Shown here: piece after piece, positions 1 through 64,000 of the stretch
Layout of the letters: each line of letters begins with the position of its first letter
Numbering within the stretch: the stretch's first letter is position 1
DNA from: Dermatobacter hominis
GTDB lineage: Bacteria > Actinomycetota > Acidimicrobiia > Acidimicrobiales > Microtrichaceae
DNA length: 64,000 bases
NCBI RefSeq assembly: GCF_020715685.1
Contig: NZ_CP085840.1
Location: 930,001-994,000 of the forward strand
Direction of reading: 5' to 3'
Position numbers and translations under genes: made by a program
The notes under the pieces: generated by a model
The model's input: only the letters and a program-made list of their open reading frames with translations
Told to the model about the DNA's origin: nothing
Database searches by the model: none

Positions 1-1
1 C

Positions 2-1555
2 GAGGCGACCGCCGGCGAGGGCTCGTCACCAATCAGCCCCGCCGTCGCGGTCACCGCCGACCTGCTGGCGCACCAGCTGCGCACGGGCATCGAGGCGATC
101 GACCTCCGCCTGGTCGAGATGGCGAGCGACCAGATGCTCGGCCCCCACGCATCGCTGCTGATGGCGGTGCCGCAGATGACCTACCCGGAGCCGGCCGACG
201 CCCAGGCCGCCCTGACGCGGTACGCGCAGGTGCCGCGCCTGCTCGGCCAGGCGCTCGACCGCTTCCGTGACGGGCTCGAGGCCGGTCGCACGCCGGCCGC
301 CGCGGTGGTCGGCCGCTCGGTGAACTCGCTGGAGCAGTACCTCGCGACCGACGAGGACGACGACCCGTTCCTCCAGCCCGGGCTGCCGGCCGGGGCGGAC
401 GGCGAGCCCTGGGACGGCGCCGATGCGTGGCGCCAGGACGCGCTCGAGCTCGTGCACGACGTCATCCGTCCCGCGTTCCGGGCGTACCTCGGCGTGCTCC
501 GGGAGGAGCTGGTCCCCGTCGCCCGCGACGACGACCACGCGGGCTGGTGCCACCTCGACGACGGCGAGGCGATGTACGCCGCCCTCGTCCGGGCGCACAC
601 CACGCTCGACCGCTCGCCGGAGGAGCTCCACGAGCTCGGGCGGGAGCGGACCGAGCAGGTGCTCCCCGCGGAGTACCGCGAGCTCGGCGCCGAGGTCTTC
701 GGCACCACGGACCTGCAGGAGATCTTCACCCGGCTGCGGACCGACCCGGACCTGAAGCACCGTGACGCCGACGACATCATCGAGGTGGCCACCTCTACCG
801 TCGCACGCGCCACCGCGGCGATCGACGACTGGTTCGGTCGCCTCCCCGAGTCCCCGTGCACCGTGCTGCCGGTGCCCGACTTCCTCGCCGCCGACGCGCC
901 GTACGCCTACTACTACCCGCCGGCGGTCGACGGCTCCCGCGGCGGCACCTACTTCATCAACACGGCCGACCCGACCGAGGCGTCGCGCACCGAGGCGGAG
1001 TCGATCGCCTTCCACGAGGCGATCCCGGGCCACCACCTGCAGATCGCGATCAGCCAGGAGCTCGACGACCTGCCCGAGTTCCAGCGCCACGACGGCGCCA
1101 CCAGCTACATCGAGGGCTGGGGGCTCTACGCCGAGCGGCTCGCCGACGAGATGGGCCTCTACTCCGGCCCGCTCGACCGGCTCGGCATGCTCACCGCCGA
1201 CTCGTGGCGCTCGGCCCGGCTCGTGGTGGACACCGGGCTGCACGCCCTCGGGTGGACCCGCCAGCAGGCCGTCGACTACTTCGAGGCGCACACGCCGGTG
1301 CCGATCGACCAGGTGCTCGCCGAGGTCGACCGCTACCTGGCGATGCCGGGCCAGGCGCTGTCCTACAAGGTCGGCCAGCTGCACATCCAGGCGCTGCGCG
1401 ACGAGGCCCGGGCCCGGCTGGGAGAGGGCTTCCGCATCGCCGACTTCCACGACGTGGTCCTCGGCTCGGGCGCGGTGACGCTGCCCGTGCTGACCCGGTT
1501 GGTGGAAGGCTGGGCCGAGGCAGGCGGGGGGCGCAACAGGGCAGTCGCCGGTTGA
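2..1555 (+). CDS. DUF885 family protein (5' end cut by window)
   Basis: The reading frame is open from the first bases of the window, so the true start lies upstream; 517 residues are visible before TGA. The motif HEAIPGHHLQ at about 1013-1042 is the hallmark of the DUF885 family, whose HExxPGHH element looks like a zinc-metallopeptidase site. A second conserved block (SYIEGWGLYAERLADEMG, about 1100-1155) supplies a further glutamate. No signal peptide can be judged because the N-terminus is missing. The family is usually about 550-600 aa, so only a short piece should be absent. The next gene starts 52 bp downstream on the same strand. Substrate is unknown; metallopeptidase activity is inferred from the motif. 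Confidence 0.86.
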   Translation, partial: EATAGEGSSPISPAVAVTADLLAHQLRTGIEAIDLRLVEMASDQMLGPHASLLMAVPQMTYPEPADAQAALTRYAQVPRLLGQALDRFRDGLEAGRTPAAAVVGRSVNSLEQYLATDEDDDPFLQPGLPAGADGEPWDGADAWRQDALELVHDVIRPAFRAYLGVLREELVPVARDDDHAGWCHLDDGEAMYAALVRAHTTLDRSPEELHELGRERTEQVLPAEYRELGAEVFGTTDLQEIFTRLRTDPDLKHRDADDIIEVATSTVARATAAIDDWFGRLPESPCTVLPVPDFLAADAPYAYYYPPAVDGSRGGTYFINTADPTEASRTEAESIAFHEAIPGHHLQIAISQELDDLPEFQRHDGATSYIEGWGLYAERLADEMGLYSGPLDRLGMLTADSWRSARLVVDTGLHALGWTRQQAVDYFEAHTPVPIDQVLAEVDRYLAMPGQALSYKVGQLHIQALRDEARARLGEGFRIADFHDVVLGSGAVTLPVLTRLVEGWAEAGGGRNRAVAG

Positions 1556-1607
1556 CGCACCGGCACGGACGGGGCCCGCACCGGGCCGGACACATCGGGG
1601 GAACGAC

Positions 1608-3890
1608 ATGACGACGGTCGAGGCCACGGGCACGGGGGCCGACGGGAGCCACTTCCGCACCTGTCCCCTGTGCGAGGCCACCTGCGGGCTGGAGGTCGAG
1701 GTCGAGTCGGGCGCGGTGAAGCGCATCCGGGGCGACCGCGACGACGTCTTCAGCCACGGGTTCATCTGCCCGAAGGGCTCCACGCTCCAGCGGCTGCACG
1801 AGGACCCGGACCGGCTGCGGGCGCCCCTCGTGCGCCGCGACGGCGTCCACGTCGAGGTGACCTGGGAGGAGGCGTTCGCCGAGGTCGACCGCCGGCTCGC
1901 CGCGGTCCGCCAGGCGCACGGTCCCGAGTCGGTGGCGATCTACCTCGGCAACCCCAACGCGCACACGCTCGGGGGCACGGTGTTCACGCGGCCGCTGCTG
2001 CAGTCGCTCGGCACCCGGAACGTCTTTTCGGCGTCCACCGTGGACCAGATGCCACGGCACGTGTCGTCGGGGCTGATGTACGGCAACGCCGGGGCGATGG
2101 CGGTCCCGGACCTCGACCGGACCGACTACCTGCTCGTGCTGGGCGCCGACCCGCACGAGTCGAACGGCAGCCTCTGCACCGCGCCCGACTTCCCGGGGCG
2201 CATGGCGGCGATCTCCGAGCGGGGCGGCCGGGTCGTCGTGGTCGACCCTCGCCGGAGCCGCAGCGCGCAGTCCGCCGACGAGCACGTGGCCATCCGCCCG
2301 GGCACCGACGCCCTGTGGCTGTGCGCCCTGCTGCACGAGGTCATCGAGCGCCACGGCGTGGACCTCGGGTCCTGCGCCGAGCTCGTCGAGGGGATGGATG
2401 CGGTCCGGACCCTGGTCGCCCCGTTCACCGCCGACGCGGTCGCCGAGCGCTGCGGGATCGACGCCGATACGACCCGCCGCATCGCCGACGAGCTGGCCGG
2501 GGCCCGCACGGCCGCGGTCTACACGCGCATCGGCGTGCACACCGTGCGGTTCGGCACGATCGGCTCGTGGGCCGGCGACGTCCTCACGCTGGTCACCGGC
2601 AACCTCGACCGGCCCGGCGGCCTCATGTGGGCCACGCCGTGCCACGGCCGGCCGGCCGTCCCCGGTGCAACCACGGTCGGTCGCGGGTTCCGGACGGGAC
2701 GGTGGGCGTCACGCGTGTCGGGCCGACCGGAGGTGAAGGGCGAGCTCCCGATCGCCGTGCTGCCCGAGGAGATCACCACGCCGGGCGAGGGCCGGATCCG
2801 GGCGCTGTTCACGATCGCCGGCAACCCGGCCCGCTCGTCGCCGGACTCGGCCGCCGTCGAGCGGGCGCTCGACGACCTCGAGCTGATGGTGTCGGTCGAC
2901 ATCTACCTGAACGAGACGACCCGCCACGCGGACGTCGTCCTGCCGGTGCCGTCGTCGCTCGAGAAGTCCCACTTCGACCTCGCGTTCTACGGCCTGTCGG
3001 TCCGCAACGTCGCCAACTTCTCGCCGCCCGTCTTCGCCGCCGAGGGCCCCGCCGAGCACGACGTCCTCGCCCGGCTGGCGCTGATCGCGTCGGGCCAGGG
3101 CCCCGACGCCGATCCCGAGATCGTCCACGGGCTGATCGCCCGGTCGCTCGTCGACGCCGCGGTGCAGCTCGAGGGCGGTCCGGTCCACGGCCGGGACCCC
3201 GAGGAGCTGATGGCCGCCGTCGAGCACCTGCCGCCGCCCGAGCGGATGGTCGACCTCATGGTGCGGGTCGGCCCCTACGGCGACGGGTTCGGCGCAGATC
3301 CCGACGGGCTGACGCTGCAGCGCCTCCTCGACGCGCCGCACGGCGTCGACCTCGGCCCGCTCGAACCGCGCCTGCGGGAGATCCTCCGGACGCCGTCGGG
3401 CAAGGTCGAGGTGGTGCCCGAGGGCGTCGCCGAGGACCTCGGCCGGCTGGCCGCCACGCTCGACGAACCCGTCGACGACCTGGTGCTCGTCGGACGCCGC
3501 CACCTCCGCTCGAACAACTCCTGGATGCACAACATCGAGGTCCTGGTGAAGGGACGGCCGCGCTGCACCCTCCTCGTGCACCCCGAGGACGCCGCCCGGC
3601 TCGAACTCGCCGACGGCGAGCCGGCCACCGTCCGCTCCCGGGTCGGCCAGGTCGAGGCCACCGTCGAGGTCACCGAGGACATCCGGCCGGGCGTGGTCAG
3701 CCTCCCGCACGGCTGGGGCCACGACGACCCCGGCACCCGCATGCGCGTCGCCGGTCGCCACGCCGGCGTGAACTCGAACGTGCTGACCGACGGGTCGGTG
3801 CTCGACCCGCTCAGCGGCAACTGCGCGCTGAACGCGATCCCGGTCGAGGTCAGCCCGGTCGCGGCGCCGCTCGCCGCGGCGGCGACCTGA
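1608..3890 (+). CDS. molybdopterin-dependent oxidoreductase (formate dehydrogenase/nitrate reductase-like)
   Basis: A 760-aa protein of the DMSO-reductase superfamily. Residues 19-54 hold C-x2-C-x3-C-x27-C, which binds the [4Fe-4S] cluster, and the C-terminal 110 residues form the molydopterin dinucleotide-binding domain. The segment where formate dehydrogenases carry the Cys/Sec molybdenum ligand (about residues 140-155, STVDQMPRHVSSG) has no cysteine; an aspartate or serine would have to serve. No Tat signal is visible, so the protein is probably cytoplasmic. A GGGGGA Shine-Dalgarno lies 6 nt before ATG. There are no neighbouring FdhB, FdhD or moco genes. Family is certain, substrate is not; formate dehydrogenase-like or biotin sulfoxide reductase-like enzymes are alternatives. 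Confidence 0.9.
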   Translation: MTTVEATGTGADGSHFRTCPLCEATCGLEVEVESGAVKRIRGDRDDVFSHGFICPKGSTLQRLHEDPDRLRAPLVRRDGVHVEVTWEEAFAEVDRRLAAVRQAHGPESVAIYLGNPNAHTLGGTVFTRPLLQSLGTRNVFSASTVDQMPRHVSSGLMYGNAGAMAVPDLDRTDYLLVLGADPHESNGSLCTAPDFPGRMAAISERGGRVVVVDPRRSRSAQSADEHVAIRPGTDALWLCALLHEVIERHGVDLGSCAELVEGMDAVRTLVAPFTADAVAERCGIDADTTRRIADELAGARTAAVYTRIGVHTVRFGTIGSWAGDVLTLVTGNLDRPGGLMWATPCHGRPAVPGATTVGRGFRTGRWASRVSGRPEVKGELPIAVLPEEITTPGEGRIRALFTIAGNPARSSPDSAAVERALDDLELMVSVDIYLNETTRHADVVLPVPSSLEKSHFDLAFYGLSVRNVANFSPPVFAAEGPAEHDVLARLALIASGQGPDADPEIVHGLIARSLVDAAVQLEGGPVHGRDPEELMAAVEHLPPPERMVDLMVRVGPYGDGFGADPDGLTLQRLLDAPHGVDLGPLEPRLREILRTPSGKVEVVPEGVAEDLGRLAATLDEPVDDLVLVGRRHLRSNNSWMHNIEVLVKGRPRCTLLVHPEDAARLELADGEPATVRSRVGQVEATVEVTEDIRPGVVSLPHGWGHDDPGTRMRVAGRHAGVNSNVLTDGSVLDPLSGNCALNAIPVEVSPVAAPLAAAAT

Positions 3891-3921
3891 GGGCATCGCC
3901 CCCGCTCGACCGCTCCCCCCA

Positions 3922-3977
3922 CCCGTTCTGTGATGCCAGATACGCCGCTTTCGACGTGTTCAGCATCACAGAGCGGG
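3922..3977. terminator. 15-bp inverted repeat between convergent genes
   Basis: Arms 3922-3936 and 3963-3977 are complementary over 15 positions with one G-T mismatch and a 26-nt loop. The right arm contains the stop codon of the minus-strand hydrolase. It sits exactly in the convergent gap after the molybdopterin oxidoreductase, so a bidirectional terminator is the simplest reading. There is no T-run on either side. Confidence 0.5.
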
Positions 3978-4931
3978 TGCGGGGTCGAGCTCGGCGCGGA
4001 TGAGCTCGGCCAGCTCGAGCGGCCGGTCGCCCTGGATGCTGTGGCCGGCGCCGTCGACGACGACGACCCGGGCGTCGGGGCGCAGGCGCAGGAGCTCGGC
4101 CACGTCGTCGTCGTCCACGACGGGGCTGAGCGAGCCCCGGGCCAGCAGCAGCGGCATCGACGTCGCCTCCAGGTCCGCCCACAGCGCAGGGCCGGGCAGC
4201 TCGATCACCTCCGCTGCGTCAGACGGCTCCTCGGCGCCCCAGGCCAGCGGACGGCGGTCGTAGTTCCACTCCCACGACCCGTCCTCGGTGCGATGGGCGT
4301 TGTGGAGGATCCCCCGCCGCAGGGACTCCGGCGTGCGGGTGGGGTTGAACTCGACGGTGCGGTCGAAGATCTCGCCGAAGCCGGCGAAGGTCTGCGGCCC
4401 GGCGATGAAGTCGTGGACGGCCTTCGCCTTCTCGGCGTTCACGCCAGGGGTGATGTCGACGAGCACCAGGCGCCGCACGAGGTCCGACACGCGGGTCAGC
4501 GCGATCGCGGTCAGCCCGCCGAGCGACATCCCCACGACCACCTCCGCCCGGGGCGCCAGCGCCTCGATGGCGGCGGCGAGGTCCTCGGCGTTCGCGGTCG
4601 GGTCGTAGTGGCGGTCCTCACGCCAGCTCGACCGGCCGTGTCCGGGCAGGTCGACGGCCAGCACCGGGGTCGGGCGCAGGGCGAGGGCCACCGTGTCCCA
4701 CGTGTGGGCGTTCTGCGCACCGCCGTGGACGAGCACCACCCGGGGGTCGCCGGTCCCCCACCGCAGCGCCGAGATCTCGCGACCGTCGGGCAGCGCGTGG
4801 GCGACGCGCGCCACCACCACGTCGTCGGGATCGGCCAGGCCGAACTCGGCGCAGTTCTCGCCGAAGTAGGCGAACTCGTCGTAGACGAAGGACGGGTCGT
4901 CGGGGTGGACGCCGGGCACCGGAGCGTTCAT
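3966..4931 (-). CDS. alpha/beta fold hydrolase
   Basis: A 321-aa alpha/beta hydrolase. The fold starts near residue 50; residues 67-71 (LVHGG) form the oxyanion-hole HG element, GMSLGG at 134-139 is the nucleophile elbow with Ser136, an acidic residue follows in LVDITPG, and AGHS near residue 299 supplies the catalytic His. The first 40 residues are an extension not needed for the fold. There is no signal peptide, so it is cytoplasmic. The gene is convergent with the molybdopterin oxidoreductase and divergent from the CocE-type hydrolase. Substrate is unknown; esterase, C-C hydrolase or haloperoxidase-like activities are all possible. Confidence 0.88.
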   Translation of the reverse strand: MNAPVPGVHPDDPSFVYDEFAYFGENCAEFGLADPDDVVVARVAHALPDGREISALRWGTGDPRVVLVHGGAQNAHTWDTVALALRPTPVLAVDLPGHGRSSWREDRHYDPTANAEDLAAAIEALAPRAEVVVGMSLGGLTAIALTRVSDLVRRLVLVDITPGVNAEKAKAVHDFIAGPQTFAGFGEIFDRTVEFNPTRTPESLRRGILHNAHRTEDGSWEWNYDRRPLAWGAEEPSDAAEVIELPGPALWADLEATSMPLLLARGSLSPVVDDDDVAELLRLRPDARVVVVDGAGHSIQGDRPLELAELIRAELDPAPAL

Positions 4932-5055
4932 GGGCGGTCAATGTAGGACCGCACGACCCGCTCGCGAGCGGCCGACCGGGGACGCGTCCGGGTCGCGCCC
5001 CGGAGTGCCATGATGCAGGTCCGCCGGGGAGGCCCGGCGGGTGAGGGGGAGTTCG
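4932..5055. promoter_or_regulatory. divergent promoter region with palindrome and 5'-UTR hairpin
   Basis: This 124-bp gap separates two divergent hydrolase genes. A perfect 14-bp palindrome (CCGCTCGCGAGCGG) lies at 4958-4971. A perfect 8-bp stem with a GAGG loop lies at 5021-5040, four bases before the Shine-Dalgarno of the plus-strand gene. The first could be an operator and the second could modulate ribosome access. No clear -35/-10 pair is visible. Confidence 0.4.
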
Positions 5056-7458
5056 ATGGCGGTTCGGGGGATCCGGGGTCGGTGGCGTCTGCTCGCCGCG
5101 ATCGTGGCGGTCGTGCTGGTCGCGGGTGCGTGCACCGAAGACCCGAAGGGCACCCCGGCGGCGGCACGGGCCGTCGCCGACCTGCCGTCCGACGCGCCGC
5201 CCGCCGACTTCTCGACGGCCGGCAGCGTCGAGCAGGTCCACGTCACCGGCGCCGAGCCGGGGCAGGAGCTGGCGCTCCACGACGCCGACGGCACGACCGT
5301 CGACGTCGCCGACGCCGACGACCAGGGGTCGCTCATCTTCCGCCTCGTCGAACCGGGCGACGACTACCGCGTCGCGACCGCCGGTGCGCCGGTCGTCGCG
5401 TCGGACGCGGTCCACGTCGACAGCGTCGACTCCTCGCTCCCCGAGCAGGACTTCTACGACTCCCAGCAGCTCGACCCCGGCTTCACCTACATCACGACCC
5501 GTGACGGGACGACGCTGTCGGCCTCGGTGTACCTGCCCGGTCCCGCGGAGGACGGTCCGTACCCGACCGTCGTCGAGTACTCGGGGTACGACCCGTCCCG
5601 GCCGGGCAGCAACCTGCTCGAGGAGAACGCCGAGGCGCTCCGCCCGATCGTCGGCGACGACCCGTCCGCCCTGTGCGGCGTCGTGCCGTTCGCCTGCAAC
5701 GCGCCGGCGCAGCCGTCGTCGCTGCTCGCCCTGGCGATGGGCTACGCGGTCGTGGCGGTGAACGTGCGGGGCACCGGCTGCTCCGGCGGCGCCTACGACT
5801 TCTTCGAGACCCTGCAGCTGACCGACGGCTACGACGTCATCGAGACCGTCGCCGCCCAGCCCTGGGTCAAGGGCCACCGGGTCGGCATGGTCGGCCTCTC
5901 GTACCCGGGCATCGCCCAGCTCTACGTGGCGTCGATGCAGCCGCCGTCGCTCGCGGCGATCACGCCGCTGTCGGTCATCGACGACACCGTCCGCGGCACG
6001 TTGGCGCCGGGGGGCATCTTCAACGCCGGCTTCGCGCTGTCGTGGGCCGAGGAGGTGGGCGAGAAGGCGGAGCCGTTCGGCCAGGGCTGGGAGCAGGCGC
6101 AGGTCGACGCCGGCGACCAGACCTGTGAGGAGAACCAGCGCTTCCGGGGCCAGAACGTCGATGCCTCGGCCAAGGCGCAGGAGCACCGGTACTACCCGCC
6201 CGAGCTCGCCGATCCGCTCAACGCGTCGCTGTTCGCGGACCAGATCGACGTGCCGGTGTTCCTGACCGGGTCGTTCCAGGACGAGCAGACCGGCGGCCGC
6301 TTCCCGCTGCTGTTCGACAAGTTCACCAACGCCCCGGTCACGCACTTCACCGCGATGAACGGTGCCCACGCCGACGGCTACGCCCCGGTGAACCTGACCG
6401 AGTGGAAGACGTTCCTCGACCTCTACGTGGCCGACGAGATCACGCCCATCCCGGGATCGGTCCAGGTCTTCGCGCCGCTGATCATGCAGCAGATCTTCGC
6501 CGCCGACGTGAGCCTGCCCGACGAGCGGTTCCTCGACGCGCCCTCGCCCGCGGCGGCCCGGGCCGAGTACGAGGCAGAGCCGCCCATCAACGTGCTGCTC
6601 GAGAGCGGGGCGGGCGACCCCGACCAGCCCGGCGCGCCGGTGCCGACGGTGCAGGTCCGCACGACGCAGTGGCCGCCGCCCGGCACGGAGGCCGAGCCCT
6701 TCTACCTCGGCCCCGACGGCACGCTGACGTCCGACCCGCCCGAGGACGAGGAGGACGGTGACGGCGCGTCGCGGTTCGCCGTGGACCCGGAGCTGGCGGA
6801 GCGCACCACGTTCAGCGGCTCGACCGGCGACATCTTCCACGCGCTCCCCGAGTACGACTGGCAGCAGGAACCCGACGGGTCCGCCGCGGTGTTCGTGTCC
6901 GAGCCGTTCGGCGAGGACCAGGTCTTCGCCGGCAGCGCGAGCGCGGATCTCTGGATCCGCACGAACGCCACGGGCGCCGACGTGGGCGTCACGCTGTCGG
7001 AGGTCCGCCCCGACGGCAAGGAGACGTTCATCCAGTCCGGGGTGCTGCGCGCCGCCAACCGGAAGGTCGCCGAGGGATCGACCGATCTGCTCCCCCTCCA
7101 CTCCCAGCTCGAGTCCGACGCCGAGCCGCTCGAGCGCAACGAGTGGGCCGAGGCCCGAGTCGAGGTGTTCCCCTTCGCCCACATCGTGCGGGCCGGGTCG
7201 AGGATCCGCCTGTCGGTCCACACGCCCGGCGGCGACCGCCCGCGCTGGAGCTACATCATCGACCAGCAGCCCGACGACACGAGGATCGACGTCGGCCACT
7301 CCGCCGAGCACCCGTCGAAGCTCGTCCTCCCCCTGTCGCCCGACCTGCTGCGCGGGACGCCGTACCCGGCCGCGCTGCCGCCGTGCCCGGGTCTCCGAGG
7401 CCAGCCGTGCCGCGACTTCGTCGCCTACGAGAACGAGGAGGTCGACGACCAGGGGTGA
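5056..7458 (+). CDS. CocE/NonD family hydrolase, lipoprotein
   Basis: An 800-aa exported hydrolase. The N-terminus has an RGRWR basic region, a hydrophobic stretch and a lipobox ending at Cys (VAGAC), so it is a lipid-anchored surface protein. The catalytic domain carries GTGCSGG and GLSYPG (nucleophile Ser codon near 5899), typical of the CocE/X-Pro dipeptidyl-peptidase (S15) family; the last 250 residues form the jelly-roll C-terminal domain (LWIRTNATGADV region). ATG 5056 is preferred over GTG 5041 because AGGGGGA lies 5 nt before it. Likely activity is ester or acyl-peptide hydrolysis outside the membrane; the substrate cannot be told from sequence. Confidence 0.88.
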   Translation: MAVRGIRGRWRLLAAIVAVVLVAGACTEDPKGTPAAARAVADLPSDAPPADFSTAGSVEQVHVTGAEPGQELALHDADGTTVDVADADDQGSLIFRLVEPGDDYRVATAGAPVVASDAVHVDSVDSSLPEQDFYDSQQLDPGFTYITTRDGTTLSASVYLPGPAEDGPYPTVVEYSGYDPSRPGSNLLEENAEALRPIVGDDPSALCGVVPFACNAPAQPSSLLALAMGYAVVAVNVRGTGCSGGAYDFFETLQLTDGYDVIETVAAQPWVKGHRVGMVGLSYPGIAQLYVASMQPPSLAAITPLSVIDDTVRGTLAPGGIFNAGFALSWAEEVGEKAEPFGQGWEQAQVDAGDQTCEENQRFRGQNVDASAKAQEHRYYPPELADPLNASLFADQIDVPVFLTGSFQDEQTGGRFPLLFDKFTNAPVTHFTAMNGAHADGYAPVNLTEWKTFLDLYVADEITPIPGSVQVFAPLIMQQIFAADVSLPDERFLDAPSPAAARAEYEAEPPINVLLESGAGDPDQPGAPVPTVQVRTTQWPPPGTEAEPFYLGPDGTLTSDPPEDEEDGDGASRFAVDPELAERTTFSGSTGDIFHALPEYDWQQEPDGSAAVFVSEPFGEDQVFAGSASADLWIRTNATGADVGVTLSEVRPDGKETFIQSGVLRAANRKVAEGSTDLLPLHSQLESDAEPLERNEWAEARVEVFPFAHIVRAGSRIRLSVHTPGGDRPRWSYIIDQQPDDTRIDVGHSAEHPSKLVLPLSPDLLRGTPYPAALPPCPGLRGQPCRDFVAYENEEVDDQG

Positions 7459-7464
7459 GCGGGA

Positions 7465-7502
7465 ACAACCGCATCGCCTCCGTGGTTGTATGACACGTCA
7501 AC
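7465..7502 (+). promoter_or_regulatory. candidate MarR operator upstream of pirin gene
   Basis: Two overlapping inverted repeats lie in the 62-bp gap: ACAACC-N13-GGTTGT (7465-7489) and GTTG-N10-CAAC (7485-7502). The gap precedes a gene pair that ends in a MarR regulator, so autoregulation is a reasonable guess. No footprint-grade consensus is recognised. Confidence 0.4.
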
Positions 7503-7520
7503 TAGTTCTCGGAGGTCGAG

Positions 7521-8492
7521 ATGCCCGCCATCACCGTCGACGACACCCTGGTCCTGCCCCGCCTGCCCCAGGCTGCTGCGGACGCGGCACCGCGCCCCGT
7601 CAGCCGCCTGGTCGACGCCCACCACGCGATCGAGGGCGCCGGCTTCGAGGTCTGGCGCCCGTTCCCCGGCGGGATCGACCCGCACCTGGCCGACCCCTTC
7701 TTCCTGCTCGACCAGCTCGGCCCGGTCGCCTACGCGCCAAACGAGCCGGTCGGTGCGCCGTGGCACCCCCACCGCGGCTTCGAGACCGTCACGTACGTCC
7801 TCGACGGCGAGATCGCCCACCACGACTCGAACGGCGGCGGCGGGGTCATCGGCGAGGGCGACACCCAGTGGATGACCGCCGGCGCCGGCATCCTGCACGA
7901 CGAGGTGCCCACCGAGACCTTCTTCCGCAACGGCGGCGTGTCGCACGGCGTCCAGCTGTGGGTCAACCTCCCGGCCGCCCTCAAGTTCACCCCGCCCCGC
8001 TACCAGGCGATCGGGTCCGGCCAGCTGCAGCTGCTGACCTCCTCCGACGGCGGCGCGCTCATCCGCCTGATCGCCGGCGACCTCGCCGGCTTCCAGGGCC
8101 CCGGGTCGACCCACACCCCGATCACGTACGCCCACGTCACGCTCAGCCCCGGCGCCGAGGTCGACGTGCCCTGGGACCGCCGCTTCAGCGCCATGGCCTA
8201 CGCCCTCACCGGCCGGGGTCACGTCGGCGCCGATCGCCGACCGCTCGACGCGCACCAGCTGGCCGTCCTGGGCGACGGCGACACGCTCCGCGTCGGCGCC
8301 GCCGAGCAGCAGCCCGGCGACGCCCAGCAGCTCGACGTCCTGCTGCTCGGCGGGCTCCCGATCCGCGAGCCGATCGCGCACTACGGCCCGTTCCTCATGA
8401 ACACCCGGGAGCAGGTGCTCGAGGCGATCGACGACTTCAACGCAGGGCGGATGGGCACGGTCCCCGCCACGACGCTCGGAGGCTCCAGTTGA
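7521..8492 (+). CDS. pirin family protein
   Basis: A 323-aa bicupin. The N-terminal cupin has the pirin metal-binding signature: HPHRGFETVTYVLDG (around residues 77-91) with its two His, then HHDS and a later His/Glu in AGILHDEVP. The C-terminal pirin domain follows from about residue 200. GGAGG lies 5 nt before ATG. Bacterial pirins act as quercetinases, as regulators of pyruvate metabolism, or have no known role; which applies here cannot be told. The stop overlaps the start of a MarR gene, so the two are translated together and the pirin may be part of that regulator's stress response. Confidence 0.93.
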   Translation: MPAITVDDTLVLPRLPQAAADAAPRPVSRLVDAHHAIEGAGFEVWRPFPGGIDPHLADPFFLLDQLGPVAYAPNEPVGAPWHPHRGFETVTYVLDGEIAHHDSNGGGGVIGEGDTQWMTAGAGILHDEVPTETFFRNGGVSHGVQLWVNLPAALKFTPPRYQAIGSGQLQLLTSSDGGALIRLIAGDLAGFQGPGSTHTPITYAHVTLSPGAEVDVPWDRRFSAMAYALTGRGHVGADRRPLDAHQLAVLGDGDTLRVGAAEQQPGDAQQLDVLLLGGLPIREPIAHYGPFLMNTREQVLEAIDDFNAGRMGTVPATTLGGSS

Positions 8493-9019
8493 ACGACGGA
8501 CCGGTGGCCGGGGCACGGGACGACGTGCCCTGGCTCGACGCGGAGGAGCAGGCCGCCTGGCGCGCCTACATGGAGATGCGCGACGAGGTCACGCTCCGGC
8601 TGGAGCGCGACCTCCAGGCGCGCTCCGGGCTCTCGGGCGCCGACTACCAGGTCCTCGTGCACCTCTCGGAGTCACCCGGCGACGCCGTCCGCCCGGTCGA
8701 GGTCTGCACGGCGCTGCGCTGGGAGCAGAGCCGCCTCTCGCACCAGCTGACGCGCATGGAGCGCCGCGGCCTGGTCGAGCGGCGCGCCTGCGAGGAGGAC
8801 GGGCGGGGATCGATCGTCGCCCTGACCGACGAGGGGCGCGCCGCGATCGAGGAGGCCGCGCCGGGCCACGTCGTGGCGCTGCGGGCGCTCCTCGTCGACG
8901 TGATCGGCCGCGACGGCATGCTGCAGCTCGGGGCGATCGCCCGGCGGGTCCTCGACGCGCTCCCCGACGACGACCTCAGGCCCAGGGGCGGTCGTCGGGC
9001 CGGCGACCGGTCGGGCTGA
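8489..9019 (+). CDS. MarR family transcriptional regulator
   Basis: A 176-aa protein with a winged-helix MarR domain in residues 45-140: SGADYQVLVHLSESPG (helix region), RWEQSRLSHQLTRMERRGL (recognition helix) and the wing ending in GSIVALTDEGRAAI. The start is taken as TTG 8489, which overlaps the pirin stop (TTGA); GGAGG at 8478-8482 sits six bases before it. A GTG at 8504 is the alternative but has no comparable ribosome site. Likely binds the inverted repeats upstream of the pirin gene. Ligand is unknown. A strong hairpin at 9075-9101 closes the transcription unit. Confidence 0.88.
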   Translation: MNDGPVAGARDDVPWLDAEEQAAWRAYMEMRDEVTLRLERDLQARSGLSGADYQVLVHLSESPGDAVRPVEVCTALRWEQSRLSHQLTRMERRGLVERRACEEDGRGSIVALTDEGRAAIEEAAPGHVVALRALLVDVIGRDGMLQLGAIARRVLDALPDDDLRPRGGRRAGDRSG

Positions 9020-9074
9020 GCCCGGAGCCGGCTCGGGCACGGAGCTCCGCCGGCGATCAGGGCCCGGACGCGGA

Positions 9075-9101
9075 GGAACCCCTGCACTCGGCAGGGGTTC
9101 C
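9075..9101. terminator. 11-bp perfect hairpin between marR and tRNA-Val
   Basis: Perfect stem 9075-9085/9091-9101 with a 5-nt loop, lying 56 bp after the MarR stop and 5 nt after the 3' end of the minus-strand tRNA-Val. It shares the core ACCCCTGC/GCAGGGGT-like arm with the hairpin behind tRNA-Gly. No U-tract follows. It probably terminates both convergent transcripts. Confidence 0.6.
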
Positions 9102-9106
9102 GGCGG

Positions 9107-9180
9107 TGGGCGTAACAGGACTTGAACCTGTGACCTCTTCCGTGTCGGGGAAGCGCTCTAGCCGTCTGAGCTATACGCCC
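9107..9180 (-). tRNA. tRNA-Val (anticodon GAC)
   Basis: A complete cloverleaf can be drawn: 7-bp acceptor GGGCGTA/TACGCCC, discriminator A73, D-arm GCTC/GAGC, anticodon stem CTTCC/GGAAG, T-arm ACAGG/CCTGT with loop TTCAAGT. The anticodon loop is CCGACAC, giving anticodon GAC (Val). Position 33 is C instead of the near-universal U. The 3' CCA is not encoded (ACCG follows). A -10-like TACCGT lies at 9192-9197, 11 nt upstream. Confidence 0.93.
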
Positions 9181-9231
9181 GCGAGGCGGACACGGTAGCA
9201 GAACCGCGACAGCGGTCCTGCGTGCCCACGG

Positions 9232-9834
9232 TCAGGTGCCGGCGGGGCCGGAGCGGGCCTCGGGGTCGGGGGCCAGGACCCCGACGGCGACGACGACGAG
9301 CATGCCGACGACGAACAGCATCCAGAGCCCGGGACCCGGCCCGGTGCGGACGTTGCGCAGGCCGAGGCCCCACTCCAGCACCGAGAACACCATCAGGCCG
9401 ACGCCGGTGAGGCCGGCGAGGATGCGCCCGGCCCGGCCGCGCTCGGCGGCCACGAGGACGCCGGCCACGGCGAGCAGCACGCCGCCGAGCACCGCGACCC
9501 AACCGCGGCCGAGGCCGCCGTCGAACTCGCGCCAGCCGGTCTCGGTCCCGCCCGTCAGGCCGCCGACGTCGCGCCAGGCCAGCAGGCTCGTGGCGCCTGC
9601 GGCGAGCGCGGCGACCAGGAGGATGGCGGTCAGCAGGAGGTCACGGCGCTGCGACGGCGCCTCCTCGGTGGCGGGGCGGGGCTGCACCCCGCCGAGGGGC
9701 GCTCCGGCCTGCCACGCCGCACCCGATCGGCCGTCGGCGGGACGACCTGGGGTCGCGGAGGGCGGCGCCCACGTCGCCGCCGGCCCGCGCGGGGCGTCGG
9801 TCGGCGCGACCGGGTGCAGGGAGGGATCGCTCAC
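9232..9834 (-). CDS. four-TM membrane protein with proline-rich N-terminus
   Basis: Start chosen at GTG 9834 (VSDPSLHPV); 200 aa. The first 75 residues are rich in Pro, Ala and Gly with no structure, probably cytoplasmic. Four hydrophobic segments follow at about residues 83-104, 121-140, 147-165 and 177-197. I recognise no enzymatic motif. It lies between recQ (95 bp upstream in its own direction) and tRNA-Val, on the same strand. Function unknown; small integral membrane proteins of this layout are common in Actinobacteria next to housekeeping genes. Confidence 0.74.
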   Translation of the reverse strand: MSDPSLHPVAPTDAPRGPAATWAPPSATPGRPADGRSGAAWQAGAPLGGVQPRPATEEAPSQRRDLLLTAILLVAALAAGATSLLAWRDVGGLTGGTETGWREFDGGLGRGWVAVLGGVLLAVAGVLVAAERGRAGRILAGLTGVGLMVFSVLEWGLGLRNVRTGPGPGLWMLFVVGMLVVVAVGVLAPDPEARSGPAGT

Positions 9835-9929
9835 CGCACCAGCTTGCCAGGAGGTGGGCCCGGTTCCCGCCCGCCCCGGCCGCCGGCCGGGGCGCTGCTC
9901 AGGGACCCGGCCGCTGCGACTCGCGGCGC

Positions 9930-12044
9930 TCAGGGACGACGCCAGAGCACGAACGGCAGCACCAGCCCGGCACCGGCCGAGCGGAGGCCCTCGGCCACGA
10001 CGGTCATCGTCCACCCGGACCGGAGCGAGTCGTCGACGACCAGCCCGGGGCCGGGCGGCACCTCGGAGGCGAACTCGAAGGCGCCGAGCACGTTCGCGGC
10101 CTGGTTGACCGAGTTCTCCATGCGCTCCTGCGGCGGCGCGTCGGCCCGCGACCGGCGCACGGCCTCGACGAGCTCGAGCTTGCCGACCTCGGACAGCCGG
10201 CGGGCGAGGCCGCCGACGAGCAGCGGCCGCGTGCGGCTCGGGACCCAGGTCACCCACGTCGGTCGGCGCCCCCAGTCCCACGCCTTCAGGGCCGCGGCGA
10301 CGCCGCGGAGCAGGGCGTCGTCGGGCTCGGCGTCGGGGGCCTGGAACAGCGGACCGAGGACCTCGGCCCAGCCGGGGTCGGTGCCGAACGCCAGCGCCCT
10401 GCCCTCCTCGGGCCGCAGCTCGGCGGCGATGCGACCCTTGCGATCGTCGAGGCCCCGGGGCCACTGCTTGCGGGGCTCGATCCGCACCACCGCGCTGCGG
10501 AGGTGCTGCTGCGCGGAGGCCTGCAGGTCGGCGTCGACCGTGGCGTCGACCCGCACCCCGGTGCAGTTGTCGCACCGGCCGCAGTCGGCGGCGCCGGGGT
10601 CGTCGAGCGCCTCCCGGAGGAAGCGCAGGCGGCAGCCCGAGCCCGACGCGTACGCCCGCATGGCCCGCTGCTCGGCGCGGCGGGCCTCGGCGAGCCGGTG
10701 GTGGCGCTCCTGGTCGTACTCCCACGGCTGGTCCGTCCGGAACCACTGGGTGCCGTCGCGGTCGACCGCGCCCTCGACGTCGAGGACCTTGAGCAGGACC
10801 TCGAGCCGACCGCGTCGCAGGTTCACCGCCCCCTCGAGGTCGGCGACGGTGCAGGGCCCCGAGCGCTCGAGGACGCCGAGCACCTCGTCGACGGTGTGCT
10901 TGGGCGGCATGGCCGTGGCGTCGAAGTACGCCCAGACGTCGCCGTCGGTCGGTGTGGGGACCAGCACGACCTCGGCCGACGCCGTGCCCCGGCCCGCCCG
11001 GCCGACCTGCTGGTAGTAGGAGACGGGCGACGAGGGCGAGCCGACGTGGACGACGTAGCCCAGGTGGGCGTTGTCGTAGCCCATTCCGAGCGCCGAGGTG
11101 GCGACGACGCAGGCGAGTCGCCCGTGGTCCAGGTCGTCCTCGATCGCCGCCCGGGCCTCGGGGTCGGTGGCCCCGGTGTACGCCGCCACCGAGATCCCGG
11201 CCGACGCCAGGTACGAGGCGGTCCGCTCCACCTCGGACACCGTCAGGCAGTAGACGATGCCGGGACCGCGGCGGGCCCGCACCCACCCGGCCAGCCAGGC
11301 GAGCCGCTCCCCCGCCGTCGCGAACGACGCGACGCCGAGCTGCAGCGACGGGCGGTCGAGCGAGCCCCGGAAGGTGTGGGCCTCGGCACCGATCTGCTCG
11401 GCGACGTCGTGGGTGACCCGGTCGTTGGCGGTGGCGGTGGCCGCGAGGACCGGCACACCGGGCGGGAGCGATGCCAGCACGTCGGCGATCCGGCGGTAGT
11501 CGGGCCGGAAGTCGTGGCCCCAGTCGGAGATGCAGTGCGCCTCGTCGACGACGAGCAGGCCGATCCGGGCGGTCAGCGGGCCGAGCACCTCGCGCCGGAA
11601 CCGCGGGTTGTTGAGCCGTTCGGGCGAGATCAGCAGCACGTCGACCTCGTCGGCGTCGATCCGGGCCTCGATCTCGGACCAGTCGTCGAGGTTGGCCGAG
11701 TTGATGGTCTCGGCCCGGATGCCGGCGCGCTCGGCGGCGCCGACCTGGTTGCGCATGAGGGCGAGCAGCGGCGAGACGACCAGCGTGGGGCCGGCGCCCT
11801 CCTCCCGGAGCAGTCGGGTGGCGATCCAGTACACGGCTGACTTGCCCCAACCCGTGGCCTGCACGAGCAGCACCCGCGACCGGTCGAGGGCGAGCGCGGC
11901 GATGGCCTGGGCCTGGTCGGGCCGCAGCTCGGCGTCGGGACCGGCGAGCTCGGCCAGCGTGGCGGCGGCGAGCGGCGGCAGCGCACGCGGCGCGGGCTGC
12001 TCCACGGGCGGCGGGTGGGTGGCGGCGTCGGTCACGGCGCCCAT
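9930..12044 (-). CDS. recQ: RecQ-family ATP-dependent DNA helicase with C-terminal PRTase-like domain
   Basis: A 704-aa superfamily-2 helicase. Motif I is QATGWGKSA (about residue 62; the usual GxGKS is WGKS), motif II is DEAH (VVDEAHCISDWGHDFRPDYR), motif III is ATATA, and motif VI lies in YYQQVGRAGRG. A zinc site (C-x16-C-x2-C-x2-C, about 430-455) follows. The last 200 residues are not RQC/HRDC: they contain WVPSRTRPLLVGGLA and a PRPP-type motif VVDDSLRSGW, like ComF-type phosphoribosyltransferases. ATG 12044 was chosen because the longer open frame would read through tRNA-Cys. Role: unwinding DNA in recombination and repair. Confidence 0.92.
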   Translation of the reverse strand: MGAVTDAATHPPPVEQPAPRALPPLAAATLAELAGPDAELRPDQAQAIAALALDRSRVLLVQATGWGKSAVYWIATRLLREEGAGPTLVVSPLLALMRNQVGAAERAGIRAETINSANLDDWSEIEARIDADEVDVLLISPERLNNPRFRREVLGPLTARIGLLVVDEAHCISDWGHDFRPDYRRIADVLASLPPGVPVLAATATANDRVTHDVAEQIGAEAHTFRGSLDRPSLQLGVASFATAGERLAWLAGWVRARRGPGIVYCLTVSEVERTASYLASAGISVAAYTGATDPEARAAIEDDLDHGRLACVVATSALGMGYDNAHLGYVVHVGSPSSPVSYYQQVGRAGRGTASAEVVLVPTPTDGDVWAYFDATAMPPKHTVDEVLGVLERSGPCTVADLEGAVNLRRGRLEVLLKVLDVEGAVDRDGTQWFRTDQPWEYDQERHHRLAEARRAEQRAMRAYASGSGCRLRFLREALDDPGAADCGRCDNCTGVRVDATVDADLQASAQQHLRSAVVRIEPRKQWPRGLDDRKGRIAAELRPEEGRALAFGTDPGWAEVLGPLFQAPDAEPDDALLRGVAAALKAWDWGRRPTWVTWVPSRTRPLLVGGLARRLSEVGKLELVEAVRRSRADAPPQERMENSVNQAANVLGAFEFASEVPPGPGLVVDDSLRSGWTMTVVAEGLRSAGAGLVLPFVLWRRP

Positions 12045-12099
12045 GCTCGCAGACGGCACCGACACCGTCCGGAGGGCTGTGCACGAGGGGGGTGCTGCG

Positions 12100-12139
12100 G
12101 CCACCCGGCGGGGGGCGCAGGGCCCCACCGCCGGGCGGC
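12100..12139 (-). terminator. 12-bp hairpin downstream of tRNA-Cys
   Basis: Arms 12100-12111 and 12128-12139 pair with a single mismatch, and the inner bases (GGGGC/GCCCC) extend the stem by five pairs. It begins 6 nt after the tRNA-Cys 3' end, mirroring the hairpins behind the other two tRNAs. No U-tract. It also precedes recQ, so read-through would place recQ in the tRNA transcript. Confidence 0.45.
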
Positions 12140-12145
12140 GCTCGG

Positions 12146-12216
12146 AGGCGACGAGGGGAATCGAACCCCTGTACAAGGCTTTGCAGGCCTCTGCCTCACC
12201 ACTCGGCCACGTCGCC
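12146..12216 (-). tRNA. tRNA-Cys (anticodon GCA)
   Basis: 71-nt cloverleaf with acceptor GGCGACG/CGTCGCC and discriminator U73, anticodon stem GAGGC/GCCTT with loop CTGCAAA (anticodon GCA, U33 present), T-arm AGGGG/CCCCT with TTCGATT. CCA is not encoded. It follows tRNA-Gly by about 147 bp in the same direction. Confidence 0.95.
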
Positions 12217-12328
12217 AGCGGCCCACCACCCTAGTGCGAGCGCCGTCGGGCTCCGCACCTGGGGGGCGCCCGACCGGCCGCACGACCGAGCGGAGGCGGG
12301 CGGGCACGCGCGCCGGCCCGGAACGCGA

Positions 12329-12356
12329 CGGGACCCCTGCGACTGCAGGGGTCCCG
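12329..12356 (-). terminator. 12-bp perfect hairpin downstream of tRNA-Gly
   Basis: Perfect stem 12329-12340/12345-12356 with loop GACT (plus-strand reading), starting 7 nt after the tRNA-Gly 3' end. The arm ACCCCTGC matches the arm of the hairpin behind tRNA-Val. No U-run; either an unusual terminator or a processing hairpin. Confidence 0.58.
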
Positions 12357-12362
12357 ATCTGG

Positions 12363-12435
12363 AGCGGACGACCGGCCTCGAACCGGCGACCTCAACCTTG
12401 GCAAGGTTGCGCTCTACCAACTGAGCTACGTCCGC
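12363..12435 (-). tRNA. tRNA-Gly (anticodon GCC)
   Basis: 73-nt cloverleaf: acceptor GCGGACG/CGTCCGC with discriminator U, D-arm GCTC/GAGC, anticodon stem CAACC/GGTTG with loop TTGCCAA (anticodon GCC), T-arm GCCGG/CCGGT with TTCGAGG. CCA is not encoded. It is first in the Gly-Cys-Val series. Confidence 0.96.
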
Positions 12436-12446
12436 GAGGACGGCAG

Positions 12447-12474
12447 ATGGTAGCAGAGCCGTCGCGCGCCACAA
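12447..12474 (-). promoter_or_regulatory. promoter of tRNA-Gly
   Basis: On the minus strand TTGTGG (12469-12474) and TACCAT (12447-12452) are separated by 16 nt, and the tRNA begins 11 nt after the -10 element. The same TACCAT -10 recurs in front of carD. Confidence 0.55.
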
Positions 12475-12487
12475 GTTGGGCGATCGG

Positions 12488-13552
12488 TCAGTCCCCGCGG
12501 ATGCGCTCGGCCAGCTCGACGGCCAGGGCGACCTCCGTGATGGCATCGACCGTCGAGAGCTGGGTCCCGACCGAGAACGTCAGCGAGGCGATGTCACGGT
12601 CGTGGCGCCCGCGGACGACCAGGTCGGGCGTCAGGTCGAAGATGTCGACGATCGGCTGCCAGCGCCGCCCGTTGACGACGAGGACCCGGGTGTTCGTCAG
12701 CACGACCACGGCCGGGTGGCCCAGCATCTGGCCCGTCACGGCCGCGAGCACGACCTCGTCGCGCCGCAGCAGGGCGCCGCACACCGAGATCGGGACGGCC
12801 GCGGCCTCGGCGGCCTCGGGCCGGAGTCGCCCGACCGCGGCGGCGAGGCCGTGGGCGTCGGGCACCGGCGGGGCGGTCGACGGTGGGGTCGAGGGTGCGC
12901 TCGCCGGCGGCACCGGGGCGCTCGGGGGCGAGGGCCAGGCCGACGCCTCGGTGGGCGGTGCCGGCGGAGCGGGCGCAGGCGGCGGGCCGAACGGGGCCGA
13001 CGGAGAACCGGACGACGGGCCCGGCGCGCCGGGCAGCGGACCGGTGCGCGCGGCGTCGGCCACGACGCCGTTCGTGCGGCTCGAGAACAGCGGCCCGCCG
13101 CTGCCGTTGGCCAACGGGATCCGGGGGTCGTCCGACGGGGCCAGCGGCTCGTCGATCACATCTGCGTGGCGTGGCGCGGGCTCGGCCGTGAAGGCACCGG
13201 ACCCGTTGGGCCACGCCGGCTCGTCCCACACGTCGTCGAAGGGCGGCGGGACCGGCTCGTCGGCGGGCTCGTCGAGCAGCTCGGACTCGCCGACGGCGTC
13301 GTCGACGATCGGCGTCGCCTGCGCGGCGTTCGCGTCGGTGGTCCACATGTTGTCGCGGGCGAACGGGACCTCGGGCGGGACGACCTCGGCGTTGTCGGCG
13401 GCGACGGTCGTGAACAGGTCGTCGGTGTCGGCGTCGCGGAGGTGCGAGCCGCAGTTCGCGCACCGCACGGCCTCCACCGGGTTGAGGGCACGGCAGTAGG
13501 GGCAGGGCCATCCCCACGCCTCGTCCTGGCCGATGTCGGACACCTGCGTCAC
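12488..13552 (-). CDS. zinc-ribbon protein with C-terminal PH-like domain
   Basis: A 354-aa protein starting at GTG 13552, chosen because GGAGGA lies 4 nt upstream. The N-terminus (residues 13-35) has a zinc ribbon C-x2-C-x11-C-x2-C (CPYC ... CANC). Residues 50-245 are a disordered Pro/Ala/Ser-rich linker. The last 110 residues form a compact domain (EVVLAAVTGQMLGHPAVVVL, TNTRVLVVNGR) resembling bacterial PH/YokE-like domains that bind at the membrane or to partner proteins. No enzymatic motif. It lies just downstream of the DUF4202 gene on the same strand. Role unknown; a signalling or scaffold protein is a guess from architecture. Confidence 0.75.
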   Translation of the reverse strand: MTQVSDIGQDEAWGWPCPYCRALNPVEAVRCANCGSHLRDADTDDLFTTVAADNAEVVPPEVPFARDNMWTTDANAAQATPIVDDAVGESELLDEPADEPVPPPFDDVWDEPAWPNGSGAFTAEPAPRHADVIDEPLAPSDDPRIPLANGSGGPLFSSRTNGVVADAARTGPLPGAPGPSSGSPSAPFGPPPAPAPPAPPTEASAWPSPPSAPVPPASAPSTPPSTAPPVPDAHGLAAAVGRLRPEAAEAAAVPISVCGALLRRDEVVLAAVTGQMLGHPAVVVLTNTRVLVVNGRRWQPIVDIFDLTPDLVVRGRHDRDIASLTFSVGTQLSTVDAITEVALAVELAERIRGD

Positions 13553-13653
13553 CCGCTCCTCCGGGACCCCACTCGGGCGCTCCGGGCGCCACGGGTGGCG
13601 GCGCGCGGGGCGCGGGGACGACAGGCGCCGCCCCGTCCCCACAGCGTACGGGA

Positions 13654-14286
13654 TCAGCCTGCTGACGCCTCAGTCGCTGCGACCGCGTCCCTGAGGAGTT
13701 CCCGGCCCCGGTCGTCGAGGTCGAGCTCGGCCGCGGCGGCGATCCCGCGGGGGCTCATCTTGCGCATGGTCTTGACGAGCACCTCGACCGTCTCGGGCTC
13801 GCCAAGCTGGTCCGCCACGCCGAGGAGCTGCGTCTGCAGGAACACCAGGCACAGCGCGTCCTCGTGCACCTGGACCGCCGGGTCGGCCGCGCCCTTCGAC
13901 GCCACCAGGCCGTCCTTCCGGACGATCGAGGCGACCCGCTCGACCGCAGCGTCGTCGTAGCCCTCGGCCCGGAGCAGCGCCCCGAGCTCGTCGGCGTGGC
14001 GCTGCTTCGCGGCCGCACGCCAGCGCAGGTAGCCGGCCCGACCCTCGGGATAGGCGTCCCGCGGCGACGTCCACCGGCGCAGGTGGTGGCCCCGGGCCGC
14101 GAGGTGCTGCAGCTCGTCGGCGTCGGGGTCGAGCACCTCGAGCCAGCCCGTCATCATCCGGGCGTGGACGAGCTCCTTCGGCCCCGACGTCGCACCGACG
14201 ACGAGGGTGTTCGGGTCGTCGGCGTTGGCGGCGTCGATCGCGGCGATCGCCGCGTCGAACCGGGCCCGGTCGTCGGGCTTCCTCAC
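13654..14286 (-). CDS. DUF4202 family protein
   Basis: A 210-aa protein beginning with RFDAAIAAIDAANADDPN (residues 9-26), a pattern I recognise from DUF4202. Conserved residues include KELVHARMMTGWL (about 38-50), HHLRRW (about 67-72, paired His), HEDALCLVFLQTQL (about 142-155) and a late TMRKMS. The His/Glu distribution resembles HD-type all-alpha hydrolases, but I cannot prove a metal site. Start GTG 14286; the upstream small gene ends 28 bp away in the same direction, so the two are probably cotranscribed. Family function is unknown. Confidence 0.85.
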   Translation of the reverse strand: MRKPDDRARFDAAIAAIDAANADDPNTLVVGATSGPKELVHARMMTGWLEVLDPDADELQHLAARGHHLRRWTSPRDAYPEGRAGYLRWRAAAKQRHADELGALLRAEGYDDAAVERVASIVRKDGLVASKGAADPAVQVHEDALCLVFLQTQLLGVADQLGEPETVEVLVKTMRKMSPRGIAAAAELDLDDRGRELLRDAVAATEASAG

Positions 14287-14314
14287 CGCAGGGTCCCGGT
14301 CGGCGGGGCGATCC

Positions 14315-14539
14315 TCACGAGCCCGAGCCGCCCCGCAGGTCGACCCGGAGCACCAGGACGCCGTCCTCGAGCGCCACCGCGGCGTCGCCGAGCATCGCGA
14401 AGTCGCGGAAGTCCTGCTCGGCCTGGCGGATGAACTCCCGCCGGGCCTCGCCCTCGACGGGCGGGATCTGACGGCGGCGCACCGAGGCGGCTCGCTCGCG
14501 GAACCGCTCCACCATGGCCTGCGGGTCGAAGTTCTCCAT
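14315..14539 (-). CDS. small conserved protein, unknown function
   Basis: A 74-aa acidic protein beginning MENFDPQAMVERF. The segment RREFIRQAEQDFRDFAMLGD followed by VALEDGVLVLRVDLR looks like a short helical region plus a beta hairpin; this kind of small protein occurs widely in Actinobacteria without assigned function. ATG 14539 has no strong ribosome site. It precedes the DUF4202 gene by 28 bp. No cysteine, no membrane segment. Recognised only as conserved-looking from memory, so moderate confidence. Confidence 0.6.
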   Translation of the reverse strand: MENFDPQAMVERFRERAASVRRRQIPPVEGEARREFIRQAEQDFRDFAMLGDAAVALEDGVLVLRVDLRGGSGS

Positions 14540-14590
14540 GGCGGCCCAGGCTACGGCCCGCCGCAGCCGGTCGGGGGCGTGCGGCCGGGC

Positions 14591-15277
14591 TCAGCGTTCG
14601 TCGTCGGGGGCGTCGCCGTCGCCCGCCTGCGACGCCCACCACGTGGCGGGCCCGTCGTCGGACGCGACGGCGCCCGAGGCGGGCGGGCTCCCGGGGTGCG
14701 GGCCGGCACCCGGCTCGCGCTGCGGGAGCTGCGGGGCGGGGCGGACCGACCACGGGTCGTCCTCGGCGTCGAGGTCGTCGTCGTCCGCGAACGCGGCGGG
14801 ACCGGGGTCGACCAGGCGCTGCTCGGAGCCGTCCGCGCCGACGACGACGGCACCCGTGCGGGACCGGCGATCGGCGCGCTCCTCGGAGGCGGCGGCACGC
14901 GACGGCCGGGTCCGGATCCAGAAGAACACGGTGGCGGCCGCGATCACGACGGCCAGCACGAGCAGGGCGATCACGACCCAGTTGAGGCGCGTCGTGGCGC
15001 GGTCGCTCTCGGTGACGCGGTCCTCGAGCGCGGGCGTGGTCGTGCTCGGCACCGTCGTGGCCGGGGGCTCGCTGGTGGCGGGCTCGCCGCCCGCCGGCGG
15101 GGCCGTGGCCGCCGGGTCGACGGGGGCGGTGGTCGTGGTCGCCTGGACCGGCCGGCCCGGTGCGGCGGCGGCCGGCCCGGCACCGGCGCCGGAGAGCGCG
15201 CCGGCCAGCACGATCGCGGCCAGCAGGAGCCCCGCCGATGCGGCCCGCAGCGGCGCGGAGGGACCTCGGGGCACCAT
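14591..15277 (-). CDS. secreted/anchored single-TM protein
   Basis: About 228 aa from ATG 15277 (GTG 15286 is an alternative). An N-terminal signal sequence (hydrophobic run ending at GPAAAAP, about residues 14-40) is followed by a Thr/Pro/Ala-rich extracellular stretch (TTTTAPVDP, TTVPSTTTP), one transmembrane helix (LNWVVIALLVLAVVIAAATV, about 98-117), a basic stop-transfer RTRPSR and a 95-residue acidic Pro/Asp-rich cytoplasmic tail. No catalytic motif. It lies 57 bp downstream of the MutM-like gene. Function unknown; the topology suggests a surface or envelope-associated protein. Confidence 0.65.
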   Translation of the reverse strand: MVPRGPSAPLRAASAGLLLAAIVLAGALSGAGAGPAAAAPGRPVQATTTTAPVDPAATAPPAGGEPATSEPPATTVPSTTTPALEDRVTESDRATTRLNWVVIALLVLAVVIAAATVFFWIRTRPSRAAASEERADRRSRTGAVVVGADGSEQRLVDPGPAAFADDDDLDAEDDPWSVRPAPQLPQREPGAGPHPGSPPASGAVASDDGPATWWASQAGDGDAPDDER

Positions 15278-15334
15278 GCCGCGCACCCTACCCGGCGCCG
15301 GACGGGCCGACGGCGACCCGGGAGCGGCCCGCGG

Positions 15335-16123
15335 TCACCCGATCGGCTGCTCGACCGGGCACGAGTAGGTGGTCCGGCCGCCCACCGTCCGGCGCAGGAG
15401 CGGCGCCCCGCAGCGCGGGCAGGTCGCGCCCCTCGTGCGCGCCGCCTGGAGGTCGCCGGTGTGGGACCCGCCCCGACGGCCGAGGGTGCGGACCGTCCGG
15501 CGGATGCCGTCCGCGAGGCGGCGCTGCTCGTCGGCGGTCAGCGAACCGGCCGGTCGCCCGGGATCGAGCCCGACGCGCCACAGGGTCTCGTCGACGAGGA
15601 GGTTCCCGAGCCCGGCCAGGCGGTGCTGGTCGAGCAGCACCGCCTTGAGCGGTGCGGTCGACGTGCCGAGCACCGTCCGCAGCTGCGCCACCGTGGCCGT
15701 GGACGCCTCGGGTCCGAGGAGGTCGAGGTCGGGGTCGAGCTCCACGCCGCCGAGGCGGCGGGCGTCGATGATCGCCAGCGATCCCCCGCCGGACAGGTCC
15801 ATGCCGAAGCGCTCCCACGTCGGCTCGACGCGGACGCTGGAGTACTCGAGCCGGTCGATCGCGAGGTCGCCGTCGACCACGAGGCGGCCGGTCATCCCGA
15901 ACCGCAGCCCGAGCACCGCGCCCGAGCTCATCGGGAGCATGAGGAGCTTGCCGCGCCGCGTCGCCGCCCGCACCCTCGCACCGAGCAGGGCGGCCTCGAG
16001 CGCCTCGGGCGTCGCACCTCGCTTGAGGAACCACGCGTCGGGCGCGCGCACGGCCTCGACCGTCCGGCCCACGACCTCCTCCGCGGCCTGGCGGTAGGTC
16101 TCGACCTCGAGCAGCTCCGGCAC
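15335..16123 (-). CDS. Fpg/Nei family DNA glycosylase (MutM-like)
   Basis: A 262-aa base-excision repair glycosylase. After Met removal the catalytic Pro-Glu is in place (PELLEVETYR; the classical form is PELPEVE, so the second Pro is Leu). RRGKLLML near residue 57 holds the conserved Lys, the helix-two-turn-helix is at about 155-180 (LAGLGNLLVDETLWRVGLDP, close to GIGN-Y-DE), and the C-terminal zinc finger is CPRCGAP ... YSCPVEQ. It removes oxidised purines or pyrimidines and cuts the abasic site. It follows the PLP enzyme by 28 bp in the same direction. Whether it is Fpg or Nei in specificity cannot be decided by eye. Confidence 0.9.
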   Translation of the reverse strand: MPELLEVETYRQAAEEVVGRTVEAVRAPDAWFLKRGATPEALEAALLGARVRAATRRGKLLMLPMSSGAVLGLRFGMTGRLVVDGDLAIDRLEYSSVRVEPTWERFGMDLSGGGSLAIIDARRLGGVELDPDLDLLGPEASTATVAQLRTVLGTSTAPLKAVLLDQHRLAGLGNLLVDETLWRVGLDPGRPAGSLTADEQRRLADGIRRTVRTLGRRGGSHTGDLQAARTRGATCPRCGAPLLRRTVGGRTTYSCPVEQPIG

Positions 16124-16151
16124 GGTGCGGTGCAGGTCCCCCGCGGCCGGG

Positions 16152-17435
16152 TCAGCCCGCGCCGGGCTCGCCGACCGCGTCGAGCGCGGCGAGCACGTCG
16201 GCCACCACGTCGTCGGGGTCCTCGAGGCCGATCGACATCCGGATCGTGCCCGGGCCGATGCCGGCCTCGGCGAGCTCGTCGGGCAGGAGCCCGACGTGGG
16301 TCGTCGACGCCGGGTGCGTGGCGAGCGTCTCGGGACCGCCGAGCGACGTCGCCAGCCGGCAGATCCGGGTCGCCTCGACGAAGCGGCACCCGGCCTCGAG
16401 CCCGCCCACCAGGTCGAACGTCAGCAGCCCGCCGGTCAGGCGCATCTGGCGCGCCGCGAGCTCGTGCTGCGGGTGCGACGGCAGGCCCGGGTGGCGCACG
16501 CCGGTCACCTTCGGGTGGTCCTCGAGCACGCTGCCCAGGCGCAGGGCGGTCCCGGTCTGGTGCCGCAGCCGGACGCCGAGGGTCCGCAGGCCCCGCAGGC
16601 CGCCGGCCGCGTCGTAGGGCGAGGCGTTGGCGCCCTGCAGCACGGCGAAGCCCCAGATCCAGTCGAGGAGCTCGCGGCTGCCGGAGACCACGCCGAGGCT
16701 CACGTCGTTGTGGCCGCCGATCGCCTTGGTCGCCGAGTGCAGCGACAGGTCGATGCCGTGGTCGAGCGGGCGCTGGCCGAGCGGTGTGCCGAAGGTGGAG
16801 TCGACGACCTTCATCGGCCCGGCGATCTCGCCCAGCCGGGCGAGGTCGACCAGGTCGAGGCGCGGGTTCGCCGGCGTCTCGGCGAACAGCAGCATCGTCT
16901 TGCCGGGGCGCACTGCCGCGGCCCAGGCCTCGGGGTCGGTCCCGTCCACGAACGTCACGTCGATGCCGAGGCGCGGGCAGGCGCCCTGGAACAGCAGCTG
17001 CGTGCCGGCGTAGAGCTGGCGCTGGGTGACGATGTGGTCGCCGGAGGAGCACAGGCCGAGGACGACCGCGGTCACCGCACCCATCCCGGAGGAGAAGGCG
17101 CGGGCCGCCTCGGCGCCCTCGAGCTCGGCGACGGCCTCGGCGAAGTCGTTGACCGTCGGGTTGCCGTACCGGCTGTAGAAGGTGTCGGCGGTCGTCGAGG
17201 TGGCCATGCGCCGACCGTCGGCCACCGAGGGCGTCACGAACGTGGTCGTCGTGACGATCGTCGGGGCGAGCGCGGTGCCGTTCCGGGTGCGGCCGGATCG
17301 GATCGCCACGGTCTCGGGCGCCAGCGCGGCGTCCTCGACGAGCGTGGCGTCGTCGGTCAGGGCGTTGTCGGTGGTCACCGGGTCGGCAGGGCCCTCGGCC
17401 TGGGCTCCGGTGGTGCTGTCGTCGGGCGCCGTCAT
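16152..17435 (-). CDS. trans-sulfuration-type PLP enzyme (cystathionine gamma-synthase / O-acylhomoserine sulfhydrylase)
   Basis: A 427-aa Cys/Met-metabolism PLP enzyme. The PLP lysine is in HSATKAIGGHND (about 233-244), the phosphate-binding SSGMGA at about 103-108, and the substrate Tyr in YSRYGNPT (about 78-85). Its ATG overlaps the metX stop (ATGA, 17432-17435), so it uses the O-acetylhomoserine made by MetX. MetB (cysteine as partner) and MetZ/MetY (sulfide) cannot be separated safely by eye. The first 45 residues are an acidic extension. Cotranscribed with metX under the SAM riboswitch. Confidence 0.9.
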   Translation of the reverse strand: MTAPDDSTTGAQAEGPADPVTTDNALTDDATLVEDAALAPETVAIRSGRTRNGTALAPTIVTTTTFVTPSVADGRRMATSTTADTFYSRYGNPTVNDFAEAVAELEGAEAARAFSSGMGAVTAVVLGLCSSGDHIVTQRQLYAGTQLLFQGACPRLGIDVTFVDGTDPEAWAAAVRPGKTMLLFAETPANPRLDLVDLARLGEIAGPMKVVDSTFGTPLGQRPLDHGIDLSLHSATKAIGGHNDVSLGVVSGSRELLDWIWGFAVLQGANASPYDAAGGLRGLRTLGVRLRHQTGTALRLGSVLEDHPKVTGVRHPGLPSHPQHELAARQMRLTGGLLTFDLVGGLEAGCRFVEATRICRLATSLGGPETLATHPASTTHVGLLPDELAEAGIGPGTIRMSIGLEDPDDVVADVLAALDAVGEPGAG

Positions 17436-18625
17436 GTCGTCTCCAGGAACGTGCGGATGGGCGGTGCGAGCTGGGGGGTCTCGATCAGGAAGCCGTCGTG
17501 GCCGTGCGGCGAGTCGATGTCGACCCAGGTGACGTCGCCGCCGACGGAGCGGAGGCCGTCGGCGAGGACGTGCTGCTGGATCGGCGGGTACAGGCCGTCG
17601 GACCGCACGGATGCCACCAGCGTCGGCGCCGTGATGCGGGCCAGCGCGGACTCGGTGCTGCCGCGGCCCCGGGCCAGGTCGTGGAGGTCCATCGCCCGGT
17701 TCAGCCGGACGTAGCTGTTGGCGTCGAACCGGCGGGCCAGCTTCGTGCCGTGGTAGTCGAGGTACCCCTCGACGTCGAAGAGCGGGTCGAGGGTGAAGTC
17801 GAGCCCGCCGAGCATCGACCGGTGGAACCGCTCGGTGAACACCTCGTCGCTGCGGTAGGTGACCTGGGCGCACATGCGGGCCACGGCCAGGCCGCGGTGC
17901 GGCCCCTCGCCCGGGTCGGCGTCGTAGTAGTCGCCGCCGCGGAACCGTGGGTCGGACTGCACGGCCATGCGCCCGATGTGGCTCCACGCGATCTGCTGGG
18001 CCGACGCGGACGCCGTGGTCGACGCGACGACGAGCGCCCCGACGCGCTCGGGGTACATCGCGCCCCACTCGAGCGCCTGCATCCCGCCCATCGAGCCGCC
18101 CACCACGGCACGCCAGCGCCGGATGCCGAGCCGGTCGGCGAGCAGCGCCTGCACCCGGACCATGTCGCGGATGGTCACGACGGGGAAGTTCGAGCCGTAC
18201 GGCTTGCCGGTCTCCGGGTCGATCGACGACGGCCCGGTCGTGCCCTGGCAGCCGCCGAGCACGTTGCTGCACACGACGAAGAGGCGGTCGGTGTCGAGCG
18301 CACGGCCGGGCCCGACGAGGGCGTCCCACCACCCCGGGGTCGGCTGGCCGGGGCCCGAGCGGCCGGCGACGTGGGCGTCGCCCGTGAGCGCGTGGCAGAC
18401 GAGGACGGCGTTCGACCCGTCGGGAGCGAGCTCGCCCCACGCCTCGTAGGCGACGTCGACCTCGGCCAGCAGGCCACCGCCCTCCAGGCGGAACGGCCGG
18501 GCGGTGCTGCCGGCGGCATCGGCGTCGTCCGCACCGGCGACGCGGCAGAAGCGGCGGTCCGCGACGGGATCGCCGGGTCGCCAGGCGCCGGTGGCCGGGA
18601 TGTCGTGCTCGGAGCGCGGGTTCAC
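17432..18625 (-). CDS. metX: homoserine O-acetyltransferase
   Basis: A 397-aa MetX-type alpha/beta hydrolase that acetylates homoserine in methionine synthesis. LVCHALTGDAH (about 74-84) forms the oxyanion region, GGSMGG (about 162-167) the nucleophile elbow, and the catalytic Asp/His lie near the end (VDIDSPHGHDGFL). The block NVLGGCQGTTGPSS (about 120-133) is a strong MetX signature. GTG 18625 is the start; there is no clear Shine-Dalgarno, consistent with control by the upstream leader. Regulated by the SAM riboswitch at about 18715-18829. First gene of the metX-PLP enzyme-mutM-membrane protein series. Confidence 0.95.
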   Translation of the reverse strand: MNPRSEHDIPATGAWRPGDPVADRRFCRVAGADDADAAGSTARPFRLEGGGLLAEVDVAYEAWGELAPDGSNAVLVCHALTGDAHVAGRSGPGQPTPGWWDALVGPGRALDTDRLFVVCSNVLGGCQGTTGPSSIDPETGKPYGSNFPVVTIRDMVRVQALLADRLGIRRWRAVVGGSMGGMQALEWGAMYPERVGALVVASTTASASAQQIAWSHIGRMAVQSDPRFRGGDYYDADPGEGPHRGLAVARMCAQVTYRSDEVFTERFHRSMLGGLDFTLDPLFDVEGYLDYHGTKLARRFDANSYVRLNRAMDLHDLARGRGSTESALARITAPTLVASVRSDGLYPPIQQHVLADGLRSVGGDVTWVDIDSPHGHDGFLIETPQLAPPIRTFLETT

Positions 18626-18691
18626 GTGGTCGGGTGCAGGTTCGGTTCGGGGTCGGGTCGTGGACGACCACGCGTGGTCCGCACCGGGGAG

Positions 18692-18709
18692 GGCCCGCGC
18701 GAGCGGGCC
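18692..18709 (-). terminator. expression-platform hairpin after the SAM riboswitch
   Basis: Perfect 7-bp stem GGCCCGC/GCGGGCC with a 4-nt loop, between the aptamer and metX. A second 14-bp perfect palindrome (GACCACGCGTGGTC) follows at 18666-18679. Neither has a U-tract, so they may act as attenuator or as ribosome-site sequestering elements. Confidence 0.42.
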
Positions 18710-18714
18710 GTTCG

Positions 18715-18829
18715 GACACTTGGTTGCCGCCGACTCAGCCGACTGGCCACATCCCCGCCGAGGCGGGATGGCACCTTGGGTGTCCGTCCCAGGTTGCCGG
18801 ACCCCTCGCGGGGCCTCTCCTGATGATCC
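18715..18829 (-). promoter_or_regulatory. SAM riboswitch (SAM-I/SAM-IV clan)
   Basis: Reading the minus strand: P1 5' side GGATCATC (18829 down), the AGGAGAGG entry, P2 CCCC-gcga-GGGG, the invariant CCGGCAACC, P3 TGGG/CCCA, then AAGGTGCCA and P4 CCCGCC/GGCGGG, closing with GATGTGGCC (ending 18745). This order and the CCGGCAACC ... GGTGCCA pair are diagnostic of S-box-clan riboswitches. Another GGCAACC and a GC helix follow at about 18715-18743, as in SAM-IV pseudoknots. It sits directly upstream of metX, so high S-adenosylmethionine should turn the operon down. Subclass (I, IV, or I/IV) is not settled. Confidence 0.88.
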
Positions 18830-18859
18830 ATCCAGAGAACACGGTCCGACCGGTCGCGG

Positions 18860-20497
18860 TCAAGCACGTTCGTCGGCGGACCGACCGGCGAGGCGGTCGG
18901 CGCGCTCGCACCACCAGTCCAGGAGCGCGAGGTCTTCTCCGGCGCCGTGGGCGCGCACCATCGCCGCCCCGAGGCGCCGCAGGGCCCTCGTGCGCTCCGG
19001 CCCCGGGGGCTCACGGTGCAGGTCGCGCGCGATCGCGGCGCCCTCCGACCACGCGGCGCCGTCGATCGGCAGCGGCAGCGCCCGCACCGAGGCGGCCGAC
19101 AGGCGCACGGCCCCGAGCGAGAGGCCCGAGCCGGCGTGGGTGCCGGCCACCGCCGCGGCGACCGTCGGCGCGCTGAGCGCGGCGGCGAGGTGCCACACGT
19201 CGACCTCGGCGGAGGGACCGGGCTCCACGGTCACCACCGGGGTGACCGGGACGAGGTCGCCCACAGGGTCGGCGACCGCCTCCGGCACCTTGGTCTGGGT
19301 GGCGACCAGCACCTTCGGCACGGCCCGGGCCCCGACCCAGGCCGCCACCCTCGGCGCGGTCGCCTCGAGCGCGGCGCGGTCGAGGCGGGGCTCGCTGACC
19401 CGTCGTCCCCCGAGCCGGCGCGGCGTCGCGGTGTCGAGCCGACACGCGTCGATCATGCCCACCGTCACCAGGCGGGCCGACGACCCGTCCCAGCCCGGCT
19501 CCCCGGCGACCCGGGCCGCGGCCGCGAGTGCGTAGAACTCGTCGCGGAACCCGGCGGTCACCTCCGCGACGTCTCCGATCGTGCGACCGCCCGCCGGGAG
19601 CGGGTCGACCGCGCCCGGCACGCCCGTCGCCGCGGCCAGCAGCGGCCCCCAGCTGGGCGCGCCCGGCACCGCCACCGAGCCGACCGGTCTCCCCTCGGCG
19701 CCCCACCGCAGCTCGACCTCGGTCGTGTCGACGGGGCCGCGACGCACGACCGGGGCGCACACGTCGACGTCCGCGTCGAAGTGGCGGGCGTCGTCTGCCC
19801 ACAGCGCCACGAGGGCGCACCGGTCGAGCAACTGCGATCGCACCGCCGTCGCGTCGCGCGCCGACAGCACGGACTGCGGCTGGATCATCAGCGACACGCC
19901 GCCGGGGGCCAGCTGCTCGACCCCGACCAGCAGGAACGCGGCGGCGTCGTCCACGTACGGGCCGAGGTCGCCGAACCGGTCGCGGAGGGCGGCGCGCCGA
20001 TCGCCGTCACGGGCCGTGTCGGCCGTGCGCTGCGCGAGGAACGGCGGGTTGCCGACGACCAGGTCGGCACGGCCGGTGAACGGCGTCTCCTCGAGCAGCG
20101 CGTCGTGCTCGAGGAGCCGAGGCGTGGCGGGTCCCCGCACGCCGTGCTCCTCGGCCCACCGGCACAGCGCGTCGCGGCCGTGGGCGATCGCCTGTGGATC
20201 AACGTCGCAGCCCGCCAGCCGGTCGCGCACGACCTCGTCGGGCGGGACGCCCCTCGCCACCAGCGCATCGGCCGCCGCGAGGAGGAACGAGCCGGCCCCG
20301 CACGCCGGGTCGACGACGAGGCGCGGCGTCCGGCCAAGGTGGGCGAGCGCCACGTCCACGAGCGTGCGGGCCAGCGGGGCGGGCGTGGCGTGCGAGCCGA
20401 GCGCCCGGCGGCGCGTCGCGGGCTGCGACGACGCGTGACGCTCGATCGGCGATCGGGACGAGGCGCCCCCGTCGAGCGCCGGCGTGGCGGTTCCCAC
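18860..20497 (-). CDS. class I SAM-dependent DNA methyltransferase (N6-adenine type)
   Basis: A 545-aa protein starting at GTG 20497. Motif I is VVDPACGAGSFLLAA (about 48-62), the acidic motif II/III region is GCDVDPQAIAHG, and motif IV is GNPPF (about 134-138), the NPPF form used by N6-adenine methyltransferases such as M.TaqI and Eco57I-like enzymes. The C-terminal 300 residues would be the target-recognition part. No endonuclease or specificity gene is adjacent, so it looks solitary. The neighbours are metX and a DEAD-box helicase. A role as a host-regulatory or orphan methylase is inference; methylation of a non-DNA substrate is not excluded. Confidence 0.82.
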   Translation of the reverse strand: MGTATPALDGGASSRSPIERHASSQPATRRRALGSHATPAPLARTLVDVALAHLGRTPRLVVDPACGAGSFLLAAADALVARGVPPDEVVRDRLAGCDVDPQAIAHGRDALCRWAEEHGVRGPATPRLLEHDALLEETPFTGRADLVVGNPPFLAQRTADTARDGDRRAALRDRFGDLGPYVDDAAAFLLVGVEQLAPGGVSLMIQPQSVLSARDATAVRSQLLDRCALVALWADDARHFDADVDVCAPVVRRGPVDTTEVELRWGAEGRPVGSVAVPGAPSWGPLLAAATGVPGAVDPLPAGGRTIGDVAEVTAGFRDEFYALAAAARVAGEPGWDGSSARLVTVGMIDACRLDTATPRRLGGRRVSEPRLDRAALEATAPRVAAWVGARAVPKVLVATQTKVPEAVADPVGDLVPVTPVVTVEPGPSAEVDVWHLAAALSAPTVAAAVAGTHAGSGLSLGAVRLSAASVRALPLPIDGAAWSEGAAIARDLHREPPGPERTRALRRLGAAMVRAHGAGEDLALLDWWCERADRLAGRSADERA

Positions 20498-20577
20498 GCC
20501 GTCGAGTCTGCCCGTCGGGTGGCCCGACCCCGCGGAGCCCGGGGGCCGCCCCGACACGTCGGTGCCGCGGGTGCGGG

Positions 20578-21732
20578 TCAGGCCTCGGGCCAGTCGGCCA
20601 CGTCGGCCAGACGGGGGTCGTTCGAGAAGACCTCCACGACCGGCACGTCGAGGCCGAGGCGCTTCTGCAGCCGCTTGATCTCGAGCTCCTGGTTGTAGAG
20701 CAGGAGCGACACGACGACGCCGGACTCCCCGGCGCGCGCCGTCCGACCGGAGCGGTGCACGTAGGTCTTGTGGTCGTTCGGCGGGTCGTAGTGGATCACC
20801 ACGTCGACGTCGTCCACGTGGATGCCGCGGGCCGCCACGTCGGTGGCCACCAGGGCGTGCAGCTTGCCCGACGAGAAGTCGGCCAGCGCCCGCTCGCGGA
20901 ACTTCTGGCGGAGGTCGCCGTGGATCGGCGCGGCCTCGACGCCCTCGTCCTCGAGCTTGCGAGCCAGGCGGTCGGCGCCGTGCTTGGTCGCGGAGAACAC
21001 CATCGTCCGCTCGGCGCCCCGGATGATCGCCGCGGCCACCTTCACCTTGTCCATCTCGTGGACCAGGAAGAAGCGGTGGGTCATCTGCTCGACGTTGACG
21101 CCCTTGGACGCGACCTCGTGCCGGGTCGGGTCGTGCTGGTAACGGCGCACGAGGCTGTCGACGACGCCGTCGAGCGTGGCCGAGAACAGCAGCGTCTGGT
21201 GGTCGCCCTCGACGTTGCGCAGGATCCACTCCACCTGCGGCAGGAAGCCCATGTCGGCCATGCGGTCGGCCTCGTCGATGACCACGTGGCGGACGTCGGC
21301 GACCGAGAGGTCGCCGCGCTCGATGAGGTCGATCGCCCGGCCGGGCGTGCACACGGCGAACTCGACGCCGCCCTTCAGCGCCTTGATCTGCTTCTCGATC
21401 GGGTCACCGCCGTAGATGGCCGCGATGCGGATGCCGCGGGCGTGCGAGGCCGCGACGAGCTCGTCGCGCACCTGCGTCGCCAGCTCGCGGGTCGGCACCA
21501 GCGCCAGGCCGGTGGGCCGGCCGGGCTCCGCCCTGGGCAGGAGCTGCACGAGGGGCAGGCCGAACGCGAGCGTCTTGCCCGAGCCGGTCTTGGCCTTCCC
21601 GCAGACGTCCCGCCCGGCCAGGATGTCGGGGATGGTCATCTCCTGGATGGGGAAGGCGGTGGTGATGCCCCGTTCCCGGAGTGCGTGGGTGATGTCCTCG
21701 TCGATGCCGAGGCTGTCGAAGGTCGTCGTCAT
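20578..21732 (-). CDS. DEAD-box ATP-dependent RNA helicase
   Basis: A 384-aa helicase from ATG 21732 (MTTTFDSLGI). The Q motif is FPIQEMTIP, motif I AKTGSGKT (about 48-55), motif Ia PTRELA, motif II DEAD (VIDEADRMADMGF), motif III SAT, motif V ATDVAARGIHVDDV and motif VI HRSGRTARAG. These are all the RNA-helicase motifs of the RhlE/CsdA type; the C-terminal extension is short. The role is RNA remodelling in ribosome assembly, cold adaptation or mRNA decay. Divergent from the PhyH gene, with which it shares the 116-bp promoter gap. Confidence 0.93.
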   Translation of the reverse strand: MTTTFDSLGIDEDITHALRERGITTAFPIQEMTIPDILAGRDVCGKAKTGSGKTLAFGLPLVQLLPRAEPGRPTGLALVPTRELATQVRDELVAASHARGIRIAAIYGGDPIEKQIKALKGGVEFAVCTPGRAIDLIERGDLSVADVRHVVIDEADRMADMGFLPQVEWILRNVEGDHQTLLFSATLDGVVDSLVRRYQHDPTRHEVASKGVNVEQMTHRFFLVHEMDKVKVAAAIIRGAERTMVFSATKHGADRLARKLEDEGVEAAPIHGDLRQKFRERALADFSSGKLHALVATDVAARGIHVDDVDVVIHYDPPNDHKTYVHRSGRTARAGESGVVVSLLLYNQELEIKRLQKRLGLDVPVVEVFSNDPRLADVADWPEA

Positions 21733-21848
21733 GTCTGCTTCGTATCCGTGATGATGGTGGCCATCGTACCTGCGTTCGAGCGGGTGAACCGAAGCCGCCC
21801 CGGCGACGGCCGCCGGTGCGGGCGATGACGACGACATCGGGGGGCGAC

Positions 21849-22655
21849 GTGACGACGGTGCAGGACCACGTCAGCGAGATCGAGGAGCACGGGGTGACCT
21901 GCCTGCGCGGGGTGCTCGACGCCGACGGCGTCGCCGCGCTGCTGGACGACCTCGCCCGCATCGAGCGGGAGGAGGACATCCGCCCGGCCGGGAACGACTT
22001 CGAGGGGACGAGCACGCTGCGGGCCTACAACCTGCTCCGCCACGGCCCGCTCTGGGAGGCCGTCCCGGTCCATCCCGACGTCCTTCCCGTGGTGGAAGGC
22101 GTGCTCGACCGGGGTTGCCTCGTGTCGAGCCTCTCGTCCATCCGCATCCGCCCCGGCGAGACCGCGCAGCCGCTGCACGCGGACGACCAGCTGATCCCGC
22201 TGACGCCGCCGCACCCGCCGGTCGTCTGCAACACGATGTGGGCGCTGACGGACTTCACGCCCGAGAACGGCGCCACCCGGATCGTCCGCGACAGCCACCT
22301 CTGGGGAAAGCCCACCTACGGCGGTGACCACCCCACCGAGCCGGCGGTGATGCAGGCCGGCGACGTGCTCGTCTGGAACGGCAGCCTCTGGCACGCCGGC
22401 GGGGCCAACACCACCGACCGGGACCGGGTCGGCATCGCGATGAACTACTGCGCCGGCTGGGTGCGCCAGCAGGAGAACCAGCAGCTCGGCCTGCCCCAGG
22501 CGACCGTGGCGCGCTTCTCGCCCCGGCTCCAGGAGCTCGTGGGCTACTCGGTGTACCAGGGCCTGATCGGCCACATCGAGCGGCGCTCCCCCGCCGAGCT
22601 GCTCGAGGCCGACGGCGAGGACGGCCCCACCTCGATGGTGTGGGACCGGGTGTGA
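21849..22655 (+). CDS. phytanoyl-CoA dioxygenase (PhyH) family oxygenase
   Basis: A non-haem Fe(II)/2-oxoglutarate-dependent oxygenase, 268 aa from GTG 21849. The facial triad is visible as HADDQ (His and Asp) near residue 108 and the distal His in LWHAGG near 180; the 2-oxoglutarate Arg is plausible in NTTDRDRVGIAMNY. GGGGGG (21839-21844) 4 nt before GTG decides this start; ATG 21825 would add 8 residues. Its stop overlaps the following serine hydrolase by 4 bp. Substrate is unknown: PhyH members hydroxylate fatty acyl chains, natural products or ectoine. Confidence 0.86.
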   Translation: MTTVQDHVSEIEEHGVTCLRGVLDADGVAALLDDLARIEREEDIRPAGNDFEGTSTLRAYNLLRHGPLWEAVPVHPDVLPVVEGVLDRGCLVSSLSSIRIRPGETAQPLHADDQLIPLTPPHPPVVCNTMWALTDFTPENGATRIVRDSHLWGKPTYGGDHPTEPAVMQAGDVLVWNGSLWHAGGANTTDRDRVGIAMNYCAGWVRQQENQQLGLPQATVARFSPRLQELVGYSVYQGLIGHIERRSPAELLEADGEDGPTSMVWDRV

Positions 22656-23461
22656 GCCTCCTCGAGGCGATCGACGGCTGGGGCGCCACCTTCGCCGCCG
22701 CCGCGGTCGCCCGGGCCGGCGTCACCGTCGAGGCCCACGGCGACACCCGGCGGCCCGTCCGCGTGGCGTCGATCACCAAGCTGCTCACCGCCTGGGCCAC
22801 GCTCCTCGCGGTCGAGGAGGGCGCCACCGCCCTCGACGCACCTGCCGGTCCCTCCGGCGCCACCGTGCGGCACCTGCTGTGCCACGCCGGCGGCTACGAC
22901 TTCGACACGCAGGCGGTCCTGGCACCGCCCGGGACCCGCCGGATCTACTCGAACACCGGCTACGAGGTCCTCGCCGACCACGTCGAGGCCGCCACCGGCA
23001 TCCCGTTCGCCGACTACCTGGCCGAGGGCGTGCTGCAGCCGCTCGCGATGGGCTCGACCGAGCTCAGGGGCTCCCCCGCCGCGGACCTCTGGTCCGACGT
23101 CGACGGCCTCCTCCGCTTCGCCGCCGAGACCCGGGCGCCGGCGCTCCTGCACCCGACCACCGTCCGGGACGCGCTGGCGCCCTGCTTCGAGGACCTCGAC
23201 GGCGTGCTCCCCGGCTGGGGCCAGCAGCGGCCCTGCTGGTGGGGCCTCGGCCCCGAGCTCCGGGGCACCAAGTCGCCGCACTGGACCGGCGCGACGGCCC
23301 CGCCCACCACCTACGGGCACTTCGGCGGGAGCGGCACGTTCCTCTGGATCGACCCCGAGGCCGACCTCGCGTGCGTGGTGCTCACCGACCGCGGGTTCGG
23401 CGACTGGGCCGTCGCGGCCTGGCCGCCGTTCTCCGACGACGTGCGCGCCGCCTGGGGCTGA
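22652..23461 (+). CDS. beta-lactamase-fold serine hydrolase
   Basis: A 269-aa protein of the class C beta-lactamase/penicillin-binding-protein-like family (esterases, D-aminopeptidases). The S-x-x-K motif is SITK (about residue 36), the Y-x-N motif is YSNTGYEVL (about 102), and the H-x-G-type third motif is HFGGSG near residue 222. No signal peptide, so cytoplasmic. GTG 22652 overlaps the PhyH stop (GTGA), implying translational coupling and perhaps action on the same metabolite. Convergent with lgt, whose stop is 9 bp away. True beta-lactamase activity is unlikely given the lack of secretion. Confidence 0.88.
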   Translation: MSLLEAIDGWGATFAAAAVARAGVTVEAHGDTRRPVRVASITKLLTAWATLLAVEEGATALDAPAGPSGATVRHLLCHAGGYDFDTQAVLAPPGTRRIYSNTGYEVLADHVEAATGIPFADYLAEGVLQPLAMGSTELRGSPAADLWSDVDGLLRFAAETRAPALLHPTTVRDALAPCFEDLDGVLPGWGQQRPCWWGLGPELRGTKSPHWTGATAPPTTYGHFGGSGTFLWIDPEADLACVVLTDRGFGDWAVAAWPPFSDDVRAAWG

Positions 23462-23470
23462 CCGCGCCGA

Positions 23471-24658
23471 TCAGCGGGCGGTGTCGTCGGCCGCGTCGTC
23501 GGGGCCGGGTGCAGCCGGGTCGGCCGGATCGCCGGCGGGCTCGACGTCCTGCGCCGCGACCTCGTCGACCGAGGTCTCCTCGACCGCTGGCTCGACCTCG
23601 AGCTCGGACTCCTGGACCTCGTCGACCTGGACCTCGTCGACCTGGACCTCGTCGACCTGGACCTCGTCGAGCTCGGCGTCGTCGTCGACCGCGGTGGCGA
23701 CCGCCGTCGTGCCGGCGCCGGCCGCCGCGGCCTCCTCGGCCGCCCGCTGTGCGACCGGGCCCCTGACTCCGCAACCGCCGACGATCTGGACCATCGAGTC
23801 CCCCGATCGCAGCCGTTCGGTCGCCTCGCGGTCGACCGGGTCGCCCCGCCAGAACAGCCACAGCGTGCCGCCCACGATCGCGAGGAGCGCCGTCCAGATG
23901 TTGACCCGGAGCCCCAGGATCCGGCTCGCGAAGTCGTCGCGCAGCGCCTCGACCCACAGGCGGCCCAGGCCGTAGCCCAGCACGTACACCGCCAGCCACC
24001 GGCCCCGCTTGAGGACGACCTTGCCGCTGGCCCACACGATGAAGCCGGCGAGGCCGAGGTTCCACAGCAGCTCGTAGAGGAACGTCGGGTGGAACGTCGT
24101 CGAGGTGAGCGACTCCGCCGGGCGGAACTCGGGGTCGATCTGGAGGCCCCACGGCAGCGAGGTCGGCCGGCCGTAGAGCTCCTGGTTGAACCAGTTGCCG
24201 AGCCGGCCGATCGCCTGCGCCGTCGGGATGGCGGGGGCGGCGGCGTCGGCGGCGATCCGCCAGTCGATCTTCAGGTAGCGGCACGTCAGCACGCCGGCGA
24301 TGACGCCGAGCAGGACGCCGCCGGGGATGCCGAGCCCGCCCTTCCAGATCATGAAGGCGTCGGGCCACCACCGGCCATCGGAGTACTTGTCGGAGAAGTC
24401 GGTGATGACGTGGTAGAGCCGGGCGCCGATCAGGCCCGCCGGCACGGCGATGAGGGCGATCGTCGTGATGTCCTCGGGGTCGCCGCCGTAGGACGAGTAG
24501 CGGCGCCGGGCGATCCACACCGCGGCGAGCACGCCGAGGGCGATCATCAGCCCGTACATCCGGAACGACAGCGGACCGATCGTCAGGTCCCGGAACGGCG
24601 GGCTCGGGATGGACGCGAGCAGGTCGGCGGAGGCGAGCGCGGTCATGTGGAGGGACAT
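23471..24658 (-). CDS. lgt: prolipoprotein diacylglyceryl transferase with long acidic tail
   Basis: A 395-aa inner-membrane enzyme that adds diacylglycerol from phosphatidylglycerol to the lipobox cysteine of prolipoproteins. About seven TM segments occupy residues 30-280. The Lgt signature GRLGNWFNQELYG is at about 151-163, HVITDF near the first loop carries the conserved His, and YGLGRLWVEALR is also typical. Unlike standard Lgt (about 270-290 aa), a 110-residue acidic tail follows, containing VDEVQ repeats. Several lipoproteins in the window (5056, 25456, 30462, 58512) would be substrates. Last of the carD-GT-lipoprotein-lgt series. Confidence 0.95.
   Translation of the reverse strand: MSLHMTALASADLLASIPSPPFRDLTIGPLSFRMYGLMIALGVLAAVWIARRRYSSYGGDPEDITTIALIAVPAGLIGARLYHVITDFSDKYSDGRWWPDAFMIWKGGLGIPGGVLLGVIAGVLTCRYLKIDWRIAADAAAPAIPTAQAIGRLGNWFNQELYGRPTSLPWGLQIDPEFRPAESLTSTTFHPTFLYELLWNLGLAGFIVWASGKVVLKRGRWLAVYVLGYGLGRLWVEALRDDFASRILGLRVNIWTALLAIVGGTLWLFWRGDPVDREATERLRSGDSMVQIVGGCGVRGPVAQRAAEEAAAAGAGTTAVATAVDDDAELDEVQVDEVQVDEVQVDEVQESELEVEPAVEETSVDEVAAQDVEPAGDPADPAAPGPDDAADDTAR
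23612..23671. repeat. 4 x 15-bp tandem repeat in lgt tail
   Basis: Unit CTGGACCTCGTCGAC on the plus strand, four copies (the last with one changed base), encoding QVDEV-type pentapeptides in the acidic tail of Lgt. Confidence 0.9.
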
Positions 24659-24667
24659 GATGGCCGC

Positions 24668-25456
24668 TCAGGGCGTCGAGGTGGAGGGAATCCGGCTCTG
24701 CAGGCCGTCCTGGGACCCGGCGACCGTCGTCGTCGTCGTGCCGCTGCCGGACCCGGTCCCCTGGACCTCGTCGTCACCCGGCAGGTTGCGGTCGGTCCAG
24801 CTGAAGGCGTCGTCGGGGAGGCACACGGCGGCGAGGGCCATCAGCGCGTTCGCCAGCGTGCCGTCGTCGGCCGCGGGGTTCACGGTCTGGCCGAACGCCC
24901 ACGCCCGGGCGAACGGGTCGAGCAGGTCCTGCTTCGCGAGCCCGTCGGCGAGGCACACGGCCTCCTTCGACTGCATGTCGCTGTCGCCCATGAACAGGCT
25001 CGCGACGGCGTCGCGCATGTCCACGCAGCCGGCGAAGTTCGACGCGACGATGTCGCGCTCGGCGTCGGTCAGGTCGATGTCGTTGAGCGAGGCCCCGCTC
25101 GTCGCCGGCCGGTAGCCGAGCTCCGACAGCCGGGGCGGACCGAGCGTGTCGACGATCCGGGTCGCCGCGCACGCCGCCTGGTCCGCCGGCGGGACCCACA
25201 GGTCGAGGTCGGCCTCGCTCGCGGTGAAGTCGTACTCGAGGCCCTCGATCAGCAGCTCTCGCGGCACGGGGCCGGTGTCGGGGAACGTCGGGGGCTGGCT
25301 GGGCGCGGCGTCGGCGCCCTCGACCTCGCGGGCCGGGCCCCGCTCCTGCGGGAGGCAGCCGGTCGCCACGACCACCAGGGCCCCCAGTGCGCACGCGACG
25401 GCCAGCACCGGGCGGAGCAGGCGCGGCCGCACGACGAGGCGACGGGGACGGGACAC
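24668..25456 (-). CDS. putative lipoprotein, unknown function
   Basis: A 262-aa exported protein from GTG 25456. The N-terminus has a twin-basic region (SRPRRLVVRPR), a hydrophobic core and the lipobox VVATGC, so it should be lipidated by the lgt product encoded just 9 bp downstream. The mature part has about seven further cysteines spread in an otherwise helical Asp/Ala-rich domain, suggesting disulfides in the exported protein, and it ends in a Thr/Ser-rich GTTTTTV segment. No catalytic motif. A GTG without a clear Shine-Dalgarno is the best start because it places the signal peptide correctly. Function unknown. Confidence 0.66.
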   Translation of the reverse strand: MSRPRRLVVRPRLLRPVLAVACALGALVVVATGCLPQERGPAREVEGADAAPSQPPTFPDTGPVPRELLIEGLEYDFTASEADLDLWVPPADQAACAATRIVDTLGPPRLSELGYRPATSGASLNDIDLTDAERDIVASNFAGCVDMRDAVASLFMGDSDMQSKEAVCLADGLAKQDLLDPFARAWAFGQTVNPAADDGTLANALMALAAVCLPDDAFSWTDRNLPGDDEVQGTGSGSGTTTTTVAGSQDGLQSRIPSTSTP

Positions 25457-25491
25457 GGTGTCCGAGGGTAGCGGCGGTGCCCCCACGACCG

Positions 25492-26475
25492 TCAGCGGTC
25501 GGCCGCCGAGCTGAGCAGCGCCTCCCACGTCGACGCGAGCCGCGCGAGGTCGTAGCGGTCCCGCACGCGCGCCGCCGCGCCGTCGCCCCGGCGAGCGACC
25601 TCGTCGGCCCCGGCGGCGACGGCGTCGGCGAGGTCGGTCCAGCCCGTGCCCGCGTCCACGAGGCCCGCCATGGCGCCGTCGGGGCGGCCCACGACCGCCA
25701 GGCCCGCGCCGGCGGCCCGTAGGGCGGCGGGGGGCGGTCCGGCCCGACCGCCGACCACGACCACGAGGTCGGCGGCCGCGACCGCCAGCTCGGCCCGGTC
25801 GGGCTCCTCGCCGTCGCCGAAGCGCACGACCCGGTCGTCGACCGGCTCGACCTCGGTCCGGGCGATGCCGAGCCGGTCGGCCTCGGCGCGGGCGGCCGCC
25901 AGGACGGTCTCGTCGCCGGACAGGTGGGCGACCAGGCCGTGCTCGGCCAGCCCCAGCTCGCGCCGCGCCGCGGCGCGGCGGGCGGCCGTGATCACGGCGA
26001 CCGGCGGCGCGCCGTACGGGATGACGTGGACGTCGGCCGGCTCGATGCCCCAGCGCGACCCGACCGCGGCGTCCGCCTCCGAGGTCACCACGATCGCATC
26101 GGCGCGGCCGACGAGCCGCGCCGCCCGCGAGGGCACCGGACCGTCGAGCCAGCGCTCGGCCTCGGACCCGAGGGCCAGCACCGTGGGCGGTGCGCTGCGG
26201 ATCGGGGCCAGCCCGGCGGCGGCCGCCGGTGCCTCGCCGCGGAGCACCACGACGTCGGCCCAGCGCTGCTCGCGCCGCAGCTGCGTGTGGGCGGCGAGCG
26301 AGCGGGCCGACGGGCTCATCGTCGGCACCACGCCGGCGAGCCCGGCCTGGCGACCGGGGGCGAGGGCGAGGGTCCGGATCTCGACGCCGGCGGCGGTCAG
26401 CGAACGGTGGAGGTCGAGCGCCGCCCGTCCGTCGTCGCGGTCGTCGGTGTCCGCCAGGACCTGCAGGACGCGCAT
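25492..26475 (-). CDS. glycosyltransferase family 4-like protein
   Basis: A 327-aa protein from ATG 26475 (MRVLQVLADTDDRDDG, the usual first strand of GT-B enzymes); ATG 26496 would add 7 residues. The N-terminal domain follows the GT4 plan and HVIPYGAPP (about 161-169) is the linker strand seen in GT4. The typical E-x7-E donor motif of the C-terminal domain is not clear, and the C-domain is short and glycine/alanine rich, so catalytic competence is doubtful. It overlaps nothing but lies 46 bp after carD and 35 bp before the lipoprotein gene. Donor and acceptor are unknown. Confidence 0.74.
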   Translation of the reverse strand: MRVLQVLADTDDRDDGRAALDLHRSLTAAGVEIRTLALAPGRQAGLAGVVPTMSPSARSLAAHTQLRREQRWADVVVLRGEAPAAAAGLAPIRSAPPTVLALGSEAERWLDGPVPSRAARLVGRADAIVVTSEADAAVGSRWGIEPADVHVIPYGAPPVAVITAARRAAARRELGLAEHGLVAHLSGDETVLAAARAEADRLGIARTEVEPVDDRVVRFGDGEEPDRAELAVAAADLVVVVGGRAGPPPAALRAAGAGLAVVGRPDGAMAGLVDAGTGWTDLADAVAAGADEVARRGDGAAARVRDRYDLARLASTWEALLSSAADR

Positions 26476-26521
26476 GCCGCGTGATCCGTCAGCCATGTTC
26501 GGCGCGCCGGCCCGCGGGGTG

Positions 26522-27001
26522 TCAGCTGAGCTGCTGCTCCACCTGGGCGAGCGCGTCGTCCTCGCTGACGTCCAGGGCGAAGCTCAGCTCCGAGACGAGC
26601 ACGCTGCGCGCCTTGACGAACATCGACTTCTCGCCCGCGGACAGGCCCTTGGCCTGGTCGCGGAGGGCGAGGTTCCGGACGACCTCTGCGACCTGGTACA
26701 CGTCGCCGGACTTCAGCTTCTCCTGGTGGTTCTTGAACCGTCGGCTCCAGTTGGCCGGCTCGCGCACGTCCTTCTTGCCGAGCAGCTCGAAGAGGTCGTC
26801 GACCTCCTCCTTGCCGATCGGGGGCCGCATGCCGACGTCGTCCGCCTTGTCGACCGGCACCGACAGCGTGAGCTCGCCATGGGCCATCTCGAGCACGAGG
26901 TACTCGGTGGTCGTGCCGTTGATCTTGCGCTTCTCACGCTTCTTGATCACGGCCGCACCGTGGTGCGGGTACACAACGCGGTCGCCGACGTCGAATGCCA
27001 C
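26522..27001 (-). CDS. carD: CarD family RNA polymerase-binding regulator
   Basis: A 159-aa CarD. The N-terminal Tudor-like RNAP-interaction domain starts at once with FDVGDRVVYPHHGAA, and the C-terminal helical DNA-binding domain contains the conserved WSRRFKNHQEKLKSGD with the Trp that wedges into the -10 upstream edge. GTG 27001 is chosen over GTG 27016 since GAGGAA precedes it by 8 nt. CarD stabilises RNAP open complexes at rRNA and housekeeping promoters in Actinobacteria. Its own promoter has a TACCAT -10 shared with tRNA-Gly. First gene of the series ending in lgt. Confidence 0.94.
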   Translation of the reverse strand: MAFDVGDRVVYPHHGAAVIKKREKRKINGTTTEYLVLEMAHGELTLSVPVDKADDVGMRPPIGKEEVDDLFELLGKKDVREPANWSRRFKNHQEKLKSGDVYQVAEVVRNLALRDQAKGLSAGEKSMFVKARSVLVSELSFALDVSEDDALAQVEQQLS

Positions 27002-27044
27002 TGCGGGGTTCCTCACGGGGTCGAGGGAGAGGACGGGTCCAGCC

Positions 27045-27102
27045 GGTCCGGGCCCGGACCTGACGAACGGGCAATGGTACCACCGGGTCGAAATCCGGTC
27101 GA
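27045..27102 (-). promoter_or_regulatory. carD promoter with 16-bp palindrome in the leader
   Basis: On the minus strand TCGACC (27097-27102), 17 nt, then TACCAT (27074-27079). Fourteen bases further lies a perfect 16-bp palindrome GGTCCGGGCCCGGACC (27045-27060), about 44 bp before the GTG. It could be an operator or a leader hairpin. Confidence 0.5.
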
Positions 27103-27130
27103 CGCGGCACCCGGGCGGTCCAGCCCCTCC

Positions 27131-27967
27131 TCAGATGACGTACGCCAGGTTGCGCACGATGCGCTCGCCCAGCTCGGCGTCGCCCTCGATGCGGACGCGG
27201 CCGGCGTCGATCAGGTCCTGCGGGCTCCGGCGGCCCCCCGCCAGCCGGATGAAGGCCGGCAGGTCGGTGGCGATCGTGGTCGTCGGCGGATCGGGCAGGT
27301 CGTCGACGACGCGGGCCCGGCCCTCGACCGCCACGTCGATCGTGCGGGGCGGGTCGTCCGAGCCCGGCACGGAGAGCTCGAACCGCACCGACGATCCGTC
27401 TGGCGCTCCGCCGCGCTTGCCGACCACGAACCCGATCGCCCCGAGCACCTCGGTCAGGGCCCGTTCGGCGACCGGGCCGTCGAGGCCCCCGGGCCGACCG
27501 ACCGCCTCGCGGACGTCCTGCTCGTGGAACCAGACGTCGAAGGTGCGGACCTGCAGGAACCGCGCGAAGGGCACGGTGCCGGCGGGGCTCCACCCCTCGG
27601 CGGCGAAGTCCTCGGGCGACTTCGCGGCGAGCTCGCGGCGACGGCGGTCCGCCAGGGCACGCAGGTCGTCGAGCAGCTCGTCGGCGGTGCGGCTGCGCAG
27701 CGACTCGATCCAGGCCTCGTTCATCCGGCCGATGTCGTTGCGCACGTGCTGGTCGTCGAAGTCGACCTCGGGCGTCGGCGCGCCGTCGAGGGCTGCCTCG
27801 AAGCTCACGACGTGGGCCACGACGTCGTGGACGTCCCACCCGGGGCAGTCGGTCGGTGCGGACCACTCCCCCGGCTCGAGCGACGCCGCCAGGTCGGCGA
27901 GCTCGGTGAGGGCGGCCACGGCGTCGTCGGACACCGCCTCGGGGGTCATCGGTCGGGGGACGCTCAC
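27131..27967 (-). CDS. maleylpyruvate isomerase-type (DinB/MDMPI, TIGR03083-like) protein
   Basis: A 278-aa protein from GTG 27967 (ATG 27949 is an alternative). The N-terminal four-helix metal-binding domain has CPGWDVHDVVAHVVSFE (about 46-62), the typical W-x-V-x-D-VVAH motif with the first metal His; further ligands are expected at FLQVRTFDVWFHEQDVRE (about 143-160). The C-terminal domain (LPAFIRLAGGR) resembles the SCP2-like part of these proteins. Characterised relatives are mycothiol-dependent isomerases, which fits an actinobacterium, but many members have no known reaction. No obvious partner gene next to it. Confidence 0.8.
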   Translation of the reverse strand: MSVPRPMTPEAVSDDAVAALTELADLAASLEPGEWSAPTDCPGWDVHDVVAHVVSFEAALDGAPTPEVDFDDQHVRNDIGRMNEAWIESLRSRTADELLDDLRALADRRRRELAAKSPEDFAAEGWSPAGTVPFARFLQVRTFDVWFHEQDVREAVGRPGGLDGPVAERALTEVLGAIGFVVGKRGGAPDGSSVRFELSVPGSDDPPRTIDVAVEGRARVVDDLPDPPTTTIATDLPAFIRLAGGRRSPQDLIDAGRVRIEGDAELGERIVRNLAYVI

Positions 27968-28041
27968 GGTCCGAGCCTGCCACAGCCGCCCTCGTCCCCG
28001 GCGGGCCGGAGCGGCGGCGCCGACCTGCGCCGTCGCCGAGG

Positions 28042-28503
28042 TCAGCCGTTGCCGACGAGCAGCGGCTGGCGCAGGAACCAGGCCGGGTCGTCCGAGCGCT
28101 CCGGGTACCGACCGTCGACGTCGGCCCAGACGATCTGGAGCGTGGCCGGCCACCGCTCGCCGAGCTCCGCCATGACCTCTCGTCCGAGGTTGAACCAGTC
28201 GCCCTGGCTGAGGAACAGCTCGTCGACCTCGCGGAAGCGCAGCGCCATCGGGCCGACGCGCACGCCGTCCCGCCCGCGGAGGTCGACGCCCGCCGCGACC
28301 TTGTCGGCCATGGCCTGGACGATGGCGCCGGCCAGCGGCGCGTCGAGCCCGACGACGATCAGCTCGGGGTGCCCGAAGGACCGGGTCAGCCCCACGCTGT
28401 ACGCCCAGTCGCACCCGGTCCGGTCGCCGGTCACGGCGGCCACCGTGTAGCCCACGTCGTCGATGTCCTGCTTGAAGGTCTCCACGACCTCGAACGCTCC
28501 CAT
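28042..28503 (-). CDS. DUF4262 family protein
   Basis: A 153-aa protein beginning MGAFEVVETFKQDIDDVGYTV, followed by the DUF4262 hallmark WAYSVGLTRSFGHPELIVVG (about 33-52). The domain is small, with alternating strands and helices and no transmembrane part. ATG 28503 begins the compact domain. It is a single gene between the MDMPI protein and the RDD protein; the family has no assigned function. Confidence rests on the distinct WAYSVGL-FGHPEL pattern. Confidence 0.86.
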   Translation of the reverse strand: MGAFEVVETFKQDIDDVGYTVAAVTGDRTGCDWAYSVGLTRSFGHPELIVVGLDAPLAGAIVQAMADKVAAGVDLRGRDGVRVGPMALRFREVDELFLSQGDWFNLGREVMAELGERWPATLQIVWADVDGRYPERSDDPAWFLRQPLLVGNG

Positions 28504-28677
28504 GGCCGCAGTGTGACGAACCCGTCGCCGCCTGTCTGCAGTCGGTTCGGACCATCCTGTGACCGGTCCGCGCGGCCCGGTGGGCAGATGTCCTGCGGCC
28601 CCCGGTCGGGCGGACCAGTCCGGCGCTCCGGAGCGGGTCGTCCGGCTCAGCGCCGGCGGCCGCCGGCCCTGGCCGGC

Positions 28678-29214
28678 TCACACCGCAACCGGATCGGCCT
28701 CCTGCTGGCGCGCCAGGAAGCGCCAGCGCGCGCTCCGCGCGTCCCACGAGTACACGACGGCCGTGCCGGCGATCTTGTCGTGCAGCGCGCGCCGCTCCTT
28801 GCCGAAGATGATCGGGAGGAACCCGATGCCGAGGGTCAGGAACGACAGCGGCAGCGCGAGCGTGCGGAGGACGGCGTTGCGGCCGGACGCGGGCGACCCG
28901 TCGGCGCGGACCACGCGGATGCCGAGCAGCGCCATGCCCGGGGTCTTCCCGCTCACGGACCAGGGGTACGAGTAGTAGACGAACAACCAGAGCAGCAGCA
29001 GCGAGCCGGTGAAGAGCGCATCGGGATCCCACTTGAAGGCGTCCGAGGTCACCAGCGCGATGGCCCACGCCACGATCGCGCTCCCCAGCGCGAAGAGGCT
29101 CGTGGCGATGGTCTGGTCCAGCGCGAAGGCCGCCAGCCGGGTCGCCGCGCCGGCGTAGTGGCCCTGCATCGACACGGCCCGGGTCGGATCGGCACCGGTG
29201 ACGCCCCGGCTCAC
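28678..29214 (-). CDS. RDD family membrane protein
   Basis: A 178-aa integral membrane protein. The RDD pattern is present: AGAATRLAAFALDQTIATS (about 21-39, with the Arg-Asp pair), a central TM pair (LFALGSAIVAWAIALV, LLLLWLFVYYSYPW) and the second conserved stretch GKTPGMALLGIRVVRADG, ending LHDKIAGTAVVY. Three to four TM helices. GTG 29214 overlaps the stop of the nonapeptide-repeat gene (GTGA), so translation is coupled. RDD proteins include transporters and accessory proteins but most are uncharacterised. See the upstream gene: the two look like one protein split in two. Confidence 0.88.
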   Translation of the reverse strand: MSRGVTGADPTRAVSMQGHYAGAATRLAAFALDQTIATSLFALGSAIVAWAIALVTSDAFKWDPDALFTGSLLLLWLFVYYSYPWSVSGKTPGMALLGIRVVRADGSPASGRNAVLRTLALPLSFLTLGIGFLPIIFGKERRALHDKIAGTAVVYSWDARSARWRFLARQQEADPVAV

Positions 29215-30308
29215 GGCGACGCCCCCTCTCCCTGCTCGGAACCGTCGTCGTCGGGCGGCCCGGACCCGTCGCCGGGCGGGCCGGACCCGTCGCCGGGCGG
29301 CCCGGACCCGTCGCCCACGGCGATCTCCACGACGACGTCGCCCGGCCCGGCCGGCAGCGCCAGGTGGCGGTCCACGAGCAGCGGCGGCCCCGCCGGCAGC
29401 TGGTCGTAGTCGCGTCGGAGGAGCCGGTTGGCGATCCGGCCGATCAGCGAGTCGATCGACACGCCCTGGGACCGGACGGCGTCGAGCGCCTCGGACGCCG
29501 CACCACCGGTGGAGCGCACGATCACCGCACCCATCTCCGTGTTCGCGATCAGCGCGTCGACGTCGATGCGGTCCATCACGGCGTTCAGGTCGAGCTGCGC
29601 GAGCACGGCGTTCAGGTCGATCACCGCGAGGAGCTCGTTGAGGTCGACGCCGGCCAGCAGCCCGTCGAGGTCGACCCCCACGAGGAGCGCGTCGAGGTCG
29701 ACGTCGACGAGCAGCGCGTCGAGGTCCACCCCGGCGAGCAGCGCGTTGAGGTCGACGCCGGCGAGCAGGGCGTTGAGGTCGACGCCGGCCAGGAGGGCGT
29801 TGAGGTCCACCTTGGTGAGCAGGGCGTTCAGGTCGATCCGGTCGAGCAGGGCGCCGATGTCGATCCGGGTGAGGATCCCGTCGATGTCGACGCGGCGGAG
29901 GATGCCGTCGATGTCGACCCGCGACACGATGCCGTCCACGTCGACCCGGCCGACGATGCCGTCGACGTCGACCCTCGAGATCAGGCCCTGCACGTCGACG
30001 GCGGCCAGGATCGAGTCGAGGTCGATCGCGTCGACGATGCCGGGCGTGAAGCGCCGGATCGTCTCCTTGGCCGCCGGCACCCCGTCGGTCGCGATGCCGT
30101 CACGGACGGCCTGACCCTCGCGTGCCAGCGGTCGGGTCAGCCAGCGTGCCGCGCCCTCCAGCACCCGCGCCGGCGGCGACGCCGCCACCGTCGAGGCCAC
30201 TCCCCCCGCCACGCGGACTGCCACCGACGCGGCGCCGAGGGCCGCGTCCAGACCCCAGCTCTCCTCGGCCGTGTCGTCGGCGACGGGGACGGGTCTCTCG
30301 CTCACCAC
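29211..30308 (-). CDS. nonapeptide-repeat protein coupled to RDD protein
   Basis: A 365-aa protein (GTG 30308; GTG 30305 is an alternative). Residues 1-94 are a helical Ala/Arg-rich region; residues 95-256 are 18 tandem 9-residue repeats of the pattern [VIL]-D-[VLI]-[DNQG]-[AGSE]-[LIV]-[LVIM]-x-x (three are exactly VDLNALLAG); a helical RSQGVSIDSLIGRIANRLLRR segment follows; the end is GDGSGPP repeats. There is no signal peptide. In other actinobacteria I recall such repeats in front of an RDD domain within one protein; here the RDD domain is the next, overlapping gene. Function unknown; membrane-associated scaffold is a guess. Confidence 0.8.
   Translation of the reverse strand: MVSERPVPVADDTAEESWGLDAALGAASVAVRVAGGVASTVAASPPARVLEGAARWLTRPLAREGQAVRDGIATDGVPAAKETIRRFTPGIVDAIDLDSILAAVDVQGLISRVDVDGIVGRVDVDGIVSRVDIDGILRRVDIDGILTRIDIGALLDRIDLNALLTKVDLNALLAGVDLNALLAGVDLNALLAGVDLDALLVDVDLDALLVGVDLDGLLAGVDLNELLAVIDLNAVLAQLDLNAVMDRIDVDALIANTEMGAVIVRSTGGAASEALDAVRSQGVSIDSLIGRIANRLLRRDYDQLPAGPPLLVDRHLALPAGPGDVVVEIAVGDGSGPPGDGSGPPGDGSGPPDDDGSEQGEGASP
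29252..29314. repeat. 3 x 21-bp repeat (GDGSGPP)
   Basis: Unit CGGGCGGCCCGGACCCGTCG plus C on the plus strand, three near-exact copies, encoding GDGSGPP at the C-terminus of the nonapeptide-repeat protein. Confidence 0.9.
29541..30026 (-). repeat. 18 x 27-bp nonapeptide-coding repeat
   Basis: Strict 27-bp periodicity with conserved GTCGACGTC/GTCGACCTC-type cores (VDV/VDL). DNA sequence identity between units is uneven: the three VDLNALLAG units are nearly identical while the ends are diverged, consistent with expansion by internal duplication. Confidence 0.88.
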
Positions 30309-30461
30309 CCGAGATCATGGCCGACGAGGGAACCGAAGTGGGCAGATCCACCCGGAACCGGTCCGAACGGCCCGACCGGGGCTCAAGTCGGGCCGGGTTC
30401 GCACCGACCACTCGGGGACGACGCACCCATCCGACGACTGCGCCCTCGGAGGACCCCCGAC

Positions 30462-30956
30462 ATGACCCGCAACCGCACCGCCGTGATCGCCCTCGCGACG
30501 GCGATGGTGCTCGCGCTCGGCGCCTGCACCGCCAGCGTCGCCGGCCCGCCGCCGACGGCCCCCGAGGGGTGGGAGTCCGAGATGCTCGGCGCCATCAACG
30601 CCCACCGGGCCAACGTCGGGCTGCCCCCGCTGGCCTGGTGCGCCACGCTCGCCGGCGCAGCCCAGTCCCACTCGCAGGACCAGGCCAACCGGATGACGAT
30701 GACGCACACCGGCTACGACGGCTCGACGATCGGGACCCGGGCGAACCGCGCCGGCTACGTCGGCTGGCGCAGCCTGGCCGAGAACGTGGCCGCCGGCCAG
30801 ACCTCGGTCGGCCAGGTCATGACGAGCTGGATGGGCTCGTCCGGCCACCGCGCCAACATCCTCGGCGGCTCCACCCACGTCGGCTTCGGCCAGGCCCGAG
30901 GCGCCAACGGCGTCATCTACTGGACGCAGGACTTCGGCTCCGGCGGCCGCTGCTAG
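30462..30956 (+). CDS. CAP-domain (SCP-like) secreted lipoprotein
   Basis: A 164-aa protein from ATG 30462 with GGAGGA 8 nt upstream. The signal peptide ends in the lipobox LALGAC. The CAP domain contains INAHRANVGLPPLAWCATLA (about 45-64), HSQDQANRMTMTHTG (catalytic-type His/Glu cavity residues), GYVGWRSLAENVAAGQ and GSSGHRANILGGSTHVGFG, the four CAP signature blocks. Role of bacterial CAP proteins is mostly unknown (envelope-associated, possibly lipid binding or protease-like). Divergent from the nonapeptide gene and convergent with the small gene at 30996-31349. Confidence 0.92.
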   Translation: MTRNRTAVIALATAMVLALGACTASVAGPPPTAPEGWESEMLGAINAHRANVGLPPLAWCATLAGAAQSHSQDQANRMTMTHTGYDGSTIGTRANRAGYVGWRSLAENVAAGQTSVGQVMTSWMGSSGHRANILGGSTHVGFGQARGANGVIYWTQDFGSGGRC

Positions 30957-30995
30957 CCGCACGACCCGAGAACGGGGTCGTGGCGAGCGGCGCGA

Positions 30996-31349
30996 TCAGG
31001 CCGGCTTGGAGACCGAGGCGATCCGGTCCTTGACCCACTGGAGGCTGCCGTCGGCGCCCTGGGCGTCCTGCCAGCCCTCGAGCGCGGCGACCAGGGCCGG
31101 GCGGTCGGACACGACCCCGAGCACCTCGACGGTGACGAGGTCGACCGGCAGGTCGGCCACCCAGGTGTCGCCCACCGGGTCGATCCCGCCGGGCTCGACC
31201 GGTTCGCGCATGGCGTAGACCTCGCCGGTGTCGGCGACCCAGTTGATCTCCCAGCGGATCCCGTCGGCCGCGAGCCAGTCACGACCGAACTGCTCCTCCT
31301 CGGAGGCCCGGCGTCGGGGATCGGCGTCGTAGAACTGTTCGATGTCCAT
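30996..31349 (-). CDS. conserved hypothetical protein
   Basis: A 117-aa acidic protein from ATG 31349, with GGGAG a few bases upstream. It starts MDIEQFYDADPRRRASEEEQ, then GRDWLAADGIRWEINWVADT and VYAMREPVEP. I recognise the FYDADPRRR ... YAMREP layout as common in actinobacterial genomes but not with any function. No membrane segment, no cysteine. It is convergent with the CAP gene and divergent from the two-component system. Unknown function. Confidence 0.8.
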   Translation of the reverse strand: MDIEQFYDADPRRRASEEEQFGRDWLAADGIRWEINWVADTGEVYAMREPVEPGGIDPVGDTWVADLPVDLVTVEVLGVVSDRPALVAALEGWQDAQGADGSLQWVKDRIASVSKPA

Positions 31350-31492
31350 CGTGCTCCCTGCGTCCGGGTCGGACAGTACCGGCCGGGGCGGGCGGGTCGT
31401 GCACCACCGGACCTGCACAGGACTTTCACACGTTGCCGCGGACCCGTTCACAGCTGGTTCCGTACCCTCGTGACGTGACTCGGGGAGGAACG

Positions 31493-32224
31493 GTGGCACC
31501 GGGAGCGGCGACCCCGCCCGCCAGGAGGCGGGTGCTGGTGGTGGAGGACGAGGTCGCGATCGCCGAGGCGGTGGCGGCGCGGCTCGAGGCCGAGGGCTAC
31601 GACGTGACCCTGGCCCACGACGGGCCGAGCGGCGTGGCCCGCTGTGAGGAGCTCGGGCCCGACCTGGTCGTGCTCGACCTGATGCTCCCGGGCATGGACG
31701 GCTTCGAGGTGTGCCGCACCATCCAGCGGGACCGACACGTGCCCGTGCTCATGCTCACCGCGCTCGACCAGGAGACCGACCTCGTGGTCGGCCTGCGCCT
31801 CGGTGCCGACGACTACATGACCAAGCCGTTCAGCCCCCGGGAGCTGGTCGCCCGGGTGGGCGCGATCCTGCGCCGGACCGATGCCCGGGACGACCTGCGT
31901 CCGGGTTCGCTGCGCTCGGGCCCGGTCGAGCTCCGGCCCGGGCCCCGCCTCGCGCTGCTCGACGGCGACCCGGTGCACCTGACCCCGACCGAGTTCGATC
32001 TGCTGCTCCACCTCTTCGAGGCCGACGGGTCGGTGTGCACCCGGGACCAGCTGCTCGGCGCGGTGTGGGGCTACCGCGACGGATCGGGCGCCCGCACCGT
32101 CGACTCCCACGTCCGGTCGCTGCGCCGGAAGCTCGGCGACGACGTGATCCGCACCGTCCACGCCGTCGGCTACGCGGCCGGCGGACCCGCACCCGATCCC
32201 CGAGCCGAGGAGGCGTCGCTGTGA
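31493..32224 (+). CDS. OmpR/PhoB-type response regulator
   Basis: A 243-aa two-component regulator. The receiver domain has EDE (about 18-20), the phospho-acceptor Asp in VVLDLMLPGMDG (about 61-72), LTALDQ and KPFSPREL with the conserved Lys. The C-terminal winged helix (about 145-230) ends in RTVDSHVRSLRRKLGDD and VRTVHAVGYA. GTG 31493 is preferred because GGGGAGGAAC lies just before it. It overlaps the sensor kinase gene by 4 bp (GTGA). Probably regulates its own operon, which also carries a DUF4173 membrane protein. Confidence 0.94.
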   Translation: MAPGAATPPARRRVLVVEDEVAIAEAVAARLEAEGYDVTLAHDGPSGVARCEELGPDLVVLDLMLPGMDGFEVCRTIQRDRHVPVLMLTALDQETDLVVGLRLGADDYMTKPFSPRELVARVGAILRRTDARDDLRPGSLRSGPVELRPGPRLALLDGDPVHLTPTEFDLLLHLFEADGSVCTRDQLLGAVWGYRDGSGARTVDSHVRSLRRKLGDDVIRTVHAVGYAAGGPAPDPRAEEASL

Positions 32225-33246
32225 GACCGCTCGACAGCGTCCGGTCGATCAAGTTGAAGCTGGTGATCGTGATCGTCGCCGCGGTGGCGATCAGCGCCGT
32301 CGTGAGCAGCGTCGGGTGGCGCACCGGCATCGCCGTCTGGCTCCGGCCTCCGATCGCAGTGTGCCTGTCGCTCTTGCTCGTGTACCCGTTCTCCCGCGGC
32401 ATCACGTCACCCCTGCGCCAGATGGCCGACGCCGCCACCGCCATGGCCGCCGGCGACTTCAGCCAGCCGATCACCGCCACGTCACGCGACGAGGTGGGTG
32501 ACCTCGCGAGGGCGTTCGAGCGGATGCGGTCCGAGCTGGCGGAGGTCGACCGTCGGCGCCGGGCGATCATCGCCAACGTGTCGCACGAGCTGCGCACACC
32601 GCTCACCGTGCTCCGGGCCCGATTCGAGAACATCGTGGACGGCCTCGAGCCCAACGACGCCGACCACGCGGAGCGCTCGCTCGCCGAGATCGAGCGGCTC
32701 AGCGAGCTGGTCGACCGCGTGCTCGACCTCAGCCGCCTCGAGTCGGGCGCGTCGCCGCTGCACCTCGAGCGCTTCGACGTCGGGGCGCTGGTCCGCGACG
32801 CGACGGGTTCGCTCCACGCCGACGCCCCCGCCGCGACACTGACCGTCGACGTGAGCGGATGCGACGAGTTCGTGGGCGACCGGGCCCGCATCCACCAGGT
32901 CGTGCAGAACCTGGCCGACAACGCGGTCCGCCACGGCGCCGACGGCAGGAACGGCGACAGGACCGCACGGTGCACGGTGACGGCGCGCACGGACCACCGG
33001 TCCCTGCGGCTCACCGTGACCGACCTGGGCGACGGCATCCCCGAGGCGGAGCGCGACCTCGTCGTGGAGCGCTTCTACCGCTCGCCCGGTGCCCGGTCCC
33101 GCACGACGGGCGCAGGGCTCGGCCTGGCGATCGTCACCGAGATCGTCGAGCTCCACGGCGGGACGATCGAGATCGCCGACAACGAGCCGCGCGGCTGTCG
33201 CGTGGACGTCGAACTGCCCGCGCCGAGCGAGGAGCTGCTGCCGTGA
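32221..33246 (+). CDS. sensor histidine kinase
   Basis: A 341-aa membrane histidine kinase. Two closely spaced TM segments at about 14-32 and 41-58 leave almost no periplasmic loop, so the signal is probably sensed in or near the membrane. The HAMP domain covers about 60-110 (SPLRQMADAATAMAAGDFSQP), the H box is VSHELRTPL (about 121-129), the N box is NLADNAVRHGADG, the G1 box is DLGDGIPE, and the G2 box is GAGLGLAIV. GTG 32221 overlaps the response regulator stop, and the next gene overlaps its own stop. Cognate kinase of the 31493 regulator. Confidence 0.94.
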   Translation: MRPLDSVRSIKLKLVIVIVAAVAISAVVSSVGWRTGIAVWLRPPIAVCLSLLLVYPFSRGITSPLRQMADAATAMAAGDFSQPITATSRDEVGDLARAFERMRSELAEVDRRRRAIIANVSHELRTPLTVLRARFENIVDGLEPNDADHAERSLAEIERLSELVDRVLDLSRLESGASPLHLERFDVGALVRDATGSLHADAPAATLTVDVSGCDEFVGDRARIHQVVQNLADNAVRHGADGRNGDRTARCTVTARTDHRSLRLTVTDLGDGIPEAERDLVVERFYRSPGARSRTTGAGLGLAIVTEIVELHGGTIEIADNEPRGCRVDVELPAPSEELLP

Positions 33247-34745
33247 CCTCCGTCCTGGACACCGGATCCGACGCCGGAGGCCCGCCCGGTACGGCCACAA
33301 CGACGCCACCGAGGCCGCCGATCGGGCGGTCGGCGCGAGCGGTGGCCGTCGTCGTGCTCGTCGCCGCAGTGGCGGCGGAGCTCGCGATCCGCTCCGTCGC
33401 CGGCGGGGTGGCCGCGGCCGCTGCCGTGGCGGTGCTCGCCGTCGGGCTGGCGACGGTCGGCTGGGTGGTCCGCACCGGTGGCCGCCTGCTGCTGCTGGTC
33501 GCCGTGGGCCTGTCGTGCTTCCTGGCGCTGCGGGCCGACCCGTGGCTGATCGCCCTGGACGTCGCCGTGATCACCGTCCTCGTGGTCCTGGCGTGCACTG
33601 CCGAGCAGGGCGCCCGTCCGTTCGACACGCGGTTCGGCGTGACCGGTCGCCGGGTCGCGACCGGGCTCGCCGAGGTGGCGACCGCGGCGCCCGACGCCGT
33701 GCGTCTGGGCCGGTCGCTGGTCCCCGTGTCGTCGGTTGCGCTCCGGCGACGGCTCGGCTCGGTGGCCCGGGGCCTGCTCCTGGCGGTTCCGCTGGTCGTC
33801 GTGATCGGCGTGCTCCTTGCGTCAGCCGACCCGGTGTTCGGCTCGATGTTCGGCCTCGACGTCGACGTCTCGGGCGTGCCGCTCGACGTGCTGGTCGTGG
33901 TGCTCGGCGCGTGGCTCGCCACCGGCTGCTTCGTGCAGGCGTCGCGACCGCCGCAGCTGCGCAGCGACCGGACACCGCCGATCGGGCCGGTCGAGGGCAT
34001 CGTCGTCACCGGCTCGCTGACCGCCGTGTACGGCGTGTTCGCCTGGACCCAGCTGCTGGTGGCCCGGCGCGGGCCCGGGTACGTCGTCGAGACGACCGGG
34101 CTCACCTACGCCGAGTACGCCCGGTCGGGGTTCTTCCAGCTGCTGTGGGTGGCCGGGCTGACGGCCGTCGCCCTGTTGTCGTTGCGCAGCCTGGTCCGCA
34201 CCGACGAGCCGCAGGCCCGCATCTCCCTCGCCGTCCTCGGCGCGGTCGTGGCCGGGCTCACGCTCGTCGTCGTGCGGGCCGCGATCGTGCGGCTCGACCT
34301 GTACGAGGCGGCGTTCGGGCTGACCGCCCTCCGGTGGTGGAGCAGCGCGGCGGCCTGGTGGCTCGGCGCGGTGTTCGTCCTCCTGGGAATCGCCTCGGCC
34401 TCCCGGGCGTTCGGCGGTGCCCGACCGGCGCGCGAGTGGCTGCCCATGGCGATCGGCGCCTCGGTGGTCGTCGCTGTGGTCGCCATCAACGTCGTGGACC
34501 CCGACCGCACCATCGCCGAGCACGACCTCGACCGCGCCGAACGTGGGCTCGAGCTCGACAGCGCCTACCTCGCGACGCTCTCCGACGACGCTGTCCCCAC
34601 CCTCGTGGCGGCCACCGCGACCCTGCCGAGGGAGCAGGCCCGGGAGCTCGCAGCGCGGCTGTGCGCCCGGGACCGCTCCGACGAGCCGAGCTGGAACCGG
34701 TCCGACCGGGCCGCCCACGATGCCCTCGCCCAGCTCTGCGGCTGA
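33243..34745 (+). CDS. DUF4173 domain-containing membrane protein
   Basis: A 500-aa polytopic membrane protein with about ten to twelve TM helices. The signature TYAEYARSGFFQLLWVAGL (about 283-301) identifies DUF4173 (DUF4153 clan), and the C-terminal 90 residues form a soluble helical region ending HDALAQLCG. GTG 33243 overlaps the kinase stop (GTGA). Genetic coupling to the two-component system suggests that the protein is a target or part of the sensing of membrane state; that is inference. The first 30 residues are Thr/Pro-rich. Confidence 0.85.
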   Translation: MTSVLDTGSDAGGPPGTATTTPPRPPIGRSARAVAVVVLVAAVAAELAIRSVAGGVAAAAAVAVLAVGLATVGWVVRTGGRLLLLVAVGLSCFLALRADPWLIALDVAVITVLVVLACTAEQGARPFDTRFGVTGRRVATGLAEVATAAPDAVRLGRSLVPVSSVALRRRLGSVARGLLLAVPLVVVIGVLLASADPVFGSMFGLDVDVSGVPLDVLVVVLGAWLATGCFVQASRPPQLRSDRTPPIGPVEGIVVTGSLTAVYGVFAWTQLLVARRGPGYVVETTGLTYAEYARSGFFQLLWVAGLTAVALLSLRSLVRTDEPQARISLAVLGAVVAGLTLVVVRAAIVRLDLYEAAFGLTALRWWSSAAAWWLGAVFVLLGIASASRAFGGARPAREWLPMAIGASVVVAVVAINVVDPDRTIAEHDLDRAERGLELDSAYLATLSDDAVPTLVAATATLPREQARELAARLCARDRSDEPSWNRSDRAAHDALAQLCG

Positions 34746-34842
34746 CGAGCTGTTCGGCTGACGGGTCGTCCCTCAAGGCCGATCCCGGCGAGCCGGCGGT
34801 CGGGCCGGGCAGACTCCGGAGACCCGCAGACCAGGAGGTCCG

Positions 34843-35121
34843 ATGTCGCCGCTCGACCACACGTTCACGACCGAGCTGCAGCGGAGCACCGCCAAGGGCG
34901 GTTGGACCTACGTCGTGATGCCGGGATCGGCCGACCTGCTCGGCACCCGCGGTCGGGTGAAGGTCCGCGGGACCGTGGACGGCGAGCCGTTCGAGACGTC
35001 GTTCATGGCGCTCGGCGACGGGACCCACAAGCTCCCGGTGAAGGCGGAGCTGCGCCGGAGGATCGGCAAGGGCGAGGGCGACACCGTCACGGTCCACCTG
35101 CAGGAGCGGCTGTCCGGCTGA
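34843..35121 (+). CDS. DUF1905 family protein
   Basis: A 92-aa small beta protein from ATG 34843 with AGGAGGT a few bases upstream. It contains [10 protein letters not shown] (about 19-28), [20 protein letters not shown] (about 38-57) and the final VTVHLQERL, the DUF1905 pattern of a small beta barrel. The family often stands alone or is fused to YdeI domains; no biochemical role is assigned. It follows the DUF4173 gene by 97 bp on the same strand and precedes the 16-bp repeat array. Confidence 0.88.
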
Positions 35122-35133
35122 CCGGCTGTCCAG

Positions 35134-35213
35134 CTGACGGGTCGGCCGCCTGACGGGTCGGCCGGCTGACGGGTCGGCCGCCTGACGGGTCGGCCGGCTG
35201 ACGGGTCGAGCTG
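35134..35213. repeat. 5 x 16-bp tandem array
   Basis: Unit CTGACGGGTCGGCCG(C/G), five consecutive copies at 35134, 35150, 35166, 35182 and 35198 (the last diverges after position 11), alternating C and G at the final base so that the real period is 32 bp. It begins 12 bp after the DUF1905 stop. A further single CTGACGGGTCG occurs at about 34758. Reading frames are stopped by the embedded TGA. Confidence 0.93.
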
Positions 35214-35268
35214 AGCCGCCGTCGGGCGCGGCGCCGTCCTCGACGAGCGCCCGACCAGCGGTCGCGCG

Positions 35269-38037
35269 TCAGCTGCAGCCGCTCGTCGTCCCGCACTCCT
35301 GGCACACGAAGCACGACCCGGCGCGGGTCATCTGCACGCCGCACGTCATGCACAACGGCGCCTCCGCGGCGGGGCGGATCGGGTCGGTGTGCAGCTCGGG
35401 CTGGCGCGACGGCGCCGACGAGGGCGTCGGCGGGTCGGACGGGGCGTCGGTGCCCTGGACGGTCGGCGTCGTCGCCTCCTCCACGCCCGGCAGCGTGGGC
35501 TGCAGGCGCTCCGACGTGCCGAGGATGCCGAGCTCCACCCGTTCGTCGTACGGGATGTACTCGAGCGCCAGTCGGCGGAACAGGTAGTCGACCAGGCTGT
35601 TGGCGATCCGCACCTCGGGGTCGTCGGTCATGCCGGCCGGCTCGAAGCGCATGCCCACGAGCGCCGCGACGAACGCCCGCAGCGGCACGCCGTACTGGAG
35701 CCCGTGGCTCACCGAGATGGCGAAGGCGTCCATGATCCCGGCCAGCGTCGAGCCCTGCTTCGACACCCGGATGAACAGCTCGCCCGGGCGACCGTCGGCG
35801 TACTCGCCGACGGTCACGAAGCCCTTGCAGTCGGCCACGCGGAACTCGAACGTCTTCGACGTCCGCGTCCGGGGCAGCCGCTCGCGCACCGGACGGGCCA
35901 CCTGCTCGACCACCTGCGACGCCGCCTCGGCGGGCGTGCCGGCCGCCGCCGCACCCTTGCCGGTGCTGAGCGGCTGGGCCACCTTGCAGTTGTCCCGATA
36001 GAGCGCCACGCACTTGATGCCCGTGCGCCAGGCGTCGACGAGCAGCTGCTCGATGTCGGCGACCGAGGTGTCCTCGGGCACGTTGACCGTCTTCGACATG
36101 GCACCGGAGAAGAACGGCTGGATGGCCGCCATCATCCGGAGGTGCCCGCCGTAGGAGATCGTGTTGTCGCCCATGGCGCAGGCGAAGACCGGCAGGTGGG
36201 CGGCGTCGAGGTCGGGGGCGCCGACCGCGGTGTGGTGCTCGGCGATCCAGCCGACGATCCGCTCGACGGCCTCGTCGGAGTAGCCGAGGCGGCGCAGCGC
36301 CCGCGGCACGGTCTGGTTGACGATCTCGAGGGAGCCGCCGCCGACGAGCTTCTTGTGCTTGACCAGGCCGAGATCGGGCTCGATGCCGGTCGTGTCGGCC
36401 CCCATCATGAACGAGATGGTGCCGGTGGGCGCCGCCACCGAGAGCTCGGCGTTGCGGGCGCCCGATTCCTGGATGCGCGACAGGGCGTCGGCCCACAGCC
36501 GCACGAGGTGCTGGTTGAGGTCGGGCTGGCCCTCGACCGCGTCGACGGCGCGAGCGGCGTCGAGGTGCATCCGGTACACGCCGGTCCAGGCCTCCTCGTC
36601 GGCGGCGAACAGCGGCGCCGGCCCGAGGCGGGCGGCGAGCTCGGTCGAGCGGACGGCGGCGGCACCGGTGAGGATGCCGGTGACGGTCGCCGCCCACGCC
36701 CGGCCGTCCTCGGAGTCGTACGGGAGGCCGAGGGCCATCAGCGAGGCGCCGAGGTTCGTGTAGCCGATGCCGATGTCGCGGGCGGCCCGGGCCTCGGCCG
36801 CGATCTTGTCGGTCGGGTAGTCGGACGCCCCGACGAGGATGTCCTGCGCGGTCACCACGACACGGACGGTGTGCTCGAAGCCCTCGGCGTCGAACGTGCC
36901 GTCCTCGGCCAGGTAGGACAGCAGGTTGATCGAGGCGAGGTTGCACGCACTGTTGGCGAGCCGGAGGTGCTCGGAGCAGGGGTTGCTCGCCTCGATGCGG
37001 CCGGCGCTCGGCGTCGTGTTCCAGCGGTTGATCGTCGTGTCGAACTGGACGCCCGGATCGGCGCACTCCCAGCTCGCCTCGGCGATCTCGCGGAGGATCT
37101 GGCGGGCGGGCACCCGGTCCACGACATCGCCCGTCGTGCGGGCGGTGAGCTCCCAGTCACGTCCATCGAGTGCGGCCTGCATGAACTCGTCGGTCAGGCG
37201 GACGGAGTTGTTGGCGTTCTGGTACTGGATCGAGAACGAGTCGGCGCCGTCGAGGTCCATGTCGAACCCGGCGTCGCGCAGCACCCGGGCCTTGCGCTCC
37301 TCGACCGCCTTGCACCAGATGAACTCCTCGATGTCGGGGTGGTCGGCGTCGAGGATGACCATCTTGGCGGCGCGCCGGGTGGTGCCCCCGCTCTTGATCG
37401 TCCCGGCCGACGCGTCGGCGCCTCGCATGAAGCTGACCGGGCCCGACGGCGTGCCGCCGCCGCTCAGCAGCTCCTTGGACGACCGGATCTTCGACAGGTT
37501 GGCGCCTGCCCCGGATCCGCCCTTGAAGATGACGCCCTCCTCCTCGTACCAGTTGAGGATCGAGCCGAGGTCGTCGTCGACGTCGAGGATGAAGCACGCG
37601 GCGGCCTGCTGGCGGGCCCCCGGCGTGCCGATGTTGAACCACACCGGCGAGTTGAACGAGACCCGTTGGTGCAGCAGCAGCCACCGCAGCTCGTCCGCGA
37701 ACGTGTCGGCCTCGTCCCGGTCGGCGAAGTAGCCGTCGCGGTCGCCCCACTCGGTGATGCGGCCGACGACCCGGTCGATGACCTGGCGCAGCGACCGCTC
37801 CCGGCGGTCGGTCCCCAGCGGCCCCCGGAAGTACTTCTGCGTGACGATGTTCGAGGCCGTCACCGACCACGACGACGGGAACTCGACGCCGGTCTGCTCG
37901 AACGCGACCGCGCCCGTGCGGAAGTCGGTCAGGCGGGCGTCGCGCCGGTCCCAGGCCACCTCGTCGTACGGCGAGCGCCCGGCGGTCGAGAAGCGCCGGC
38001 CGAGTCGGACGTTCGTGTCGGGTGGCGTGAGGCTCAC
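35269..38037 (-). CDS. nrdJ: vitamin B12-dependent ribonucleoside-diphosphate reductase (class II)
   Basis: A 922-aa class II ribonucleotide reductase that makes deoxynucleotides using adenosylcobalamin. N-terminal FNSPVWFNIG and AAACFILDVDDD carry the redox cysteine region, FKGGSGAGANLSKIRS is the flavour-defining loop, ASNPCSEHLRLANSACNLASIN contains the catalytic Cys/Glu/Asn, and APTGTISFMMGADTTGIEPD the conserved barrel loop. The C-terminus ends in a zinc ribbon (CMTCGVQM ... CFVCQECGTTSGCS) that carries the mobile thiols. GTG 38037 with CAGGAG 7 nt upstream. NrdR (39317-39784) is the likely repressor. Promoter at 38361-38388 leaves a leader of over 300 nt. Confidence 0.96.
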   Translation of the reverse strand: MSLTPPDTNVRLGRRFSTAGRSPYDEVAWDRRDARLTDFRTGAVAFEQTGVEFPSSWSVTASNIVTQKYFRGPLGTDRRERSLRQVIDRVVGRITEWGDRDGYFADRDEADTFADELRWLLLHQRVSFNSPVWFNIGTPGARQQAAACFILDVDDDLGSILNWYEEEGVIFKGGSGAGANLSKIRSSKELLSGGGTPSGPVSFMRGADASAGTIKSGGTTRRAAKMVILDADHPDIEEFIWCKAVEERKARVLRDAGFDMDLDGADSFSIQYQNANNSVRLTDEFMQAALDGRDWELTARTTGDVVDRVPARQILREIAEASWECADPGVQFDTTINRWNTTPSAGRIEASNPCSEHLRLANSACNLASINLLSYLAEDGTFDAEGFEHTVRVVVTAQDILVGASDYPTDKIAAEARAARDIGIGYTNLGASLMALGLPYDSEDGRAWAATVTGILTGAAAVRSTELAARLGPAPLFAADEEAWTGVYRMHLDAARAVDAVEGQPDLNQHLVRLWADALSRIQESGARNAELSVAAPTGTISFMMGADTTGIEPDLGLVKHKKLVGGGSLEIVNQTVPRALRRLGYSDEAVERIVGWIAEHHTAVGAPDLDAAHLPVFACAMGDNTISYGGHLRMMAAIQPFFSGAMSKTVNVPEDTSVADIEQLLVDAWRTGIKCVALYRDNCKVAQPLSTGKGAAAAGTPAEAASQVVEQVARPVRERLPRTRTSKTFEFRVADCKGFVTVGEYADGRPGELFIRVSKQGSTLAGIMDAFAISVSHGLQYGVPLRAFVAALVGMRFEPAGMTDDPEVRIANSLVDYLFRRLALEYIPYDERVELGILGTSERLQPTLPGVEEATTPTVQGTDAPSDPPTPSSAPSRQPELHTDPIRPAAEAPLCMTCGVQMTRAGSCFVCQECGTTSGCS

Positions 38038-38175
38038 GGAGCTGCTCCTGGTCGGCGAGGTGTGGGGGCGGGTGGTCGGGACCGGTGGCGCGGGCCCCCG
38101 GAGGCGACGGAGCGCCCGAGGTGGTGTGGACCACCTCCGGCGACGTCACGACCATGGTGCTCGGCCCGTGTGACA

Positions 38176-38306
38176 ATCCGTCGGGTCGGTGGCGGGGGAA
38201 CCGTTGGGGTCGAGCGCGGACGACCGGGCAGAGGCCGGACAGGACCACCCGCCGACCGCGAGGTCGGCGGGGCCCAGACCCCCAGGAGTCGCCCGACCCG
38301 ACGGAT
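38176..38306. promoter_or_regulatory. structured leader element (14-bp closing helix) between nrdJ and ribD-like gene
   Basis: Perfect inverted repeat of 14 bp (38176-38189 against 38293-38306) encloses about 103 nt, inside which a perfect 10-bp stem with GCGA/TCGC tetraloop lies at 38248-38271. Another perfect 8-bp hairpin (38118-38137) lies closer to nrdJ. Together they look like a folded leader RNA of nrdJ on the minus strand, or of the divergent gene. See findings. Confidence 0.45.
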
Positions 38307-38360
38307 CGGGAGGGCGTCAGCCACCATTCCGGCCGCCCGCGCCACGGCCCGCAGCGACGG

Positions 38361-38388
38361 ACACTACGAAGACCTGCCTGTGGGTCAA
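38361..38388 (-). promoter_or_regulatory. candidate nrdJ promoter
   Basis: On the minus strand TTGACC (38383-38388) and TAGTGT (38361-38366) with 16 nt between. It would start the nrdJ transcript near 38352, 315 nt before the start codon. Confidence 0.45.
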
Positions 38389-38430
38389 AAGGGGAACAAG
38401 GTGTGGATTTCTCCCCCATTTTCCCACAGG
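38377..38430. other. 16-bp inverted repeat with bulges in the divergent region
   Basis: Left arm 38377-38394 (CCTGTGGGtcAAAAGGGG) pairs with right arm 38413-38430 (CCCCaTTTTCCCACAGG core): 16 Watson-Crick pairs, one 2-nt and one 1-nt bulge, 18-nt loop. It overlaps the candidate nrdJ -35 element, so it could be a protein-binding palindrome, possibly a NrdR-type site, though the sequence is not the standard NrdR box. Confidence 0.6.
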
Positions 38431-38520
38431 CGGGCCGGATCGAGTCGTCGGTCGAGGGGCTGGGGACCCACCCGTCCGGCGGCTCCCGAGCCGTCGAAGG
38501 GCGCCTCTAGGGTCTGTCCC

Positions 38521-39279
38521 ATGCGCCAGCTCCTGCCGACCGCGACCGAGGTCGACGACCCCCTGGCCGTCCTGGCCGACGACGACCGTCCCGCCCCGGA
38601 GGACCGGCCCTGGGTCATGGCCAACATGGTCGAGAGCGTCGACGGCGCGTTCGCCGTCGAGGGCCGCTCCGGCGGCCTCGGCACGCCGGGCGACAAGGCG
38701 GTGTTCCACTCGCTGCGGGCGCTGGCCGACGTCGTGCTCGTCGGCGCCGGGACCGCCCGGGCAGAGAACTACCGCCGGCCGACCGCGGTGGCCGCCGCCG
38801 CGGCGGTCCGGGCCGAGCGCGGGCAGGAGCCGGCGGCCCGGCTGGTGCTCGTCAGCCGCTCGGGGCACATCCCGCCGGACCAGCGGTTCCTCGAGGGGCC
38901 GGGGACGGACCCGCTCGTCGTCCACTCGCAGGAGCTCGACCCCGCGCAGCTGCCGAACGGCGTCGAGCCGCTGGAGTGCGGGGCCCCCGACGGCGGGGTC
39001 GACCTCGTCGGCCTCCTCGGCCGGCTCCGCGGGATGGGGACGCGGTGGGTGCTGTGCGAGGGCGGACCCGGCCTGCTCGGCCAGCTCCACCGGGCCGATC
39101 TCGTCGACGAGCTCTTCGTGACGATCTCGCCGTCGATGGTCGGCGGCGAGGACGTCGGGATGCTCGGCCACGGCCCGCCGCTGCAACGGCACCGCCGCCT
39201 GCACCGGCTGTGGCACGACGAGGACGACGCGCTGCTGGCGACCTACCGGCGCCGCGACGACGGCGCCGAGGGCGGCTGA
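38521..39279 (+). CDS. RibD C-terminal-type (pyrimidine) reductase family protein
   Basis: A 252-aa protein with a dihydrofolate-reductase-like fold: RPWVMANMVESVDGAFAVEG near residue 30, GAGTARAENYRRP (about 76-88, nucleotide binding), and the C-terminal WVLCEGGPGLLGQLHRADLV (about 178-197) that marks the RibD/YyaP reductase family. Substrates in this family include the riboflavin pyrimidine intermediate, but many stand-alone members have no assigned reaction. ATG 38521 has only a weak AGGG site. It is divergent from nrdJ and may be read from a promoter within the structured gap. No other rib genes nearby. Confidence 0.85.
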   Translation: MRQLLPTATEVDDPLAVLADDDRPAPEDRPWVMANMVESVDGAFAVEGRSGGLGTPGDKAVFHSLRALADVVLVGAGTARAENYRRPTAVAAAAAVRAERGQEPAARLVLVSRSGHIPPDQRFLEGPGTDPLVVHSQELDPAQLPNGVEPLECGAPDGGVDLVGLLGRLRGMGTRWVLCEGGPGLLGQLHRADLVDELFVTISPSMVGGEDVGMLGHGPPLQRHRRLHRLWHDEDDALLATYRRRDDGAEGG

Positions 39280-39316
39280 GGCCGGACCGCAGCGCTCGAC
39301 AGGGCGGCGCGACGGG

Positions 39317-39784
39317 TCAGGACGGGAGCGGCCCGGGCGGCTCCACGAGGAGCTGGATCTCGCGCTCGAAGTCCTCGGGGCCCTGGAAGCCCTTGTACAC
39401 CGACGCGAAGCGCACGGCGGCCACGCCGTCGAGGTGCCGCAGCTCCTCGAGCACCAGCGCGCCGACCTGCGCGCTCTCGACCTCGCCGCCACGGACGGCG
39501 AGGCGGTCCTCGACGGTCGACAGGAGCGAGTCGAGCACCGCCGCGTCGATCGAACGGCCCTTGCACGCGGAATCGAGCCCGGAGCGGACCTTGGCGCGCT
39601 CGTACGGCTCGCGGCGACCGTCGCGCTTGACGACGACCAGCGAGACCTCGCCGATGCGCTCGAAGGTCGTGAACCGCGTGGCGCAGTGCTCGCACTGGCG
39701 CCGACGGCGGATCGTGCTGCCGTCCTCGGCCGCGCGGGAGTCGACCACCCGGTCCTCGAGTCCACCGCAGCTGGGGCACCGCAC
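39317..39784 (-). CDS. nrdR: transcriptional repressor of ribonucleotide reductase genes
   Basis: A 155-aa NrdR. The N-terminal zinc ribbon is CPSCGG ... RRRRQCEHCATRFTTFER (two C-x2-C pairs), followed by the ATP-cone domain (VVKRDGRREPYERAKVRSGL) which senses ATP/dATP. GTG 39784 (VRCPSCGG) is the family start and has AGGG upstream. NrdR binds paired boxes in front of nrd operons; the target here should be nrdJ, 1.3 kb away. It forms a series with the LysM gene that precedes it (82 bp) on the minus strand. Confidence 0.96.
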   Translation of the reverse strand: MRCPSCGGLEDRVVDSRAAEDGSTIRRRRQCEHCATRFTTFERIGEVSLVVVKRDGRREPYERAKVRSGLDSACKGRSIDAAVLDSLLSTVEDRLAVRGGEVESAQVGALVLEELRHLDGVAAVRFASVYKGFQGPEDFEREIQLLVEPPGPLPS

Positions 39785-39865
39785 GGCGCCGACCCTACCC
39801 GGCGGCGAGCCGGGCCCCCGTGCCGGCACCGGCCCACGACCTTCGAGCGCTCCCCAGCGATCGGC

Positions 39866-40324
39866 TCAGTCGAACGAGGCCGGGAGCCGCAGCTCCTGGC
39901 CCACCTGCAGCGGGCCCTGGCCGTTCAGGGCGAGCAGGTCGTCGACGGCGGCGCGGCGGTCGATGCCAGGGGCGTAGCGGGCGGCGAGGTCCCAGGCGGT
40001 CTCGCCCGGGGCGACCACGTGGACCTGGCCCGACGCCTCGGGTGCGACGTCGAGGGCGCCGGCCACGGCACGGCCGGCCCCGGCGAGCACCTGGACGGCG
40101 AGCAGGAGGAGCACGGCGGCCACCACGACGACCGCGGCCCGGCGGACGAGGTAGGTCCGGGCCGACACGGCGGGCGCCGGCGCCAGCTGCGGCCGGGCGG
40201 TGGCACCAGCAGCCGGACCGGCAGGGGCCCCGGCGGGACGACCGCCCTGGACGAGGCGGAGCTGCGGGCGTCGGGGGGCGTCGGCGACCCGTTCGCCGGT
40301 GCGGAGTTCGATGACTGCGGCCAT
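39866..40324 (-). CDS. LysM domain membrane protein
   Basis: A 152-aa protein from ATG 40324 with GGGAG upstream. Residues 1-55 are a cytoplasmic Pro/Arg/Gly-rich region, a TM helix lies at about 63-82 (RAAVVVVAAVLLLLAVQVLA), and a LysM domain closes the protein (VVAPGETAWDLAARYAPGID ... LNGQGPLQVGQELRLP), placing the glycan-binding part outside. Divergent from lexA across an SOS-box region, so it could be damage-inducible like a cell-division inhibitor. The layout resembles YneA/ChiZ-type (Rv2719c) proteins found beside lexA, which block division during SOS. That function is inference from context. Confidence 0.86.
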   Translation of the reverse strand: MAAVIELRTGERVADAPRRPQLRLVQGGRPAGAPAGPAAGATARPQLAPAPAVSARTYLVRRAAVVVVAAVLLLLAVQVLAGAGRAVAGALDVAPEASGQVHVVAPGETAWDLAARYAPGIDRRAAVDDLLALNGQGPLQVGQELRLPASFD

Positions 40325-40465
40325 GTGCTGAGTCTCCCGGTGGGGTGTGACAGTCCTGGTCCGGCCTGGTCCGGTGACCCGGGCCGGGCGCCGGAACGGC
40401 GGCCCGACTCCGGGTGGGCCCGGGATCTGGTCGGTGGGTGGCGCCGACCTCTGCGGAGGCCGGGC

Positions 40466-40503
40466 GAACACCCGTTCGCCACAGCGTGCCCGAACGGGTG
40501 TTC
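40466..40503. promoter_or_regulatory. two SOS boxes in inverted arrangement
   Basis: GAACACCCGTTC at 40466-40477 and GAACGGGTGTTC at 40492-40503 are perfect GAAC-N4-GTTC LexA sites and reverse complements of each other, 14 bp apart. They lie between the LysM gene and lexA, so both genes may be repressed from here. Confidence 0.88.
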
Positions 40504-40535
40504 GCCGTCAAGGCCCGATCGCACGTACGTTCGAG

Positions 40536-40547
40536 GAACGCGTGTTC
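40536..40547. promoter_or_regulatory. third SOS box upstream of lexA
   Basis: GAACGCGTGTTC, a perfect GAAC-N4-GTTC site, 25 bp upstream of a -10-like TACGGT (40572-40577). A degenerate fourth site (AAACACCTGTTC, 40580-40591) follows immediately. Confidence 0.8.
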
Positions 40548-40711
40548 CACCACCTGCGCCGGGAGCCGTGGTACGGTCCAAACACCTGTTCGACCGACTG
40601 CTCCTCCCGACCTCGGCGAGGAGCCCGCCCACCCGGGCGGACCGGTGGAGCGGGCGATCGACGAGAGGGCAACGACCCGAGGGCTCAGCGCCCCCGGGCA
40701 GAGGAGGAGCG

Positions 40712-41365
40712 GTGAGCGGAGCGACGGATCCCAGCACGAGCGCCCAGCTGACGCAGCGCCAGCACGACATCCTGGTCTTCATCGAGCGGACGGTCGGCGA
40801 GCGCGGCTACCCGCCGTCGGTGCGGGAGATCGGTGAGGCGGTGGGGCTGGCGTCGCCGTCCACCGTGCACTCGCACCTCCACACCCTGCAGAAGCTCGGC
40901 TACCTCCGCCGCGACCCGACGAAGCCCCGGGCGATCGAGGTCACCGCCGACACCGCCAGCGGCACGACGGCCGAGCGCCGTCCCACGCGCCACGTCCCGC
41001 TCGTCGGCGACGTCGCCGCCGGGACCGGCGTGCTGGCCCAGGAGCAGGTCGAGGAGCTCCTCCCCCTCCCCGCCGACTTCTGCGGCGACGGCGAGCTGTT
41101 CATGCTCCGCGTGCGGGGCGACTCGATGATCGACGCCGGCATCCTCGATGGGGACTTCGTCGTCGCCCGGGTGCAGGAGCGTGTCGCCAACGGCGACGTC
41201 GTGGTGGCGGGGATCCCGGGCGAGGAGGCGACCGTCAAGACCTTCACCCGCTCCGGGTCGAAGGTGACGCTGCTGCCCGCGAACGAGCGCCTCGAGCCCA
41301 TGGAGTTCCCCGCCGGCGACGTGTCGGTCTACGGCCGGGTCGTCACGGTCCTGCGCAAGCTCTGA
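40712..41365 (+). CDS. lexA: SOS repressor LexA
   Basis: A 217-aa LexA. The N-terminal winged helix covers about 8-75 (QRQHDILVFIERTVGERGYPP, SPSTVHSHLHTLQKLGYL); the cleavage bond sits in VAAGTG (Ala-Gly, about 104-107), and the protease dyad is Ser in RGDSMIDAGI (about 139) and Lys in EEATVKTFT (about 176). GTG 40712 has GAGGAGGAG directly upstream. Autoregulated by the three boxes at 40466-40547; cleaved on contact with RecA filaments. Divergent from the LysM gene. Confidence 0.97.
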   Translation: MSGATDPSTSAQLTQRQHDILVFIERTVGERGYPPSVREIGEAVGLASPSTVHSHLHTLQKLGYLRRDPTKPRAIEVTADTASGTTAERRPTRHVPLVGDVAAGTGVLAQEQVEELLPLPADFCGDGELFMLRVRGDSMIDAGILDGDFVVARVQERVANGDVVVAGIPGEEATVKTFTRSGSKVTLLPANERLEPMEFPAGDVSVYGRVVTVLRKL

Positions 41366-41413
41366 TCCCCCGGGCGCCGGCGCGGCCCACGTGCGGCAGC
41401 GCGCCCCGGTGCG

Positions 41414-42556
41414 TCAGTTGGCGTGCAGGGCGGCGTTCAGGCCCTCCTGCCACGTGCCCTCGCGCGGCAGGACCTCCACCGTCCCCGACACCGAGTTGCG
41501 CCGGAACAGCAGGTCGGGTGCGCCGCTCAGCTCCTTGGCCTTGCTCCGGGTGCCGTCCGGCAGCGTCACCACGGTCCCGGCGGTGACGTAGAGGCCGGCC
41601 TCGACGATGCACCCGTCGCCGAGCGAGATGCCGATGCCGGCGTTCGCCCCGATGAGGCACCGCTCCCCCACCGCGATGACCTCCTTGCCGCCCCCCGACA
41701 GCGTGCCCATGATCGACGCGCCCCCGCCCACATCGGTGTCGGCGCCCACGACGACGCCCGCCGAGATGCGCCCCTCGACCATCGACGATCCCAGCGTGCC
41801 GGCGTTGAAGTTCACGAAGCCTTCGTGCATCACCGTCGTGCCGTCGGCGAGGTGGGCGCCGAGGCGGACCCGCTCCGCATCCGCGATTCGGACGCCCGTG
41901 GGGACCACGTAGTCGATCATCCGCGGGAACTTGTCCACGCTCGTGACGCCGATCACCCCGCCGGTGCTGCGGATGGCCCGCTGCGCCGCTGGGAACGAGG
42001 CGACGTCGCAGGGCCCGAGGGTGGTCCACACGACGTTCGACAGCAGGCCGAACTGGCCCTCGAGGCTCAGCCCGTGCGGGGCGACGAGCCTCGACGACAG
42101 CAGGTGCAGGCGCAGGTAGACGTCGTGGGCGTCGAGCGGCGGCGCGTCGAGCGACGAGATCGAGGTCAGCACCGGGACCTTCCGCACCGGGAGGGCATTC
42201 GGGCGCTCGACGAGCGAGGAGAGCGCCTCGAACGCGGCGACGTTCGGGTGCGCGTCCGGCTGGCCGCGGTGCACCTCGGCCCGGGCCAGCACCTCGGCGA
42301 TCTGCTCGGGCGACAGGACCACGGTGCCGAACGGCTCCTCGGTCCCGCAGGCGTCGGCGACCACGGCCGCGAAGCCCGTGGCCGTCCCCAGGTTGAGCGA
42401 CGTGAACCACGTGTCGAGCACCGAGCCGTCGGCGTCGGCGATCGTGGCGATGCCGATGCCGAAGGCGGCAGGCTCCGCGAACCCGGGGCGCTGCCGGGCG
42501 GTGGCCACGAGCTCCTCGAACTCGGCGGCGGTGGTCGGCCGGGGCTGGTCGCTCAC
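41414..42556 (-). CDS. dapD: 2,3,4,5-tetrahydropyridine-2,6-dicarboxylate N-succinyltransferase
   Basis: A 380-aa actinobacterial-type DapD. It has a long N-terminal domain (about 200 aa) then a left-handed beta-helix of hexapeptide repeats (VNFNAGTLGSSMVEGRISAG, VVVGADTDVGGGASIMGTLS, GANAGIGISLGDGCIVEAGL). It succinylates tetrahydrodipicolinate in the DAP branch of lysine and peptidoglycan synthesis. GTG 42556 with GGAG 11 nt upstream. It follows dapE by 58 bp in the same direction. Together with dapE, dapC and dapF nearby it makes the full succinylase branch apart from early steps. Confidence 0.93.
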   Translation of the reverse strand: MSDQPRPTTAAEFEELVATARQRPGFAEPAAFGIGIATIADADGSVLDTWFTSLNLGTATGFAAVVADACGTEEPFGTVVLSPEQIAEVLARAEVHRGQPDAHPNVAAFEALSSLVERPNALPVRKVPVLTSISSLDAPPLDAHDVYLRLHLLSSRLVAPHGLSLEGQFGLLSNVVWTTLGPCDVASFPAAQRAIRSTGGVIGVTSVDKFPRMIDYVVPTGVRIADAERVRLGAHLADGTTVMHEGFVNFNAGTLGSSMVEGRISAGVVVGADTDVGGGASIMGTLSGGGKEVIAVGERCLIGANAGIGISLGDGCIVEAGLYVTAGTVVTLPDGTRSKAKELSGAPDLLFRRNSVSGTVEVLPREGTWQEGLNAALHAN

Positions 42557-42614
42557 TGGGTGCTGGCTCCTTCGTGCACGGTGCTGTGGTCGGTGATGCG
42601 GCGGCGCCGCCGTC

Positions 42615-43700
42615 TTAGGTCTGGTCGGGTCCGTGGGCCAGCAGGTCGTCGAGCACGGCCCACGTCCGCTCCAGGCTCGCGCGCTCGACGCGCTCCTCGG
42701 CCGTGTGGGCCAGGGTCGCCCGCCCCGGGCCGAGGTTGATGGCCGGGACGCCCCACTCGGTGAAGCGGGCGACGTCGGTCCAGCCGAGCTTCGCCCGCAC
42801 GTCGAGCCCGTGGCGGCGGACGAGCGTCGACACCACCGGGTGCTCGAGCGCCGGCCAGGCCGCAGGTGAGCGGTCGAGCACCTCGATGGTGTCGCCGTCC
42901 TCGATGACGGGTGCCAGCACCTCGCGGACGTGGGCCTCGGCCTGCTCGAGGTCGCGGTCCGGGGCGAAGCGGTGCACGACGTCGGCCGTCGCCCGGTCGG
43001 GCACGACGTTGCCGGCGACGCCGCCCTCGACGTGGGTGGCGAGCAGCGCCTCGTGGAACTGGCAGCCGAGGATGACCGGCTGGCGGGGCTCGTAGTCCTC
43101 GAGGATCGCCAGCAGGCGACCGAGGCGGTGGATGGCGTTGCGACCCATCCACGCCCGTGCCGCGTGTGCCCGGGCGCCCGCCATCGTGACGCGCAGCCGG
43201 AGCACCCCCTGGCAGCCCGCCTCGACGGAGCCGTCGGTGGGCTCGCCGAGCACCGCGGCGTCGCCGACGAGCAGGTCGGGGCGCTCGCGCTCCAGCTCCA
43301 GGAGCCCGGACTCGGAGGCCGCGACCTCCTCACGGGCGTAGAAGACGTAGGTGACGTCGACCGCCGGGTCCTCGTGCCGGCGCGCCAGCTCCAACATCAC
43401 CGCCAGGCCGCCCTTCATGTCGGCGGCGCCGAGTCCCCACAGGACGTCGCCGTCGAGCCGCGGCACCTCGTTGCCGTTGGCCGGCACGGTGTCGGTGTGG
43501 CCGCCCAGGACGACCCGCAGCGGCCGGCCGAGGTCGGTCCGGGCCACCACGTTGTCGCCGACGCGGTCGACGACCAGGTGCGGCAGGGACCGCAGCTCCT
43601 GCTCGACCAGGTCGGCGAGCGACTGCTCCTCGAAGCTCTCCGAGCGCACCGCGACGAGCGCCGCGGTGCGGTCGAGGAGGTCGGCGGGCGCGTCGGTCAC
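42615..43700 (-). CDS. dapE: succinyl-diaminopimelate desuccinylase
   Basis: A 361-aa M20 metallo-amidohydrolase. The metal site is GGHTDTVP (His-Asp, about 66-73) and GLGAADMKGG (bridging Asp, about 89-98); the general-base Glu is in YAREEVAASESG, a dimerisation lid domain lies mid-protein, and the late His is in LAHTAEERV. It hydrolyses N-succinyl-LL-DAP in lysine/DAP synthesis. GTG 43700 opens the gene with no strong Shine-Dalgarno. Downstream dapD follows at once. Confidence 0.93.
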   Translation of the reverse strand: MTDAPADLLDRTAALVAVRSESFEEQSLADLVEQELRSLPHLVVDRVGDNVVARTDLGRPLRVVLGGHTDTVPANGNEVPRLDGDVLWGLGAADMKGGLAVMLELARRHEDPAVDVTYVFYAREEVAASESGLLELERERPDLLVGDAAVLGEPTDGSVEAGCQGVLRLRVTMAGARAHAARAWMGRNAIHRLGRLLAILEDYEPRQPVILGCQFHEALLATHVEGGVAGNVVPDRATADVVHRFAPDRDLEQAEAHVREVLAPVIEDGDTIEVLDRSPAAWPALEHPVVSTLVRRHGLDVRAKLGWTDVARFTEWGVPAINLGPGRATLAHTAEERVERASLERTWAVLDDLLAHGPDQT

Positions 43701-43781
43701 GGCGTCGTGTCTACACGCGCCCGCGGCCGGACGCGAACGGGGTTGCGGTCCGCGTCGCGGGCGCCGGGGCGCCCGCCCGGG

Positions 43782-44633
43782 TCAGGCGCCGCCGGTGGGT
43801 GGCGGAGGCGGAGGCGGCGTGGCGGGACCGGAGGGCGGCGGCGGGCTCGCCGGCGGGGGGCCGGCGGGCGGCGGCGACGCCGGGGTCGGGCCGGCGGGAG
43901 GCGGCGGCGACGCCGGAGGAGGCGGGGCGGGCTGGCCGTACGGCGCCTGACCCGGAGCGGGCTGGCCGTACGGCGCCTGACCCGGAGCGGGCTGGCCGTA
44001 CGGCGCCTGACCCGGAGCGGGCGGGACGGCGCCGCCGGGCGGCGGGGGGAACCCCCCTGGGGGCGGCGGACCGCCGACCGGGGCGAACCCGGCGTTGCGC
44101 TTCTTCCACCCGGAGCGGCGCACGAGGCCGACGATCAGGAAGATGATGGCCGCGATGAAGAGCAGGCCGCCGAGCCCGAAGCCGCCCAGGATCGCGAAGG
44201 CAAGACCGGCGAGGCCGCCGGGGAAGCTGGGCAGCTTGAGGACCGTGTACTCGCCGCCGATCCGATCGCTGCTGCCACAGCTGAGCTCGTAGCTCTCGCC
44301 GTCCTTGGTGTCGAACGTCTGGGCCTCGGTGAAGCTCTGCCCGTTCGCGTCGGCGGTGAAGCTCCCGCTCGGCGTCGAGAACGAGATCGAGCTGCCCGAT
44401 CCGTCGGTGCCGGTGCAGTCCGCCGGGTCCGTCAGGAGCACCAGCGCGCCGGTGTCGCTCGCTGCGGTGAACGACGTGGTCTCGCCGAACGGCGTCGTGG
44501 TGGCGATGTCGTCGACCGTGCCGGCCACGGTGGTGAGCCCGGCGATGCCGGTGCCACATCCGCCGAGCGCCAGCAGGAAGCACACCAGCGATGCGATCAA
44601 CCACCCCTTGGGGGGCTTGGGTCCGTCAGCCAT
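43782..44633 (-). CDS. membrane protein with proline-rich repeat tail
   Basis: A 283-aa protein from ATG 44633 with AGGAGATCTC directly upstream. One TM segment near the N-terminus (LIASLVCFLLALGGC, about 12-26, could also be a lipobox-like GGC), an extracellular region of about 110 residues rich in Thr/Ser/Gly with four Cys, a second hydrophobic region (GLAGLAFAILGGFGLGGLLF and IIFLIVGLV, about 140-168), then a Pro/Gly/Ala-rich tail of about 105 residues that carries three exact PAPGQAPYGQ copies. No catalytic motif. Stands alone between dapE and dapC. Function unknown. Confidence 0.75.
   Translation of the reverse strand: MADGPKPPKGWLIASLVCFLLALGGCGTGIAGLTTVAGTVDDIATTTPFGETTSFTAASDTGALVLLTDPADCTGTDGSGSSISFSTPSGSFTADANGQSFTEAQTFDTKDGESYELSCGSSDRIGGEYTVLKLPSFPGGLAGLAFAILGGFGLGGLLFIAAIIFLIVGLVRRSGWKKRNAGFAPVGGPPPPGGFPPPPGGAVPPAPGQAPYGQPAPGQAPYGQPAPGQAPYGQPAPPPPASPPPPAGPTPASPPPAGPPPASPPPPSGPATPPPPPPPTGGA
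43931..44020. repeat. 3 x 30-bp exact tandem repeat
   Basis: Three identical 30-bp units starting at 43931, 43961 and 43991, encoding PAPGQAPYGQ in the proline-rich tail of the membrane protein. The identity suggests recent duplication. Confidence 0.95.
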
Positions 44634-44717
44634 GAGATCTCCTGGGCCGGGTCCGAGGGGGCCGAGAAGCGGCCCGCCCCTCCAGTATCACGGCTCCGCG
44701 AGCCGATCCGGCGGATC

Positions 44718-45878
44718 TCAGGCCGACAGCGGTCCGACCCGGGCCTCGAGCAGGTCCAGCGCGGCGTCGGGCTGCACCATCGCCAGCCGCACGTGGTCCG
44801 CTGCGGCGTCGCCGTAGAACTCGCCGGGGCTGGCCACGACGCCGAGGTCGGTCGCCAGGCGGCGGGCCAGGCCCCAGGCGTCGCCCTCCGGCGCCGGGAC
44901 CCACAGGTAGAACCCGCCCTCGGGCAGGGGCGCGGCGACGCCCGTGCGGGCGAGGATGCCGGCCATCCGCTCGAGGCGCGTCCGGTAGCGGAGGCGCTGC
45001 TCGTCGACGGCGAGCTGGTCGGCCAGCGCCGCCACGCCCGCCGCCTGGGCCGGGCCAGGGACCATGAGCCCTGCGTGCTTGCGGACCTCCTGGAGGTACC
45101 CGACGACGTCGGCGTCGCCGGCGTAGAAGCCGACCCGGAGGCCGGCGAGGTTCGAGCGCTTGGAGAGCGAGTGGACCGCGACGACGCCCGGCGCGCCCGC
45201 CTCGAGGATCGTGTGGCCCGGCTGCTGGCCGGCGACCACCGGGGTCCCGGCCCAGGTGAACTCGACGTAGCACTCGTCGCTGAGGACCAGCACGCCGTTG
45301 GTCCGGCCCCACTCGGCGGCGGCGTCGAGGTCGTCGAGCGCTCCGGCGGGGTTGCCGGGCGTGTTGCACCACAGGCAGAGGGCCCGGGCGGCGTCGTCGG
45401 GGTCGACGGCGGAGAGGTCGAGCCGCCAGCGGTCGTCGACCGGCACCGGGACCGCCCGGCAGCCGGCCAGCGTCGCCCCCATCGCGTAGCTCGGGTAGCT
45501 GACCGCCGGGTACAGCACGGTGTCGCGCGACGGGTCGCGGAGCCGCAGCCAGTGCGGCAGGCCGGCCACCAGCTCCTTCGTGCCCACGCAGGCGCCGACG
45601 GCCGACGGGTCGACGTCGACGGCGAAGCGCCGGGCGAACCAGCCCGACACCGCGTCGCGGAGGGCCGGGGTCCCGATCGACGGCGGGTAGCCCCGCTCCG
45701 TGTCCGACCCGGCGAGCGCCTCCAGCACGGCGCGGGGCGGCGGGTCGTGGGGCGTGCCGATCGACAGGTCGACGACGCCGCCCGCGGCGCCGAAGCGCTC
45801 CGCAGCGAGGGCCTCGACCTCCCGCAGCCGGTCGTACGGGTACGGCGGCGGGACGAAGCCCGCCGTCGCCTGGGTCAC
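44718..45878 (-). CDS. dapC: succinyldiaminopimelate transaminase (class I/II aminotransferase)
   Basis: A 386-aa fold-type I aminotransferase. DLSIGTPHDPPP (about 37-48) is the substrate-loop region, CNTPGNPAGA (about 168-177) the Asn-Pro-x-Asn-type element, SDECYVEFTW (about 199-208, Asp-x-x-Tyr) binds PLP, and SLSKRSNLAGLRVGF (about 234-248) holds the PLP lysine. The neighbourhood (dapF, dapD, dapE) and the SKRSNLAGLR signature point to DapC. Its GTG overlaps the hflX stop (GTGA). Makes LL-succinyl-DAP. Last gene of the six-gene overlapping operon. Confidence 0.9.
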   Translation of the reverse strand: MTQATAGFVPPPYPYDRLREVEALAAERFGAAGGVVDLSIGTPHDPPPRAVLEALAGSDTERGYPPSIGTPALRDAVSGWFARRFAVDVDPSAVGACVGTKELVAGLPHWLRLRDPSRDTVLYPAVSYPSYAMGATLAGCRAVPVPVDDRWRLDLSAVDPDDAARALCLWCNTPGNPAGALDDLDAAAEWGRTNGVLVLSDECYVEFTWAGTPVVAGQQPGHTILEAGAPGVVAVHSLSKRSNLAGLRVGFYAGDADVVGYLQEVRKHAGLMVPGPAQAAGVAALADQLAVDEQRLRYRTRLERMAGILARTGVAAPLPEGGFYLWVPAPEGDAWGLARRLATDLGVVASPGEFYGDAAADHVRLAMVQPDAALDLLEARVGPLSA

Positions 45879-47371
45879 CGGCCGCCCCCGGTCACGAACT
45901 CCGCGAACCGCGGGGCGCTCGAGGCGGCCAGGCGGGCCGAGATCCGCACGCCGTCGTCCTCGGCGGTCTCCGTGACGACCTCGCCCGCACGGTGCAGCGC
46001 GGCGATCACGTCGCCACGGTCGTAGGGCACGAACAGGTCGACCGCGGGCAGCAGGGCCCGCAGGCGGTCGCCGATCCGGAGCAGGAGGTCCTCGACGCCG
46101 TCGCCGGTGACGGCGGAGATGGCGACCGACCCGGGGTGGTGCTCGACCAGCTTCTCGGCCCCGGGTCCCCGGTCGGACTTGTTGAACACGAGGAGCTCGG
46201 GTCGCACGGCCTGGTCGTCGGGGGCGATCTCCCGTAGGACGGCCCGGACGGCGTCGATGTTGCCCTCGGGGTCGGCGGCCGACCCGTCGACGACGTGCAC
46301 CAGCAGGTCGGCCTCGTTGGCGACGTCGAGGGTCGAGCGGAACGCCTCGACCAGCTGGTGCGGCAGCTTGCGCACGAACCCGACGGTGTCGGTCAGCAGC
46401 ACCGACTCGCCACCCGGCAGCTGGAGGCGACGGGTCGTGGCGTCGAGGGTCGCGAACAGCCGGTCCTCGACGAGCACGCCGGCCTGCGTCAGGCGGTTGA
46501 GCAGCGTCGACTTGCCGGCGTTCGTGTACCCGACGATCACGACGTTGGGGATGCCGGCGCGCCGGCGCGACTTCCGCTGGGTCTCGCGCGTGCGGGAGAT
46601 CTGGCGGAGCTCGGCCTCGAGCCGGTGCATCTGGCGCGTGATACGGCGGCGGTCGATCTCGAGCTGCGTCTCACCCGGACCCCGCCGGGTGCCGACGCCA
46701 CCGGCCTGCTGCGACAGCGACCCGCCCTTGCCCCGGAGCCGGGGCAGCCGGTACCGGAACATGGCGAGCTGGACCTGCGCCTTGCCCTCCTGGCTGTGGG
46801 CGTTCTGGCCGAAGATGTCGAGGATCACCGCGGTGCGGTCGATCGCCGTCCGGCCGAGCAGCTTCTCGAGGTTCCGCTGCTGCGCGGGCGACAGCTCGTC
46901 GTCGAACACCACCGTGTCGCAGTCCGTCGCCTCGGCGACCTGGCGGATCTCCTCGGCCTTGCCGCTGCCGACGTAGGTGGCGGGGTCGGGCGCCCCGCGG
47001 CGCTGGACGACGCGGGCCACGACGTCGGCACCGGCGGTGTCGACCAGGAGCTCGAGCTCGTCGAGCGACTCGTCGAGGAGCTCCTCGCTGACGCCGGGGA
47101 GCGCCACGCCGACGAGGACGATCCGCTCCCGGAACGTCCGCTCGATGAACGCGCCGGACTCGCCGCCGAACTCGCCGAAGGCGCCCCGGTGGGTGTCGTC
47201 GTCGACGGGGGTCCCGACCGACAGGCGGTCGAGGTCGAGGCTGTCCGGCTCCAGCGCATCGAGGCTGTCCGGGTCGAGCGCGTCGAGGCCGGTGCCGGCG
47301 ACGCCGACCTCGTCGAGGTCGGCCCCGTCCAGGTCGGCGCCCTCGGGTTCGAGGTCGTCATGACCGGTCAC
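45875..47371 (-). CDS. hflX: GTPase HflX with acidic N-terminal extension
   Basis: A 498-aa ribosome-associated GTPase that splits or rescues stalled ribosomes. HflX N-domain: ATYVGSGKAEEI and FDDELSPAQQRNLEKLLGR; GGVGTRRGPGETQLE is the family hallmark; the G domain has GYTNAGKST (G1), DTVGFVRKLP (G3), NKSD (G4). The first 55 residues (GADLDGADLDEVGV ... DSLDLDRLS) are an unusual acidic, Leu-Asp-rich extension with short repeats. GTG 47371 overlaps the dapF stop (GTGA), and the dapC start overlaps its own stop. Confidence 0.95.
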   Translation of the reverse strand: MTGHDDLEPEGADLDGADLDEVGVAGTGLDALDPDSLDALEPDSLDLDRLSVGTPVDDDTHRGAFGEFGGESGAFIERTFRERIVLVGVALPGVSEELLDESLDELELLVDTAGADVVARVVQRRGAPDPATYVGSGKAEEIRQVAEATDCDTVVFDDELSPAQQRNLEKLLGRTAIDRTAVILDIFGQNAHSQEGKAQVQLAMFRYRLPRLRGKGGSLSQQAGGVGTRRGPGETQLEIDRRRITRQMHRLEAELRQISRTRETQRKSRRRAGIPNVVIVGYTNAGKSTLLNRLTQAGVLVEDRLFATLDATTRRLQLPGGESVLLTDTVGFVRKLPHQLVEAFRSTLDVANEADLLVHVVDGSAADPEGNIDAVRAVLREIAPDDQAVRPELLVFNKSDRGPGAEKLVEHHPGSVAISAVTGDGVEDLLLRIGDRLRALLPAVDLFVPYDRGDVIAALHRAGEVVTETAEDDGVRISARLAASSAPRFAEFVTGGGR

Positions 47372-48180
47372 GGGACCACCACCTCGGCGACGAACGTGGA
47401 GGGCCCGGTCAGCAGGGCGCGGGGCCCGTCGACGTCGACGACGGCCACCCCTCCGGGCATGTGGACGTTGACGTGCGGACCGACCGATCCCCAGCGGTGG
47501 GCGGCGACGGTGGCCGCGACCGCACCAGACCCGCAGGCCTGGGTGATGCCGACGCCGCGCTCCCAGACGCGCAGCTCGAGGTCCTCGTCGGACGTCGGCG
47601 CGACGACGTGCACGTTGATGCCGGCCGCGAAGCTGCGCTCGAGGTCGGGGCCCACGGCGGTCAGGTCCACGGCGTCGGGGTCCTCGACGAGGAACACCAC
47701 GTGCGGGTTGCCGATGTCGACCGTCGCCCGCTGCAGCGCCGGGAACTCCTGTGCGGCCGCGCTCGGGGTCGGCCCGTCGGTGGGCTCGCCCATGTCGACC
47801 TGGGTCCACAGCTCGCCGTCGACGTCGCCCTTGACGGTGCGGAGCTGGCGCAGGCCCCCGGCGGTCTCGACGAGCACGTCGCCCTCGCCCCGGCCCTCGC
47901 GTCGGAGGACCGCCTGGGCGAGGCAGCGGATGCCGTTGCCCGAGATCTCGGCTTCCGAGCCGTCGGCGTTGAGCAGGACCATGTGCACATCCGCATCTCC
48001 TCCCCCGGGAGGGAGCGCGTAGATCAACCCGTCCGCCCCGACGCCGGTGTGGCGGGCGCACAGGGCGCGGGCCACCTCGGGATCCGGGGTGAGGGCCGGG
48101 CGGGCGGCATCGACGTGGTCCAGCCAGTGGGCGACGAGGAAGTCGTTGCCGAGGCCGTGGAACTTGGTCAGTCGCAACAC
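47368..48180 (-). CDS. dapF: diaminopimelate epimerase
   Basis: A 270-aa DapF. HGLGNDFLV near the N-terminus, GNGIRC (Cys about 85, first catalytic thiol) and ACGSGAVA (Cys about 217, second) are the epimerase signatures; NPHVVF and NVHVVAP are also typical. It converts LL- to meso-DAP for peptidoglycan and lysine. GTG 48180 lies inside the miaA coding sequence (13-bp overlap) and has no good Shine-Dalgarno, so it may depend on re-initiation. Fourth in the six-gene operon. Confidence 0.95.
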   Translation of the reverse strand: MLRLTKFHGLGNDFLVAHWLDHVDAARPALTPDPEVARALCARHTGVGADGLIYALPPGGGDADVHMVLLNADGSEAEISGNGIRCLAQAVLRREGRGEGDVLVETAGGLRQLRTVKGDVDGELWTQVDMGEPTDGPTPSAAAQEFPALQRATVDIGNPHVVFLVEDPDAVDLTAVGPDLERSFAAGINVHVVAPTSDEDLELRVWERGVGITQACGSGAVAATVAAHRWGSVGPHVNVHMPGGVAVVDVDGPRALLTGPSTFVAEVVVP

Positions 48181-49181
48181 GATGGACCCACGGTAGTGGT
48201 GGGATTGGCGCCGTCAGGATCGAGTATCCCCGCCGGTCCGGCCGTGGCGGACCAGTGCTCGTCGAGCCGCCGGGCCACCTCGTCGGTGGGCCCCGCGGCG
48301 AACCACTCGATGCGGGGATCGCGGCGGAACCAGCGCTCCTGGCGGACCGCGAACCGTCGGGTGCGCTGGATCGCCACGTCGAGCGCCTCGTCCCGGGTCA
48401 TCTCGCCCCGGAGGTGCGCCAGCAGCTCGCGGTACCCCAGCGCCTCGGCGGCGGTGCGCGAGAGTCGGTCGCCGAGCGCATCGAGCGCGACGACCTCGTC
48501 CAGGAAGCCGTCCGCCACCTGGTGCCCGTACCGCTCGGCGATGCGCCCGGCGACGACGTCGCGTGGCACCGTCAGGCCGGTGAGGACGAACGGCGTCGGC
48601 GGGAAGGCGGTGAGGCCGGGGCCCGACGAGGAGAACGGTCGGCCGGAGCCGATCGTGACCTCGAGCGCCCGCAGCAGGCGGCGGCGGTTGCCCGGCGGCA
48701 CGCGGCCGGCCGCGACGGGGTCGAGCTCCTCGAGGCGGGTGGTGAGCTCGTCGGTCGTCAGGGGCTCGAGCGCGGCCAGGACCTCGGGGTAGCGCCCGGG
48801 CAGCTCGAGTCCGTCGGTCACCGCCTGGACGTAGAGCCCCGTCCCGCCGACGAGCACGGCCGAGGCGCGGCGCGACTCGATGTCGTCGAGGGCGTCGTCG
48901 GCCAGCTCGACGAAGCGCTGCACCGAGAACTCCTCGGTCGGGTCGACCACGTCGAGGAGGTGGTGCGGGATGCCGGCGCGCTCCTCGACCGTCGGCGTGG
49001 CGGTGCCGACGTCCATGCCGCGGTACACGGCCATCGAGTCGCAGCTCACGACCTCGGTGGGCTGCCCGCGGTCGCTCCGGCGACGGGCGAGCGCGGCCGC
49101 CGCCGCCGACTTGCCCGAGGCGGTCGGACCGACGAGCACCAGGTGGCGGCCCGGCGGGCGGGTGGCGGTGCGGGCCTTCAC
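48168..49181 (-). CDS. miaA: tRNA dimethylallyltransferase
   Basis: A 337-aa MiaA that adds the isopentenyl group to A37 of tRNAs reading UNN. The P-loop is GPTASGKSA (about 19-27), then SCDSMAVYRGMDVGTATP, HHLLDVVDP and GGTGLYVQAV; the RRFAVRQERWFRRDPRIEW tail is typical. GTG 49181 overlaps the upstream stop (GTGA) and has GGAGG 6 nt before. Its product is then methylthiolated by the miaB product at the head of the operon. The C-terminus ends in SCCD. Confidence 0.95.
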   Translation of the reverse strand: MKARTATRPPGRHLVLVGPTASGKSAAAAALARRRSDRGQPTEVVSCDSMAVYRGMDVGTATPTVEERAGIPHHLLDVVDPTEEFSVQRFVELADDALDDIESRRASAVLVGGTGLYVQAVTDGLELPGRYPEVLAALEPLTTDELTTRLEELDPVAAGRVPPGNRRRLLRALEVTIGSGRPFSSSGPGLTAFPPTPFVLTGLTVPRDVVAGRIAERYGHQVADGFLDEVVALDALGDRLSRTAAEALGYRELLAHLRGEMTRDEALDVAIQRTRRFAVRQERWFRRDPRIEWFAAGPTDEVARRLDEHWSATAGPAGILDPDGANPTTTVGPSCCD

Positions 49182-49831
49182 CGCCGGCCTCCGGTGACCG
49201 CGGCGACGATCGACCACCAGTCGAGGCGGACCGGGTCGAGCGGCTCGATGGACGGACGGGCCTCGACGTAGGCGGCGGTCAGGCCGAGCACGGCGCCGGG
49301 ACCGAACGTCGCCACGACGTCCGCTGCCGCGACGGCCAGGTCGCGGTAGGGGTCGCTCAGGGCCGCGTCGCCCTCGTCGACGAAGGTCGGCGGCGGCACC
49401 CGCCGAGGCGACCGTCGGATGGTGAGGTTCGCCGACCCGCCGAGCGAGGGCTCCCCCGCCGGTTCGGCCAGGACCAGGTTGTCGAACGTCGCCCGGCCGA
49501 TCGTCGGGACCTCGTCGGTGGCTCGCTCGGTGACCCGGTCGAGGCCGTCGCCCAGGACGGCGAGGAGCCGCGACGGCTCGACCGGCGCGTAGGGCGAGCC
49601 CTCGGGCGCCCGCCAGCCGGCCGCCACGGCGGCCTCGACCACGGACACCGCGTCGGAGGGCCGGAGCCGGGGCAGCGACGCTCGGTCGGAGCCGAGGGGC
49701 GATCGGCCGTCGTGGACGGCCGCCGCCGCGCGGCCGAGCGCGCCGATCAGCACGGCGGGATCGGGCGGGATGCGGTCGACGTCGAGGCCGGCGACCGGAT
49801 CGCCCGAGGGGCGCGGCCGCCCGTCGCTCAC
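49178..49831 (-). CDS. degenerate kinase-like (APH-fold) protein between miaB and miaA
   Basis: A 217-aa protein of unrecognised family. Its second half resembles the C-lobe of aminoglycoside-phosphotransferase-type kinases: IGRATFDNLVLA stands where HGDLHPGNLLV would be (the catalytic His and Asp are replaced, the Asn is kept) and FVDEGDAALSDPYRDLAVAA stands where ID-x-G-x5-DPxxDLA would be. There is no N-lobe ATP site. It could be a pseudokinase-like binding protein or the remnant of a kinase. Overlapping starts and stops with both miaB and miaA suggest that it belongs to this operon functionally. The assignment to the kinase fold is inference. Confidence 0.65.
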   Translation of the reverse strand: MSDGRPRPSGDPVAGLDVDRIPPDPAVLIGALGRAAAAVHDGRSPLGSDRASLPRLRPSDAVSVVEAAVAAGWRAPEGSPYAPVEPSRLLAVLGDGLDRVTERATDEVPTIGRATFDNLVLAEPAGEPSLGGSANLTIRRSPRRVPPPTFVDEGDAALSDPYRDLAVAAADVVATFGPGAVLGLTAAYVEARPSIEPLDPVRLDWWSIVAAVTGGRR

Positions 49832-51297
49832 GCCACGCTCACCGGGATGCGGCGGCGGTGGGTCGGCTCGGCGAGCACCTCGACGAGCCGGCCGACGAGG
49901 TTGGTGGTGGAGGCCTCGGTGACCTCCACCGAGGCGTAGGTGCCGGGACGCAGCGGCCGGTCCGACGGGAAGTGCACGAGGCGGTTGTGGCGGGTCCGGC
50001 CGCTCAGCCGGCCCGGGTCGCGCCGGCTCGGGCCCTCGACCATGACCTCCTCGATGCGGCCGATCCGGCCCTCGTGGCCGAGGCGGGAGGTCCGCTCGAC
50101 CACCGTGCGGAGGCGGCCCATGCGCTCGACGGCGACCTCGTGCGGGACAGGGTCGCTCAGGTCGGCGGCCTCGGTGCCGGGACGGGACGAGTAGACGAAC
50201 GTGAAGGCGTTGTCGTAGCGGGCCTCGGCGGCGACCTCGAGCGTGGCCTCGAAGTCGGCGTCCGTCTCGCCGGGGAAGCCGACGATGATGTCGGTGGTGA
50301 CGGCGAGGTCGTCGATGCCGGCCCGCGCCGCCGCGAGCCGCTCCAGGTAGCGGTCGGCGGTGTAGCCCCGGTGCATGGCGGCGAGGACCCGGTCGCTGCC
50401 GGACTGCAGCGGCAGGTGGAGGTGCTCGCAGACGCTGTCGACGTCGGACATGGCGGTGATCGTCTCGGGGCGCAGGTCCTTCGGGTGGGGGCTCGTGTAG
50501 CGGACCCGACGGATGCCGGGCACCTCGCCGACGACGCGGAGGAGGTCGGCGAACAGCGGCCGGGCCCGGTGGGCCGGGTCCTGCTCCCACGCCGCGCCGG
50601 CCAGGAAGGCCGGATCCGGCGCGTCGTCGGTCGTCGCGCCGCGGAGGCGGAGCGTGAGGTCCCGGCCGTAGGAGTTCACGTTCTGGCCGAGCAGGGTGAC
50701 CTGCGTGACGCCGTCGGCCGCCGCCCGCTCCACCTCGGCCACGACGTCGCCGAACGGGCGACTGATCTCGGGGCCCCGGACGGCCGGGACGATGCAGAAC
50801 GCGCAGCTGTTGTCGCAGCCGATCTGGATCGTGACCCAGGCCGAGTGGCCCGACTCGCGCACGACCGGGAGCGCCGACGGGAACAGCTCGTGGTCCTCGG
50901 CGACCGTCTCGGACAGGATCTCGGTGACCGAGCGGCCGTGGGCCTGGTGCTCGTGAAGGAGCTCGACGGCGCGGTGCACGTTGTGGGTGCCGAGGACGAC
51001 GTCGACGTACGGCGCCCGCGCCGCGACGCCCTCGCCGTCCTTCTGCGACAGGCAGCCGGCGACGACGATCTCCATGTCGGGACGACGGTCCTTGACCGAC
51101 TTCAGGTGGCCGAGCGTGCCGTACAGCTTGTTGTCGGCGTTCTCCCGGATGCAGCACGTGTTGAGCACGACGACGTCGGCCTCGTCCACGTCCGCGGCCG
51201 GGACGTAGCCGTCGGCCTCGAGCAGCCCGGCGAGGCGCTCTGAGTCGTGCTCGTTCATCTGGCACCCGAAGGTGCGCACGAGGTACCGCTTGGTCAC
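49828..51297 (-). CDS. miaB: tRNA-2-methylthio-N6-dimethylallyladenosine synthase
   Basis: A 489-aa radical-SAM methylthiotransferase. The N-terminal UPF0004 domain has RTFGCQMNEHDSERL, NTCCIRENA and GCLSQKDG with three Cys for the auxiliary cluster; the radical-SAM Cys are in CDNSCAFCIVP; LPLQSGSDRVLAAMHRGYT and GFPGETDADFEATL follow; the C-terminal TRAM domain ends at residue 489. GTG 51297 precedes the YLVRTFGCQ start. It modifies A37 after MiaA. First gene of the overlapping operon, 355 bp after recA. Confidence 0.96.
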   Translation of the reverse strand: MTKRYLVRTFGCQMNEHDSERLAGLLEADGYVPAADVDEADVVVLNTCCIRENADNKLYGTLGHLKSVKDRRPDMEIVVAGCLSQKDGEGVAARAPYVDVVLGTHNVHRAVELLHEHQAHGRSVTEILSETVAEDHELFPSALPVVRESGHSAWVTIQIGCDNSCAFCIVPAVRGPEISRPFGDVVAEVERAAADGVTQVTLLGQNVNSYGRDLTLRLRGATTDDAPDPAFLAGAAWEQDPAHRARPLFADLLRVVGEVPGIRRVRYTSPHPKDLRPETITAMSDVDSVCEHLHLPLQSGSDRVLAAMHRGYTADRYLERLAAARAGIDDLAVTTDIIVGFPGETDADFEATLEVAAEARYDNAFTFVYSSRPGTEAADLSDPVPHEVAVERMGRLRTVVERTSRLGHEGRIGRIEEVMVEGPSRRDPGRLSGRTRHNRLVHFPSDRPLRPGTYASVEVTEASTTNLVGRLVEVLAEPTHRRRIPVSVA

Positions 51298-51651
51298 GTC
51301 GGTAGCGTACGGCCCGTGGGTGAGGGCTCCGAAGTCGAGATCCGCGGCTGAACGTGTGCGGGATCGGCCCGTGGAGGTCCGATCTCGCACACGAACGGCC
51401 GGATCGGTGCGAACTCGGGCACGACGGACCAGCAGGTGGTCGCTGGCGCCCGAGATCGCCGGGCCCGCTCGCCGGCCAGGGCCCCGGACGCGACGAACCC
51501 GTCGCGCGGTCCGTCCTGGGGTGGGGGCGCGCGACGGGTTGCGTCGTCCTGGGGACTCGCCGACGGCCGCGGCGCGCGAGGCACCGTGCGGCCGCAGCCG
51601 GAACGAGGATCAGTGCACACGCCGGCCCCAGCGACCGGCGTGGCGGGCTGA
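51298..51651. other. recA-miaB gap with two long inverted repeats; no recX
   Basis: This 354-bp gap contains no coding potential that resembles RecX on either strand. Inverted repeat A: 51353-51367 with 51379-51393 (15 bp, one mismatch, 11-nt loop). Inverted repeat B: 51487-51491 plus 51496-51508 against 51528-51540 plus 51541-51545 (18 bp with a 4-nt bulge, 19-nt loop). The recA-proximal hairpin is listed separately. Either terminators, protein-binding sites, or a small structured RNA. Confidence 0.75.
51618..51642 (-). terminator. hairpin downstream of recA
   Basis: Perfect 8-bp stem CACGCCGG/CCGGCGTG with a 9-nt loop, beginning 10 nt after the recA stop codon. No U-tract. Confidence 0.5.
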
Positions 51652-52710
<1,059 letters not shown>

Positions 52711-52838
52711 GTTCCTGTTCCCTTCGTGCTCGGCGGGGGCCGCCGGTCGGTGGTTCGGGGGCCGTTGCACGGCGCCGATCAGTTGGTGCGCTGACCGTAC
52801 CGAGGGGGTCTGACAGCGCTCCCCGTCGGCAGAACACG

Positions 52839-52868
52839 AGCGTAGTTACGAACGGGTGTTCGACTCAA
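52839..52868 (-). promoter_or_regulatory. SOS-controlled recA promoter
   Basis: On the minus strand -35 TTGAGT (52863-52868), an 18-bp spacer, -10 TACGCT (52839-52844). The perfect LexA box GAACGGGTGTTC reads 52850-52861 in the spacer, a textbook steric-block position. The 14-mer CGAACGGGTGTTCG is identical to one of the boxes in front of lexA (40491-40504). Confidence 0.82.
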
Positions 52869-52942
52869 GCATTTCCGACCGGAAACCAGGTCGACGGGAT
52901 TTCTGGGGTCAGGATCGCGACAAGGTTTGTCGCTGTGCACCC

Positions 52943-54244
52943 CTATATCCCGACGAGGTGGCGGCGGAGGAGGCCGAGCAGCGAGATCACCGTGAACTCC
53001 CGCACCTGCCGCCGCCGGCCCGGCAGCCGCACCTCGATCGAGTCGAGGACGCTGTCCGGATCGCCCGGGTCGCCGATCGCGACCGCCATGCAGACGGTGC
53101 CCGCCGGTCGGCCCTCCTGCTCGTCGGGTCCGGCCACGCCGGTCGCCGCGATCCCCACGTCGGTGCCGAGCACCCGGCGGGCGCCGAGCGCCATCGCCCT
53201 CGCCGCCTCCTCGGTCACCACCGGGCCCTCGGGCACGCCGAGGAGGTCGAACTTCACGTCCGACGCGTAGGACACGATCGAACCGCGGAACACGTCGCTC
53301 GCGCCGGCGACGTCGCAGATCCGCGAGCCGACCATGCCGCCGGTCAGCGACTCCGCGACGCCCAGCGTCAGCGAGCGCTCGCGCAGGAGGTCGAGCACGA
53401 CCGACTCCATCGTGTCGTCGTCGACGCCGAACACGACCTCGCCGAGGATGCCGCGGACGACGGCCTCCTCGGCCCGCAGCACCTCGGCCACGAGCGCCTC
53501 GGTCGGGGCCTTGGCGGTCAGGCGGACCTTGAGGCCCTCCATGCCCGAGGCGAGGAAGGCGATCGTGGCCGTTCCCTCCTCCCCCGCCTCAGCCAGGCGG
53601 TCGAGCTCGTCGAGCCGGTCGGCCAGGATCTCGGCCAGGCCGGACTCCGACTCGCCCCAGGTCCGGAGCGTGCGGCTGGCGATCACCGAGGTGATGCCGG
53701 CGCGGCGCTGCAGGTCGGGCAGGACGGTCCCGCTCACCATCTCCTGCATCTCCCACGGCACGCCCGGCACCGCGTAGATCACCTTCTCGACCGGCTCGCC
53801 CGTCGTCGCGTCGGGCCGCGTGACCGGGCAGACGAGCCCGGGCGCGGTGCCCGGCTGCTGCGGAATGAACTCGGCGCCGACGGGCTTCATCGCCTGGCGC
53901 AGGTTGTTCATCGGCATGCGCCGCCCCCGCCCGCCGAACATGGCGATGATGCGCTCGGCGGCCTCCTCGGACTCCTCGAGCGGGACGCCCATGACCGCGG
54001 CGATCGCCTCCCGGGTCAGGTCGTCCTGGGTCGGGCCGAGGCCGCCGGTGCAGATGACGGCGTCGCTGCGCGACAGGGCCAGCTCGATCACGTCGACGAT
54101 GCGCCCGAGGTTGTCACCCACCTTCGTCTGGAAGTACGAGTCGAGCCCGGCGAGCGCGAGCTGCTCCCCGATCCAGGACGAGTTCGAGTCGACGATCTGG
54201 CCGAGCAGCAGCTCGGTGCCGACGGCCACCACCTCCACGCGCAT
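52943..54244 (-). CDS. cinA: CinA family protein (competence/damage inducible)
   Basis: A 433-aa CinA. The N-terminal MoCF-like domain (MRVEVVAVGTELLLGQIVDSN, TGGLGPTQDDLTREAIAAV) hydrolyses ADP-ribose or CoA-type pyrophosphates in characterised members, and the C-terminal domain (SLTLGVAESLTGGMVGSRI, IAATGVAGPDEQEGRPAGTV) is nicotinamide-nucleotide amidohydrolase (PncC). The two together recycle NAD degradation products. ATG 54244 follows pgsA by 47 bp. Neighbouring recA is the classical cinA-recA arrangement, but here recA has its own promoter. Confidence 0.95.
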   Translation of the reverse strand: MRVEVVAVGTELLLGQIVDSNSSWIGEQLALAGLDSYFQTKVGDNLGRIVDVIELALSRSDAVICTGGLGPTQDDLTREAIAAVMGVPLEESEEAAERIIAMFGGRGRRMPMNNLRQAMKPVGAEFIPQQPGTAPGLVCPVTRPDATTGEPVEKVIYAVPGVPWEMQEMVSGTVLPDLQRRAGITSVIASRTLRTWGESESGLAEILADRLDELDRLAEAGEEGTATIAFLASGMEGLKVRLTAKAPTEALVAEVLRAEEAVVRGILGEVVFGVDDDTMESVVLDLLRERSLTLGVAESLTGGMVGSRICDVAGASDVFRGSIVSYASDVKFDLLGVPEGPVVTEEAARAMALGARRVLGTDVGIAATGVAGPDEQEGRPAGTVCMAVAIGDPGDPDSVLDSIEVRLPGRRRQVREFTVISLLGLLRRHLVGI

Positions 54245-54291
54245 GGGCGGCAACCTACCCGCCGGTGCGAGGGCTCCGGTGATCCCGCCGG

Positions 54292-54867
54292 TCAGTCCCG
54301 GGCCATCGTGGTCGTCGCCCGGGAGCCGGCGTGCAGGTACTGCGCTGCGCTGATCCACGCCACCGCGACGCCCGCCCACAGCAGGCCGTCGGCGATCCAG
54401 GTCACGTCGGTGAACCACGGCCAGGTCACGAACCCGACCGAGCTGAACTGGAGGAACGTCTTGAACTTGGCGACGTTCGACGCCGGCACCGCGAGGCCCC
54501 GTCGCCCCCAGTAGCTGCGGAACGCGGAGATCAGCGCCTCGCGGAGGGTGATCAGCACGACGGGCAGCCACCAGAACCGTCCCGCCAGCACCATCGCCCA
54601 CAGACCGCCGAGCGCCAGCACCTTGTCGGCCAGCGGGTCGAGGAACGCGCCGGAGCGCGTCGTGCCCTGCCGCCGGGCCAGGTAGCCGTCGAGGCTGTCG
54701 GAGGCCGTGATGCAGAACCACAGGGCGAAGAGGAACCAGCCCGACTGCTCCTGGATGATCAGCGCGAAGGCGACCGGCGCCAGCAGCAGCCGGACGATCG
54801 TGATCACGTTGGCCGGCGTCAGCAGCGCGCCCGGACCGAACGTCGCGGCGCGCTGGTCCGTGCTCAC
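54292..54867 (-). CDS. pgsA: CDP-diacylglycerol-glycerol-3-phosphate 3-phosphatidyltransferase
   Basis: A 191-aa membrane enzyme. The CDP-alcohol phosphatidyltransferase motif D-G-x2-A-R-x8-G-x3-D-x3-D is seen in SLDGYLARRQGTTRSGAFLD and the following PLADKV (about 58-83); about four to five TM helices flank it. It makes phosphatidylglycerolphosphate, the precursor of phosphatidylglycerol, which Lgt (23471-24658) uses as lipid donor. GTG 54867 overlaps the rimO stop (GTGA). A rimO-pgsA-cinA series is common in Actinobacteria. Confidence 0.93.
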   Translation of the reverse strand: MSTDQRAATFGPGALLTPANVITIVRLLLAPVAFALIIQEQSGWFLFALWFCITASDSLDGYLARRQGTTRSGAFLDPLADKVLALGGLWAMVLAGRFWWLPVVLITLREALISAFRSYWGRRGLAVPASNVAKFKTFLQFSSVGFVTWPWFTDVTWIADGLLWAGVAVAWISAAQYLHAGSRATTTMARD

Positions 54868-56201
54868 GACGATCGCACCGCGCCGGCCGCCGCGCGGTCC
54901 CCCACCGGCACGGCGGTCAGGTCGGGCCCGGCCGCCGCGGTCACCTCCACCAGGTGCAGCTCCCCCACCGCCAGGTCCTCGGGGACCTCGACGATCCCGT
55001 CGATCTCGGGCGCCTCACGGTGCGAGCGGGCGACGCCCGGCTCGTCGACGAGGACGACGGTCCGCTCGCCGACCAGCGCGTCGCGGCGCTCGCCGGTGAT
55101 GCGGTCCTGCAGCTCTCGCAGCTCGGCCAGGCGCTCGGCGACGAGGCCGTCGTCGACACGGCCGTCGAGCCCGGCCGCGTAGGTGCCCTCCTCGTCGGAG
55201 TAGGAGAAGAAGCCGCACCAGTCGAGGCGGGCCGCCTCGACGAAGTCGAGCAACCGGTCGTGGTCCTCCTCGGTCTCGCCGGGGTATCCGACGATGAAGT
55301 TGGAGCGGAGCGCGGCGTCGGGGCGCAGTGCCCGGATGCCGTCGATCCGGCCGAGGAAGCGGTCGCCGTCGCCCCAGCGGCGCATGCGGCGCACGAGCGG
55401 CGCCGACACGTGCTGCAACGACAGGTCGAAGTACGGCACCGGGCCGGTGGCGATCAGCTCGACGAGCTCCTCGGTCAGCTCCGACGGGTACAGGTAGAGG
55501 AGCCGGACCCGGTCGACCTCGTCGGCCACCGCGCGCACGAGCTCGGCGATCGGCGTGGTCCCCGGGGGCGCCTCGACCCGGCCGTCGCCGGTCCGGTCCC
55601 GGCCGTACGCGGCCAGGTCCTGCGCCACGAGCACGACCTCCCGGACCTGCAGCGCGCGGACCTCGTCGAGCACGGACGCCACGGTCCGGGACCGCTGCGG
55701 CCCGCGGAAGCTCGGGATGGCGCAGAAGCCGCACGCCTTGTCGCAGCCCTCGGCGACCTTCACGTAGGCCCACGGGCGCGCCGAGCGGGGCCGGGGCAGG
55801 TTCAGCAGGTCGAGCGTCGGCGGCGCCGGCTCGACGGACACCGGGATGAGACCGCGGCGACCGGCGGGCGTGCGCCCGAGCGTGACCGGCACGCCGAAGC
55901 CCGCCACGGCGTCGACCTCGGGCAGCGCCCGGGCCAGCTCGTCGCCGTAGCGCTCGGCCATGCAGCCGGTCACGACGAGCTCGGCGCCGTCGGCCCGGCG
56001 CTCCTCGAGCGCCAGGATCGTGGCGACGCTCTCCTCGCGGGCCTCCTCGACGAAGGCGCACGTGTTCACGACGACGAGGTCGGCCTCCTCGGCGGAGGCG
56101 GCCGGGACCAGCCCGTCGGCAGCGAGGGTGCCGGTGAGCTTGTCGGAGTCCACCTGGTTCTTGGGGCAGCCGAGCGTCTCGACCCAGTACGTGCGCGGCA
56201 C
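54864..56201 (-). CDS. rimO: ribosomal protein S12 methylthiotransferase RimO
   Basis: A 445-aa radical-SAM enzyme. ETLGCPKNQVDSDKLTG opens the auxiliary-cluster domain, with NTCAFVEEAREES and GCMAERYGDEL; CDKACGFCAIPSFRG holds the radical-SAM cysteines; SDEEGTYA and the TRAM domain end the protein. The C-P-K-N-x-V-D-S pattern and GCDKACGFCAIP set it apart from MiaB. It methylthiolates Asp of ribosomal protein S12. GTG 56201; the gene is followed directly by pgsA. Confidence 0.96.
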   Translation of the reverse strand: MPRTYWVETLGCPKNQVDSDKLTGTLAADGLVPAASAEEADLVVVNTCAFVEEAREESVATILALEERRADGAELVVTGCMAERYGDELARALPEVDAVAGFGVPVTLGRTPAGRRGLIPVSVEPAPPTLDLLNLPRPRSARPWAYVKVAEGCDKACGFCAIPSFRGPQRSRTVASVLDEVRALQVREVVLVAQDLAAYGRDRTGDGRVEAPPGTTPIAELVRAVADEVDRVRLLYLYPSELTEELVELIATGPVPYFDLSLQHVSAPLVRRMRRWGDGDRFLGRIDGIRALRPDAALRSNFIVGYPGETEEDHDRLLDFVEAARLDWCGFFSYSDEEGTYAAGLDGRVDDGLVAERLAELRELQDRITGERRDALVGERTVVLVDEPGVARSHREAPEIDGIVEVPEDLAVGELHLVEVTAAAGPDLTAVPVGDRAAAGAVRSS

Positions 56202-56276
56202 CCCCGAAGGGTACCGGCGCCGCCCGGTGGGCTCCGTGACGGGCCCGCGGGGCGGGTGGTCCTCCCCCGGGAGCGC

Positions 56277-57215
56277 CTACGTGTTGGCCAGGCGCAGGCC
56301 CGGTCGGGGCCACTCGGCGGACAGGAGCCGGCCGGTGGCCGAGGCCGTGGCGTAGGCGGTGCGCAGGTCGGGGCCGCCGAAGCAGATGTTGGTCACCAGC
56401 AGGTCGTCGGCCGGGTGGTGCTCCACCTGCGTGCCGTCGGGCGACACGGCGGTGATGCCCCCGTTGACGAGCGTGCCGACGCAGACCCAGCCGTCGCCGT
56501 CGACGGCGAGCGAGTCGAGGAGCTGCATCCCGGGCAGGCCGACCAGCAGGTCGCCGTGCGGCGCGAGGAGGCCGGACCCGGAGGCGACGCCGGGCTCGGG
56601 CACGTCCCACGACCACACCCGCCCGGTGTGGGTCTCGGCGACGTAGACCTTGTCGCCGGCGGGCGACAGCCCGACGCCGTTCGGGGCGTCCATCGGGAAG
56701 ATCACCTCGCGGATCGTGGAGCCGTCGGCCGTCGCGTAGAAGACGCCCGTGCGATCGCTCGACCGCTCCAACCGCACCCCGTGGTCCGTGAACCAGAACC
56801 CTCCGTGGGCGTCGAAGACCAGGTCGTTCGGGGCCCGCAGCGGTCGGCCGTCGCACTCGGTGTAGACGGTCGTGACCTCGCCGGTCGACGGGTCGACGCG
56901 CTGGATCGACCCACCGGACCACGAGTCGGGCACGCCGCCCGGTACCAGCACGCCGCCCAGGTCGACGAACTCGAAGCAGCCGCCGTTGTTCGTGATCCAC
57001 ACGTCGCCGTCGGGACCGATGGCCGCTCCGTTGGGGCCGCCGCCGCACTCGGCCACCACCTCGACGGCGCCGTCGGCGCCGACACGGCTGAGCGTGCCAC
57101 GGGCGATCTCGACGAGCAGCACGCTCCCGTCGTCCATGGCCACGGGCCCCTCGGGGAACCGCAACCCGCTCGCCACCGTCGTCCACTCCGTCGCGATCGT
57201 CGTCGCGTCCGTCAT
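56277..57215 (-). CDS. SMP-30/gluconolactonase-type lactonase
   Basis: A 312-aa six-bladed beta-propeller hydrolase. FPEGPVAMDDGSVLL near residue 20 starts the first blade with the metal Glu; GPNGAAIGPDGDVWITNNGG (about 60-79), RAPNDLVFDAHGGFWFTDHG (Asn and Asp metal ligands) and PNGVGLSPAGDKVYVAETHT are the typical blades; the final DSLAVDGDGW supplies the Asp. GGAGGTGATC lies upstream of ATG 57215. It hydrolyses sugar lactones or related esters; the exact substrate is open. It follows the secreted lipase gene at 58 bp. Confidence 0.9.
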   Translation of the reverse strand: MTDATTIATEWTTVASGLRFPEGPVAMDDGSVLLVEIARGTLSRVGADGAVEVVAECGGGPNGAAIGPDGDVWITNNGGCFEFVDLGGVLVPGGVPDSWSGGSIQRVDPSTGEVTTVYTECDGRPLRAPNDLVFDAHGGFWFTDHGVRLERSSDRTGVFYATADGSTIREVIFPMDAPNGVGLSPAGDKVYVAETHTGRVWSWDVPEPGVASGSGLLAPHGDLLVGLPGMQLLDSLAVDGDGWVCVGTLVNGGITAVSPDGTQVEHHPADDLLVTNICFGGPDLRTAYATASATGRLLSAEWPRPGLRLANT

Positions 57216-57273
57216 CGCCGGATCACCTCCGCCATGGCTGGTCCTCCTGGTCTCTCGTCCGGTCCGTCGTCGA

Positions 57274-58512
57274 TCATCCTGGCTGCGGGCAGCCGTCGGG
57301 CGCGGCCTCGCCGTCGAGTCGGGCCTGCAGCCACGACTCGATGGTGGCCCGGGCGCCCTCGAGCGCCTTCATGTCGTGGTTGCCACCCGGCACCACCTCG
57401 AGCTCGACGACCTGGCCGACGGCGCACATCGCGTCGAACAGCGCCTGGGTGCGGGCGGGGGCGACCACGACGTCGGCGTCGCCCTGGACGAGCAGGACCG
57501 GCGCGCCGGCCCGGACCCTCCCCGGGTTGTTGGCCTGGCTGACCTTCCGGCCGAGGTCGGTCGTCAGGGGGTCGACCGTCCAGTAGCCGTCGGTGGGCAT
57601 GGCGGCGATCTGCCCCCCGAGGTCGGCCAGGCACTTCGTGCGCATCTGCTCGGCGAGGGCCCTGAGCGCCGGCGTCGCGAACTCCTCGGGTCGGATCTCG
57701 GGGTGGTCGACCGCCATGCCGTAGACCGCCATCGCCTTGACGGCGTTGATCGTGAGCGGGACGTCGCCCGGGAACGTGCGGTCGAGGTTGGAGCCCGGGG
57801 CGAGGGCCACGGTCCCCAGCAGGTCGAGCTCGGGGGCGTAGTCGTCGGACAGCTCGCCCGCGAACAGGACCGCGTGGCCGCCCTGGGAGATGCCGACCGT
57901 CGTCCACTCGTCCGAGGCCACGACGTCGGGCAGCTGCCGGGCGGCGCGCACGACGTCGATCACGCTGTGCCCCTCGGCCGGACCCGACAGGTAGGCGTGG
58001 AGCTGCCCGTTGGGACCGAGGCCCAGGTAGTCCGACGCGGCCAGGATGCCGTCGGTGCCGAAGGCCGGGATGCCGCCGCTGCCCCGGCTCGGCGCGCAGC
58101 CGGGCGCGAGGCCGACGGTGCCGTGCCCCCACGACAGCGTGGGCCAGCCGCCCTCGGGCGCCTCGCCGACGGGCACCGACACCACGCCCGTCACCGCGGC
58201 GTCGCGGTCCTGCGCGTCGCGCGAGTGGTACATGACTCGGTAGGTCGCGCGGTCGGGCTCCTCGGGGCGCTCGATCCACTCGTAGCGGATCAGCCGGCCC
58301 GGTTCGCCCTCGGGGAGCGGGTCGGGGACGTCGTAGAAGTCACCGGGGCCATCGAAGGCGGCCAGCGAGGTCGTCGTGGTGCTGGGCGTCGACGAGCCGG
58401 CGTCACCCGCGGCGTCGTCGTCCGACGAGCACGCGCCCACCGCGAGCGCCGCGACGGCGGCCACGGCGACGACCGCCGTGCGCCACGGCGCGGCCCACCT
58501 CGAGCTGGGCAT
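57274..58512 (-). CDS. secreted lipase-like alpha/beta hydrolase, lipoprotein
   Basis: A 412-aa exported protein from ATG 58512 (MPSSRWAAPW) with AGGGGGG upstream. The signal peptide ends in a lipobox (ALAVGACSS), followed by a Thr/Ser linker. The catalytic domain has the oxyanion SWGHGTVG, the GISQGGHA nucleophile elbow, and the C-terminal Asp/His (VQGDADVVV, PGGNHDM). The pattern fits secretory lipases (LIP family) and related peptidase-like esterases. It precedes the SMP-30 gene on the same strand. Substrate unknown; lipolytic on esters outside the membrane is inference. Confidence 0.86.
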   Translation of the reverse strand: MPSSRWAAPWRTAVVAVAAVAALAVGACSSDDDAAGDAGSSTPSTTTTSLAAFDGPGDFYDVPDPLPEGEPGRLIRYEWIERPEEPDRATYRVMYHSRDAQDRDAAVTGVVSVPVGEAPEGGWPTLSWGHGTVGLAPGCAPSRGSGGIPAFGTDGILAASDYLGLGPNGQLHAYLSGPAEGHSVIDVVRAARQLPDVVASDEWTTVGISQGGHAVLFAGELSDDYAPELDLLGTVALAPGSNLDRTFPGDVPLTINAVKAMAVYGMAVDHPEIRPEEFATPALRALAEQMRTKCLADLGGQIAAMPTDGYWTVDPLTTDLGRKVSQANNPGRVRAGAPVLLVQGDADVVVAPARTQALFDAMCAVGQVVELEVVPGGNHDMKALEGARATIESWLQARLDGEAAPDGCPQPG

Positions 58513-58663
58513 GTGCCCCCCTTCCACCGGGACGCCGTCCCGACGCCGCGGCCCCCCGACCGTGGTCGTCCGCACCGTACCCGGGACGGTCGGCGGTGCG
58601 TCGGACCGTCCGCCACCCCGACGGGGGCACCGCCGGTCCGGACGCCCGGGCCGACGCAGGCGC

Positions 58664-59116
58664 TCAGCCCTGGAACGAGTTGCGCTTGTGGGTGCCGTCG
58701 CAGAACGGCTTGGTGGCCGATCCGCCGCAGCGGCACAGGAACGTGCGGTCGTCCACGGACAGGACGTTGCCCTCGCCGTCCACCACCTCGACCACGCCCA
58801 CGATGGCGAGCGGCCCGTTCGGCTTCACGTTCACGCGGACGGCCGTGCCGTCGGAGGTGGGCGCGTCCTCGTCGTCGCGGGCGGCGCCGGGCCCCGGGGC
58901 GGCGCCGTCGGTGCGGGTGTAGGTCAGCGCCCGGCTGGGGCAGCCGTCGACCGCCGCCGCCACCACGTCGGCCGGCGCGGCGCCGGCCCGGATCCACGGC
59001 CGGGCGTCGCGGTCGAACACCTCGGGCAGCGCGGTCACGCAGTTCAGCGAGTGGATGCAGCGCGCCGAGCGCCAGTGCACCGTGATGCCCTCCGCCCGGT
59101 AGTCCTTGGCCGCCAT
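58664..59116 (-). CDS. CDGSH iron-sulfur protein with ferredoxin-like N-terminal domain
   Basis: A 150-aa double-domain iron-sulfur protein. The N-terminal part is a Fer4_19-type divergent ferredoxin (ARCIHSLNCVTALP ... GCPSRALTY), with Cys spacing C-x5-C and a later C-P. The C-terminal part is a CDGSH [2Fe-2S] domain (LCRCGGSATKPFCDGTHKRN, with the Cys-x-Cys ... Cys-x3-His ligands). AGGAGG precedes ATG 59116. Likely electron transfer or iron-sulfur storage. It stands between the lipase and the alkyltransferase-like gene. Confidence 0.88.
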   Translation of the reverse strand: MAAKDYRAEGITVHWRSARCIHSLNCVTALPEVFDRDARPWIRAGAAPADVVAAAVDGCPSRALTYTRTDGAAPGPGAARDDEDAPTSDGTAVRVNVKPNGPLAIVGVVEVVDGEGNVLSVDDRTFLCRCGGSATKPFCDGTHKRNSFQG

Positions 59117-59150
59117 CGGCGCCTCCTGCGTCGCTCCCCGGATGATCCGG

Positions 59151-59453
59151 TCAGGGCTCCCAGAATGCCGCGGCGAGGTCGACCTTCCCCGACGGTCGCA
59201 GCGGCGTGCCCTCGGACCGGTGCCGGGCCCGGGCCTCGGCGGCGAGGTGGGCCGGCAGGGTGCCGTCGGCGCGCACCACCCGCCACCACGTCACGGCGCC
59301 GCCGTCGCGGGCCATGACGGCACCGACCTGGCGCGGCCCCGTGCCCACGACGTCGGCGATCGCGCCGTAGGTCGTCACCCGCCCGGGCGGCACCAGGTCG
59401 ACGACCTCGAGCACCGCCTCGGCCAGCGCTTCGGGGTCGAGGGGTGCGGTCAG
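59151..59453 (-). CDS. alkyltransferase-like (ATL/MGMT-type) protein without active Cys
   Basis: About 100 aa. PPGRVTTYGAIADVVGTGPRQVG is the MGMT DNA-binding helix motif, but the active-site PCHR is replaced: VTWWRVV reads W in place of the catalytic Cys and W in place of His. This is the ATL pattern: such proteins bind O6-alkylguanine and hand it to nucleotide excision repair. No ATG/GTG/TTG exists near the expected start; the only codon preserving the first helix is CTG 59453, overlapping the ftsK stop as CTGA (GTG 59414 would lose it). Start therefore uncertain. Confidence 0.8.
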   Translation of the reverse strand: MTAPLDPEALAEAVLEVVDLVPPGRVTTYGAIADVVGTGPRQVGAVMARDGGAVTWWRVVRADGTLPAHLAAEARARHRSEGTPLRPSGKVDLAAAFWEP

Positions 59454-61957
59454 AGCGCGCCGGACTCGATCATGTTGTCGAGCTCCTCGGGCGTCATGAG
59501 CACGTCCCGGGCCTTCGACCCCTCGGACGGACCGACGACGCCCCGCTCCTCGAGCAGGTCCATGAGCCGGCCGGCCCGGGCGAAGCCGACCTTGAGCTTG
59601 CGCTGCAGCATCGAGGTCGAGCCGAGCTGGCTGCGCACGACGAGCTCCATGGCCTGCGTGAGCAGCTCGTCGTCGTCGCCCCCGGTCGTGCCGCCGCCAC
59701 CCGGACCACCGGAGTCCTCGGAGCCCTGCACGTCGGAGACGTACTGCGACTCGACGTCGGGCGCCTGGCGGCGCCACGAGGACACGATGGACTGGACCTC
59801 GGACTCCTCGACCCAGGCGCCCTGGATGCGCTCGGGTGCGCTGGAGCCGCCCTCGAGGAGGAGCATGTCGCCGCGGCCGACCAGCCGCTCGGCGCCGCCC
59901 TGGTCGAGGATCACCTTGGAGTCGGTCGCCGAGGCCACTGCGAAGGCGAGCCGGGCCGGCACGTTGGCCTTGATGACGCCGGTGATCACGTTGACCGACG
60001 GGCGCTGGGTGGCGATGACGAGGTGCAGGCCCACGGCGCGGGCCATCTGCGCGATGCGGCAGATCGACTCCTCGACGTCTCTCGGGGCCACCATCATCAG
60101 GTCGGCGAGCTCGTCGACGACGATCAGGATGAACGGGAGGCGCTCGTAGGTGCGCTCCTCACCCGGCTCGGCCTGCAGCTCGCCCTTGTCGAACTTGGCG
60201 TTGTAGCCGGTGATGTCGCGGACGCCGACCTCGGACAGGAGGTCGTAGCGCCGCTCCATCTCCTTGACGGCCCAGTTCAGGGCGTTGGCGGCCTTCTTCG
60301 GGTTGGCCACCACCTGCGTGAGCAGGTGCGGGATCCGGTTGTACTGGGTGAGCTCGACCCGCTTGGGGTCGATGAGGATCATCCGGACCTGCTCCGGCGT
60401 GGCGCGCATCATCACCGAGGTGATGATCGAGTTGATGCAGCTCGACTTGCCCGCACCGGTCTGGCCGGCGATGAGGAGGTGCGGCATGGTCGCCAGGTTC
60501 ATCAGCTTGGCGATGCCGTTGATGTCCCGGCCGACGGCGACCTGCAGCGGGTGCGTGGCCCTGCGGGCCTCCTCGGAGGTGAGGATGTCGCCGAGGTTCA
60601 CGACGACCCGGTCGGCGTTGGGCACCTCGACGCCGATGGCCTGCCGGCCCGGGATCGGCGCCAGGATGCGGACGTCGGGCGACGCCATGGCGTAGGCGAT
60701 GTCCTTGTGCAGCGACGTGACGCGGGCGACCTTCACGCCGGTGCCGAGCTCGAGCTCGTAGCGGGTCACGGTCGGGCCGACGGTCATGCCGACGATCCGG
60801 GTCTGCACGCCGTGCTCGGCCAGCGCCGACACCAGCACCTGGGCCCGCGCCTCGACGGCCTTGGTGTCGACGTCGCGTCGGCCGGAGAGCGACAGGAGCT
60901 TGACCGACGGCAGCTTCCACGCGGACCCGGCCACGCCGGGCGGCAGCTCGATCTCGAGCTGGGTCGGGTCGACCTCGGTGTCGGCGACGACGACCGACGG
61001 CGTCGCCGTCTTCTTGGAGCGGGTGCGCTTCGGCTTGGCCGGCGCGTCGACGTCCTGGTCGTAGAGGACCGCGGTGTGCTCGGCCTCGTCGGCCTCGCCG
61101 TCGTCGTCGGCCGGCGGACCGACCCGGAACAGGTCCGAGAGCCACGACGTGAGCGCCCGCCAGAGCGGGCCGACGCCGCGACCGACGTCGTGGCCGACGG
61201 TGCGCAGCGACCGGCCGCTGAGGAGGCTGGCCGACAGCAGGGCCAGGACGACCAGCACGGCGAGCGCGCCCCAGCGTCCGACCAGACGCTCGAACACGCC
61301 CGCGACGCCGGCGCCGACCAGGCCACCGGCCTCGGCGTACGCATCGAGCCCGTCGGGCTCAATGCTGCGGTCCTGCCCGAGGGCGACGTCGAGCAGCCCC
61401 AGGAGCGTGAGCGTCCCGAGCACGCCGCCGACGAGCCGGCGGAGCCGGGCGACGTGGCGCTCGTGCGGGTCGAGGGCCCCCTCGTCGTACTCGTCGGGGG
61501 CGACGTCGAGGTGGTCGGCGGTCAGGTCGACGTCGGTGCGACGCGGCCCGACGATGACGAGGACGCCCCCGGCGACGAGGGCCGGCGGCAGCAGCACGTC
61601 GAGGCGGCCGAGCAGCCCGGCGGCGAGGGACGCCACGCCCGAGCCGAGCGGCCCGGCGGCGCCGGCGTAGATGCCGATGGCGGCGACGACGCCGAACAGG
61701 ACCAGGACCAGGCCGGCGATGTCGTGGCCGTGGCCGTCGAGCAGGACGCCCAGCCCCGGTGTGGTCCGCTCGGCGGTCGCGGCGCGGGACCGGCCGCTCG
61801 TCGAGCGCGACCGGCTCGACGACCGTGAGGTCGACCGGCGGGCGGCCGAGGAGCGGGACCCGCCCGACGACGACCGGCTCGTGCCGCTGCTCCGCCGGGT
61901 CGTGTCGCCGCTCCGCCGAGGAGTGGTCTTCTGCTTGCTCGCCACAGTGCCCGTCAC
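59450..61957 (-). CDS. ftsK: DNA translocase FtsK/SpoIIIE
   Basis: An 835-aa septal DNA translocase (GTG 61957 chosen; GGTGGG lies 4 nt upstream; GTG 61978 or 61942 are alternatives). An Arg/Ser-rich N-terminal segment precedes four TM helices (about 70-245), then an acidic linker. The motor domain has Walker A IAGQTGAGKSS (about 478-488), Walker B VDELADLMM and QMARAVGLHLVIATQRPSV. The C-terminal winged-helix gamma domain (GSTSMLQRKLKVGFARAGRL) reads KOPS. It moves chromosome DNA through the division septum. The last codons overlap the ATL start. Confidence 0.95.
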   Translation of the reverse strand: MTGTVASKQKTTPRRSGDTTRRSSGTSRSSSGGSRSSAARRSTSRSSSRSRSTSGRSRAATAERTTPGLGVLLDGHGHDIAGLVLVLFGVVAAIGIYAGAAGPLGSGVASLAAGLLGRLDVLLPPALVAGGVLVIVGPRRTDVDLTADHLDVAPDEYDEGALDPHERHVARLRRLVGGVLGTLTLLGLLDVALGQDRSIEPDGLDAYAEAGGLVGAGVAGVFERLVGRWGALAVLVVLALLSASLLSGRSLRTVGHDVGRGVGPLWRALTSWLSDLFRVGPPADDDGEADEAEHTAVLYDQDVDAPAKPKRTRSKKTATPSVVVADTEVDPTQLEIELPPGVAGSAWKLPSVKLLSLSGRRDVDTKAVEARAQVLVSALAEHGVQTRIVGMTVGPTVTRYELELGTGVKVARVTSLHKDIAYAMASPDVRILAPIPGRQAIGVEVPNADRVVVNLGDILTSEEARRATHPLQVAVGRDINGIAKLMNLATMPHLLIAGQTGAGKSSCINSIITSVMMRATPEQVRMILIDPKRVELTQYNRIPHLLTQVVANPKKAANALNWAVKEMERRYDLLSEVGVRDITGYNAKFDKGELQAEPGEERTYERLPFILIVVDELADLMMVAPRDVEESICRIAQMARAVGLHLVIATQRPSVNVITGVIKANVPARLAFAVASATDSKVILDQGGAERLVGRGDMLLLEGGSSAPERIQGAWVEESEVQSIVSSWRRQAPDVESQYVSDVQGSEDSGGPGGGGTTGGDDDELLTQAMELVVRSQLGSTSMLQRKLKVGFARAGRLMDLLEERGVVGPSEGSKARDVLMTPEELDNMIESGAL

Positions 61958-62017
61958 GCTACCCACCGTGACCGACACCGCGGCGGAGCCCCGCCACGGA
62001 GGGGTTCCCGTCAGTCC

Positions 62018-62040
62018 CTAAGCGCGCTTAGTATCAGGGG
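62018..62040 (+). promoter_or_regulatory. operator palindrome and -10 of the Rieske gene; leaderless start
   Basis: A perfect 14-bp palindrome CTAAGCGCGCTTAG (62018-62031) overlaps TAGTAT (62029-62034), a -10 element that ends 6 nt before the ATG. Transcription should start at or next to the ATG, so the mRNA is probably leaderless. The palindrome is TetR-like in style. Confidence 0.6.
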
Positions 62041-63090
62041 ATGCTCGTCAGCGAGATCCCCGCCCTCCGGGACCACTGGTACCCGGTCGCCTACGCCGAC
62101 GCGGTCACCACCGAGCCGCTGCCCGTCCGGATCTTCGGCGAGCGCCACGTCGTCTGGCGCCCCGCCGCCGGTGCGCCGCCCGTGGCGGCGACCGACCGCT
62201 GCCCCCACCGGGCCGCCCGCCTGTCGCAGGGCTGGGTCGACGGCGGCACGCTGGTCTGCCCGTACCACGGGTGGCGCTACGACGCCGACGGGCGCTGCAC
62301 CGAGATCCCGGCCGCCGAGCCCGGCGTGCCGGTCCCGCCCCGGGCCTGCCTGCGCACCGACGCCGCCGGGGAGCGCTACGGCCTCGTCTGGATCTGCGTC
62401 GGCGACCCGTCGTCGGGCATCCCGGACCTGGGCGAGGCCGACGCCGAGGGCTACACGCTCATCCACGAGATGATGGAGGTCTGGTCGGCCAGCGCACCGC
62501 GCATCGTCGACAACGCGCTCGACGTGAGCCACGTGGCCTTCGTCCACCGGGGCTCGGTGGGCTCGGCGACCAACCCCCGGTTGTCGGACTACACCGTCGA
62601 GCGCGACGGCACGCGGCTGCGGTTCGAGGTCTCGTACGTGGCCGCCGTGCCCGAGCTGCAGAAGCGCAACACCGGCATCACCTCGGACCTGACGAGCCGC
62701 TCGACCGAGGCCGAGCTCGTCGAGCCGCTCGTGTTCCGCGGCAAGCTCACCTACCACGAGAACGGCCTCGAGCACGTCCTCTACAAGACGGCGACGCCGA
62801 TCGACGACGACACGACGCTCTTCTGCCAGTTCATCGCCCGCAACGACGACCCGTCGCCAGACCGCTGGGACGACATCTCGGCAATGGACCGCCAGGTGCA
62901 GGCCGAGGACAAGGCGCTGCTCGAGGAGATCGAGTCCGACCTGCCCACCGACGTCACGTCCGAGGTGCACATCAAGGCGGATCGCATGACCCTCGAGTAC
63001 CGCCGCATCCTCGGCGAGCTGGCCGAGCGGCCGGCGGGCGCGCCCGGCGGCGCCCCCGCCGAGGAGCCCGTCGCGGTGCGGGTGGGCTGA
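62041..63090 (+). CDS. Rieske [2Fe-2S] aromatic-ring/side-chain oxygenase
   Basis: A 349-aa Rieske non-haem iron oxygenase alpha subunit. The Rieske centre is CPHRAARLSQGW (C-x-H) and LVCPYHGWRYD (C-x2-H), about residues 53-82; the mononuclear iron site is DNALDVSHVAFVH (Asp and two His, about 157-169). Its shape resembles vanillate O-demethylase and pheophorbide-type oxygenases rather than dihydroxylating dioxygenases; no small subunit or reductase is visible. A F420-type oxidoreductase follows within 3 bp, so a small catabolic unit is likely. The start is at 62041, where the promoter -10 leaves no leader. Confidence 0.92.
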   Translation: MLVSEIPALRDHWYPVAYADAVTTEPLPVRIFGERHVVWRPAAGAPPVAATDRCPHRAARLSQGWVDGGTLVCPYHGWRYDADGRCTEIPAAEPGVPVPPRACLRTDAAGERYGLVWICVGDPSSGIPDLGEADAEGYTLIHEMMEVWSASAPRIVDNALDVSHVAFVHRGSVGSATNPRLSDYTVERDGTRLRFEVSYVAAVPELQKRNTGITSDLTSRSTEAELVEPLVFRGKLTYHENGLEHVLYKTATPIDDDTTLFCQFIARNDDPSPDRWDDISAMDRQVQAEDKALLEEIESDLPTDVTSEVHIKADRMTLEYRRILGELAERPAGAPGGAPAEEPVAVRVG

Positions 63091-63093
63091 GCC

Positions 63094-64000
63094 GTGCACG
63101 TCTCGATCCAGACCCCACCCGAGCACACCACCTACGCCGCGCTGCTCGACATCTGGCAGGCGGCCGACGAGCTCGGCTTCACCGGCGCCTACACCTTCGA
63201 CCACATGGTCCCCCTCAACGACGGGCCCTCGGGGCCCGACCCCGACGGGATCCCGGCCGGCCCGCAGCTCGAGGGCTGGATGGCGCTGGCCGCCCTCGCC
63301 TCGCACACCGCCCGGCTCGAGGTCGGCACGCTCGTCACCGGCGTCACCTACCGCCACCCGTCGGTGCTGGCGAAGATGGCCGTGACGCTCGACCGCATCA
63401 CCGACGGGCGGGCCGTGCTCGGCATCGGGGCGGCGTGGCACCAGGCCGAGCACGAGCGCTACGGCATCGCGTACCCCGAGGTCGGCGAGCGGATGGAGCG
63501 GCTCGACGAGGCCCTGCAGGTGTTCCGCCTGCTGTGCGCGGCCGGGGCCGACGGCGGCCGGGCCGACTTCGACGGCCGCTGGTACTCGCTCGACGACGCG
63601 CCGTTCGACCCGGGCCCGGTCCGGCCCGGCGGCATCCCGGTGCTGGTCGGCGGCAGCGGTCCCCGCCTCCTGCGACTCGTCGCCCGACGGGCCGACCGCT
63701 ACAACGGCTTCTGGGCGCCCTGGGAGTGGGGCGACGTGAACGCACGGCTCGACGACCTCCTGGCCGGCCGCGATCGCACGCCGGGGTCGCTGCAGCGCAC
63801 CGCGTTCGTGTTCGGCGAGCTGTCCGGCGACGCCACCGCCGAGGCCGCGCTCGTCGCCCACTTCGCCCGCCAGCGCGGCGGCACCGACGACGAGGTCCGG
63901 TCGCGCGTGCTCGTCGGATCGCCCGACCACATGGTCGAGGTGCTGCGCTCGTTCGCCGACGCCGGCGTGGACGGGGTGATCGTCAACCTCCGGTCGCCGG
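63094..64000 (+). CDS. LLM-class F420-dependent oxidoreductase (3' end cut by window)
   Basis: The frame from GTG 63094 stays open to the window end (302 residues visible). It begins VHVSIQTPPEH and contains LGFTGAYTFDHM, LEVGTLVTGVTYRHPSVLAKMAVTLDRITDGR and LGIGAAWHQAEHERYG, all hallmarks of the bacterial luciferase-like fold (F420 or FMN dependent). The end GVDGVIVNL is near the usual C-terminus, so only few residues should be missing. GTG lies 3 nt after the Rieske stop, so it is cotranscribed with it. Probable flavin/F420 oxidoreductase in the same pathway. Confidence 0.9.
   Translation, partial: MHVSIQTPPEHTTYAALLDIWQAADELGFTGAYTFDHMVPLNDGPSGPDPDGIPAGPQLEGWMALAALASHTARLEVGTLVTGVTYRHPSVLAKMAVTLDRITDGRAVLGIGAAWHQAEHERYGIAYPEVGERMERLDEALQVFRLLCAAGADGGRADFDGRWYSLDDAPFDPGPVRPGGIPVLVGGSGPRLLRLVARRADRYNGFWAPWEWGDVNARLDDLLAGRDRTPGSLQRTAFVFGELSGDATAEAALVAHFARQRGGTDDEVRSRVLVGSPDHMVEVLRSFADAGVDGVIVNLRSP

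Follow-up and report, generated by a model that had tools for sequence, protein, structure and literature searches.

The gap between nrdJ and its divergently oriented neighbor contains a conserved structured RNA, built from helices other than those first named there. This RNA very probably controls nrdJ, because its three-armed shape is strongly conserved and it lies between the promoter and the gene. Our best reading, which we hold to be fairly probable, is that of a predicted cis-acting, riboswitch-like nrdJ leader, which would respond to a signal tied to class II ribonucleotide reduction.

The gap runs from the GTG of nrdJ (38037) to the ATG of a pyrimidine-reductase/RibD-like gene (38521), and its 483 bp between start codons agree with the length given in an earlier note on this DNA. 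The RibD-like gene lies on the plus strand, divergent from nrdJ, and its nearest NCBIfam models score below cut-off. The window (the whole 64-kb stretch of DNA analyzed) also holds nrdR at 39317-39829 and, on the minus strand at 18710-18831, a SAM-I/IV riboswitch found with Rfam (47.4 bits, above the gathering score). Elsewhere in the same genome a second reductase large subunit, of the NrdA/NrdE type, is encoded (TIGR02506 above cut-off; G000:C1, about 4620568, locus L185). The features of nrdJ and of the RNA are as follows.

35269..38037, minus strand: nrdJ, vitamin B12-dependent class II ribonucleotide reductase of 922 aa (NCBIfam NF005122, 1288.7 bits, and TIGR02504, both above cut-off)
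38045..38049, minus strand: Shine-Dalgarno AGGAG of nrdJ, 7 nt 5' of the GTG, assigned from sequence
38209..38347, minus strand: conserved RNA domain, a three-way junction of 139 nt (covariance model R1, 97.8 bits, sole match in the genome; alignment A3)
38329..38343, minus strand: 5' arm of P1, GGCGCGGGCGGCCGG, pairing with 38227-38213 (two-sided changes at 13 of 15 pairs; 35 independent double changes on the tree)
38213..38227, minus strand: 3' arm of P1, CCGGTCGTCCGCGCT, partner of 38329-38343, on the same evidence
38323..38328, minus strand: J1/2, AATGGT, a near-invariant junction strand (A3 columns 20-25: A97 A97 U75 G97 G100 U100 percent)
38285..38322, minus strand: P2 arm, GGCTGACGCCCTCCCGATCCGTCGGGTCGGGCGACTCC, with a conserved internal loop (31 independent double changes; its hairpin is also predicted for the domain folded alone)
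38282..38288, minus strand: P2/P3 junction strand, CTCCTGG, conserved (A3 columns 75-77: C92 C100 U100 percent)
38230..38283, minus strand: P3 arm, with conserved base GGGGGTC / GGCCTCT and a variable tip (13 independent double changes in 7 base pairs)

To collect related sequences, 33 genomes of the window's family were searched with the NrdJ N-terminus, which gave 30 upstream regions in known orientation. These shared a block consisting of GGAAYGGUGGCUGG, a hairpin, CUCCUGGGGGUC and a second arm, all enclosed within a 15-bp helix. An alignment of 15 sequences (A1) yielded a consensus fold with 33 pairs, in which the closing helix P1, of 15 bp, carries the arms P2 and P3 around a nearly invariant core (GGAAYGGUGG / CUCCUKG). 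A covariance model built from this alignment (R1) brought the set to 36 members, whose alignment is called A3. In a fold predicted for the window domain alone, every P1 pair was recovered.

In A3, standard pairs filled 93.2% of cells and two-sided changes occurred at 27 of the 33 pairs. Two-sided changes were seen in 190 cells (55.6 in shuffles). The covariation score reached 0.558, against 0.09–0.13 when partners were slid by 1–3 columns; all of these values come from an alignment made to the model and hence biased towards the structure. As A3 leans in this direction, we used a parsimony count on the NrdJ-protein tree as a second control. This gave 79 independent two-sided compensatory changes, spread over P1, P2 and P3 as listed above, compared with 4–13 for slid partners. 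In P1, for example, the window pairs GGCGCGGGCGGCCGG with CCGGTCGTCCGCGCT, whilst L011 has GGCACGGACAGCCGG / CCGGCTGTCCGTGCC and L017 has GACGCAGGTGGTCGG / CCGGCCACCTGCGTC, both sides having changed together in each case.

The structure differs from the palindromes that had first drawn attention to the gap, which are the following.

38176-38189 / 38293-38306: arms of a perfect 14-bp inverted repeat, unconserved, which would compete with P2
38113-38142: 13-nt hairpin
38373-38395 / 38412-38434: bulged palindrome

The letters of these palindromes are present at all sites, including an inner stem-loop between the arms of the 14-bp repeat, but the 14-bp pairing is not conserved: no relative, a genome of the same genus included, has the repeat. 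Its first arm is really the 3' side of the conserved P2 hairpin. Among 200 dinucleotide shuffles of the gap, 17 gave a perfect inverted repeat of 14 bp or more, and such a repeat is not exceptional in DNA of 75% G+C. The leader (38038-38364) folded modestly better than its shuffles (z -2.4); the stretch picked by hand in the earlier note gave z -3.6. A role for the 14-bp helix as an anti-aptamer was rejected, the pairing existing in the window and in no relative. The idea that the palindromes of the gap are functionless, unconserved products of a G+C-rich promoter region that is otherwise empty does hold for the 14-bp helix, which shuffles equal and relatives lack. It fails for the three-way junction found there, whose P1, P2 and P3 covary, and as an account of the gap it is already refuted and barely credible. 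The covariation check proposed in the earlier note went against the helices named there and in favor of another structure within that stretch. The broader suggestion of a structured nrdJ leader RNA is supported by the conserved three-way junction, its strong covariation, its nearly constant distance from a conserved promoter and the exclusive association with nrdJ, whilst the pairing partners are not those of the helices first named.

We assessed the distribution of the RNA with two models. When R1 was run against 296 whole genomes from the class, each of its 14 matches (E ≤ 0.01) lay directly upstream of nrdJ and on its strand. A second model (R2), built from A3, was run over 396 genomes of the phylum, where all 6 matches below E 1e-6 were nrdJ-linked; among weaker matches (E 5e-5 to 0.08) one was linked to nrdJ and five were not, and we take these five for chance matches. 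Weak matches outside the order (L189, L190, L192-L194), all away from nrdJ, were taken as chance. Direct scans of nrdJ upstream regions added further members. The RNA occurs in at least eight families of the window's order (f1, f4, f71, f73, f76, f77, f79 and f83), an order that includes Microthrixaceae, and was not detected upstream of nrdJ in sampled members of many other families, f2 and f5 for example. Within the window's family it was not found upstream of nrdJ in L027 and L031, both of one genus (g9); their short nrdJ leaders contain GCGGAGGATCC-type repeats instead. A pattern scan across all GTDB species returned 29 matches, of which 15 were confirmed by the model, these being nrdJ-family loci already found or their close relatives; the other 14, without such confirmation, were taken as chance. 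Named records among the matches include Microthrixaceae MAGs and strain IMCC26207. The RNA is also carried by three public MAG records (L069, L076, L070) that bear the label Bifidobacterium breve or Acidobacteria, and these labels look wrong.

The RNA is preceded by a promoter and a short conserved element.

38361..38388, minus strand: leader promoter, with -35 TTGACC (38388-38383), a 16-nt spacer and -10 TAGTGT (38366-38361)
38384-38377, minus strand: element CCCACAGG, of (C)CACAG(G) type, overlapping the last bases of the -35 and the first of the spacer

In the window the RNA begins about 17 nt after the -10 TAGTGT, and transcription is predicted to start at about 38355. The same arrangement was seen in about 40 of 42 members from eight families, with TAnnnT 13–24 nt upstream of the RNA and (C)CACAG(G) at a near-fixed distance before it. 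A conserved structured domain with covariation, as is characteristic of riboswitches, occupies what its promoter and spacing indicate to be a 5' leader. Two DnaA-box-like (T/C)CCACAGG elements (38377-38384 and 38423-38430) lie around the nrdJ promoter and are conserved in relatives, and TTGTCCACAGG also occurs near dnaA in the window genome (L196:3743); a link between reductase expression and replication initiation is possible.

Given that the RNA has its own conserved promoter and that its ends are closed by a P1 of 15–19 bp, it could instead be an independent small RNA gene, acting in trans or on a protein and placed upstream of nrdJ by happenstance. However, the RNA is always upstream of nrdJ on the same strand and never convincingly elsewhere, and no terminator follows P1. 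Furthermore, the distance from the end of the RNA to the nrdJ start codon in the window's family is usually 37–171 nt, and in L012, L014, L029, L033, L021 and L016 it is only 37–55 nt, not enough to fit a separate promoter with its leader. In six families (f4, f71, f73, f77, f79 and f83), the stretch between the RNA and nrdJ holds an NrdR promoter (TTGACA-17-TGTAAT with NrdR boxes at a usual distance of 42 bp), so that much nrdJ mRNA in these long-leader families would lack the RNA; for this reason we keep an independent small RNA as an alternative, though an unlikely one. For the window's family we infer that the RNA forms the 5' leader of the nrdJ mRNA.

In the window and its family, no NrdR box of 11/14 or better was found in the leader, in the RNA or within 60 nt on its upstream side. 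In the window genome, class I nrdA (L185), unlike nrdJ, has a TTGACA-TGTAAT promoter with NrdR-like boxes. Tandem NrdR boxes about 42 bp apart were observed at nrdJ in L111, L118, L061, L101, L110, L174 and L143; the NrdR boxes of Streptomyces are spaced by about three helix turns (PMC9110341). The simplest reading is that of a cis leader, which in the window's family would be the sole recognized control element of nrdJ besides the promoter and elsewhere would work beside an NrdR promoter.

As a cis leader, the RNA would fold immediately upon transcription, and expression of nrdJ would depend on whether it is folded or not. As no intrinsic (U-tract) terminator was found in the leader, the probable output is either translational, through access to the Shine-Dalgarno (38049-38045), or Rho-dependent. 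A possible switch is offered by the CUCCUGG junction strand, which may pair with the Shine-Dalgarno when the junction is unformed. In the window, CTCCTGG (38282..38288) is complementary to the nrdJ Shine-Dalgarno CCAGGAG at 7 of 7 positions, and the pairing is also perfect in L010 (9/9) and L056 (10/10). Across members the permutation p was 0.04–0.17, depending on the subset, and the link is suggestive only. A search among relatives for a conserved alternative pairing of the RNA with the downstream leader found none.

The signal probably has to do with class II ribonucleotide reduction itself. For the ligand, our leading guess is adenosylcobalamin, though a tentative one with distinctly less than an even chance; the gene itself and the fact that dATP/ATP is already covered by NrdR are the sole grounds for preferring it. 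As dATP/ATP is reported by NrdR, whose promoters occur together with the RNA in six families, a different signal is expected for the RNA. A class I reductase is encoded in the genome as well, and the only match to a cobalamin riboswitch there is below threshold, so nothing uniquely indicates B12. A nucleotide is the second guess, and a rather unlikely one; a protein ranks third. That the leader binds a protein (NrdJ itself or a ribosomal factor, for instance), giving feedback autoregulation and not metabolite sensing, would be in keeping with the association of the RNA with a single gene, and the conserved junction nucleotides fit a protein or a small ligand alike, but we consider this improbable. 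A new riboswitch class, in which a three-way-junction aptamer directly senses a small molecule (adenosylcobalamin, a deoxynucleotide or some other), switches the class II reductase on or off and has replaced NrdR at nrdJ in the window's family, appears to us a serious candidate whose chances fall a little below even.

RNA leaders of reductase genes are few, and the present one, in at least eight families and always at nrdJ, is not in Rfam release 15. Being small, with defined boundaries and a model, it lends itself to a direct test of a short list of ligands (adenosylcobalamin, dNTPs). A lineage that keeps NrdR boxes at its class I gene but has none, in the same genome, at the B12-dependent reductase is a natural experiment in the control of DNA-precursor supply.

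Cobalamin riboswitches are leader RNAs tied to B12 metabolism and are known near reductase genes. As the nrdJ product needs adenosylcobalamin, the RNA could be a divergent member of this family. However, no cobalamin-family match was found in the gap at E ≤ 10 or in 17 relatives at E ≤ 1, whilst the same model does match control genomes. The core letters and the order of helices also differ, so membership is largely refuted and we rate it as very improbable. The sole match of RF00174 in the window genome scored 31.3 bits against a cut-off of 31.5 (L184:1501-1610), after an aspartyl-tRNA-synthetase-like gene, and the RNA described here matches RF00174 in neither sequence nor structure. More generally, Rfam release 15 held no credible counterpart of the RNA, whether at the gathering score in the window, at E ≤ 10 in the gap or in seven divergent members, or at E ≤ 1 in the 17 relatives; the earlier statement that the gap has no complete known riboswitch agrees with this. 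In the literature covered, mostly open-access text, we found no description of the RNA, and an earlier description elsewhere is possible. The main text of two large non-coding-RNA surveys mentions neither nrd genes nor Acidimicrobiia.

2'-deoxyguanosine riboswitches are three-way-junction aptamers linked to deoxynucleotide supply. The RNA has the three-way junction in common with them (PMC12268651), but it has no Rfam match to them or to any riboswitch family. NrdR, a repressor of reductase genes that senses dATP/ATP (PMC9110341), controls the same kind of gene through its boxes but acts on DNA. The one Rfam family linked to nrdJ is the nrdJ RNA motif RF03034 (Weinberg et al., 2017, cited in PMC8388888; for S. 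lividans it is listed in PMC8079986). Like the present RNA, it is structured, lies directly upstream of nrdJ and occurs in Actinomycetota. With its cut-off of 40.3 bits, RF03034 matched neither the window genome nor the family member searched, nor the 17 relatives at E ≤ 1; above cut-off, it was found in the sample only in one Streptomyces-like genus. We rejected it as the same RNA, as the neighboring gene is shared but the sequence and fold are not: RF03034 is 80 nt long, with two tandem hairpins and a conserved UUCAGGGCGUU tail and without a closing helix, whereas the RNA described here is a three-way junction closed by P1.
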